Source: a virus. From it: DNA of 33,377 bases. Made by a program: the position numbers and the translations under genes. The notes beneath the pieces are model-generated. The model was given only the letters and a program-made list of their open reading frames with translations, had not been told where the DNA came from and did no database searches. Positions 1 to 33,377 of this stretch are shown here, piece after piece (positions within the stretch are counted from its first letter, which is position 1; each line of letters opens with the position of its first letter). The stretch lies in IMG/VR virus record IMGVR_UViG_3300030102_002688, positions 1-33,377 of that record, one strand, 5' to 3'.

Positions 1-2
1 CA

Positions 3-2594
3 GGCGGAGGAACTACTGCAATAGCTAGTTCATCATTTGGAGGTAATGCAGCATTAGGGGACAACAACGGCACTCTTGACCTTGACTTTGACCTTGTTAT
101 AGCAGCTAACGGAACTTTGTCAGCACCAAGAGGCACAATAACTTTAGTACGTAACTTTCAGAACTCTGGTACATTTACACACAATAGCGGAACCTTTGAG
201 ACAGTAAGTGGAGATAATACACTGATAAATACCACTGGAACTGCACCAATTACATTTCACAACTTCACATACAGTGGAGGGGCTTTTACACAGATTTACA
301 GAGATACAACTGTAGAAAATGCACTTACGATTAGTACAGGTCATTTTAAATTAAACAACAGTTCCAATGCAGTTACACTTACGATTGGTACTACATCAGC
401 AGCAGGTTCTATTGTCAACAACGGTACGTTAAGTGTAGACAATTCAGGTACTAACAAGCCTACAGTACAGGGAGCATCGAATTTATTTCCTGCGGTATGT
501 ACGGGAACTGATTGGGATTGGAATGCAAATTCCGCAGCAGATTGGAAGTTAGCTAATTTAGATTATCAGATAGCACTTGTAACAGGTTCAGGTTCAGCAT
601 CAGAGAAAATAACACTTACAGGAGATTGTGAGTTTGATGCCGTAACAGTAAGTAGTGGATATACTTTAGATTTGAATGGACAGAGGGCTGAGTTTAGTGG
701 TACTTTAGACGTAGATGGGACATTAGATGCAGATGGTCAAATTTATTTTACAGGTTCAGGAACTATGGATGATGATGGCACAATTAACAATCCTAATTTA
801 TTAACTTTAGTTCAACAAGGAACTTCAACTACTACAATGGATTTACCAGACAGTAATTTAATAAAAACATTATTCTATAATCAACCAAGTGCAGCTCAGA
901 GTGCGACAAGTCATAGATTTGGGATACAACATATTGTAGGTGCAGGGACGTGGCAATTTGCATCAAGTGCGACAGGCACAACAACAGACCTTACAGTAGC
1001 AACAGGAGCCACTTTATCAGAGGCAGATGGTACTATATCAGTAGCAGGAGATTTTACTACCAGTGGTGGTCTTGTCAATTTAAGTGCTTTTAAAGGAGTT
1101 CACGATGACAAAGACTTAATTGAGGTACCAGACCACGCAGATTTAGATTTTACAAATACGTTTACAGCAGAAATTTGGTTTAAATGTACTCGAAATGATG
1201 TGCATCAGTATTTATTCGATAGAAGAGGTGGTTCAAGTGGGACAGCTAAATCTTGGTTTTTATATTTAGATACAGATAATGGGCAGCTCAGTGCGAGAAT
1301 AAGGTCTACGTCTACAGCAGCAGGAACCACTTGGAAAGGTAATTCTACTAACTTAGATGATGGAAAATGGCATCACGCTGCACTAGTATATGATAAAGAT
1401 GCTGCCGATGGAAGAACTAAACTATATGTTGATGGTAAATTAGATTTTATTGATGATACTGCTGAAGGGCCATTAAGTGCAGACGATTCTAATTTATACA
1501 TAGGTGGTAGATTTAGTTACGCATTTACTTGGGATGGTAATTTGGCAGAGCCAAGACTTTGGAGTGTAGCAAGGACTCAAGCTCAAATAAGAGCAGATAT
1601 GTTTAACAGTGACACTTTAGCTAACAGCACAGGTTTAGTTGGTCAGTGGAAAATGACTGAAGGCACAGGTTCTACTTTTGCTTCTACTAATACAAATCTA
1701 AATGGCACCGCAGTTTCTTATTCTACAGGTTCAGAGGTAGCAATTACAGATGCTTGGGCAGGAGCAGGAACATTTACCTATGGCACTTCTACACTTGTCA
1801 TGAGTGGTGACGGAACTATGAATATTCCAGCAGGGTTTGACGTATTTAATTTAACAGGCGGAGCATCAAGCAAAACAACTACTATTGCTTTACCGTCTAA
1901 TGGTTCTGATTTAGACGTTTATGGAACTTTAACTGTAGATGGTGGAACACTTACGGACACAAACAATGCAGATGTAATTATTAGAGGAACTGCTCCTCCA
2001 GTTGTAAATGGAAGTAGCACCTTAGAAAATCTTTGGAGAATACAAAACATAAGTAACATGACAATGCCCGCTACTACATACAATAATCTGCTAGTAACTT
2101 CAAGTTCTACTTGTACGTCAGGAGGCAACATGACATTTAACAGTGAATTAGAAGTAGCAAGCGGGTCAACCTTCAATGCTAATGGTAATACAATAGATGT
2201 AAAGATTTTAGATGTAAATGGTGGGACTTTAGATTTACGAAATTCAAACGTAACCTTTCAAAATAATGGTAAGTTACGTTTAGACGACGTTACATCAACA
2301 CTTTTGACGGGAAATACAACTATCACAGGTTTTGGCACAGGTACAGATAGGAATGCTGCACACGTTCCCTCTGGTGGCAACTATGAAGTAGTTGGAAACG
2401 TGGAGAAGCTAGACATACAGTCAGGTGGAGACCTTACAGTTATTGGAGCTGTAATAGATTGTATAGGTAGTATAAGACAATTCCATCACACCTTAGACAC
2501 TCAGCAGTTATTGGATGCAGATGAGGCAGGGGATGATGATCTTAGATTAGAGAAACCTGCTTTGGATAATGCAAACGAGTTACAGACAGGATGA
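3..2594 (+). CDS. Large adhesin/tail-fibre-like protein with LamG domain (5' partial)
   Basis: The frame is open to the left edge, so the N-terminus is missing; the first in-window start (TTG at 117) is not a credible start. The protein is Thr/Ser/Gly/Asn-rich with short repeating beta motifs such as GTLDVDGTLDADG, suggesting beta-helix or beta-solenoid segments. Counting from 117, residues 325-495 form a LamG/concanavalin-like jelly roll: an EIWFK strand, DGKWHHAALVYD (416-427), KLYVDG (435-440), then YIGGR and the closing LAEPRLWSVART. This fold usually binds glycans or proteins. It most likely recognises the host surface, for example S-layer glycans. It overlaps the next gene by 4 nt (ATGA). 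The virion location is inferred from its place beside capsid and tail genes. Confidence 0.8.
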   Translation, partial: GGGTTAIASSSFGGNAALGDNNGTLDLDFDLVIAANGTLSAPRGTITLVRNFQNSGTFTHNSGTFETVSGDNTLINTTGTAPITFHNFTYSGGAFTQIYRDTTVENALTISTGHFKLNNSSNAVTLTIGTTSAAGSIVNNGTLSVDNSGTNKPTVQGASNLFPAVCTGTDWDWNANSAADWKLANLDYQIALVTGSGSASEKITLTGDCEFDAVTVSSGYTLDLNGQRAEFSGTLDVDGTLDADGQIYFTGSGTMDDDGTINNPNLLTLVQQGTSTTTMDLPDSNLIKTLFYNQPSAAQSATSHRFGIQHIVGAGTWQFASSATGTTTDLTVATGATLSEADGTISVAGDFTTSGGLVNLSAFKGVHDDKDLIEVPDHADLDFTNTFTAEIWFKCTRNDVHQYLFDRRGGSSGTAKSWFLYLDTDNGQLSARIRSTSTAAGTTWKGNSTNLDDGKWHHAALVYDKDAADGRTKLYVDGKLDFIDDTAEGPLSADDSNLYIGGRFSYAFTWDGNLAEPRLWSVARTQAQIRADMFNSDTLANSTGLVGQWKMTEGTGSTFASTNTNLNGTAVSYSTGSEVAITDAWAGAGTFTYGTSTLVMSGDGTMNIPAGFDVFNLTGGASSKTTTIALPSNGSDLDVYGTLTVDGGTLTDTNNADVIIRGTAPPVVNGSSTLENLWRIQNISNMTMPATTYNNLLVTSSSTCTSGGNMTFNSELEVASGSTFNANGNTIDVKILDVNGGTLDLRNSNVTFQNNGKLRLDDVTSTLLTGNTTITGFGTGTDRNAAHVPSGGNYEVVGNVEKLDIQSGGDLTVIGAVIDCIGSIRQFHHTLDTQQLLDADEAGDDDLRLEKPALDNANELQTG

Positions 2595-2929
2595 ACAAAT
2601 CAGATCTTGGTCTAAGTAAGCCAGGACAGACACGTGACGGATCATACTTTGCAGGCATGGGATCCGCAACTAAAGCTAACTTTTCTAAAGTAAAATACGA
2701 GAGAGAAAGAGACTACCGATCAAACAGATTTGGATCTACTGTAAAAGAGTGGAACACGTGTTTAAAAATGGTTAACATGCGAGAAAGCGGATATTCATAT
2801 GGTCGCATAGCAAAGTATTTAAACGAGGCATCTATTTTAACAAAGGCGGGAAAGTCGTGGAATTACTACACTGCACGATTTGTCACGCTAAGAGCAAAGG
2901 AAGAAATAGAAAATGGACGAAGCGATTAA
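2591..2929 (+). CDS. Small protein with a recombinase-type helical DNA-binding motif
   Basis: 112 aa, starting inside the adhesin stop (ATGA). The C-terminal half (about residues 65-105) contains GYSYGRIAKYLNE, then ILTKAGKSW and a further helix. This matches the pattern of the 'Recombinase' helical domain of large serine recombinases (G-x-S-x-x-x-I-A-x-x-L-N-x-x-x-I-x-T-x-x-G-x-x-W). There is no serine-recombinase catalytic domain, so it is unlikely to recombine DNA alone. The N-terminal half is basic and Gly/Ser-rich with no recognised domain. It could bind DNA or act structurally. The 3' end overlaps the next gene by 17 nt. Confidence 0.6.
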   Translation: MNKSDLGLSKPGQTRDGSYFAGMGSATKANFSKVKYERERDYRSNRFGSTVKEWNTCLKMVNMRESGYSYGRIAKYLNEASILTKAGKSWNYYTARFVTLRAKEEIENGRSD

Positions 2930-3395
2930 ACACAAAATAAAACAATCATACAATAAGCTAAGTGCACTGTTAGTTTTCATAGCTAATGCATTTACTTTGA
3001 TGTATGTTGGTGGCATGCAATACAATGATGCCTTATGGTTTGGTTCGGTAAGTGGTGCTTTCACATACACTATACTATCCACGATAGCAGACTCTCAAGA
3101 TCTTGAGGATTTTGCAGAAAGAAAGAAAAAACCCTCGGGCTATCAAAACCAAGGAATGTTCAGTAATGCAATGAACTATATGGAAAACAGAACAGGCTGG
3201 GACATGAACCGTGACGGTCATGTAGGGCAACAGATCCCACCTAACATGATGCCATACCAACAATATCAACAACAGCAACAACCAATGCCTATGCCAGCCC
3301 AAGCTGGAGGATATATTAATCCAAGCACGGGTGAGTTGTTAGAGGCAGAACAAGGACCTCATATTGATAAGATAGCAAAGAAGGGTAAGAAATAG
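2913..3395 (+). CDS. Two-helix membrane protein with EF-hand-like loop and Gln/Met-rich tail
   Basis: 160 aa. Two hydrophobic segments (about residues 17-34 and 41-58) are followed by a soluble C-terminal half. Residues about 96-104 read DMNRDGHVG, close to the first half of a calcium-binding loop (D-x-N-x-D-G-x-V), although the usual acidic residue at position 12 is absent. A Gln/Pro/Met-rich stretch follows (YQQYQQQQQPMPMP), then a Lys-rich end. It is the first of three adjacent membrane-protein genes and overlaps the MscS-like gene by 1 nt. Its role is unknown; membrane location and partnership with the MscS-like protein are inferred. Confidence 0.65.
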   Translation: MDEAIKHKIKQSYNKLSALLVFIANAFTLMYVGGMQYNDALWFGSVSGAFTYTILSTIADSQDLEDFAERKKKPSGYQNQGMFSNAMNYMENRTGWDMNRDGHVGQQIPPNMMPYQQYQQQQQPMPMPAQAGGYINPSTGELLEAEQGPHIDKIAKKGKK

Positions 3396-4228
3396 TGGAA
3401 GAGGGTTTAGTTTTTGCATGGTTTATCGCAGTAGCGCTGGGAGTATCGGCGGCGATCAGCAGAGTTAAAAAACTAAATACCTTAGATTTTAAAATCCGAA
3501 GTTTACAAGGCAAGGCTGCGGCGCAAGTATTTGGCGTTGTAGGTGGTTTGGTATTTCTAGTAGGCCTAGCTGCATACAGCGGCGTATTGGCTAAAACAGA
3601 GTACATTGTGGGCTTCTCAGCACTTACCTATATCGCATTAAGTCAATATAGTCCAGTAAATACAGCATTTTCATTTTTAACAGTAGCATATAGAACAGAG
3701 TTTTCTATAGATGATTGGATACAAGTAAGTAACACGGCAGGATCAGTAAAGGGTAAAGTTAAAGATTTTACGATGAAAGGTGTAAGAATAAAGACTTTTG
3801 ACATGAGTGAGTGTATTATTGGTTGCGATGAATTATTACATTCTGTAGTAGAGAACCTTACGCCTACTGATCTATTTAGGTGGCAGACAACCTTGTCAGT
3901 ATCTAAAGCAATACCTGTAGAAACAGTAGAAACTATATGTAAGACTAAATTAGGAGAGCATCAACTTACAGAAATTATAGATGAAGAAGGATTTAAGCAA
4001 GAATCCTATCTTGAGTTTCATGATGACAAGTTAGATTTCAAACCAAATTACCGTAGGATAAGTATATTTACCTACCATCCTAAGTGGATCCCGATGCCTG
4101 AAGGAGCAGAACCCATCGGATACGAGGTCGCATACCAGCTTTCACGAGACTTTAAACGTGACATTTATGCAGCGATGGACTCTCAACAGATGTCGTACTT
4201 AGATACAAGTTTCGTGGTGACAAAATGA
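3395..4228 (+). CDS. MscS-like mechanosensitive channel family protein
   Basis: 277 aa with a GTG start that overlaps the previous stop. There are three hydrophobic segments (about residues 5-23, 41-66 and 70-98). The third runs into a beta domain: ALSQYSPVNTAFSFL, then R-x-x-F-x-I-D-D-W-I-Q-V, a G-S-V turn and a region ending VVENL near residue 155. This order matches the pore helix and beta domain of MscS (AL-x-x-x-x-x-N-x-x-x, then R-x-F-x-x-x-D-x-I-x-V, then G-x-V). The usual P-N of the beta domain is replaced by G-C-D. Residues 160-277 form a mixed alpha/beta tail as in MscS. MscS proteins open under membrane tension; in a virus this could serve osmotic control or exit from the cell. The fold is fairly well supported, the function is inferred. 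Confidence 0.7.
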   Translation: MEEGLVFAWFIAVALGVSAAISRVKKLNTLDFKIRSLQGKAAAQVFGVVGGLVFLVGLAAYSGVLAKTEYIVGFSALTYIALSQYSPVNTAFSFLTVAYRTEFSIDDWIQVSNTAGSVKGKVKDFTMKGVRIKTFDMSECIIGCDELLHSVVENLTPTDLFRWQTTLSVSKAIPVETVETICKTKLGEHQLTEIIDEEGFKQESYLEFHDDKLDFKPNYRRISIFTYHPKWIPMPEGAEPIGYEVAYQLSRDFKRDIYAAMDSQQMSYLDTSFVVTK

Positions 4229-4608
4229 GATTCATAAGAAATATGTTGTTTAGCACAGGTCGGTATCCAAGCACTATGGGTGCAGGAGGCCAACAAGACG
4301 TAGAGTTTTGTAGATACATAGAATGGGTTTGGTTCAAGAGATGTGTATGGCTTATGGGATTAGGCTTAGCATTTGGCGGAGTAGGCTTGTATGTAGGTTA
4401 TTATTATGACACAGTGGTTACAGAATATGGTATGGCCATATGGGGAGTAGCTTGGCTGTACAATGGATTCTTAATGTTTGTCCTAGCTGTAAGTGTGATC
4501 CTGTCTACGATCAAAGCATTGGTTGTCAAAGCCTTTGTAAGTCCTGAAGTACAGGTAGGGCAAGCTGCAACCAGAACTGCACAGATGATGAGAAAAGGTG
4601 GTCTATGA
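4225..4608 (+). CDS. Two-TM membrane protein, third gene of the membrane cassette
   Basis: 127 aa, overlapping the MscS-like gene by 4 nt (ATGA). Two clear hydrophobic helices (about residues 40-57 and 70-92) are separated by a short loop (YYYDTVVTEYG). An amphipathic N-terminus and a basic C-terminus (RTAQMMRKGGL) flank them. No family recognised. Two-helix membrane proteins of this size include holins, so a role with the MscS-like protein in membrane permeabilisation is possible but unproven. Confidence 0.6.
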   Translation: MRFIRNMLFSTGRYPSTMGAGGQQDVEFCRYIEWVWFKRCVWLMGLGLAFGGVGLYVGYYYDTVVTEYGMAIWGVAWLYNGFLMFVLAVSVILSTIKALVVKAFVSPEVQVGQAATRTAQMMRKGGL

Positions 4609-4706
4609 GTAAGAAAGGCAAATGGTTTGCCGATATGATTAAGTTAACAAGCGAATGTAAGAATTTTAGAAGAAATTTAGATGAATTAAGGGAGGAAGAG
4701 AATTAA
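4605..4706 (+). CDS. Small charged protein (33 aa)
   Basis: ATG at 4605 overlaps the previous stop (ATGA), and its TAA overlaps the next start (TAATG). The product is strongly charged and probably helical (DELREEEN at the end). The coupling on both sides is the main reason to call it. Function unknown. Confidence 0.55.
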   Translation: MSKKGKWFADMIKLTSECKNFRRNLDELREEEN

Positions 4707-5074
4707 TGGCTGGGCCACCACAGATGACGACCCTAGCACGAAAGTCCCCTCAACACACACAAACCGAGGAATCAAATAGTAGAGAAGTGGCTCCAGCCCC
4801 TAATGTTCTTACAAGACAACCAGTACAACAACAGATGATGCCAAGTGCGGAGGCAATGTCTGATGAAGAGTTGGATCTTTATGTAAAACGTCTCAGTATG
4901 AGACACAAAAGGCTATCACGAAAGTGGTGGGGGTTAAGGCGGAAACATGGCAAAGACGAGTGCCCTTATTGTGGCATGCTTACTGGAGGCGGGTTCTGTA
5001 AGTTACACCAACGTGACTACGATGAGTATCTCTCGGCTTTGTCAACCCGTCAGAATAGGAGGTTTGGACTATGA
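4706..5074 (+). CDS. Protein with disordered N-terminus and C-terminal zinc-finger motif
   Basis: 122 aa. The first 50 residues are Pro/Gln/Met/Thr-rich and look disordered. Residues 50-75 form a basic helix (KRLSMRHKRLSRKWWGLRRKHG). The C-terminal third holds CPYCGMLTGGGFCKLHQRD, a plausible C-x2-C...C-x2-H zinc site. The product is basic and could bind nucleic acid or act as a minor virion protein. It is coupled on both sides (TAATG upstream, ATGA downstream). Confidence 0.6.
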   Translation: MAGPPQMTTLARKSPQHTQTEESNSREVAPAPNVLTRQPVQQQMMPSAEAMSDEELDLYVKRLSMRHKRLSRKWWGLRRKHGKDECPYCGMLTGGGFCKLHQRDYDEYLSALSTRQNRRFGL

Positions 5075-5145
5075 AGCCTACATTACTTACATTTACATTA
5101 CATTGTGACGGTGTAAAACAAGATATAAAGTGGAGAAAACTATGA
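5071..5145 (+). CDS. Very small ORF (24 aa) between coupled genes
   Basis: ATG overlaps the previous stop and its TGA overlaps the ATG at 5142 (ATGA on both sides), the junction used throughout this operon. Nothing in the peptide identifies a function. It may serve mainly to carry ribosomes to the next gene. Confidence 0.4.
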   Translation: MKPTLLTFTLHCDGVKQDIKWRKL

Positions 5146-5915
5146 GTGGATATGCAGGAAGTCCATCGGGTTATCTAAACCCAGTGGCAGTAGATAAGAT
5201 ACAGCATCCAGATTATGATGCTAAAGCAGCAGAGAATACGACAATGAGAATGGTACAGTACTTGTACCCTGTGATCAAGAACTCTGTAGAGATGTTAGAA
5301 GCATTGTGTAAGGAAACTGACGTACAGGTTCCAACAGATCTTAAGGATAACATGGAGTTCCTAAAGACAGTTTACAATACACAGATAGACTGGCATCCAA
5401 GAACTATGTACGGTGATGAGGCTGCGGAGGAGCTTAATGCTCGTCTCACCTTGCATGAAGAGTGGGCCACAGAGGACAATGCACATCATAGCGTATTGAA
5501 TTGGCAGAATCCTTATGGAAGCGATGGCCAACTCCAACAAGCTCCTGCCGTAACCCAACCTCAAATAAATCCATATCAACAACAAATGAATCCGTATGGA
5601 CAGCAGATGCCTATGCAGGGTGGCGCAAGTATGTTTAAACCTTGGACATGGTTTGGAGTAGGAACTGGTGCAGCAGTAGCACCACAGCCTTGGCAAATGC
5701 CACCTCCGCAGATAGATCAGTTGGCTAACGGAGAGCAATATTATACAGCAAATGGAGGAGGCCCTCCACCATTGGCAACACAGCAAGGTTACACTACGTT
5801 ACCTGTAGGTGCAATCGGATGGAACATGGCAGGACAACCAATCGACATGAATGGTATGGTTGTAGCAACTACTGGCGAAAAGTTAATGAACACAGCCCTC
5901 AGTAGGATATTGTAA
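5142..5915 (+). CDS. Probable virion-associated protein with Gln/Pro/Met-rich region
   Basis: 257 aa from the ATG at 5142, chosen because it overlaps the upstream stop; a GTG at 5130 is in frame but lies inside the upstream ORF. Residues 1-110 look helical (NSVEMLEALCKE, EELNARLTLHEEWA). A long Gln/Pro/Met/Gly-rich stretch follows (NPYQQQMNPYGQQMPMQGG) with aromatic residues (FKPWTWFG). Low-complexity tails of this type also occur in the proteins at 2913 and 4706. It lies directly upstream of the head-tail connector and overlaps it by 1 nt (TAATG), so a head or neck role is plausible. No family recognised. Confidence 0.55.
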   Translation: MSGYAGSPSGYLNPVAVDKIQHPDYDAKAAENTTMRMVQYLYPVIKNSVEMLEALCKETDVQVPTDLKDNMEFLKTVYNTQIDWHPRTMYGDEAAEELNARLTLHEEWATEDNAHHSVLNWQNPYGSDGQLQQAPAVTQPQINPYQQQMNPYGQQMPMQGGASMFKPWTWFGVGTGAAVAPQPWQMPPPQIDQLANGEQYYTANGGGPPPLATQQGYTTLPVGAIGWNMAGQPIDMNGMVVATTGEKLMNTALSRIL

Positions 5916-6661
5916 TGGTCTATTGCACACGTAACGATGTAGCAGCTTTTTTACAACTAGATGACTTTAGTGGTACTACTACACCATCAGATGGTGACGT
6001 AGATTCATTTATATCAATGGCAGAGTCCCGTGTAGAGCAACTTACAGATCATGCATGGGCAACTGCAAGGGCTAAAGAAGTAACAGAAGAACGTGTACGG
6101 GTACAGAGAGTAAGATCCAACGTAGTTAACTTAAGAGGTAGGATTCAGCTAAGGCATTATCCTATACTTACATTTTCACAACATGCAACACCTAGTTTTG
6201 CAAATACGAATGGCAGCATTCAGATATGGACAGGTGGTAGTTATGTTGATTTTTTAGATTCTGACAACGGTAAAACATTAGGTAGTTCGGTCACAGACAC
6301 GGGTAAGAATCTATTTGTCGACACAGAGAGAGGAATAATCTATATTGATAATTACTCTACTTTTAACATGGTCAATAGCAGTCCACAAGGAGTAGATGCT
6401 TATGTATCGTATAAGTATGCAACAGCAAATACACCAGAGGACATAAAATTGGCTACAATTTATTTTACGGCATCTATTATAGTTGCCAATGATGATCTAA
6501 ACGTATCTCAAACAACAGAAGGTTCTATGGACAACAGAACTAAATCAGAGAAGTTTGAAGAGATGGGAATGAAAATTCTGAAAGATCATCACAGGATTGA
6601 TCGGTCTATGGCAATGGCAAGAGCCATTGGTGGATTTGGGACTGGCATGGTTACTCCTTGA
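5915..6661 (+). CDS. Head-tail connector/adaptor protein (gp6-like)
   Basis: 248 aa. The N-terminus reads YCTRNDVAAFLQL...DGDVDSFISMAESRVEQLTDHAW, the typical opening of phage head-tail adaptors: a short helix, then a D-x-x-I/V-x-x-x-I-x-x-A-E-x-x-I-x-x-x-T segment. A beta-rich middle (about 85-165) and helical end follow. Such proteins form a ring under the portal. The position before the tail terminator-like gene and tail tube supports this. The beta insertion makes it longer than simple gp6 adaptors. It overlaps the next gene by 4 nt (TTGA). Confidence 0.65.
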   Translation: MVYCTRNDVAAFLQLDDFSGTTTPSDGDVDSFISMAESRVEQLTDHAWATARAKEVTEERVRVQRVRSNVVNLRGRIQLRHYPILTFSQHATPSFANTNGSIQIWTGGSYVDFLDSDNGKTLGSSVTDTGKNLFVDTERGIIYIDNYSTFNMVNSSPQGVDAYVSYKYATANTPEDIKLATIYFTASIIVANDDLNVSQTTEGSMDNRTKSEKFEEMGMKILKDHHRIDRSMAMARAIGGFGTGMVTP

Positions 6662-7119
6662 CCGTAGCAGTAGGTATAGAAGATCCAGTAAGTACACTTG
6701 TATCACTTATAGATACAAATTATGCAACAGGTACAGACGCATCAACATCAGTTACGGGATCTAATGGAGGTACTAAACCACTTATTGATGAATCTTGGGA
6801 TTTAGGTAAGAAAAATATAAAGAGCAAAGATCTTGTAAGAGTATACGAGATTGCAGGAAACCACTATGCGCAAGCAGTGGGTAACGGACTCGATAGAGGC
6901 ATTTGGAGGCTCTCTATTGACATATCAACAGCCAAGAGCAGAGAAAGGCTCAGGCAGATTTACGGAGAGATAGTAAGGGTTTTAAGGGCACTAAAAAATA
7001 GTCCAGGAACCAATTATGCTTATGTAAGACCAGTATCACGGGTTGACCAGACCGACAAGCTAAGGCGATGGTTTAGGTATGTCCTTGATGTTGAAATCAT
7101 AAGTTTTGAGGCGATATAA
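6658..7119 (+). CDS. Putative tail terminator / tail completion protein
   Basis: 153 aa with a TTG start that overlaps the connector stop (TTGA). The predicted order is a helix (DPVSTLVSLIDTNY), a strand (KDLVRVYEIAG), a strand with basic residues (GIWRLSIDIST), a long helix (RERLRQIYGEIVRVLRALK), and a closing strand (YVLDVEIISFEAI). This arrangement fits the tail-terminator fold that caps the tail tube, and the position between adaptor and tube gene is the usual one. The assignment rests on context and predicted secondary structure, not a signature motif. It overlaps the tail tube gene by 1 nt. Confidence 0.5.
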   Translation: MTVAVGIEDPVSTLVSLIDTNYATGTDASTSVTGSNGGTKPLIDESWDLGKKNIKSKDLVRVYEIAGNHYAQAVGNGLDRGIWRLSIDISTAKSRERLRQIYGEIVRVLRALKNSPGTNYAYVRPVSRVDQTDKLRRWFRYVLDVEIISFEAI

Positions 7120-8444
7120 TGACAAACGTACGACAATCACAGCAGGTAAACGCATACTTCAGATCAGAAGATACGTATGCGTCAATAGGCAAAGAATCTC
7201 AAGCAGCAGGGGCTTTGTCTCACATAGGTCTATTGGACACATTTGACCCAAGGATGTTGGATCATCAATTTGCGGCAGTATCTACAATAGGATATTCTGT
7301 AGCGCCACACGTATTGAAGGGTGCAACTAACGTTATGGTCCCACTCAAAATAGGCATGTGGGGTGATGGTTGGAAAACATTACTAGGTAGATGTATAGGT
7401 CAGACTACAATAAGTGGTGCATTAAGGCCAGCTCACTTACGTCCAGACGTACAAACAGTAGCAATACTAGCAGAAGAGCAATTAGCCTCAACATTTCAAT
7501 GTAGTTTAGCATCAGGTGTAGCATTTAACAAAGCTGAATTAGAATTAGATTATACGACAAATGCGCCAGCTACAATTAACTTTGATGCAACAGCATACTA
7601 TGTGGTTGATCGTGACGCTAACGCTTCAAGAACTACAGCAAGAGATTTTACAGCAGGTAACAATTTGTTTATACAATCAGACTTTAGTGGAGTATCAATA
7701 CCCTCAGAGCCTACTGGAAATCCTATTTTGCCAACAGATGTAACAATACAGTATGCTACAGCAGCTACTAACGGAGTAACAATAACACACGGTTCTGCAC
7801 CTAACACCTATTATGAAGTAGGTGAAAGATTTTTGATAGCTTACGCACCATCTGGAACTCCAGATTCAAACTTTGGAACAAGTGGTGTTTATGATCTTAC
7901 CGATTCTTCATTTAACACGATATCAAATATAAATGGCGACATTGACACAGATACAGGATATACTTTTGGAGAGGGCAGCGCATCTGGACTTACAACTAAT
8001 TTACTTAAAGGAGTATACAAAAACGGATCTACAATAAAAGTAGTTGACAGTATGACAGACTGGCCGTTTGTAAAAACAGTTAAATTAACTATAGACAATC
8101 AGCACATACCTTTACCTGGTGTAGCATCAGGACGAGGAACTGCGCCAAGTAAATTATTACAAAACAATGATGTAGCACGTGGTGAAAGTATTATTACACT
8201 TGAGATTACAAGCACAGCTAAAGATGAGACATTCTACGATCAAATGGCAGCAGAGACAGAGTTGCCATTAGTAAGGTTAGATTTTGGAACTAACGGATCT
8301 ATAGCACTTACAAACGGTAGAATATTAACACGAACAGCAGGTTACACAGCAGGAACAGAAGTAACTGAGACAGTAACCATTCAATTCTATGGGGCAGGAG
8401 ATTACACTAATTACAGTAAGTATGCAATATCAGGCGATTTCTAA
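7119..8444 (+). CDS. Major tail tube protein
   Basis: 441 aa, beta-rich with Thr/Ser/Gly loops. The N-terminal region contains YASIGKESQAAG and later VMVPLKIGMWGDGWKTLLG; the C-terminal half has VKTVKLTIDNQHIPLPG and ends in EVTETVTIQFYGAGDYTNYSK. Alternating strands and the EITSTAKDETFYDQ...TELPLVRLDFG stretch suit a tube protein with an inserted beta domain. The position between the tail-terminator candidate and the chaperone/tape-measure pair supports the call. It would polymerise into the tail tube. It is longer than simple tube proteins of about 150-200 aa, suggesting a surface-exposed extra domain. Confidence 0.65.
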   Translation: MTNVRQSQQVNAYFRSEDTYASIGKESQAAGALSHIGLLDTFDPRMLDHQFAAVSTIGYSVAPHVLKGATNVMVPLKIGMWGDGWKTLLGRCIGQTTISGALRPAHLRPDVQTVAILAEEQLASTFQCSLASGVAFNKAELELDYTTNAPATINFDATAYYVVDRDANASRTTARDFTAGNNLFIQSDFSGVSIPSEPTGNPILPTDVTIQYATAATNGVTITHGSAPNTYYEVGERFLIAYAPSGTPDSNFGTSGVYDLTDSSFNTISNINGDIDTDTGYTFGEGSASGLTTNLLKGVYKNGSTIKVVDSMTDWPFVKTVKLTIDNQHIPLPGVASGRGTAPSKLLQNNDVARGESIITLEITSTAKDETFYDQMAAETELPLVRLDFGTNGSIALTNGRILTRTAGYTAGTEVTETVTIQFYGAGDYTNYSKYAISGDF

Positions 8445-8452
8445 GGTAAAAC

Positions 8453-9028
8453 ATGGTCAAGGTCAGAGGGCAAATCAATCAGCCCATAGTGGATATAGCA
8501 CAAGTTCAAGAAGAGTATTGGGAACGTAGGACATTTGAACTTCCGAGCTTAGCCCACATGCACAAGCCTACAGGCTGGAGAAAGTATTTGCCTTGGAAGA
8601 AAACACAAACGCCTGTAGTGATCCTAAGAAGGTTAACTACAGAAGAGTGGATGGACTATGAGGAGACTTTTTACAATTTAAAAGCTGATTTAGTCAAAGA
8701 AGTTCCGACATACAGAGCAATAGTTAACAAAATGATGTCTGGTAAAAAACTTACAAAAAAAGAACAAGCATCAATCAGTGTAGCAAATAGAAAATCACTA
8801 CCTTTGTATATAGGTATGTTAGAAAAAATGATGGAAGAACCAGATCTAAATTACGATGAGGTTACTGTTCTTTTAGATAGTTTAGATGATTACGATAGAA
8901 ATACACTTATGGCGCAAGTAAACACTATGACTTCACAGAAAATGGCCATAGCTCATAAGATTAACCAAGAGCGTATGGGAGAAATGGATCGAATGCACAA
9001 GGAGACAATAGCTCAGTATGGCAGATAG
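8453..9028 (+). CDS. Putative tail assembly chaperone
   Basis: 191 aa, highly charged and helical, with no membrane segments. It lies between the tail tube and tape-measure genes, where tail assembly chaperones sit in siphoviruses. Notable segments are VVILRRLTTEEWMDYEETFYNLKADLVKEV and a Met/Glu/Lys-rich C-terminus. No slippery site or downstream open frame suggests the programmed frameshift common in bacterial phage chaperones; the tape-measure gene simply overlaps by 11 nt. Assignment is from position and composition. Confidence 0.5.
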   Translation: MVKVRGQINQPIVDIAQVQEEYWERRTFELPSLAHMHKPTGWRKYLPWKKTQTPVVILRRLTTEEWMDYEETFYNLKADLVKEVPTYRAIVNKMMSGKKLTKKEQASISVANRKSLPLYIGMLEKMMEEPDLNYDEVTVLLDSLDDYDRNTLMAQVNTMTSQKMAIAHKINQERMGEMDRMHKETIAQYGR

Positions 9029-9716
9029 CGATTATACTGTAGCTGTAGTGTTACAAGCATCAGATGAAGGGATGTCAAGCACACTAAAAAAAGGCAGTGG
9101 AGAGGTTAAAAAGTTAGGTGAGAACGCAAAAAAAACACAGCGTGATTTGTTGACTACAGTAGTAGCCTTAGAAGGTCTTACTAGCGGTTTAAATCAAATA
9201 ACTGGAGGTTTGCGTAAATACTCAGCAGCGTTACAACAGACTGGTTTACTGGAAGAAGAGGAAGCTCAAGCATTTAACAAAAAGATTGCATTACTTGAGT
9301 TAGCCACAGGTCCTCTTGAAACTACCATTGCTTTACAGAAAGTACTTACAATAGCTACAATGGGTTCAGCAGCAGCAAAAACAGCAGACGCAGGTGCAGC
9401 AGGAACAGCAGCAGCAGCTAACACAGTATTTGGTGTAAGTATATACTTTGTATTAGGGGGATTGTTTTTGCTAGTAGCTATATTGGCAATATTAATAATT
9501 CATTTTGATAAAACAGGAAAGGTCGTTGAACAAGCCAATTTGAGGATGGCACAATTATCAATATTTTTGAATATGATTTACCTTGCATCTAAGCAAGCAG
9601 CAGACGGTATGCGAGAGTTTGCAGAGAGTGTAGTTAGAAGTGGGGACGCAGTTGCGGACTTTTTAACACCAGGTAGCGGTCCAGGCGTGATTGCAATGGG
9701 TGGCGGTGAATTGTAA
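9018..9716 (+). CDS. Short tape measure protein
   Basis: 232 aa. The N-terminus reads YTVAVVLQASDEGMSSTLKKGSGEVKKLGENAKK, the strand-helix opening common in tape measure proteins. Helices rich in Ala/Leu follow, then an Ala-rich stretch (about 118-136) and a single hydrophobic segment (about 141-162), also typical. It follows the chaperone candidate and precedes tail-tip genes. It is far shorter than most tape measures (usually 600 aa or more); at roughly 1.5 angstrom per residue the tail would be near 35 nm. It overlaps the next gene by 1 nt (TAATG). Confidence 0.6.
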   Translation: MADSDYTVAVVLQASDEGMSSTLKKGSGEVKKLGENAKKTQRDLLTTVVALEGLTSGLNQITGGLRKYSAALQQTGLLEEEEAQAFNKKIALLELATGPLETTIALQKVLTIATMGSAAAKTADAGAAGTAAAANTVFGVSIYFVLGGLFLLVAILAILIIHFDKTGKVVEQANLRMAQLSIFLNMIYLASKQAADGMREFAESVVRSGDAVADFLTPGSGPGVIAMGGGEL

Positions 9717-12700
9717 TGCCTGACTTCACACTTTACAGTCCTACAGACGGATCACACGTGCAAGCCACAACTATAGTGGAAGCAGATGCTACAATCTATG
9801 AAGGTCAAGCTACAACAAATTTTAACACCACTCCAGATCCATTTGGCGATGGTGCAGGTTTAAACTTTAGGATTGGAAAAGACGCATCGGGTAATAGGTA
9901 CACAGGCTTGATTAGAATTAAACTACCTGATAATCCTAGAAAAACAACTTCTACTGGAGAGATTATAAACGATGAAAGTACTGAGATTAAAAGAATAACG
10001 TTGCATATAAAATGTTCTGGATTTTCAGGTACTAGTGCAAATAAAAAAGTATTGGCAGTTTCACCCTTGGTTCTTACTCCAGACAATGTAGACTTTACAG
10101 GATTGACATTTAACACATACGATGGCACAAATGGATGGGGTACGGCAGGTGCGCTGGAGGATGGCGATAGAGACAAGTCTACAGACTTTGGTTCGGGTGT
10201 AGAGGGAGTTATTGCGATGAAGCAAATAAGTGTAGGATTTAACGAGATTACTATACAGAACGTTTCAACAACTGGACCAGCAGCTAAAAACAGTCTAGGA
10301 CTAGATTGGGGCAACACAATCGATTTAATTTTGTTTGCTAGGTCAGGAACTTTTTTTAATACAAATCAAAATCACGCTGTATTTCATAGTTTAGAAGATA
10401 GCACGGCGGCCAATAGGCCTTATGTTACAATCACTTACGAAAACTTATCTCCTACTAAACCAGAGATTAACGTATCTCCAGATCCCGTAGATTTAAATAA
10501 TGCAATTATTGGATTTACAAATAGGCCAAAAGATGAAGATTTGCAACAATTTGTAGCTGTTCACAGATCAGACGGTACAGATCCAACCTACGTTACAACA
10601 TCAAGCACACCTAATTTTGGTATAGAGATTACAGATACAGGGAAAGAGGTGTATCGTGGCTTTGATGATCTTAGGAATGGAGGCATTGCATCTACAAATT
10701 ATTTTCCAGGAACATCTAGCACAGCAGGTTCAACAAACAAATTAGTATTTTATAGTGAGGACCATGATAATGCAGGATCAGAAGATGATGCAGTCAAGGG
10801 TAACGTAGTTTCAGTTAAGAGGTATTTACCATACACAGAAGAGGATTTTGGAGATGCTAATTTTGCAGATTCATGCAGCGTTAATTGGATTATAATTGGC
10901 AAAGCTACGTCAGGTACAAACTCAGCTACATTGATTGACAATACATCAGGTACAGATACACCTTGGTTACGAGGCCAATTTCTCAAGAATAATGTAGAAG
11001 TAGGCGATAAGGTTTGGAATGACAATGACGGGCACTACGCTACAATCACTGGCGTAACTAACACAACGATAGCAGGTACGCTATCTAGTTCAGGTAATTG
11101 GAATACTAATGACGTTTATCAGATAATCCGTAAAGTAGATGTAGGAGAAAAAGTAACACTTACTGTAAGATCCACGTTTGTAGATGGGTTAAAGTTTGAT
11201 CGCATAGGAGTATATTGGACAAACACAACAGCCGCTAGTGCAATAGAGGACACTCCAATAACCTCAATAGCAGACTATGACATAATTGAATTAGACTCAG
11301 CAGCTACAGAACACACAGTATCTTTTAGGTATTCTACTCCAGGAACATACTATCCATCTTTTTTCTTTGTAGACAGCACTACAGGATTTAGAACTGCCCT
11401 TGCACAGATGGGCAGAACTACGGGAGCTTCAGGTTCAGATAGATTAGATGCAAGTAATGCCGCTTTAGTAGTAGAACAACCAGCACCTATTCCTAGACTA
11501 ACCTCATCCAAGTCAGTAGGCGAGAGTGCTAACGTTGCATTGGACAGAGGATCTGCCGTAGTTTATTCTGGAGCTAACTCTACATCAGGAGGTTCAGATG
11601 CTTTTGTAAAAGAATGGAGGTGGCTAGGGGAGCCACACACAGGGCAGATACTTACACAAGGCTGTTTAGATATAGACAACACTCCTTTGATAGATGAAAG
11701 CAAGAAATTATTTTTAAGGTGCAATTCCGCAGGATATAATGCAACAGTATTCACGATCTACGGTTTAGCATCTTTTCAAGCAGACAACGCTACTCCAGTT
11801 AAAGATACGGCCACAACCTTTTCACATTATAGATATGTTAAGGCAACCGTTTCAGCAGGTGCAAATAAATATCTAAAGCATGATACATCTGGAGCGTTTG
11901 GAGATGCGGCACGAACAGATCCGACAGCACCAGACACAGAAGTATTTTTCAAGCAGGTTGATTTTGTTTATGCCACAACTAAGTCAGGAACTTCTGGAAC
12001 TGAAGAGGTATTTCAATTATTGGCAGCAGATTCAGACAATGATGGGACTATAGATGCCGCAGGTACATTAGACATCAACACCGTTTGTAAGAGATTGTGT
12101 ATAGATTCTAACAATGGTTCACCAAGTTATAAGTGGGGCGGACGGTGTTTAGTGGATGGTTCTAGCAATATAACATTTACCAAAAACTCAGGCGCAGATG
12201 AAATAGAGAGCACAGCTATAGATTTTATCGCTGCGGGCTTTGGGCCAGGAGATACAATTACTGTGGAGCAGAGTTCAAACGATGGAGTATACACCATTCA
12301 AAAGATAGAAACAGTTGGTGGCACACACTCAATATATTTAAATGAAGAATTGTCAGTTGCCGAATCAAACACAAGCGCAAGTATCTTTACTACACAACCA
12401 GCAATATCAGTTGCAGCAAGTGCAGCAGGTTCAGCAAAAATATCATTAGACGTGCTAGACAATCTGTCAAGCACAGCCGCAGCTCCAGTAAATATATTTA
12501 CAACCTTCCGAGATCAGACGAGTCTGGATCTTAACGCACTTGCTGACAGCGGTAACATAGCAATACAAAGCGCCTCACTTTCGAGGTCAGGCGGTATCAA
12601 TGCAGCAATGCCATTAGGAGAAAGACGTTATCCACCTAATGCCGTTCATACAAGACACGGCTTACCCAAACTAAGTATGACGGTAAGGGTGATTGATGAT

Positions 12701-12895
12701 ACAGGTTTTAACCGCATATACAGGTTACTTAACAATTCATACAACTATGGCATCTATCAACACCATGATACTTCATTTACATCATGGGTGAAGTATCGGC
12801 TGAAGTTAGAGAACTTTACAGTAAATCGTGATCCTCAGAATTTACAACACCAAGTGGTTAACATATCTTTCTTTATAGTAGGAGAAGAGGTGTGA
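9716..12895 (+). CDS. Large tail-tip/receptor-binding protein with carbohydrate-binding-like domain
   Basis: 1059 aa, beta-rich. Residues about 18-240 resemble the DNRLRE/CBM96-type sandwich (ADATIYEGQATTNFNT, then GLIRIKLP, IKRITLHIKC, FNEITIQNV, and RPYVTITYE), a fold used to bind polysaccharide. Around 480-570 there is a PKD/Ig-like segment (EKVTLTVRSTF...EHTVSFRYSTPGTYYPSFFF). DSDNDGTIDAAG near residue 775 is a calcium-loop motif. The last 110 residues (GLPKLSMTVRVID, a helix with YRLLNN, then YRLKLENFTVNRDP and VVNISFFIVGEEV) look like a tail-attachment domain. It lies between tape measure and hub, so it probably combines distal-tail and receptor-binding roles. Domain calls are from pattern recognition. 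Confidence 0.6.
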   Translation: MPDFTLYSPTDGSHVQATTIVEADATIYEGQATTNFNTTPDPFGDGAGLNFRIGKDASGNRYTGLIRIKLPDNPRKTTSTGEIINDESTEIKRITLHIKCSGFSGTSANKKVLAVSPLVLTPDNVDFTGLTFNTYDGTNGWGTAGALEDGDRDKSTDFGSGVEGVIAMKQISVGFNEITIQNVSTTGPAAKNSLGLDWGNTIDLILFARSGTFFNTNQNHAVFHSLEDSTAANRPYVTITYENLSPTKPEINVSPDPVDLNNAIIGFTNRPKDEDLQQFVAVHRSDGTDPTYVTTSSTPNFGIEITDTGKEVYRGFDDLRNGGIASTNYFPGTSSTAGSTNKLVFYSEDHDNAGSEDDAVKGNVVSVKRYLPYTEEDFGDANFADSCSVNWIIIGKATSGTNSATLIDNTSGTDTPWLRGQFLKNNVEVGDKVWNDNDGHYATITGVTNTTIAGTLSSSGNWNTNDVYQIIRKVDVGEKVTLTVRSTFVDGLKFDRIGVYWTNTTAASAIEDTPITSIADYDIIELDSAATEHTVSFRYSTPGTYYPSFFFVDSTTGFRTALAQMGRTTGASGSDRLDASNAALVVEQPAPIPRLTSSKSVGESANVALDRGSAVVYSGANSTSGGSDAFVKEWRWLGEPHTGQILTQGCLDIDNTPLIDESKKLFLRCNSAGYNATVFTIYGLASFQADNATPVKDTATTFSHYRYVKATVSAGANKYLKHDTSGAFGDAARTDPTAPDTEVFFKQVDFVYATTKSGTSGTEEVFQLLAADSDNDGTIDAAGTLDINTVCKRLCIDSNNGSPSYKWGGRCLVDGSSNITFTKNSGADEIESTAIDFIAAGFGPGDTITVEQSSNDGVYTIQKIETVGGTHSIYLNEELSVAESNTSASIFTTQPAISVAASAAGSAKISLDVLDNLSSTAAAPVNIFTTFRDQTSLDLNALADSGNIAIQSASLSRSGGINAAMPLGERRYPPNAVHTRHGLPKLSMTVRVIDDTGFNRIYRLLNNSYNYGIYQHHDTSFTSWVKYRLKLENFTVNRDPQNLQHQVVNISFFIVGEEV

Positions 12896-12896
12896 A

Positions 12897-14093
12897 GTGC
12901 CGACAGAGTATGGTGCTAATCAGTATGTAAATGAATTTTACAATATACGTGTAACTGTCGATGGCTTTGAACTTCCTTTTGTAACTGGGTTGAACTTCAA
13001 ACATAAAGTCAATTCAGCAAGAATAGCAACAGTTACAGTGGAGAACAGAGAAGCATTAGAGATGCTTAGGATAGGTGCGGATCTTACAATCAATTTTGGA
13101 TTATCAGATGCTTATGCTAACAAAACAATTAAGTTTGAAGATGGCACGAATCTTGGGATACAACACACTCCGAACCCTAATGACTTTGTGGGTAGAATTA
13201 AAATCATCAATCCAGGTCTTGATCGCACTACATTCACTGCACTTGATGCTATATCTGAATTAGCTACTTCTAAAATACAAAACATAAAATATCAAGACTA
13301 TGGCAATCAAGACATGTACATGGTGGCTAGAGATATTTGTGATTATGAAAGTATAGACACAAGCCATCTTGATGATACTATGAAGTACGATAATTCAGTA
13401 CAACAAGGTAAGCTAAATCCTAAGTTTAACATATATGGTTATCAAACTAGAAAGTCTTTCTTAGACAAATTGTTTAATCTGATGAGTTTAAACCCAGACG
13501 ATACGGCAACATTCAAAAGTTCAAGCACGCCATCAGAGTCTTACATGAACAACCCTTTTCCGTTTGTAGAGTTTTACTATGCAATTAGGCAAGGAACTCA
13601 AGTAGACTTCTTTGCTCCTAATAGGTTTGACAAGAGAGCTAAGCCAGTGTTGAAGGTAAGTCCTAATCAAGCTAATATAGTGGGCCAAGGACTGGCTGGA
13701 AAAATAGATGCTTCTAAAATAATCAATAGCGTTACAATTAGTTCAGAGGATCGTCAGGTAATAGTGGAGGATGGCACATCTATTAAGAAGCATGGTATTT
13801 CAGCTAGGAACTTTGAGTTCAAAAACTCAGATACAACTACCATGAATGAGGCAGCATTCGTAATACTTAACAAGTTCAAAAATCCAGCAACCACATATAC
13901 AATGGAACTTACAGATGCAGAGTGGGTACAGCTTGGAGATCTTGTAGAAGTAAGCAGTCCATTACTAGGAACTAAAGAGTTATTTCCAGTCGTTGAAAAA
14001 GAAGTTTCTGTGATTGACAGAGTTACCACCAGACTAGCAGTAGGCTCAGCTTCTTTAGAGCCAAAACAACTTTTAGAATTAATACAAAGATAA
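12897..14093 (+). CDS. Tail hub / baseplate hub protein (gpD/gp27-like)
   Basis: 398 aa with a GTG start just after the previous stop. It starts with a beta module (YNIRVTVDGFELPFVTGLNFKHKVNSARIATVTVEN) followed by a strand-rich region with DFVGRIKIINPGLDRTTFTALDA, as in phage hub proteins that describe a deviation field and coordinate change. The later part (SKIINSVTISSEDRQVIVED; WVQLGDLVEVSSPLLG) matches the hub's second barrel. Last gene of the tail operon; the next gene has its own promoter 42 nt downstream. Confidence 0.6.
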   Translation: MPTEYGANQYVNEFYNIRVTVDGFELPFVTGLNFKHKVNSARIATVTVENREALEMLRIGADLTINFGLSDAYANKTIKFEDGTNLGIQHTPNPNDFVGRIKIINPGLDRTTFTALDAISELATSKIQNIKYQDYGNQDMYMVARDICDYESIDTSHLDDTMKYDNSVQQGKLNPKFNIYGYQTRKSFLDKLFNLMSLNPDDTATFKSSSTPSESYMNNPFPFVEFYYAIRQGTQVDFFAPNRFDKRAKPVLKVSPNQANIVGQGLAGKIDASKIINSVTISSEDRQVIVEDGTSIKKHGISARNFEFKNSDTTTMNEAAFVILNKFKNPATTYTMELTDAEWVQLGDLVEVSSPLLGTKELFPVVEKEVSVIDRVTTRLAVGSASLEPKQLLELIQR

Positions 14094-14104
14094 GCCCCAT
14101 CAAG

Positions 14105-14112
14105 TATATATA
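14105..14112 (+). promoter_or_regulatory. Archaeal TATA box for the 14135 operon
   Basis: TATATATA lies 22 nt before the ATG at 14135, the archaeal spacing that puts transcription start at or next to the start codon. No Shine-Dalgarno sequence lies before this ATG, so the mRNA is probably leaderless. It separates the tail operon from the small-gene operon. Confidence 0.7.
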
Positions 14113-14134
14113 GACGCACTTTTAATAGATAAGC

Positions 14135-14500
14135 ATGGGCTTAAATCAATCGAACCCCAAAGACGAGGACAGAACAATCAAGGAATTTGATAAGGTCAAA
14201 GATATTGTGATCAGATTTCTTAGAGACTTACCTGCAACCAGGAACAGTGATAGGCTATTGTATTATGAGATACTAAAGGAGAATTTCCTTAAGACAGATC
14301 TCAAAGAAAGTATAGACAAATATATTTTCTTAGATGTGTTATGGGAGTTACTTACCATATCACCAGATAAATCTACAATAGTAAGAGTAAGGAGACAGAT
14401 ACAGAATAGAGATTTAGTGTTTGAACCTACAGATCCAGAAGTAAGAAAGAAGCGTAAGATAAGGTCAGTAGACATTGGTGATTGGGCAGGTGACAACTGA
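14135..14500 (+). CDS. Conserved-looking helical protein, first gene of a leaderless operon
   Basis: 121 aa. The sequence LPATRNSDRLLYYEILKE, then a helix pair and TIVRVRRQIQNRDLVFEPTDPEVRKKRK, follows a pattern I recognise from small hypothetical proteins of many phages (P-x-T-R-N-x-D...R-x-R-x-x-I-Q). The basic C-terminal half suggests nucleic-acid contact; the overall layout could be a winged-helix-like regulator, but this is not shown. It overlaps the next gene by 1 nt. Confidence 0.6.
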   Translation: MGLNQSNPKDEDRTIKEFDKVKDIVIRFLRDLPATRNSDRLLYYEILKENFLKTDLKESIDKYIFLDVLWELLTISPDKSTIVRVRRQIQNRDLVFEPTDPEVRKKRKIRSVDIGDWAGDN

Positions 14501-14679
14501 TGGTGTTTCATCCTAATTTACACGCTAGGATAGATCACTGTTCAGATTGTGGTGACGTATTGCCTGAGTTGGATAGGGCAATAGAAGGTAGGTGTAAGCA
14601 TTGCACTACTAAGAGAAAGTACGGAGTAGTAGACATCAACACTTGTTTTCAAGGATCTGTAATTACGTTGGAGGACTGA
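14500..14679 (+). CDS. Small zinc-ribbon protein (59 aa)
   Basis: ATG overlaps the upstream TGA (TGATG). Two cysteine pairs, CSDC (residues 14-17) and CKHC (32-35), form a likely four-Cys zinc ribbon. It is coupled by TGATG to the next gene. Partner and role unknown; such ribbons often contact nucleic acid or other proteins. Confidence 0.6.
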   Translation: MVFHPNLHARIDHCSDCGDVLPELDRAIEGRCKHCTTKRKYGVVDINTCFQGSVITLED

Positions 14680-14849
14680 TGCCTTATAGTAATTGTTTGC
14701 CTTGTAAACAGCAAGGAAAGATAGTTAGATTAGATGTACCTACACAAGGTCATCATAAGTATTGCAGGAAGTGTAGGATAGACAGAGCATCAGATAAGAT
14801 GATAAGACAATTAAAAGAATACAAGAACTTAGTAAAGGAGTTATTATGA
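14679..14849 (+). CDS. Small zinc-ribbon protein (56 aa)
   Basis: Start ATG 14679 is chosen over an upstream in-frame TTG (14643) because it overlaps the previous stop (TGATG). Cys pairs CLPC (6-9) and CRKC (29-32) are separated by a basic loop, followed by a charged helix (IRQLKEYKNLVKELL). It overlaps the next gene by 4 nt. Confidence 0.6.
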   Translation: MPYSNCLPCKQQGKIVRLDVPTQGHHKYCRKCRIDRASDKMIRQLKEYKNLVKELL

Positions 14850-15040
14850 AGTGTATAGAATGTAATCAATTAGTAAAAGATTTCTGGGAGTTTTGTGAAG
14901 GGGTGGTGTGTGAGGATTGTGTACTAGATGATCCTGTTATATTGCATAAGTATAATTTATACTTATATGATGAAAATGGCAAAAAGATAGATGGAGCAGT
15001 GTCAGCAAATATGGTAATAGATGTTAGGAGATATAGATGA
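14846..15040 (+). CDS. Small zinc-ribbon protein (64 aa)
   Basis: ATGA overlap upstream. CIEC (3-6) and CEDC (22-25) form a compact zinc ribbon in the N-terminal 26 residues. The remainder is probably a beta hairpin (NLYLYDENGKKID). Overlaps the next gene by 4 nt. Function unknown. Confidence 0.6.
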   Translation: MKCIECNQLVKDFWEFCEGVVCEDCVLDDPVILHKYNLYLYDENGKKIDGAVSANMVIDVRRYR

Positions 15041-15165
15041 AATTCAAAACAAAAAAAGAAATGAAAGAAATGAGCTTAGAAGAAATCACCGAGTATGAAG
15101 CTTGGGTAGGAAAGCATGCGTCACAGGCATGGCATATCAGAAGATACATGGAGATGGATGATTAA
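15037..15165 (+). CDS. Small charged helical protein (42 aa)
   Basis: ATGA overlap with the upstream gene. The sequence includes TKKEMKEMSLEEITEYEAWV, a charged amphipathic helix. Its stop lies 8 nt inside the next gene. No family recognised. Confidence 0.5.
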   Translation: MKFKTKKEMKEMSLEEITEYEAWVGKHASQAWHIRRYMEMDD

Positions 15166-15529
15166 AGACATTACGATCAAACTTGGCGGTACAAAACAGG
15201 CCAAGCGTCAGTATGAATCAGTTAGAGCAGACATAGAGACTACGTTTACTCTACCGCATGAAACGGCAATGGACACTGAGAAAGCTATGGAAGCATACAA
15301 ATGGGAGCTAAGACGTGCAAAGATACTGTTTAGAGAGGCGTTAATGGCAGCTACAGAAGAAATAGATGGTAAATCATCGCCACCTAAAGCTCCGCCCGTT
15401 AAACAGCCTCCAGCAAAACCTACACCCAGGAAAGTACTTAAGGAACCAGAAGTAGATGAGGACGCATTATTTGAGTCGTTGAAGAGTCAGGTGATGCAGG
15501 ACTATCTTAATAAGCAGGAGTCGGATTAA
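15158..15529 (+). CDS. Charged protein with Pro/Lys-rich linker (123 aa)
   Basis: The frame allows an ATG at 15116, but 15158 is preferred because it gives a short overlap with the upstream gene and the protein then begins IKDITIKLGG. Residues 1-70 are helical and charged. Residues about 73-100 form a Pro/Lys-rich linker (PPKAPPVKQPPAKPTPRK), and the last 25 are an acidic helix ending YLNKQESD. No family recognised; the linker suggests two tethered binding parts. Confidence 0.55.
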   Translation: MIKDITIKLGGTKQAKRQYESVRADIETTFTLPHETAMDTEKAMEAYKWELRRAKILFREALMAATEEIDGKSSPPKAPPVKQPPAKPTPRKVLKEPEVDEDALFESLKSQVMQDYLNKQESD

Positions 15530-15530
15530 T

Positions 15531-15638
15531 ATGTTAGAGATAGGGCATGGTGGTGCAGGAGATCTGCACACGCTCTTTTACAATGAATTGTTTAAGCTCA
15601 TGAAACACTCTATCTCCCCTCAGGGGGAACTATGGTAA
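15531..15638 (+). CDS. Small ORF (35 aa)
   Basis: ATG one base after the previous stop; its stop overlaps the ATG at 15632 (ATGGTAA). The peptide is short (HTLFYNELFKLMKHS) with no known motif. Coupling is the main support. Confidence 0.4.
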   Translation: MLEIGHGGAGDLHTLFYNELFKLMKHSISPQGELW

Positions 15639-15874
15639 GAAAGGAAGAGTTCCACCAGATGTGGGAAAGGTTTGATCGTAGATATTTACATGAGTTAATG
15701 GACATGGATCTTCAACAGTTGATTGAACATCACGTAGAAGTGGGCAATAGTTTTACTGATCTATCTGCTGCGGCTAAAAGGGCAGAGAGATACTTAAATG
15801 ACGTATACAAAGTAATGCAAATGAAGAAACGTCTACAGGTAGAGAAAGATGCAATAGAGGGTACAGATGTGTAA
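15632..15874 (+). CDS. Helical coiled-coil-like protein (80 aa)
   Basis: Begins inside the previous ORF, with a Shine-Dalgarno-like run (AGGGGGAA) just upstream. Almost wholly helical and charged, with regularly spaced hydrophobic residues (LHELMDMDLQQLIEHHVEVG; AERYLNDVYKVMQMKKRL), suggesting a coiled coil or helical bundle. Overlaps the next ORF by 8 nt. Function unknown. Confidence 0.55.
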   Translation: MVRKEEFHQMWERFDRRYLHELMDMDLQQLIEHHVEVGNSFTDLSAAAKRAERYLNDVYKVMQMKKRLQVEKDAIEGTDV

Positions 15875-15944
15875 GCATGCAGTTCAGGTATGTGATGGCG
15901 AAGGATGGGTGTGTTTAGATTGCGGAGAATTGATCCTAGATTGA
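15867..15944 (+). CDS. Tiny zinc-ribbon ORF (25 aa)
   Basis: Starts inside the upstream gene and ends at a TGA overlapping a TTG (TTGA). The peptide carries C2, H4, C9 and CLDC (16-19), enough ligands for one zinc. Short, so moderate confidence only. Confidence 0.4.
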   Translation: MCKHAVQVCDGEGWVCLDCGELILD

Positions 15945-16144
15945 ACGAGAAGAAGTTTGTACTGATCAAATGTCCTAAGTGTGGTCAGAGTAGAGGGGGG
16001 GAGGCAAAACATAAATCATGGAAATGTTTTAGATGTGGTTATGTTATGAATAGAAAGAATACCCGTACCCTATGGGATCCAAACAATCCAGAAGAGGTAG
16101 GACTTGGCAGAGAAGTAGTAGATAAGAAAAAAAAGTATAGATAA
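15941..16144 (+). CDS. Zinc-ribbon protein, last gene of the operon
   Basis: 67 aa from the TTG at 15941, which overlaps the upstream stop (TTGA) like the coupled start at 6658; an ATG at 15905 is in frame but buried in the previous ORF. KCPKCGQSRGG...SWKCFRCGYV is a textbook C-x2-C...C-x2-C zinc ribbon with an aromatic before the second pair, as in rubredoxin-like or transcription-factor ribbons. The C-terminus is basic (DKKKKYR). Confidence 0.6.
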   Translation: MNEKKFVLIKCPKCGQSRGGEAKHKSWKCFRCGYVMNRKNTRTLWDPNNPEEVGLGREVVDKKKKYR

Positions 16145-16147
16145 TGT

Positions 16148-16178
16148 GCTGCTAAGGGTTAAATGAGGTATGAGCTAT
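16148..16178 (+). repeat. 31-bp direct repeat, copy 1 (contains TAAGGGTTAAATG)
   Basis: Matches 16215-16245 with three mismatches in 31 bp. The core TAAGGGTTAAATG occupies 16153-16165. Start-to-start spacing of the pair is 67 bp. It is intergenic, between the plus operon end and the minus operon terminator. Confidence 0.75.
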
Positions 16179-16214
16179 ATGACGTGTTGTGAGTCTAAAC
16201 CAACGTGCAGCAGG

Positions 16215-16245
16215 GCTGCTAAGGGTTAAATGGGGGATGGGCTAT
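16215..16245 (+). repeat. 31-bp direct repeat, copy 2 (contains TAAGGGTTAAATG)
   Basis: Second copy of the pair; core at 16220-16232. The same 13-bp core recurs at 17788 and 17858 on the far side of the minus operon. Confidence 0.75.
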
Positions 16246-16264
16246 TTTGGTGGTGTGCGATTGT

Positions 16265-16304
16265 AAAATAAAAAAAAGCCCCACTGTTATAATAACAGTA
16301 GGGC
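16265..16304 (-). terminator. Terminator-like hairpin ending the 17655-16333 minus operon
   Basis: ACTGTTAT (16283-16290) pairs with ATAACAGT (16292-16299), and outside a single mismatch GCCC pairs with GGGC (16278-16304). Read on the minus strand the hairpin is followed by a long T-run (16265-16277). It sits 29 bp past the last minus-strand stop. A smaller GGCC-AAA-GGCC hairpin lies beside it (16302-16312). Confidence 0.65.
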
Positions 16305-16332
16305 CAAAGGCCGCCTAAGATCCTGGGCCGCC

Positions 16333-16473
16333 TTATAGTTTTTCGATGTCTTCTTTTGTTATGTCGCCATTAATTAAAACTAAAAGCATCTCTCTTATAC
16401 TCGTATAATCAAATTTAAAATTATTAATGCCTTCAGCCAGTTTAATTAAAAACTCTTTTTCTAGTTTATTTAT
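16333..16473 (-). CDS. Small protein with apparent AUA start codon (46 aa)
   Basis: The frame encodes an amphipathic, charged protein (INKLEKEFLIKLAEG...GDITKEDIEKL) but has no ATG, GTG or TTG at its beginning. An ATA sits five bases after GGTG, exactly the GGTG-to-ATG spacing of neighbouring minus-strand genes (GGTGAATAAATG). The ATA overlaps the upstream TAA as ATAA, the counterpart of ATGA overlaps used elsewhere. The start is therefore inferred to be AUA. It could alternatively be a decayed gene. Last gene of the operon. Confidence 0.5.
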   Translation of the reverse strand: MNKLEKEFLIKLAEGINNFKFDYTSIREMLLVLINGDITKEDIEKL

Positions 16474-16676
16474 TTTCTCACCCCCTTATATGATCCCTTA
16501 TAGATATACTCATAACAACCACCACATAAGTGGTCACCCTCAATTAATAAATCAAAATTATTATTGCAGCAATCACACTTTTTATTTATTATTTTTGAGT
16601 TGTTGACAATATCATTAAGGAACTTATTTCTATAATATTCCCTGTTAAGGGTTTTAAATTTCTGAGATCCAGACAT
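16470..16676 (-). CDS. Small zinc-ribbon protein (68 aa)
   Basis: Minus strand; begins SGSQKFKTLNREYYRNKFLNDI. The C-terminal half has KKCDCCNNNFDLLIEGDHLCGGC, a C-x2-C...C-x2-C ribbon with an extra cysteine. Basic tail (YKGSYKGVRK). It starts immediately after the previous gene's stop. Function unknown. Confidence 0.6.
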   Translation of the reverse strand: MSGSQKFKTLNREYYRNKFLNDIVNNSKIINKKCDCCNNNFDLLIEGDHLCGGCYEYIYKGSYKGVRK

Positions 16677-16832
16677 TTAAACCAAATCCCATTTAATAAA
16701 AACGTGACCTTCATTAAAAGCGGTCTTATATTCTTTAACTAGGTATTGGGCCTCTTTTCTAGTGGGGGCATGATCTACAACTTCAACCCCATATTTAGAA
16801 CGCCAAACAATATTAAAAACTCTTTTACTCAT
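16677..16832 (-). CDS. Small conserved-type phage protein (51 aa)
   Basis: Minus strand, preceded by GAGGGG as ribosome binding site. The pattern of an N-terminal strand (RVFNIVWRSKYGVEVVDHA), a helix with KEAQYLVKEYKTAFNEG, and a last strand (HVFIKWDLV) is one I recognise from tiny hypothetical proteins common in phages. No biochemical role is known. Starts with an ATGA overlap. Confidence 0.6.
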   Translation of the reverse strand: MSKRVFNIVWRSKYGVEVVDHAPTRKEAQYLVKEYKTAFNEGHVFIKWDLV

Positions 16833-16909
16833 TTTTTCCCCTCGCACTTATGAAGATAAAAATAAACATGATGAATAAACCGTTCACGGCAGTGTGTACA
16901 AATTTTCAT
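16829..16909 (-). CDS. Tiny zinc-finger-like protein (26 aa)
   Basis: CTHC at residues 4-7, then histidines and C22 (YLHKCEG) could form one zinc site. Its start follows GAGGGGGAATAA, and its TGA overlaps the next ATG (ATGA). Too short for a firm functional statement. Confidence 0.45.
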   Translation of the reverse strand: MKICTHCRERFIHHVYFYLHKCEGKK

Positions 16910-17011
16910 TTATTCCCCCTCTAGTTTATTATAATATAACCAGGCATAAGACCTTTTTAACTCTTTAAGTTTTTGGTCTACTTTCTTTTTATAATGATCT
17001 TCATTATTCAT
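16910..17011 (-). CDS. Small charged helical protein (33 aa)
   Basis: Start preceded by the module GGTGAATAA. The product is a Lys-rich helix (YKKKVDQKLKELKRSYAWLYYNK). Its TAA is directly followed by the next ATG. Function unknown. Confidence 0.5.
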   Translation of the reverse strand: MNNEDHYKKKVDQKLKELKRSYAWLYYNKLEGE

Positions 17012-17154
17012 TTATTCACCTCAATAATAATTAATGAAGTGTTAAACATTCGATGCAATACCCGCCAATTATGATTTATTAGGGGTTTCTTTTCATGGTA
17101 AAAACTTACGGGGTTTTTATCTTTAGGTACTTCTATACTATAAACTCTATTCAT
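17008..17154 (-). CDS. Small protein (48 aa) ending in VNK
   Basis: Starts after a GGTGAATAA module. Mixed strand/helix (RVYSIEVPKDKNPVSFYHE). The last codons encode V-N-K-stop because the ribosome binding site of the next gene (GGTGAATAAATGA) is embedded there. No family recognised. Confidence 0.5.
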   Translation of the reverse strand: MNRVYSIEVPKDKNPVSFYHEKKPLINHNWRVLHRMFNTSLIIIEVNK

Positions 17155-17279
17155 TTATTCACCCCCAATTCACAAACTCCCGTATAAATTCCTTCTTCAT
17201 CAATTAACTTTAATTCAATAATAAATTCATTATTATTTATCCAATTAATTTCTAATATCTCAAAACCAGAATTGCTCAT
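17151..17279 (-). CDS. Small beta-type protein (42 aa) ending in VNK
   Basis: Begins directly after AGGAGG embedded in the previous gene's 3' end (17286-17291), a strong ribosome binding site. Sequence such as FEILEINWINNNEFIIELKLIDEEGI, written here only for residues 6-31 in outline, suggests a beta hairpin. It also ends V-N-K-stop over the next gene's ribosome binding site. Function unknown. Confidence 0.5.
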   Translation of the reverse strand: MSNSGFEILEINWINNNEFIIELKLIDEEGIYTGVCELGVNK

Positions 17280-17280
17280 T

Positions 17281-17655
17281 TTAGATCCTCCTATAATCTA
17301 AAGCGTAGCCATCATTAAACAATATTCGGCCTAAGTCGTATACTATATCATGTGCACCGTCAAAACCACAACCATTAACTTTTAAGGCTTCTCTCCTTTT
17401 ATCGTAACGGTTACCGTTTCCACTTTCCTTATAGACTTCATTAATAGCCCAGGTCAATCTTAAAAGTTCATTATGCTCACTTACATAATAAACATTATAC
17501 CACCTAGTAAGACCACTTTTAGAACGATCTTCAAATTTAACTATAAGAGTAGGTTTATTTTGATATTTGCCGCGTGGCATATTTTCAATAGTTTCTTTAA
17601 GTTTTTCTGTTTCCGATTTTAAAGGAGTCGGGCCTCCTACTTTTACTAAGCTCAT
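17281..17655 (-). CDS. Conserved phage-type hypothetical protein, first gene of minus operon 1
   Basis: 124 aa. The order SGLTRWYNVYYVSEHNELLRLTW, then YDKRREALKVNGCGFDGAHDIVYDLGRILFNDGY, resembles a small hypothetical family seen widely in phages, with R-x-E-A-L-x-V-x-G-C-G-x-D before a hydrophobic helix. Its function is not known to me. A TATA box lies 19 nt upstream of the ATG, so the transcript is likely leaderless. The 3' end carries AGGAGG for the following gene. Confidence 0.65.
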   Translation of the reverse strand: MSLVKVGGPTPLKSETEKLKETIENMPRGKYQNKPTLIVKFEDRSKSGLTRWYNVYYVSEHNELLRLTWAINEVYKESGNGNRYDKRREALKVNGCGFDGAHDIVYDLGRILFNDGYALDYRRI

Positions 17656-17658
17656 AAT

Positions 17659-17689
17659 TTAAGTATAGGAACTGTATATATATACTTAA
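17659..17689. promoter_or_regulatory. TATA box and overlapping operator-like inverted repeat for minus operon 1
   Basis: TATATATATA at 17675-17684 ends 19 nt before the minus-strand ATG at 17655. A perfect 9-bp inverted repeat, TTAAGTATA (17659-17667) and TATACTTAA (17681-17689), spans the predicted start site and part of the TATA box. A protein bound there would block transcription. Confidence 0.65.
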
Positions 17690-17787
17690 CTGAGATATAC
17701 CCCCCCTCAGAACTATAAAAAAAATAAAGTAGTTCATTATACCATAAGATCCAGACAAAATTAAATATTGATCGGTATTAGATCCCG

Positions 17788-17800
17788 TAAGGGTTAAATG
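17788..17800 (+). repeat. TAAGGGTTAAATG repeat, copy 3
   Basis: Exact 13-bp copy of the core found at 16153 and 16220. It lies upstream of the minus operon 1 promoter, in the 289-bp intergenic region 17656-17944. Confidence 0.75.
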
Positions 17801-17857
17801 TTCCGACCTCAAAAAACAGGTAAAATATAAGAAAAAAGGCCTTTAATGATCTGATTC

Positions 17858-17870
17858 TAAGGGTTAAATG
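17858..17870 (+). repeat. TAAGGGTTAAATG repeat, copy 4
   Basis: Exact copy, 70 bp from copy 3 (the first pair is 67 bp apart). It precedes the terminator-like hairpin of minus operon 2. Confidence 0.75.
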
Positions 17871-17898
17871 CGCAGCCCATCAGAAATTAAAAACCATT

Positions 17899-17918
17899 CG
17901 GCAGGGTTTCCCCTACCG
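17899..17918 (-). terminator. Terminator-like hairpin after minus operon 2
   Basis: On the minus strand, CGGTAGGG pairs with CCCTGCCG (one GU pair) around a GAAA tetraloop. It lies 27 bp past the stop of the 17945 gene and is followed by a T-rich stretch (GGTTTTTAATTT). Confidence 0.6.
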
Positions 17919-17944
17919 ATTTTTAGCGATTCAGATTATTTTAT

Positions 17945-18397
17945 TTATTCTTGATAGGTTATAGGGTCCTCATTTTCTAAGTAATACCTATAAAGGAAAT
18001 TATCCGCTTCTTTTTCAGTTTCAAAAAATTCCGTGTGCCCGTTTCTGACATCAACAAAACACCAAAGCGGTTTATCTAAATCAGGGTTATTTTCCATTAT
18101 TTCTTTATCGTAAAAAATAAAGAATTCATTTATTTCACGGTGGCGGCTCCAGGAAGGAGCTTCTTTATTTTTTAATATAAGATTATGAATATTTGTATAG
18201 TCCGTTGATCCTGGGCTAATTAGGTTTACATCAACTCCTATATTCATACACTCAAGCCAAGAATATATTTCATTTAGAATGGCACCTTTTATTTTTTCAT
18301 GATTATTAAAATCCTCTTCATTTAAATCATGAGCTTCAATAAATTCACCTTTAACGGTATCATCTATATCAAGTTCAATAGTACCTTTTAATTTCAT
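17945..18397 (-). CDS. Acidic protein of unknown function (150 aa)
   Basis: Starts after GGTGGTGAATAA with the upstream TGA overlapping (ATGA). An N-terminal strand (LKGTIELDIDD), helices (IKGAILNEIYSWLECM), a central SRHREINEFFIFYDKE segment, and a last part (WCFVDVRNGHTEFFETEKEADNFLYRY) resemble a small mixed alpha/beta fold. Acidic overall, which raises the possibility of DNA mimicry or inhibitor activity, but no family is recognised. Last gene of minus operon 2. Confidence 0.6.
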   Translation of the reverse strand: MKLKGTIELDIDDTVKGEFIEAHDLNEEDFNNHEKIKGAILNEIYSWLECMNIGVDVNLISPGSTDYTNIHNLILKNKEAPSWSRHREINEFFIFYDKEIMENNPDLDKPLWCFVDVRNGHTEFFETEKEADNFLYRYYLENEDPITYQE

Positions 18398-18687
18398 TTA
18401 TTCACCACCAATTTTAGAAATAAGAAGTTCAATTTAGAAAGGATATTTTCAGCCTCTCCCATTGAAGCAATATCTATCTCTTCTTTCACCATCGTACTTA
18501 ATAATTTTATTTCTTCATTAGTAAGGTCTAATGGTTTTTTAATATATTGGATTTCTTCTAAAGCTTCTTTTAATTCTTCTCTTAAATCAAAATCAAATAT
18601 TGAACTTTCGGTATCCATCCATAAAGTTTCATTTAATAGATTCCAAGCGCCTTTTTCGACCTTGATATATTCGTATTCTTTAGCCAT
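18394..18687 (-). CDS. Acidic helical protein (97 aa) ending in VNK
   Basis: 97 aa, strongly acidic and helical (DFDLREELKEALEEIQYI; NEEIKLLSTMVKEEIDIA). It ends V-N-K-stop across the ribosome binding site of the next gene. It lies 2 bp downstream of the zinc-ribbon gene's stop. Function unknown. Confidence 0.55.
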   Translation of the reverse strand: MAKEYEYIKVEKGAWNLLNETLWMDTESSIFDFDLREELKEALEEIQYIKKPLDLTNEEIKLLSTMVKEEIDIASMGEAENILSKLNFLFLKLVVNK

Positions 18688-18689
18688 AT

Positions 18690-19187
18690 TTAGTTTACCT
18701 CATAAGTATTAAAATCGATAACATTAACCCACTCTCCATGGCAGTGTGGACAATAATAATAGTTACTTAAATCATCCTGACCGCCACCATCTGAGTGGCT
18801 GAAGAACTGGCTATTATCGGCGTTGTCATCATAATCTTTTTCGCAGAATGGACAAGCTTCCCCTTCATAATACTCAAGCGGTCCACATGATTTTAATTCA
18901 TTATCACATAACCCATTTTCTGGAGGATAGCTAAAGTCTTTTTCTGGGTGCTGCTTCTGACCGCCGCAACCGTTGCAGGTCGGCATTTCTTCAGGGTCTA
19001 CGGTTAACAAATCACTTACCATTTCAACACGTTCTACAATAGAAGAAAGAAACCTAGTAAGGTCCTTTTGATTTATGTTTAATTCTTTCTGTTTCATTAA
19101 ACTAATGTTACCTTTCAAATCTGTTACAGCCTGGAGGTATTGATTCACTTTATCGGTAGTGGGCACCGTTGAACTGTTTTTGCTCAT
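18690..19187 (-). CDS. Multi-zinc-ribbon protein, first gene of minus operon 2
   Basis: 165 aa. A helical N-terminal half (QYLQAVTDLKGNISLMKQKE) leads into cysteine motifs: CNGCG (about 71-75), CDNELKSC, CPFCEKD (about 112-118) and CPHCHGEW (about 146-153). At least two complete zinc ribbons are likely. CPFC and CPHC knuckles of this kind occur in phage restriction-alleviation (Lar-like) and DNA-binding proteins, so either role is possible. A TATA box ends 19 nt before the ATG, and GGGAG just before the start may also serve as a ribosome binding site. Confidence 0.6.
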   Translation of the reverse strand: MSKNSSTVPTTDKVNQYLQAVTDLKGNISLMKQKELNINQKDLTRFLSSIVERVEMVSDLLTVDPEEMPTCNGCGGQKQHPEKDFSYPPENGLCDNELKSCGPLEYYEGEACPFCEKDYDDNADNSQFFSHSDGGGQDDLSNYYYCPHCHGEWVNVIDFNTYEVN

Positions 19188-19206
19188 AAACTCCCAAGGG
19201 TTTCAG

Positions 19207-19214
19207 TATATATA
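19207..19214 (-). promoter_or_regulatory. TATA box for minus operon 2
   Basis: TATATATA ends 19 nt upstream of the minus-strand ATG at 19187, the same spacing as the other promoters in this window. It diverges from the plus-strand promoter at 19435. Confidence 0.65.
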
Positions 19215-19434
19215 AACTTCCTATAAAAAAATCATAAGATTTAAAGTAAATAATAGGTACATTGTGCACCAATACAATACTCTCTTTTTCGGGCGTGGGC
19301 TCGAGGTGGGGTTTCATGTGTTAGGGGTAGGGGTTTGATCATAACTACCTTTGTCTATAAATTGTAGAAATTTTCGCTACGAGGGGTTACCTCTGTCTTA
19401 ATTTTTTTTTTAAAAAGTTGTACCATAGAAAGGA
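19215..19434. other. Divergent intergenic region without genes
   Basis: No convincing ORF. It contains the near-palindrome at 19256, G-rich runs around 19300-19335, and a small hairpin GAGG-GGTTA-CCTC (19381-19393) before a T-run (19402-19411) that could end a short plus-strand RNA. Its position next to the small terminase gene also makes it a candidate packaging-recognition site, without direct evidence. Confidence 0.4.
19256..19270. promoter_or_regulatory. Near-palindromic operator candidate
   Basis: GGTACATTGTGCACC is a 15-bp near-palindrome (one mismatch and one G-T pair), centred in the divergent region between the minus operon 2 promoter and the plus-strand RHH gene. A regulator site is plausible; none is demonstrated. 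Confidence 0.35.
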
Positions 19435-19442
19435 TATATATA
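19435..19442 (+). promoter_or_regulatory. TATA box for the packaging/metabolism operon
   Basis: TATATATA ends 20 nt before the ATG at 19463. This favours 19463 over an out-of-frame ATG at 19453 as the translated start and predicts a leaderless transcript. Confidence 0.7.
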
Positions 19443-19462
19443 CGGGAGGCTGATGTGTAGTT

Positions 19463-19645
19463 ATGCCTTGGGCGAAGAACAAAGAAAAACCGAAGTCGTA
19501 CTTGATTACACCAGGTAGGGATGATGCAAGGAACGAGCTTTGGGATGAGCTAGACATGATCTGCAAGAAGAATGAGACTACATTTGCGGATGAGATATGG
19601 GATGCGATATGGATGCACGTAGAGAGGGCTAAGCGTAATGGCTAA
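19463..19645 (+). CDS. Ribbon-helix-helix-like DNA-binding protein (60 aa)
   Basis: 60 aa. A short strand (KSYLITPG) is followed by helix 1 (DARNELWDELDMICKKN), a turn with T (ETTFADE), and helix 2 (IWDAIWMHVERAKRNG). This size and order fit CopG/Arc ribbon-helix-helix proteins. As the first leaderless gene of the operon, beside a divergent promoter, it is a good candidate for the regulator of both directions. It overlaps TerS by 8 nt. Confidence 0.6.
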   Translation: MPWAKNKEKPKSYLITPGRDDARNELWDELDMICKKNETTFADEIWDAIWMHVERAKRNG

Positions 19646-20150
19646 GGGTAAGCTGAACCGCAAGTATACGCTTGCAGACAGGCAGGCAGCGTTTAAGTTG
19701 TATTTGAAAGGGTTGACTACTAGAGAGGTGGCTAAGGAGATTAACAAGCACGGATCTTTCGATCCTCCTATGGCGCATACTACAGTTGATCGTTGGGTGA
19801 AGAGATATGGTTGGGACGAGGAGCGTAGCACTATGGAGCATGAGGTTATGACAGAGACAGTGGCTGATGCTAAGTTGGATATGAAGAATATGATAGGCGA
19901 GGTAGAGGAGGTACGTCAGGAGTTTTTAGAGAGGATGCGAGGCAAGCATGGTGCAGACATAAGGGCACACGAGTTTGCTACATTGACTAAGATGCAGGAG
20001 CAGTGGGTAGAGAATGAGAAGGAGAAAGAGGAGTTGATCGAGCATGTTACGGGTTGCATAAAAAAGGCGTTAGATGAGACAATAGAGGACAACATGCTAC
20101 GGCAGAATTTTTTGTTGCGCTACATTAAGCTACTGAGAGGTGAAGAATGA
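19638..20150 (+). CDS. Terminase small subunit
   Basis: 170 aa. The N-terminal helix-turn-helix reads YTLADRQAAFKLYLKGLTTREVAKEINK, then TTVDRWVKRYGWDEER, the usual opening of small terminases of the phage HTH type. A long helical middle (VADAKLDMKNMIGEVEEVRQ) would form the oligomeric core. It would recognise viral DNA and load the large subunit. Unusually, the large subunit lies 2.6 kb downstream, after a run of small genes. Overlaps the next gene by 4 nt. Confidence 0.7.
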   Translation: MAKGKLNRKYTLADRQAAFKLYLKGLTTREVAKEINKHGSFDPPMAHTTVDRWVKRYGWDEERSTMEHEVMTETVADAKLDMKNMIGEVEEVRQEFLERMRGKHGADIRAHEFATLTKMQEQWVENEKEKEELIEHVTGCIKKALDETIEDNMLRQNFLLRYIKLLRGEE

Positions 20151-20410
20151 CGGCGGACGAGGCACAGAACTACGGTAAGAAGTATGGTAGGGTATGGACG
20201 AGTGAGGATCTTAAGATGAAGATACGCAAGGTAGAAGTGTTAAATTTTGCGAAGCGCAAGAAGGCAGGGTTGGTTGATGATATACATGACAAGGATTGGG
20301 GTCCTATAGGTGATGCTAGTTTGAAGGATTACTTGACAGGTTATCATGCAGCTATGGATGATCTGCATATTTGGGTAATGGGAAAGTACGAGGAGAAAGA
20401 TGGCAAATAG
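20147..20410 (+). CDS. Small protein of unknown function (87 aa)
   Basis: ATGA overlap with TerS. Basic N-terminal half (SEDLKMKIRKVEVLNFAKRKK) and a helical C-terminal half with LKDYLTGYHAAMDDLHIWV. No family recognised. Overlaps the next gene by 11 nt. Confidence 0.55.
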   Translation: MTADEAQNYGKKYGRVWTSEDLKMKIRKVEVLNFAKRKKAGLVDDIHDKDWGPIGDASLKDYLTGYHAAMDDLHIWVMGKYEEKDGK

Positions 20411-20594
20411 TTTACATGCTTGGGTAGTTCAGTTGAATGAGTTGATTGAGCATGCGATCAAGATCCGTAATGAGAATGTAATGAATTATAAGGGCAAGGA
20501 GCTAGAGGCGTTTGAGACGGGTTTGAACATTTTTACGTTGTTGATGAAGGAGATGTTAAAGGACATGCTAGGAGAATCAGATGTGGAGGTGTAA
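20400..20594 (+). CDS. Small helical protein (64 aa)
   Basis: Two amphipathic helices (HAWVVQLNELIEHAIKIRNE; LEAFETGLNIFTLLMKEMLKD). No motif identified. The end overlaps the zinc-ribbon ORF at 20581 by 14 nt. Confidence 0.5.
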   Translation: MANSLHAWVVQLNELIEHAIKIRNENVMNYKGKELEAFETGLNIFTLLMKEMLKDMLGESDVEV

Positions 20595-20670
20595 GGCGTG
20601 TGGTATGGTTATAACGCCAATAGATGTAGAGGATCATGGTGGTTTTTGCCAGGAGTGTCGCAATGAGTAG
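20581..20670 (+). CDS. Tiny zinc-ribbon protein (29 aa)
   Basis: CKAC (4-7) and CQEC (23-26) make a complete minimal four-Cys zinc ribbon. It overlaps genes on both sides, in the same style as the rest of the operon. Confidence 0.55.
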   Translation: MWRCKACGMVITPIDVEDHGGFCQECRNE

Positions 20671-20758
20671 TTGGATGTGTTGGGATTGTGGTGAGCGAGT
20701 TGATGAAGAGGAAACATGTCCATATTGTAGGTATGCTCCATATGGAGATTTAGCATGA
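20663..20758 (+). CDS. Tiny zinc-ribbon protein (31 aa)
   Basis: CWDC (6-9) and CPYC (19-22) form a minimal zinc ribbon of the 'zinc-ribbon domain' type. It overlaps the previous ORF by 8 nt and the next by 4 nt (ATGA). Confidence 0.55.
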   Translation: MSSWMCWDCGERVDEEETCPYCRYAPYGDLA

Positions 20759-20856
20759 ATACTTTTTTAGCTATATTCTTGATGTTTGTATTTTTTGTAT
20801 CTGGTTTTTGGTTAGGGGTGCAATCGTATAGGGATTTATTAAGAAAGAAGTTATGA
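20755..20856 (+). CDS. Single-span membrane peptide (33 aa)
   Basis: Residues 3-22 are strongly hydrophobic (TFLAIFLMFVFFVSGFWLGV), followed by a basic tail (RDLLRKKL). This predicts one membrane helix with the basic end in the cytoplasm. Size and layout are like small holins or membrane regulators; no homology is claimed. ATGA overlaps on both sides. Confidence 0.5.
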   Translation: MNTFLAIFLMFVFFVSGFWLGVQSYRDLLRKKL

Positions 20857-20999
20857 GGAAGCGACATGCAGCAAGTGAGACAACAAAAATGACATTATGT
20901 GGATATGAGTGTACAGAGCAAGAGTATCAAAAAATGCGGGGCCGCAGGGCGGCCTTGATAACATGTAAGCATTGTTTACAGTTGATGGGTGACGCATGA
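20853..20999 (+). CDS. Small Cys-motif protein, TLCG...TCKHC type (48 aa)
   Basis: The layout T-K-M-T-L-C-G, then C20, then TCKHCLQLMG gives a likely zinc site. The same pattern recurs in the gene at 21150 (TLCG...TCKSCKQIAMG), so the two look like diverged duplicates. ATGA overlaps on both sides. Confidence 0.5.
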   Translation: MRKRHAASETTKMTLCGYECTEQEYQKMRGRRAALITCKHCLQLMGDA

Positions 21000-21163
21000 A
21001 GTGGCGTTTTAGCTGCCACAGTTGTGGTGAGGTTTATGAGATACAGCATAGGCAGTTGCACAAGACTGTGTTTTACACGCCTGAGAAAAAAGGACGGCCT
21101 ACGTTAGGTTGTGTAAAGTGTAATACAAAAGTAGTAGGAGATATGATAGGTGGTCGTACATAA
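20996..21163 (+). CDS. Small zinc-ribbon protein (55 aa)
   Basis: CHSC (7-10) and CVKC (39-42) with a basic loop (RQLHKTVFYTPEKKGRP). A likely four-Cys zinc ribbon. It overlaps the next ORF by 14 nt. Confidence 0.5.
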   Translation: MKWRFSCHSCGEVYEIQHRQLHKTVFYTPEKKGRPTLGCVKCNTKVVGDMIGGRT

Positions 21164-21326
21164 GTATAGAGATGAAACCAAGTTTACTTTGTGTGGTCGT
21201 TATGCGGACACTATACAAGGCAGCATGAATATAATGGCAACAGACAAGGAGCATGAGGTAACGTGCAAGTCTTGTAAACAGATTGCAATGGGTCGAGTGT
21301 GTGGTAGATGGGTAGGTGAGGTATGA
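21150..21326 (+). CDS. Small Cys-motif protein, paralogue of the 20853 product (58 aa)
   Basis: GTG start inside the preceding gene. DETKFTLCGR and VTCKSCKQIAMGRVCG match the 20853 product in order and spacing. The first zinc-ligand Cys is in TLCG and the pair in TCKSC. TGA overlaps the next ATG (ATGA). Confidence 0.45.
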   Translation: MVVHKYRDETKFTLCGRYADTIQGSMNIMATDKEHEVTCKSCKQIAMGRVCGRWVGEV

Positions 21327-21667
21327 GTATACAGAAAAAGCGCAATGAGGTAAGCAGATTGCTTCGTATGTCAAACAGGCATAAGAACGTATTACGTTGG
21401 AGTCCTAATGAAACAGTAGAGCATATAAGTAGAAAGTTTGAGATCTGCATGTTGTTAAAAAAGTGGGGTCATGAGTTCTATACTGAGGCTATATTTGAGC
21501 CGTCAGGATTGCGTGCAGATGTTATAGATGCTGACACAGGTATAGTTTATGAGGTGTATCAGACAGAGAGTATGGACAGTTTAAAGAAAAAAGCTATGTT
21601 TTATCCTTTAGAAGTCAGGTTTGTAGATGCTAATGCAACACCGTTTGTAGAGGAGATGTTGTTGTGA
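21323..21667 (+). CDS. PD-(D/E)XK-like nuclease-fold protein (114 aa)
   Basis: Helix 1 HISRKFEICMLLKKWGHEFYTEA is followed by GLRADVIDADTGIVYEVYQTES and a helix with SLKKKAMFY, then YPLEVRFVDA. This is the alpha-beta-beta-alpha-beta order of restriction-endonuclease-like folds, with E near residue 55, D in ADVID and E in YEV as candidate metal ligands. The usual catalytic Lys after the last E (E-x-K) is Tyr here, so it may be inactive or use another residue. It lies just upstream of a DNA methyltransferase, so a role in DNA processing or restriction is possible but unproven. Confidence 0.55.
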   Translation: MSIQKKRNEVSRLLRMSNRHKNVLRWSPNETVEHISRKFEICMLLKKWGHEFYTEAIFEPSGLRADVIDADTGIVYEVYQTESMDSLKKKAMFYPLEVRFVDANATPFVEEMLL

Positions 21668-21819
21668 TCCGCATAGTAAGGAATGGAGTGGTAGTATTTG
21701 AGAGTGAAAATTTGTATGATATAGCAGATTGGTTATATTATGAGGAGAAAGAACCAAAGGCGTTGTCAGTAACGCCTAATAAGGAGGCATATGACAAGGC
21801 CCAAGCTAATAAACGGTGA
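21664..21819 (+). CDS. Small acidic protein (51 aa)
   Basis: GTG start overlapping the previous stop (GTGA). A strand pair (IRIVRNGVVVFES) and a short helix (YDIADWLYYEEKE). The last 29 nt overlap the methyltransferase gene and contain its AAGGAGG ribosome binding site (21781-21787). Function unknown. Confidence 0.45.
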   Translation: MIRIVRNGVVVFESENLYDIADWLYYEEKEPKALSVTPNKEAYDKAQANKR

Positions 21820-22762
21820 TGTTCGACAGGTTCTCAGTGAATTGGAGCCTGAGAGCGTACAATGTGTTGTTACATCACCACCATATTGGGGTCTTAGGGA
21901 CTATGGATCTGAGGGTCAGCTAGGATTAGAGGCTACTCCTGAAGGATATATAGACAATATGGTTGAGGTGTTTAGAGAGGTAAAAAAAGTTCTTAGAAAG
22001 GATGGTACAGTTTGGTTGAATATTGGAGACAATTACTTTGGAGGTGGACGTGGGGAGGATAGAAAGTACAAAGAGGCGTATGATTCGGTAGAAAATTCAA
22101 AGCCTGATTGGAAAAAAATAAAAGGACTTAAGCCAAAAGACCTAGTTGGCATACCTTGGCGGCTTGCATTAGCGTTACAGGCTGATGGTTGGTGGTTGAG
22201 GAATGATATAATTTGGAGTAAGCCAAATCCGATGCCTGAGCCTGTAAAGGATCGTCTAACAAAGAGTCACGAGTATATATTTTTACTTACAAAATCTAAA
22301 ACATACTATTACGATCATGAGTCAATAAAAGAACCGTATAGTGAGTCATCGATACAAAGGATAAATCAAGCTACGTTTGACACTCAACAAGGTGGCAGTA
22401 AGGATTATGGTAAAGTTTCGGTGCATTCTAAGAATACAAATTCGATAAGAGGTACGTTAGAGAAGTTTAAAGAGAACTTAGGTACAGGTAGAAATAGAAG
22501 GACAGTATGGGAGATAGTAACTAGGTCTTATCCAGAGGCGCACTTTGCTACATTTCCAGAAGAGATACCTGAAATTTGCATTAAGGCAGGAACAAAACTA
22601 GGAGATTTAGTTTTAGATCCGTTTGTGGGGTCTGGTACTACATGTGCTGTAGCGTCTAGGTTAGGTAGAGAGAGTATTGGTATAGATTTAAGCGAGGAAT
22701 ATCTTAAATTAGCCCGTAAAAGATGCAAGATTGAGAGTGAGAGTTTATTGAGCTATGTATAA
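21791..22762 (+). CDS. DNA methyltransferase (beta-class, N4-cytosine type likely)
   Basis: 323 aa. Motif IV SPPYWGLRDYG is near residues 29-39, and motif I DPFVGSGTT near 276-284 is followed by GRESIGIDLSEEYLKLA. The order IV then I is the beta class. SPPY rather than DPPY favours N4-cytosine methylation, although this family also includes adenine enzymes. AAGGAGG lies 3 nt before the ATG. No cognate endonuclease is obvious, so it may protect viral DNA from host restriction or mark it for packaging. It overlaps TerL by 8 nt. Confidence 0.8.
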   Translation: MTRPKLINGDVRQVLSELEPESVQCVVTSPPYWGLRDYGSEGQLGLEATPEGYIDNMVEVFREVKKVLRKDGTVWLNIGDNYFGGGRGEDRKYKEAYDSVENSKPDWKKIKGLKPKDLVGIPWRLALALQADGWWLRNDIIWSKPNPMPEPVKDRLTKSHEYIFLLTKSKTYYYDHESIKEPYSESSIQRINQATFDTQQGGSKDYGKVSVHSKNTNSIRGTLEKFKENLGTGRNRRTVWEIVTRSYPEAHFATFPEEIPEICIKAGTKLGDLVLDPFVGSGTTCAVASRLGRESIGIDLSEEYLKLARKRCKIESESLLSYV

Positions 22763-24230
22763 GGCAGACCAGAACGACATAACCAGGTTAGTTGCTAGTG
22801 CTTTGGATTTAGCATCGGAGAAGCCACTTACGATGGGAGAGTTTGCAGAATCTATTTTACAGAGCTATATGGATCAGGAGCCTACAGACTTTGTACCGCT
22901 TGGTGATATGCACAGAGAGTGGGAAGAGTTGTTTAACAAAGGCACACACACAGCTATAATGTGCGCTAGGGGCCATTTAAAGACCAGTTGGAGCCTTGCA
23001 GTACTTGCTTACCACATGGCGACTTTCAAGAACTTTAGAGCGTTGTATATTTCAGCAACGCTAGAACAGGCATGGGACAAGTTAGAACAGTTTGAAGAAC
23101 TTTGCAAACGATCTTGGAGGCTTGAAGGTTACGTCAGATCTACAGATGACAGAAGAGCAGTATGGCGTAAGGGTGCTAAGTATTTCAACAACGGGTCTAG
23201 GGTGCATGGTGCAAGTATTGGTAAGGCACTTGAGGGTCCGCACGTTCACATGATAATTCTTGACGATATATTGCAAGAATTTCCTAACTTAACAGATGAG
23301 AAGGTTATACATTACATTCGTAGAGTTGTGATGCCCATGAGGCTTCCTGATGCTAAGATGTTATTGATAGGTACACAGAAGAGAGTAGGAGATGCTACAG
23401 ATTGGGTAGAGCAAAACAAGATGTGGAATACAGTAAGACACCCAGCTTTACTTAACGATGACACTCCTAGGTGGCCTGAGTATTGGACATACGACAGGCT
23501 GATGGATGAGAAAGAAACGATGGGATCCAGAGCATTTGAGTCTGAGTATATGTTAAATCCATTGGACCCAGAGAGTGCAGTTATTCCTTACGAGATACTA
23601 AATGCTTGTTTGGACAAGGGCTTGGAGATGGGTACAGCGCCAGCTAACGATGATTGGGATACTTACATGGGTGTTGATCTTGCGGTAGGTATGGACAGTA
23701 AGAATGACGAGACTGCGTATGTGATTATGGGATATAACAAGAATACACAAGAGCGTAGAGTGCTGTATGCTTGGTCAGGTAAGATATATGCTAAAGGTCA
23801 GGGTTGGCTAGAGGCCCAAGTAGTTAGTATGAAAGAGTTAGCGGAGCGTTTTAATCCAAGTAAAATTATGGTAGAGTCTAACGGATATCAGAGGCTTGTA
23901 GTACATGCAGCAGCAGACTTGGCAGGGTTGCCAGTAGTAGGCCACAATACAGGTAGAGAAAAGCACAGACATGACGTAGGTATACCACTTATCGCACTTA
24001 AGATGGAGCAAGAAAAGTATGCAATACCTTGGAATAAAGAAGCGACAGAAGGCAGTAGACCAGGTACACGTAAGTTAGTAGACGGTCTTAGCAGACTTAT
24101 TTACGGTAAGAACGGTAGGCTTGAGGGTCACACGCCTGATGCAGTTATGGCCTTGTGGATGTGTGAGTTAGCTATACATGATGATCACAAGCGTAAGCTA
24201 AACTATACAAAGTGGGATTATTTTGCATGA
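22755..24230 (+). CDS. terL: Terminase large subunit
   Basis: 491 aa, usual length. ATPase part: Walker A ARGHLKTS (71-78), Walker B MIILDD (166-171), coupling motif GTQ (206-208). Nuclease part: D308 (MGVDLAVG), E374 (IMVESNGYQR) and D462 (TPDAVMALW), the three acidic residues of the RNase H-like fold. It packages and cuts viral DNA at the portal. It overlaps the methyltransferase upstream and the PAPS-reductase-like gene downstream (ATGA). Confidence 0.92.
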   Translation: MYKADQNDITRLVASALDLASEKPLTMGEFAESILQSYMDQEPTDFVPLGDMHREWEELFNKGTHTAIMCARGHLKTSWSLAVLAYHMATFKNFRALYISATLEQAWDKLEQFEELCKRSWRLEGYVRSTDDRRAVWRKGAKYFNNGSRVHGASIGKALEGPHVHMIILDDILQEFPNLTDEKVIHYIRRVVMPMRLPDAKMLLIGTQKRVGDATDWVEQNKMWNTVRHPALLNDDTPRWPEYWTYDRLMDEKETMGSRAFESEYMLNPLDPESAVIPYEILNACLDKGLEMGTAPANDDWDTYMGVDLAVGMDSKNDETAYVIMGYNKNTQERRVLYAWSGKIYAKGQGWLEAQVVSMKELAERFNPSKIMVESNGYQRLVVHAAADLAGLPVVGHNTGREKHRHDVGIPLIALKMEQEKYAIPWNKEATEGSRPGTRKLVDGLSRLIYGKNGRLEGHTPDAVMALWMCELAIHDDHKRKLNYTKWDYFA

Positions 24231-25039
24231 GACCTATACTTCTTAGTTATGGTGGCGGTATAAATTCGACAGCGTTATTGCTAGAATGGATAAAACAAGG
24301 TAAGCAATTAGATTTAGTTATATTTGCAGATACAGGTTCAGAGATGCCTGAGACTTACGAGTTTATAGACAAGTATGTCAAACCTTTTTGTAAGGAACAT
24401 AGTCTTCCTTTTGAAACTGCGTTTTACACTGCATCAAATAGAGTGGCTGGAGTTAAAGAGGGCCATTGGCAAGAAAACGAAAGAGTATCTATATACGATT
24501 ATTATGATTATCAAAAAGCAGTACCTTCAGTTCGACAACGATCTTGTACTGATAAATTTAAAGTAGAGCCTATAGAAAAATACATAAAAAAGAAATGGGG
24601 CGATAAGAAGTATCCTTTGCGTTTGATCGGTATAGATGCAGGGGAAAGTCATCGTGCTAGGTACATAACAGACCCACTTACTGGAGAAAAAGAAAAGTTG
24701 TATGAGCACAATGAATATCCTTTGATAGATTGGGGCTGGGATCGTAACGCATGTCTTGCTAGGATAGAAGAAGAGGGTTGGTCAAACCCAGGCAAGTCAG
24801 GTTGTTTTTTTTGTCCGTTTCAAAAGAAAAAAACTTGGGCTGATTTGTTAAAAAATAAACCAGATTTATTTGACAAGTCAATGCGTTTGGAAAGTCAAGG
24901 TAAACGGTTTCCTGAGTTTCAATTAATGCAAGTTAAACCAAAAAGGCTTGATTGGTTTAAGAAAGCAATGGAGTCGCAAACTTCTATTATGGATTTTGAT
25001 GAAGATCCTAATATACCCTGTGCTTGTTATGATGGATAA
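24227..25039 (+). CDS. PAPS-reductase-like PP-loop ATPase
   Basis: 270 aa from the ATG overlapping TerL's stop; an earlier in-frame start at 24212 lies inside terL. The PP-loop reads SYGGGINSTAL (7-17), a variant of SGGxDS, followed by DLVIFADTGSEMPETYEF typical of adenine-nucleotide alpha hydrolases. Cysteines C107 (RSCTDKFKV), C193/C196 (GCFFCPF) and C265/C267 (CAC) could bind a metal or an iron-sulfur cluster. Relatives in phages are called phosphoadenosine phosphosulfate reductases, and DndC of DNA phosphorothioation belongs to the same superfamily. No other Dnd genes are visible. A nucleic-acid modification role is an inference. Confidence 0.75.
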   Translation: MRPILLSYGGGINSTALLLEWIKQGKQLDLVIFADTGSEMPETYEFIDKYVKPFCKEHSLPFETAFYTASNRVAGVKEGHWQENERVSIYDYYDYQKAVPSVRQRSCTDKFKVEPIEKYIKKKWGDKKYPLRLIGIDAGESHRARYITDPLTGEKEKLYEHNEYPLIDWGWDRNACLARIEEEGWSNPGKSGCFFCPFQKKKTWADLLKNKPDLFDKSMRLESQGKRFPEFQLMQVKPKRLDWFKKAMESQTSIMDFDEDPNIPCACYDG

Positions 25040-25242
25040 TGGTATACAAGCATGATCTATCAGATCCACATGAAGATGGCGAATACAACACGGAAATGAT
25101 GTGCCCTAATGAATGTGGTGCAAGATATTCAGCAAACAAAAACGATTACTTTACTGTTGATGACGATTATGTTTTTACTTGCGATGAGTGCGAAGAGCCA
25201 TTGATTTTAGTAAGAAAAGTAGTAACATACGAACGGCTGTAG
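25039..25242 (+). CDS. Small zinc-ribbon protein (67 aa)
   Basis: TAATG overlap with the upstream gene. CPNEC (22-26) and CDEC (48-51) form a zinc ribbon, with an acidic stretch between (DYFTVDDDY) and a short tail. Last gene of the operon that starts at 19463; a new promoter follows. Confidence 0.6.
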   Translation: MVYKHDLSDPHEDGEYNTEMMCPNECGARYSANKNDYFTVDDDYVFTCDECEEPLILVRKVVTYERL

Positions 25243-25259
25243 GTAAGTATAAATATCCG

Positions 25260-25267
25260 TATATATA
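25260..25267 (+). promoter_or_regulatory. TATA box for the head operon
   Basis: TATATATA ends 19 nt before the ATG at 25287, predicting a leaderless mRNA that begins with the RHH gene and runs into portal and head genes. Confidence 0.7.
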
Positions 25268-25275
25268 CTGACGTT

Positions 25276-25291
25276 CCCATAGAGATATGGG
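25276..25291. promoter_or_regulatory. Palindrome over the RHH start codon (operator candidate)
   Basis: CCCATA-GAGA-TATGGG is a perfect 6-bp inverted repeat spanning the predicted transcription start and the ATG at 25287. RHH proteins commonly bind such sites to control their own gene; autoregulation is inferred. Confidence 0.45.
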
Positions 25292-25463
25292 TAGAACTCG
25301 ATTGGAATTGTTTGGAATTACTAACGAAACTAAAAAAAAGGTTCAGATTATAGCTAAAGAAAAGAACATGAGTACAGCACGATTGTTAGAGCCTGTGTTA
25401 CGTAAATACGTTGACGAGCCTAGCAACAAGAGAATCATATATAGACACGGTAGTAGACAATGA
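25287..25463 (+). CDS. Ribbon-helix-helix regulator (58 aa)
   Basis: 58 aa, absent from longer-ORF views but well supported by its promoter. A strand (RLELFGI), helix 1 (NETKKKVQIIAKEKN), the turn MSTA, and helix 2 (RLLEPVLRKYVDE) give the standard Arc/CopG ribbon-helix-helix. The basic strand residues would read DNA. It heads the head-gene operon and has a palindrome over its own start, suggesting autoregulation. TGA overlaps the next ATG. Confidence 0.7.
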   Translation: MGRTRLELFGITNETKKKVQIIAKEKNMSTARLLEPVLRKYVDEPSNKRIIYRHGSRQ

Positions 25464-25837
25464 AATACACTATACCTAGCGGTGTAAAGAAGGAGGCTAT
25501 GCTAGGTCGAAAGTTATACAAGGAGTTTGGCTACGGCGGTGGATCTGTAACGGCTATGATTAATAAGATGTTAATTAACAAAACCGAAGTTACCCATCCG
25601 ATTGCAATTAAGATACACACTTACTACAGGAGACATGAAAAAGTAGATCCACAAGGTAAGAATTTTGACAATAAGAAACGTCCTAGTAAGGGCTACATAA
25701 TGTGGAAGCGTATGGGTGGCGATGCAGGCCATTCGTGGTCACGTAAACTAAAAAGGAGCATAGACTCCGTAAACAAAGATAAACTTAAAAAGATAAACGC
25801 TAGATTGGAGAAGATAACAAGTGGGCTTACTCGATAG
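25460..25837 (+). CDS. Protein with the phage 'GGDAG..W' small domain (125 aa)
   Basis: The order IPSGVKKEAMLGRKLYKEFGYGGGSVT, HTYYRRHEKVDPQGKNF, then GYIMWKRMGGDAGHSWSRKL matches a small domain I recognise in many tailed-phage head-region proteins (R-R/A-H-x-x-D...G-x-x-x-W-x-x-x-G-G-D-A-G-x-x-W), often attached to portal or protease genes. Its function is unknown. Here it stands alone, immediately before the portal gene and overlapping it by 17 nt. The C-terminus is Lys-rich and helical. Confidence 0.6.
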   Translation: MKYTIPSGVKKEAMLGRKLYKEFGYGGGSVTAMINKMLINKTEVTHPIAIKIHTYYRRHEKVDPQGKNFDNKKRPSKGYIMWKRMGGDAGHSWSRKLKRSIDSVNKDKLKKINARLEKITSGLTR

Positions 25838-27266
25838 ATTCCGTAGCAGACCTGCTCCAATTAGGAAGTCAGGAATACAAGATTACTTAGAAAAGAATAT
25901 GATAAAAGATGCAAGGACACCTGTGTACTCTGGTGTAAGTTCTGATCTTGCATACAAGGAAGCTATCTTACCACCTGTCGATCAAAACTATTTAGAGATA
26001 TTGGCAGACAGGTATTCACACTTACGTACTGTAATAACTAGGATAGCTAGTCAAGCAGTAGCTAAGGAGTGGGAGTTTATAGAGTTAGGCTCAGGCAATC
26101 CTGAAGAGAAAGCTGCACTAACCAGAGTGTTACATGATCCTACGAATGGACATGCAGACATTACAGGTATGGAGTTCTTTAAGGCAGTCATAAGACAGCT
26201 TGAGATATTTGACGACTGTTGGGTAAGTGTCGTATATGACAGGATGCTTAACAATGATGGAGAGACTACAGGTAAAGTAGTCAAGGAGTTATGGGTAGAA
26301 GATGCAAAGCACATGCGATTCTACGTTGATGGTTTTGGTAAGTTTATAGAGGACAAGATGTTTGACCCGTTAACTAGGCAATTTATGTCTGGTACACACA
26401 ATAAGGACACGGGCACAAAGTTAGTACCTATGGCTTACTTTTATGACATAGATGGTGAACAGATACCATTTGCACGGGACGAGATTATACATTTTAATAA
26501 ATATAGTTCTACTGCAAGATTATATGGACAGTCACCGATTATAGGTCTTTCTAAGAAAATCGAAACAGCGCTTGCCATTGAATCTTTACAAAACAAAGTG
26601 TATCGATTAGAAAGACCCCCCAAAGGTTTCTTAGATATCCCAGGTCACAATGAGGATTCACTTAACAGGTTAGGAGAATACATAGCAGAAGAGACAAGAC
26701 GTAATCCTAACTTCATACCGATTATTAGCAGTCAAGAAGGATCTAACACTGCTAAGTTTGTAAGCATTATGCCTAACTTTGATGAGTTAATGATGTTGCC
26801 ATACATGGACAGGATTAATAATGACATAAACGCATCGTATGGTGTTATGCCGTTAGTTGTTGGTGACATGTCAGGAGTAGGTGGGCTTAACTCAGAAGGT
26901 GAGCAGATAACTATCTTTGATCGTACGATACGAGAAACACAGCGCTGTGTAGAGCTAGGTTTGATTAAGCCGTTGTTAAAGCTCATGGATATTTCTACTT
27001 GGACAGTAAGATTTAACGACATTAACGAAAGAAACGAGACACAATACTTAAACAACATGAATCTAAAAGCACAAATCATTACTCAGTTCCAGAATGCAGG
27101 TATTGATGTGGACTTAGGGGAGGATGGAGAATTAGTACTACCGAAGTCAGCAGAGAAGGTAAGGCAGGACTTTCTAAAGCGTTCCGAGAAGTCGCTGGAG
27201 GAAGCGGAGCCAAGCGAGCATCTCTCTACATTGACCGAGCTTTACGAGACCTCCGAGCTGTCTTAA
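25821..27266 (+). CDS. Portal protein
   Basis: 481 aa with a GTG start. Typical portal features: a helical N-terminal part with YLEILADRYSHLRTVITRIASQAV, an alpha/beta wing (VKELWVEDAKHMRFYVDG), FARDEIIHFNKYSSTARLYGQSPI (the common 'I-I-H-x...G-x-S-P-I' signature), a helix LAIESLQNKVYRLERPP, then the stem region and LMMLPYMDRINNDINASYGVMP. Twelve copies would form the DNA gate at one capsid vertex. Its last 160 nt appear to be dual-coding with the frame of the MuF-like gene. Confidence 0.85.
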   Translation: MGLLDRFRSRPAPIRKSGIQDYLEKNMIKDARTPVYSGVSSDLAYKEAILPPVDQNYLEILADRYSHLRTVITRIASQAVAKEWEFIELGSGNPEEKAALTRVLHDPTNGHADITGMEFFKAVIRQLEIFDDCWVSVVYDRMLNNDGETTGKVVKELWVEDAKHMRFYVDGFGKFIEDKMFDPLTRQFMSGTHNKDTGTKLVPMAYFYDIDGEQIPFARDEIIHFNKYSSTARLYGQSPIIGLSKKIETALAIESLQNKVYRLERPPKGFLDIPGHNEDSLNRLGEYIAEETRRNPNFIPIISSQEGSNTAKFVSIMPNFDELMMLPYMDRINNDINASYGVMPLVVGDMSGVGGLNSEGEQITIFDRTIRETQRCVELGLIKPLLKLMDISTWTVRFNDINERNETQYLNNMNLKAQIITQFQNAGIDVDLGEDGELVLPKSAEKVRQDFLKRSEKSLEEAEPSEHLSTLTELYETSELS

Positions 27267-27322
27267 CCAGAGAGTTTCAAAGTCTTAAAAGTATAGACAA
27301 CGTAGTTGAGCTTAGAGAGGTA
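27107..27322 (+). other. Upstream extension of the MuF frame without a standard start codon
   Basis: In the -1 frame relative to the portal, the frame of the 27323 gene is open from 27107. From about 27179 it reads like protein (IDRALRDLRAVLTREF near 27230-27277, continuing SLKSIDNVVELREV). No ATG, GTG or TTG occurs there. An ATT at 27230, or a -1 slip near CTAAAG (27174-27179), could supply the start. CGA codons, rare elsewhere in the window, cluster here because of the overlap. Confidence 0.55.
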
Positions 27323-27943
27323 GTGTCAGAAATAACTCTGATGATTTCTAAACAATTACGAGAGGCTATAGAGGATGACGTTACAGATGCATATCTAAAC
27401 GGTGCAAGATCCGCATATGCAGACTCACCAGGACTTGGTAAACAGTCGTACACTCGTGACGAGTTTGACTTTGAGGACATAAGGATTTTACAAACAAGTG
27501 GGCCACTAGGTTTGGCGTTAGGTAACTTTGAGCAAGAATTGAATACAGAGATGAATAAAGTAATCTTCGAGGCAGCAGCACTTAACGTACCAATGACAAC
27601 AATGGTAGATCAGGTAAGGGGTGTTGCTAACACACAAGCTTGGAAGCTAGGTAGGATAGCACGTACAGAGATGTTAAATGTGTTTAACGAAGGTAGATTT
27701 AGAGGATATGCAAAAGCAGAAGATTTACTAGAAGAACGTTTTAAGTATAGTTTACAGATTATAAACGACAACAGAACGTGTGGGGCACATCAAGAGTTAA
27801 GTGGCAGGATCCCAGCAGGTGGCATGTTTTTAGATGATCTTATAGAATTGCAACAAGCAATAGGTGCTAAGTACAACTTTAGATTGACAGGGAAAGCCTT
27901 ATTACATCCTAATCAAAGGACTGTGTTAGTGATGGTAAGATGA
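27323..27943 (+). CDS. MuF-like head morphogenesis protein
   Basis: 206 aa from the GTG; the true N-terminus is probably upstream (see 27107-27322). The C-terminal half has the MuF/phage head morphogenesis order: AWKLGRIARTEMLNVFNEGRFRGY, then FKYSLQIINDNRTCGAHQELSGR and a closing KALLHPNQRTVLV. The R-T-E...N pair and the D-x-R-T-C-x-x-H-x-x-L-x-G box are characteristic. MuF proteins are minor capsid proteins made next to the portal. From the GTG alone it would be shorter than most relatives. Overlaps the next gene by 4 nt. Confidence 0.75.
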   Translation: MSEITLMISKQLREAIEDDVTDAYLNGARSAYADSPGLGKQSYTRDEFDFEDIRILQTSGPLGLALGNFEQELNTEMNKVIFEAAALNVPMTTMVDQVRGVANTQAWKLGRIARTEMLNVFNEGRFRGYAKAEDLLEERFKYSLQIINDNRTCGAHQELSGRIPAGGMFLDDLIELQQAIGAKYNFRLTGKALLHPNQRTVLVMVR

Positions 27944-28026
27944 AAAGAGAGGCAGTAGACCAAGAATTTTGGAACTGGTGGGACAGCTTATCAGATTATG
28001 AAAAGGAACAGGAGATAGGAAGATGA
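27940..28026 (+). CDS. Tiny acidic protein (28 aa)
   Basis: ATGA overlaps on both sides. Acidic and aromatic-rich (FWNWWDSLSDYEKEQE). Function unknown; called on coupling. Confidence 0.45.
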   Translation: MKREAVDQEFWNWWDSLSDYEKEQEIGR

Positions 28027-28262
28027 GTGGAAGTTGTCAAAAATGTAGGTTAGGGCCAATGTCAGTGCATGTATTACCAAGTGGGTTATGTCAAGCATGT
28101 CAGTCAGAAATAGAATGGAAACGTGGGCCGCATATTGTAAGACAGCAGAAAATGCAGAAAGCTAAATACGATCATTTTAAGAAAGGTGAAAAGTATATAA
28201 AACGTAAATGGAAAGAAAAGTACGGTGACGATAGTGTAGAAGCTGTATTAGAATACAAGTAA
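28023..28262 (+). CDS. Zinc-finger protein with basic tail (79 aa)
   Basis: CQKC (5-8) and CQAC (23-26) give a zinc ribbon. Residues 30-65 are strongly basic and helical (KMQKAKYDHFKKGEKYIKRK), suggesting nucleic-acid binding. Located among head genes, overlapping the gp10-like gene by 1 nt. Confidence 0.6.
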   Translation: MSGSCQKCRLGPMSVHVLPSGLCQACQSEIEWKRGPHIVRQQKMQKAKYDHFKKGEKYIKRKWKEKYGDDSVEAVLEYK

Positions 28263-28795
28263 TGGTTAAGATAACAATGGATTTCGATCCTAATCTTACC
28301 AACGTTCGTGATGATTTTAATTTGATGCCTGACGCAATAATGGAAGTTACAGCAGATGCAATAGAGCAAACTGCGTTAGACATAAAAGGCGATGTAGTAA
28401 GTGAGATGAATCAGCCATATCCTCAAGGTTTAGGATCTGACAGAGCACTTAAACTAGCTGTAGAAATAGATGGCAATAGAGAACTTGCTAATGGTTTAGT
28501 TACTTATTATGTAGGTACAAAATTGCCTTATGCACAATACGTTGAGTATGGATCTGGCCCTCATAATACAGAGGGAGATGGTTCATTTACAGAAAGTATA
28601 ATAGAATGGACAAGAAGAGTTTTAGGCGGCGATAAACATGATGCTTTTTTAATTGCTAAAAATATAAGAAAAAACGGATTAAAACCTAGACCTTACTTTA
28701 GAAGAGCTGTAGTAAAAGAAGCACCTAATTTTAAACTTACATGGTCAACTATGTTAGCAGAAAGGCTAGAAGCTGAGTTTGAAAACATAACGTAG
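28262..28795 (+). CDS. HK97 gp10-like head-tail joining / tail completion protein
   Basis: 177 aa. An N-terminal helix (AIMEVTADAIEQTALDIKGDV) is followed by strands with GLVTYYVGTKLPYAQYVEYGSGP, and the end reads GLKPRPYFRRAVVKEA. The Y-A-x-Y-V-E-Y-G-S/T...R-P-Y/F-F-R/L-x-A signature is that of HK97 gp10-type neck proteins. It would act at the head-tail junction, yet it is encoded with portal and MuF rather than with the tail. It is followed by the putative origin and a terminator-like hairpin. Confidence 0.75.
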   Translation: MVKITMDFDPNLTNVRDDFNLMPDAIMEVTADAIEQTALDIKGDVVSEMNQPYPQGLGSDRALKLAVEIDGNRELANGLVTYYVGTKLPYAQYVEYGSGPHNTEGDGSFTESIIEWTRRVLGGDKHDAFLIAKNIRKNGLKPRPYFRRAVVKEAPNFKLTWSTMLAERLEAEFENIT

Positions 28796-28824
28796 AGACA
28801 CACACCTTTGTTTCCACTGGAACT
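28796..28824 (-). repeat. ORB-like element, left arm (minus orientation)
   Basis: On the minus strand this reads AGTTCCAGTGGAAACAAAGG followed by TGTGTGTCT. TTCCAGTGGAAAC-AAAGG closely follows the archaeal origin recognition box as I remember it (TTCCAGTGGAAACgAAAGGGGG). It pairs with 28917-28945 as an inverted repeat with 26 of 29 identical bases. Confidence 0.8.
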
Positions 28825-28856
28825 ATTACAAGGTGTCTCGTTATTTTTTTTTTAGT
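28802..28856 (+). terminator. Terminator-like hairpin after the head operon
   Basis: ACACCTT (28802-28808) pairs with AAGGTGT (28830-28836), enclosing a small inner hairpin (TTCC-ACT-GGAA). A T-rich run (28841-28853) follows, so plus-strand transcription from the portal operon may end here. It overlaps the left ORB-like arm. Confidence 0.5.
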
Positions 28857-28916
28857 TTTTAGAGGGGTACGGCGGCTTATTAGCTATATAAGATATATTC
28901 TTTCTTATATAATAAA

Positions 28917-28945
28917 AGTTCCAGTGGAAATGAAGGTGTCTGTCT
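28917..28945 (+). repeat. ORB-like element, right arm (plus orientation)
   Basis: Reads AGTTCCAGTGGAAATGAAGG followed by TGTCTGTCT; the first 14 bases are identical to the left arm on the opposite strand. AAGGTGTCT also occurs alone at 28830-28838. Confidence 0.8.
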
Positions 28946-28966
28946 CTCTCCGAAACAGTAAAAAAC

Positions 28967-28980
28967 TTTAATAATAATAA
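28967..28980 (+). promoter_or_regulatory. Weak TATA-like element before the protease gene
   Basis: TTTAATAATAATAA is centred about 25 nt before the GTG at 28996. It is a poorer match than the other promoters, but the spacing suits a leaderless transcript starting at the protease gene. Confidence 0.4.
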
Positions 28981-28995
28981 TCTTAGAATAGGGTT

Positions 28996-30894
28996 GTGGC
29001 AGTACGCACTATCTTTAAAGAAAACGAGAACGATACAGGTTGGATAGTCTACAGGCCCGAATGGTATAACGAGAGAGTTATGGAGACTTATATCTCTGCA
29101 CCTATAATAGATAAACAAAACGACAAGATCCCTACAGAGACAATAAAAGAGTCTATGGATTTTTACATGAAGTATGGTGTATATTCATACAGACATGAAG
29201 AACAACCAATAGGATTACCGTTAGCTTATAAAGTAAAAAACGGGAAAGTTAAAGTTAGAGTAGGAATACATGATAAATTGTCCATGCACAACAAAGTATG
29301 GAAGGAGATTCAAGAATTTGGCTCTACAGGAGCTAGTAGCATTAGGGGTGAAGCAATGGATCAGGAGAAAGTTTGTGATGAGGATAGCTGCCACAATCAA
29401 ATCAATGAACTAGATCTCTGGTCTGTTTCTTGGGTAGGAGACAATCCTGCTAACCCCGAAGCTACCGTTAGACAAGTAGCAATGGCTAAATCTAAATCTA
29501 CTGTACAAGTAACACTTGACGAAGTAGAGAGTATGGTTGAGAAAATCATAGAGCGTAAGAATGGTAAGTATTGTCTTTTTGCTAAAAAGGATAGAAGGTT
29601 ACTAGGATGTCACGATACTAGAGCAGGTGCGATCAGACAAGAAAGAGCTATACAAGCACGTAGATACAGTAAATCTAAAGATATACTTGATGATATACTT
29701 AAAAGCATAAACCTAGTAAAAGCAGCAGATGATCCTAAGACACCAGCAAAACCAAGTGAAAGGAGAAGAGGTAGCACTAGAAACCCTAGAGGATCTGCTG
29801 GTGCAACTCGTGGAGGTATCAAGTTAAGTGCTGCAAATATTAAGACATTAGAGAATTACAGAGATGAACACAACAAGAAAGTTGGTAACGCTAAAGGGAA
29901 AAAGGCTAATCTTGGAGCATTGAAAGCAGTGTTCCGTAGGGGTGCTGGAGCATTCTCCACCAGCCACCGTCCTAGTGTACGTAGCCGAGACCAGTGGGCA
30001 TTAGGTCGTGTAAAAGCATTCTTAAGACTACTAAGTTCAGGTAGGCCTTCAAATCCTAAGTATACTACAGATTACGATTTATTGCCTACTAGTCATCCCA
30101 AATCTACAAAGAAAGCAGATGATGGTCCAGTTAAAGTAAAAGCACCTTTAGGATATCATTGGATGCAGACACGTAATGGGCCTATGCTAATGGAGGGTGA
30201 TTACAAGCCTCATCCAGGTGCAGTAGAAGCTTTTGAGTTTGATGTCATAGGCAGTCATGAGGATGAAAGAATACTTAAGGCAGAATATCAAGGACGTAAA
30301 GTAGAATTAAACAAACCATTTAGGTTAAATGATGGTAAAAAGAAGTTTGGTGTATATGTTAAAAACGACAGGGGTAACATAGTACAAGTTAAGTTTGGAG
30401 ATCCTAACTTAGACATAAAACGTGATGATCCAGAAAGGCGTAGAAACTTTAGAGCAAGGCACAACTGCGACAACCCAGGTCCAAAATATAAAGCAAGATA
30501 TTGGTCATGCAGGATGTGGAGTAGCAAAAGAGTATCTGACATATTAGGTAAAGGTACAATGACTACAGTAAGTACAGAATCACTTAAGAAATCTAACGAT
30601 CATTTAAATGACATAATGCAAATGTTAGAAAAAGGAATAAGTATTTCTAAAAAGAAAACACCAGGTAAAGTATGGTTTGAAAATTGTTTATCTAATGTAA
30701 GAAGGTTAGAAAACATACCTAATAGACAAGAAGTAAGAGATGATAGAGCTTTTTGTTCAGAATTGTGGTATAATCCAGGTAGGTTTGATAAAACTTACAA
30801 AAAACCAGGCGGCGGTACAGGTAGAACGTCAGGTATGCAGTTTAGGTTAGATATGGGAACATCTACAGGTCCAAGTGGCTTGAGAGGTTTTTGA
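28996..30894 (+). CDS. Prohead protease fused to several small phage domains
   Basis: 632 aa, GTG start. Residues 1-160 resemble XkdF/S78-type prohead proteases: GWIVYRPEWYNERVMETYIS, YRHEEQPIG with the likely catalytic His67, GASSIRGEA, and ELDLWSVSWVGDNPANPEA with the likely catalytic Ser143 or Ser145. Four small domains known from phage head genes follow: YCLFAKKDRRLLGCHDTRAGA (about 192-225, first 20 residues shown in outline), a segment with FRRGAGAFSTSHRP (about 276-363), FGVYVK...RRNFRARHNCDNPG...ARYWSCRMW (about 450-508), and WFENCLSNV...DDRAFCSELW (about 560-591). The protease would cut scaffold and capsid proteins during maturation. The roles of the extra domains are unknown. Confidence 0.7.
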   Translation: MAVRTIFKENENDTGWIVYRPEWYNERVMETYISAPIIDKQNDKIPTETIKESMDFYMKYGVYSYRHEEQPIGLPLAYKVKNGKVKVRVGIHDKLSMHNKVWKEIQEFGSTGASSIRGEAMDQEKVCDEDSCHNQINELDLWSVSWVGDNPANPEATVRQVAMAKSKSTVQVTLDEVESMVEKIIERKNGKYCLFAKKDRRLLGCHDTRAGAIRQERAIQARRYSKSKDILDDILKSINLVKAADDPKTPAKPSERRRGSTRNPRGSAGATRGGIKLSAANIKTLENYRDEHNKKVGNAKGKKANLGALKAVFRRGAGAFSTSHRPSVRSRDQWALGRVKAFLRLLSSGRPSNPKYTTDYDLLPTSHPKSTKKADDGPVKVKAPLGYHWMQTRNGPMLMEGDYKPHPGAVEAFEFDVIGSHEDERILKAEYQGRKVELNKPFRLNDGKKKFGVYVKNDRGNIVQVKFGDPNLDIKRDDPERRRNFRARHNCDNPGPKYKARYWSCRMWSSKRVSDILGKGTMTTVSTESLKKSNDHLNDIMQMLEKGISISKKKTPGKVWFENCLSNVRRLENIPNRQEVRDDRAFCSELWYNPGRFDKTYKKPGGGTGRTSGMQFRLDMGTSTGPSGLRGF

Positions 30895-30908
30895 TTCCGA
30901 AATCAAAA
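30889..30908. terminator. Small hairpin at the protease stop codon
   Basis: TTTTGATT and AATCAAAA form a perfect 8-bp inverted repeat around CCGA, overlapping the stop codon and lying just before the next TATA box. It could reduce read-through or be an operator. Confidence 0.35.
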
Positions 30909-30913
30909 AAGTC

Positions 30914-30924
30914 TTTATATATAA
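30914..30924 (+). promoter_or_regulatory. Strong TATA box for scaffold and capsid genes
   Basis: TTTATATATAA ends 19 nt before the ATG at 30944 and is preceded by an A-rich BRE-like stretch. It gives scaffold and major capsid protein their own leaderless transcript, fitting the need for high late expression. Confidence 0.75.
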
Positions 30925-30943
30925 TCCGTTCCAAATAGTAGTC

Positions 30944-31474
30944 ATGTCAAGTTGCACATGTGGAACGCATGAATCGGAAGCATCTGAGCCAGTTGAAGAA
31001 ATTAAAGAGGCTCCTGAAGCAGTCGAGGCGTTAGAAGAACCAGTTAGAGAAGAAGATCTAAATAAGGAAGATGAACTTACCAAGGATCTTGAACAAACTC
31101 TCGGCAAGCTCAAAGAAGTCATGTCTTACTTAGCTGAAATGGCAGAAGATAAGAAAATGATGGACGAAGATAAGAAAATGGACGAAGATAAGAAAATGGA
31201 CGAAGAGAAAGCTGATGAGGATGAAGAAGATGAAGAAGAGGAAGATGAGGAAGAAGAAAAAGGCTATCATGATAAAGAAGAAAAGCCAAAAGCAAAAGAA
31301 GATTCCTTAGAAAAATCCTTGGCAACATTAAAGAAATACGGATTTAACGTATATTCAGGTAGCAAGAATACTCCTGCACCAAAAGAAATTGAGACTCCTA
31401 AAGCAAAATATGATTTCAATGATCTTGTAAACAAGTCATGGGAAGAATTAGACAAATTAGAGAGAGGTAACTAA
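30944..31474 (+). CDS. Putative scaffolding protein
   Basis: 176 aa, very acidic and helical. It begins with a Cys-containing segment (SSCTCGTHE), then a coiled-coil-like region (LTKDLEQTLGKLKEVMSYLAEM), then tandem DKKMDED repeats (about residues 69-86) and a Glu/Asp run. The C-terminus (FNDLVNKSWEELDKLERGN) is a helix suited to binding the capsid protein. Its position between protease and major capsid gene and its composition are those of scaffold proteins. Confidence 0.65.
   Translation: MSSCTCGTHESEASEPVEEIKEAPEAVEALEEPVREEDLNKEDELTKDLEQTLGKLKEVMSYLAEMAEDKKMMDEDKKMDEDKKMDEEKADEDEEDEEEEDEEEEKGYHDKEEKPKAKEDSLEKSLATLKKYGFNVYSGSKNTPAPKEIETPKAKYDFNDLVNKSWEELDKLERGN
31149..31207 (+). repeat. 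Tandem 18-bp coding repeat (DKKMDE units)
   Basis: About three copies of an 18-bp unit (GACGAAGATAAGAAAATG) encode repeated D-K-K-M-D-E in the scaffold candidate, the first with an extra Met codon. Such repeats can expand or contract by slippage. Confidence 0.65.
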
Positions 31475-31476
31475 AC

Positions 31477-32625
31477 ATGGAAATGGAAGAATACATAAAC
31501 GCCTACTATGGCGGAACACTAGGCATAGCAAAAAGATACGGCATAGAAAAGGGCGACAATGATTTTACAGTTGCCAACCAAGCAAACGCTTTCAATGTTG
31601 TATACGGAGCAAAAGTTTACAACCAGCTAAACACCAAATCTGAAGTAGCAAAGCTATTGAAGAAAGAACCTTGGACACAATCAGGTTGGAGAGTAATGAC
31701 AACCCGTCCAGTAGATGACGGTGGTAACGCAGACTTTGCAGCAGGAACCGCAGAAGGTGGATCTTTTGGAGACACAACTGCACCAACTCTAAAAGAGATA
31801 AACGCAACTTTAAAAGAAATCGTAACACCTTACGAACTTTCAACCAAAGCAGAATTACTATCTGACGCAGATGATGGTCTAAAAGGACTAGCTGCATTTA
31901 TGAGAAAAGAAATGGGAGATGCCCACGTCTTTGGTATGGATCAGATGTTATTAGCAGATGCAGATACACCAGCATCTAATAACTTAGAATCTCTTGATCG
32001 TGTAACTACTACAGATGCTTACTGTAATCCATCTGGAGGTCCATTGTCAGCAAGAACTGACGGAGACATGTACAACCTAACCAAGCAAACAGAAGCAGCT
32101 TGGATGGACGCAGGTCACACAGATCACAATGACGGATCTGACAGACCACTTACAACAGCAATGTTAGATGACATGATTGAAGGCGTAATGACCAATGGAG
32201 CAAACTACGCAGATTTGATTCTATTAACAGGTCACGACACATACATGAACATTCAACAACTATTAACCAAAGGTGGAGATGGTGGCGCAGCTACTATCCT
32301 ACGTTACGATGCAGCACAAGGTGGAGCAGCTTCCCAGAATGGAGTTCTTGGACAAGCTGGTCTAAACTACGACAGCAGAGTTGGATCTTACAATGGAATA
32401 CCAATTTTTGTTTCACAACACGTAACAAAAGATACTACATCCAGAATACACTTGTTGGACTTGCCACAATTCGCTTTGAGAGTTGCAGCACCAACAACCT
32501 ATGTAGCTAATGATAACCTAGCTGTAACACAATCATTAACCAAGCAATTTGCATTAATTAGTGCAATGGAATTGATTACTTACAGGTGGAACACCAGCGG
32601 TAGTGTAAGAGATTTGAACGCTTAA
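31477..32625 (+). CDS. Major capsid protein, HK97 fold
   Basis: 382 aa. Features fit HK97-type capsid proteins: an N-terminal helical arm (YINAYYGGTLGIAKRYGI), EVAKLLKKEPWTQSGWRVMTTRP, a P-domain-like strand and helix (KEIVTPYELSTKAELLSDA), a long spine helix (GLAAFMRKEMGDAHVFGMDQM), DLILLTGHDTYMNIQQLL in the A-domain, and a closing GIPIFVSQHVTKD...RIHLLDL segment. It is preceded by scaffold and protease genes. Codons are enriched in C-ending choices (AAC, ACC) compared with neighbours, as expected for a highly expressed gene. Confidence 0.8.
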   Translation: MEMEEYINAYYGGTLGIAKRYGIEKGDNDFTVANQANAFNVVYGAKVYNQLNTKSEVAKLLKKEPWTQSGWRVMTTRPVDDGGNADFAAGTAEGGSFGDTTAPTLKEINATLKEIVTPYELSTKAELLSDADDGLKGLAAFMRKEMGDAHVFGMDQMLLADADTPASNNLESLDRVTTTDAYCNPSGGPLSARTDGDMYNLTKQTEAAWMDAGHTDHNDGSDRPLTTAMLDDMIEGVMTNGANYADLILLTGHDTYMNIQQLLTKGGDGGAATILRYDAAQGGAASQNGVLGQAGLNYDSRVGSYNGIPIFVSQHVTKDTTSRIHLLDLPQFALRVAAPTTYVANDNLAVTQSLTKQFALISAMELITYRWNTSGSVRDLNA

Positions 32626-32631
32626 AGTGAT

Positions 32632-32637
32632 TGGAGG
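32632..32637 (+). promoter_or_regulatory. Strong Shine-Dalgarno sequence
   Basis: GGAGGT nine bases before the ATG at 32647 fixes that start and rules against the overlapping frame that opens at 32627. Confidence 0.6.
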
Positions 32638-32646
32638 TCTTAGAAT

Positions 32647-32958
32647 ATGGTCAAGATCATCAATCATGGGCTTAAGCCTCTTATTAGGAGGATTGGCACT
32701 GGGCAGAATGTCACATTCTATCCAGGTCAAGAAGTTGAAGTCAGAGATGAGAAACTCATTGCTGAACTCAAAGCTCGCAAAAGGGTTGGAATCTTACAGA
32801 TTAAGGATCCCGTCAGCAAAAAAGACGTTGGCGGGGGGCTTAAGACTGGGAGCAGAAAGCCTAAATCTGGGAGCAAAGCTGCTAGAAAGCCCAAAGCAAA
32901 AAAAGAAGTAAAGCCTAAAAAGCCCAAGGGACTTAAGAAGCCTAAGAGGGCAGACTAA
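32647..32958 (+). CDS. Post-capsid protein with histone H1-like Lys/Pro tail (103 aa)
   Basis: Residues 1-55 form a small beta-type domain (VKIINHGLKPLIRRIGTGQN; VTFYPGQEVEVRDEKLIAEL). The last 45 residues are Lys/Pro/Gly/Ala-rich (KSGSKAARKPKAKKEVKPKK), like the tails of histone H1 or of nucleic-acid-condensing proteins. It directly follows the capsid gene, where head-completion or decoration proteins are encoded. Binding of packaged DNA by the tail is an inference. It overlaps the next gene by 1 nt. Confidence 0.6.
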   Translation: MVKIINHGLKPLIRRIGTGQNVTFYPGQEVEVRDEKLIAELKARKRVGILQIKDPVSKKDVGGGLKTGSRKPKSGSKAARKPKAKKEVKPKKPKGLKKPKRAD

Positions 32959-33341
32959 TGGCACCAACAGTAGTACGAACAACATTAAGGCTAGATCAGA
33001 CACGTAATGCGGCTTTATTTGCAAACACAGCAACGTCAGTCGGAGGTGGAGAAACTACGGTTTTGAATACTTTTGACTGTGCTTTGTTTAACAGATATTC
33101 GATACAAATATTTGCAGGTAATTCTACAGCATCTACAGTAAAAGTATATGGATCTATAGTAGACACACCAAACGCAAGCATTCCTACTTCGGATTGGACA
33201 CAGATCGGTGACACTATTTCAGTAAGTGGCAACGGTAATGCACTTAAGGCAATATCAACAACACCGATCAGACACTTAGCTGTAACTGCTGAGGGAAGTG
33301 GTGCAAGCCTTCAAGTGAATGTCTATGCGGAGCAAGTTTAG
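32958..33341 (+). CDS. Beta-rich small virion protein, possible capsid decoration (127 aa)
   Basis: 127 aa, rich in Thr/Ser/Val/Ala with alternating strands (YSIQIFAGNSTASTVKVYGS; RHLAVTAEGSGASLQVNVYA), suggesting a beta sandwich. TAATG coupling to the post-capsid gene suggests a structural role such as capsid decoration or head fibre. No family recognised. Confidence 0.55.
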   Translation: MAPTVVRTTLRLDQTRNAALFANTATSVGGGETTVLNTFDCALFNRYSIQIFAGNSTASTVKVYGSIVDTPNASIPTSDWTQIGDTISVSGNGNALKAISTTPIRHLAVTAEGSGASLQVNVYAEQV

Positions 33342-33344
33342 TGG

Positions 33345-33377
33345 ATGGCTTCTCCTATATACTCTGAAATTGTCTTA
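33345..33377 (+). CDS. Start of a further gene, cut by the window edge
   Basis: ATG 4 nt after the previous stop opens a frame (MASPIYSEIVL) that runs off the right edge. Only 11 codons are visible, so its nature cannot be judged. It may be the next virion gene. Confidence 0.35.
   Translation, partial: MASPIYSEIVL

Follow-up and report, generated by a model that had tools for sequence, protein, structure and literature searches.

A paired element between neck and head genes

The DNA analysed here, referred to throughout as the window, is a viral stretch of 33,377 nucleotides (IMG/VR record IMGVR_UViG_3300030102_002688, positions 1 to 33,377), and its intergenic site between neck and head genes carries an inverted repeat whose two arms, at 28796-28824 and 28917-28945, are 29 bp long, match at 26 of 29 positions and lie 92 bp apart. 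These values agree exactly with those of a first-pass annotation, made without database searches, which had proposed an archaeal-type replication origin at this site; the similarity reaches somewhat further, to 35-nt arms (28794-28828 and 28913-28947) that are 89% complementary with 84 nt between them. Each arm consists of an ORB and an extension. The left one (28796-28824, minus strand) reads GTTCCAGTGGAAACAAAGGTGTGTGTCT in ORB direction, has its core at 28805-28822 and turns its G-rich side leftward, away from the spacer, and the right ORB with its extension (AGTTCCAGTGGAAATGAAGGTGTCTGTCT; 28917-28945, plus strand) reads GTTCCAGTGGAAATGAAGGTGTCTGTCT in its own ORB direction, has its core at 28919-28936 and turns its G-rich side rightward. 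Within the window, mismatch-free copies of TTCCAGTGGAAA occur only at 28811-28822 (minus strand) and 28919-28930 (plus strand), and TTCCANTGGAAAYRAAGG is matched exactly by both arms, with no third site even when three mismatches are allowed.

Between the ORBs lies a third conserved element, CGRCGGCTTATT (28870-28881), which the first-pass annotation had missed. It forms part of a central motif, TACGGCGGCTTATTA, at 28868-28882 on the plus strand (with CGRCGGSTTATT at 28870-28881), whose 3' end is 37 bp before the right ORB core. Those 37 bp (28882-28918) are a candidate unwinding element: they are 84% AT, a value reached by only 0.4% of the 37-bp stretches of the window, and they contain the TATATAAG/CTTATATA pair (at 28885 and 28904). 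On the other side of the motif is a left spacer of variable length (28825-28867, 70% AT), which holds a T-run (28844-28853) and half of a weak hairpin. The whole 92 bp between the arms is 73% AT, in the top 3% of the window, so that by composition the AT-rich unwinding region of an ORB-type origin is present between the ORBs, melting itself being inferred. The T-runs and the short inverted pair had both been described correctly beforehand, and the claimed overlap with a terminator-like hairpin proved weak (no match in a terminator scan, a DNA fold z of -2.2, and a spacer half that is not conserved). The downstream gene (28996-30894), earlier called a protease, was not confirmed as one.

Similarity to archaeal origins

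We scored the window with a position weight matrix built solely from 10 published ORBs of Methanomassiliicoccales (PMC4153887). The right arm scored 31.5 bits (28918, plus strand) and the left arm 28.7 bits (28802, minus strand), compared with 7.6 bits for the next-best site in the window and 18.9 bits for the best of 300 dinucleotide shuffles; the arms thus pass the matrix check that the earlier annotation had suggested. Both contain the ORB core TTCCANTGGAAA followed by the R-A-A-G-G tract, and the right arm, GTTCCAGTGGAAATGA-AGGTGT, is a single base from ORB3 of 'Ca. M. intestinalis', GTTCCAGTGGAAATGA-AGGGGT (PMC4153887, Table 2). Where the G-string GGGGT would be expected, the boxes end in GGTGTSTGTC. 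The same extension variant is found in ORBs of Marine Group III archaea, and we therefore consider a lineage variant likelier than loss of the G-string.

A 21-letter pattern spanning both arms was run over about 85,000 prokaryote species genomes and matched at least 119 stretches. Among the 80 of these 119 that were listed, 79 were named archaeal, and the lone exception, a 3-kb contig labelled 'Omnitrophota' (L217), has an archaeal-type Orc1/Cdc6 gene and an ORB, and is probably mis-binned archaeal DNA. An orc1/cdc6 gene lay inside the fetched 8 kb in 54 of the 119 stretches and within 1 kb of the match in 40. Since its matches are almost exclusively archaeal and often beside orc1/cdc6, the pattern recognises archaeal origin sequences. 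That adjacency is not seen in the virus, as neither the window nor its relatives yielded an orc1/cdc6 gene; it is typical of chromosomal origins and would be unnecessary for a site served in trans. In two Poseidoniales genomes (L188, around position 5036, and L193, around 4262) an ORB immediately precedes an MCM-like helicase gene and does not adjoin orc1/cdc6.

The polarity of the two boxes was misjudged in the earlier description: it had them pointing inward, and in ORB polarity their G-rich sides point outward, away from the AT-rich core. This minus/plus arrangement predominates among the ORB pairs of the loci scanned. In the 94 viral loci with the pattern, pairs less than 400 bp apart comprised 56 minus/plus and one plus/minus, and in archaeal genomes the corresponding numbers were 28 and two. 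Oppositely oriented ORBs are proposed to direct two MCM complexes onto the intervening DNA (PMC6742236), and in the experimentally tested oriC1 of Haloarcula hispanica the mutated letters (CCCCCC in the left box and GGGGGGGG in the right box; PMC3936714) lead us to infer that there, as in the virus, the G-rich sides face outward. The outward polarity is thus that expected of an archaeal origin.

Conservation and relocation among related viruses

The ORB pair is kept in dozens of related viral contigs, at no fewer than three genomic positions and in both orientations. In a sample of contigs selected by terminase and not by the motif, the pair was present in all seven contigs that cover the junction between the neck gene and the next gene, and in both contigs of a second lineage that cover that lineage's own junction; the expectation of the first-pass annotation that related contigs would share the pair is therefore borne out. 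Conservation is concentrated in the proposed functional parts. Among 25 distinct sequences of the window's lineage, pairwise identity is 99% in the right ORB core and 98% in its extension, 94% and 93% in their left counterparts, and 90% in the central 21-bp segment, whereas each spacer reaches 71% and the flanking sequence 67-70%. When the module was compared at the nucleotide level with 50,697 phage records, only chance matches were returned.

In the second lineage (terminase 69-73% identical) the module is found at the border of the early region, next to a tail-region gene; a third lineage (53-54%) has it 1-2 kb upstream of its terminase genes, and in several contigs (e.g. L036, L058, L104 and L128) the whole module is flipped relative to the genes. 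Because it relocates and inverts among sister lineages, a gene-specific operator or terminator is unlikely, and the earlier suggestion that replication is linked to transcription of the head genes is not supported.

What remains fixed is the internal geometry. Of 53 viral pairs, 50 enclose the motif CGRCGNVTTRTT. A distance of 35-40 bp (37 bp in the window) separates its 3' end from the core of the nearer ORB, and it is the spacer on the other side that varies in length between lineages, giving ORB spacings of 102-198 bp.

Outward ORB pairs were also noticed in tailed-virus contigs unrelated by terminase (L120 and L164, spacing 113; L119 and L122, spacing 345). These differ in their extensions (GGTGGGG; GGGGGGGG), lack the CGRCGG motif, and suggest that ORB-type viral origins may exist for several hosts.

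The module in Marine Group III genomes

The usual ending of canonical ORBs is GGGGT, and the variant with GGTGT and a TGTG-like tail surfaced in the genome scan in a Marine Group III archaeon (L179), at a locus that holds the complete module: ORB, TTCGACGGATTATT, 37 bp, ORB. We then ran the module pattern over 146 genomes of the class, 21 from Marine Group III and 125 others. The module with all three parts was present in seven of the 21 Marine Group III genomes, whose assemblies are fragmentary, and in none of the 125 others, where pattern matches had no ORBs beside them. Of the remaining Marine Group III genomes, G031 has an ORB pair without a clear motif and G032 two weak boxes at pair spacing.

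Of the seven loci in Marine Group III for which a pair was scored, six contained the central motif, at 37 bp from the ORB (41 bp in one locus); it was present in only one of 30 pairs from archaeal genomes, that one being again from Marine Group III. The window satisfies the Marine Group III layout in full, namely ORB on the minus strand, CGRCGNVTTRTT, about 37 bp, and ORB on the plus strand with a GGTGT-type extension. The extension beside the left ORB (AAGAGACACACACC in the host, GTAGAGACACACACC in the window) is also common to virus and archaeon, and CGRCGGCTTATT can be regarded as a newly recognised conserved part of a module present in both. The claim of a host-mimicking origin is in this respect supported, as the same three-part module does occur in Marine Group III chromosomes.

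Several of the module-bearing genomes have, next to the module, a gene resembling MBL-fold hydrolases (so named by its sequence, with no family search behind the name). One strong Orc1/Cdc6 match is usual in these genomes, with two in G034 and two partial matches at contig ends in G004, and wherever both could be placed the module and cdc6 are on different contigs. Full-length orc1/cdc6 genes are present, for example, in the Marine Group III genomes G021 and G031. Where the module occurs, no stronger ORB pair was found in the genome; it is therefore the best candidate there for oriC, and may possibly be the Marine Group III oriC, although this is unproven; GC skew changes sign at the module in one contig (G031) and not in two others.

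We consider an uncultured Marine Group III archaeon to be the likely host. A terminase (TerL) search for proviruses in the 21 Marine Group III genomes found none, and the evidence for the assignment is therefore the origin and GC content, with weak support from a tetranucleotide comparison that favours this group. Marine Group II was also considered as a host and set aside: the Poseidoniales pair in G002 (C3:61596/61757) has no central motif between its boxes.

Gene content of the virus and its relatives

Profile searches of the window and of all related viral loci detected neither Orc1/Cdc6 nor MCM, the only signals being three weak AAA+ matches in contigs that have no ORB pair. Nor was any replication family recognised among those proteins of the window that were tested or among the larger of the relatives' early proteins. 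The earlier statement that the window lacks a recognised replication gene thus stands for the proteins tested, and none of the refuting conditions set by the first-pass annotation was fulfilled. The families found instead were DNA methylases, a PAPS-reductase-like protein, nucleases and amidotransferase-like proteins. GC skew, which had been suggested as a further check, follows gene direction in the window and is uninformative about an origin.

Judging from relatives, the complete genome is about 37 kb, of which the window lacks some 4 kb. The missing part is unlikely to hide an initiator, because in relatives the gap between the window ends is bridged by large ORFs of tail-fibre type. An initiator that escaped recognition nevertheless remains possible, since many of the viral proteins have no known function. 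The capsid and portal proteins are nearest (22-32% identity) to those of haloarchaeal tailed viruses and of viruses assigned to Methanofastidiosa and Methanomassiliicoccales.

Several other features of these genomes may be mentioned. The PAPS-reductase-like protein (24212-25039) and an N6/N4 DNA methylase (21791-22762) adjoin the terminase in the window, and some relatives have a C5 cytosine methylase in place of the N6/N4 type (L008, 6991-7899); these genes could form a DNA modification cassette, but only tentatively so. Very large, repetitive-looking tail-type ORFs (window 1-2594; L154 2-4213) vary among relatives, and the early region of L036 encodes a glutamine amidotransferase and an amidoligase (3144-4028 and 5351-6517).

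Comparison with known systems

In oriC1 of Sulfolobus and of H. hispanica, as here, ORBs of opposite polarity flank an AT-rich core of about 100 bp. The viral module is close in size to the 130-bp ORB3-DUE-ORB2 region of Sulfolobus oriC1, in which both ORBs and a motif in the middle of the DUE are required (PMC12141716), so that Sulfolobus too has a motif within the spacer (ucm, bound by UBP). The virus differs from the oriC1 type in that no orc1/cdc6 was found, in the GGTGTSTGTC end, and in the placement of CGRCGGCTTATT 37 bp from one ORB instead of midway. In Methanomassiliicoccales most ORBs adjoin orc1/cdc6.1, and the relevant section of the published description mentions no central motif (PMC4153887).

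Among viruses, those of Thermococcales are also without Orc1/Cdc6 (PMC12934983, a preprint), but many encode their own MCM, proposed to act in origin recognition and as helicase, and classical ORBs are reported to be lacking (PMC12934983); the virus described here differs in having ORBs, and no MCM was detected in it. Magroviruses, the viruses of Marine Group II, are likewise tailed viruses of marine Thermoplasmatota but have large genomes, and the marine archaeal Aoguangviridae are described as encoding most DNA replication components (PMC10768690), whereas in the present virus, at about 37 kb, none were found.

Alternative explanations

One may also consider that the ORB pair is a decoy, which absorbs host Orc1/Cdc6 and stops host replication while the virus initiates elsewhere. 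There is precedent for titration, as ORB clusters in H. hispanica titrate the initiator and negatively control oriC2 (PMC3936714), and such a site would need nothing beyond ORBs. However, the window has two boxes only and no cluster, their opposed polarity is fixed, and the central motif at a fixed 37 bp would be needless for titration, so that we regard this scenario as unlikely.

Still less probable, in our view, is that the element controls transcription between the neck and head genes as a terminator, promoter or operator, its boxes bound by a regulator that might be an Orc1 paralogue. The site is indeed intergenic, with a T-run and TATA-like sequences, and a haloarchaeal Orc1 paralogue does act as a DNA-damage regulator (PMC9738581). 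Against this, sister lineages have the module beside other genes and in opposite orientation, the host copy is in a different gene context, and a scan for bacterial promoters and terminators returned nothing useful and no terminator. A packaging (pac/cos) or integration (att) site is similarly very unlikely. One lineage does carry the module just upstream of its terminase genes, and a sequence type common to host and virus is what one expects of att sites. Yet position relative to the terminase genes varies, and the module is present in host chromosomes, unlike pac sites; as for att, what virus and host have in common is limited to motifs and one distance, with no identical core, no integrase was recognised among the proteins tested, and the Marine Group III genomes yielded no provirus.

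A proposed viral origin

The sequence, polarity, geometry, conservation and mobility of the module, and its sharing with Marine Group III, are shown by the data above. That it serves as a viral replication origin of ORB type, mimicking that of Marine Group III and recruiting host Orc1/Cdc6 and MCM, is in our opinion the likely explanation, in the absence of any binding or initiation data. Under this origin model, host Orc1/Cdc6 would bind each ORB as a directional monomer, and the DNA between the ORBs would be underwound at the 84%-AT segment, perhaps aided by a host protein on CGRCGGCTTATT, by analogy with UBP at the ucm motif of Sulfolobus oriC1 (PMC12141716). Host MCM would then be loaded between the ORBs, host polymerases would copy the genome, and the resulting concatemers would be packaged by the viral terminase.

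A bolder reading, to which we incline by a narrow margin, is that archaeal tailed viruses of one family use for their replication a copy, captured or convergent, of their host's chromosomal origin, and that the undescribed third cis element of this origin type implies an as yet unknown origin factor in Marine Group III. ORB origins as such are already known, and what we did not find in the literature searched, the coverage of which was partial, is a virus that copies its host's type of origin, has no initiator of its own and carries a conserved third element.

Little is known of how DNA replication begins in archaeal viruses that have no replication genes, and the element provides a short and exactly bounded candidate for a viral origin. 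For the uncultured Marine Group III archaea it likewise supplies a candidate origin that includes a new conserved element, and origin type in general offers a way to pair viruses with their hosts.
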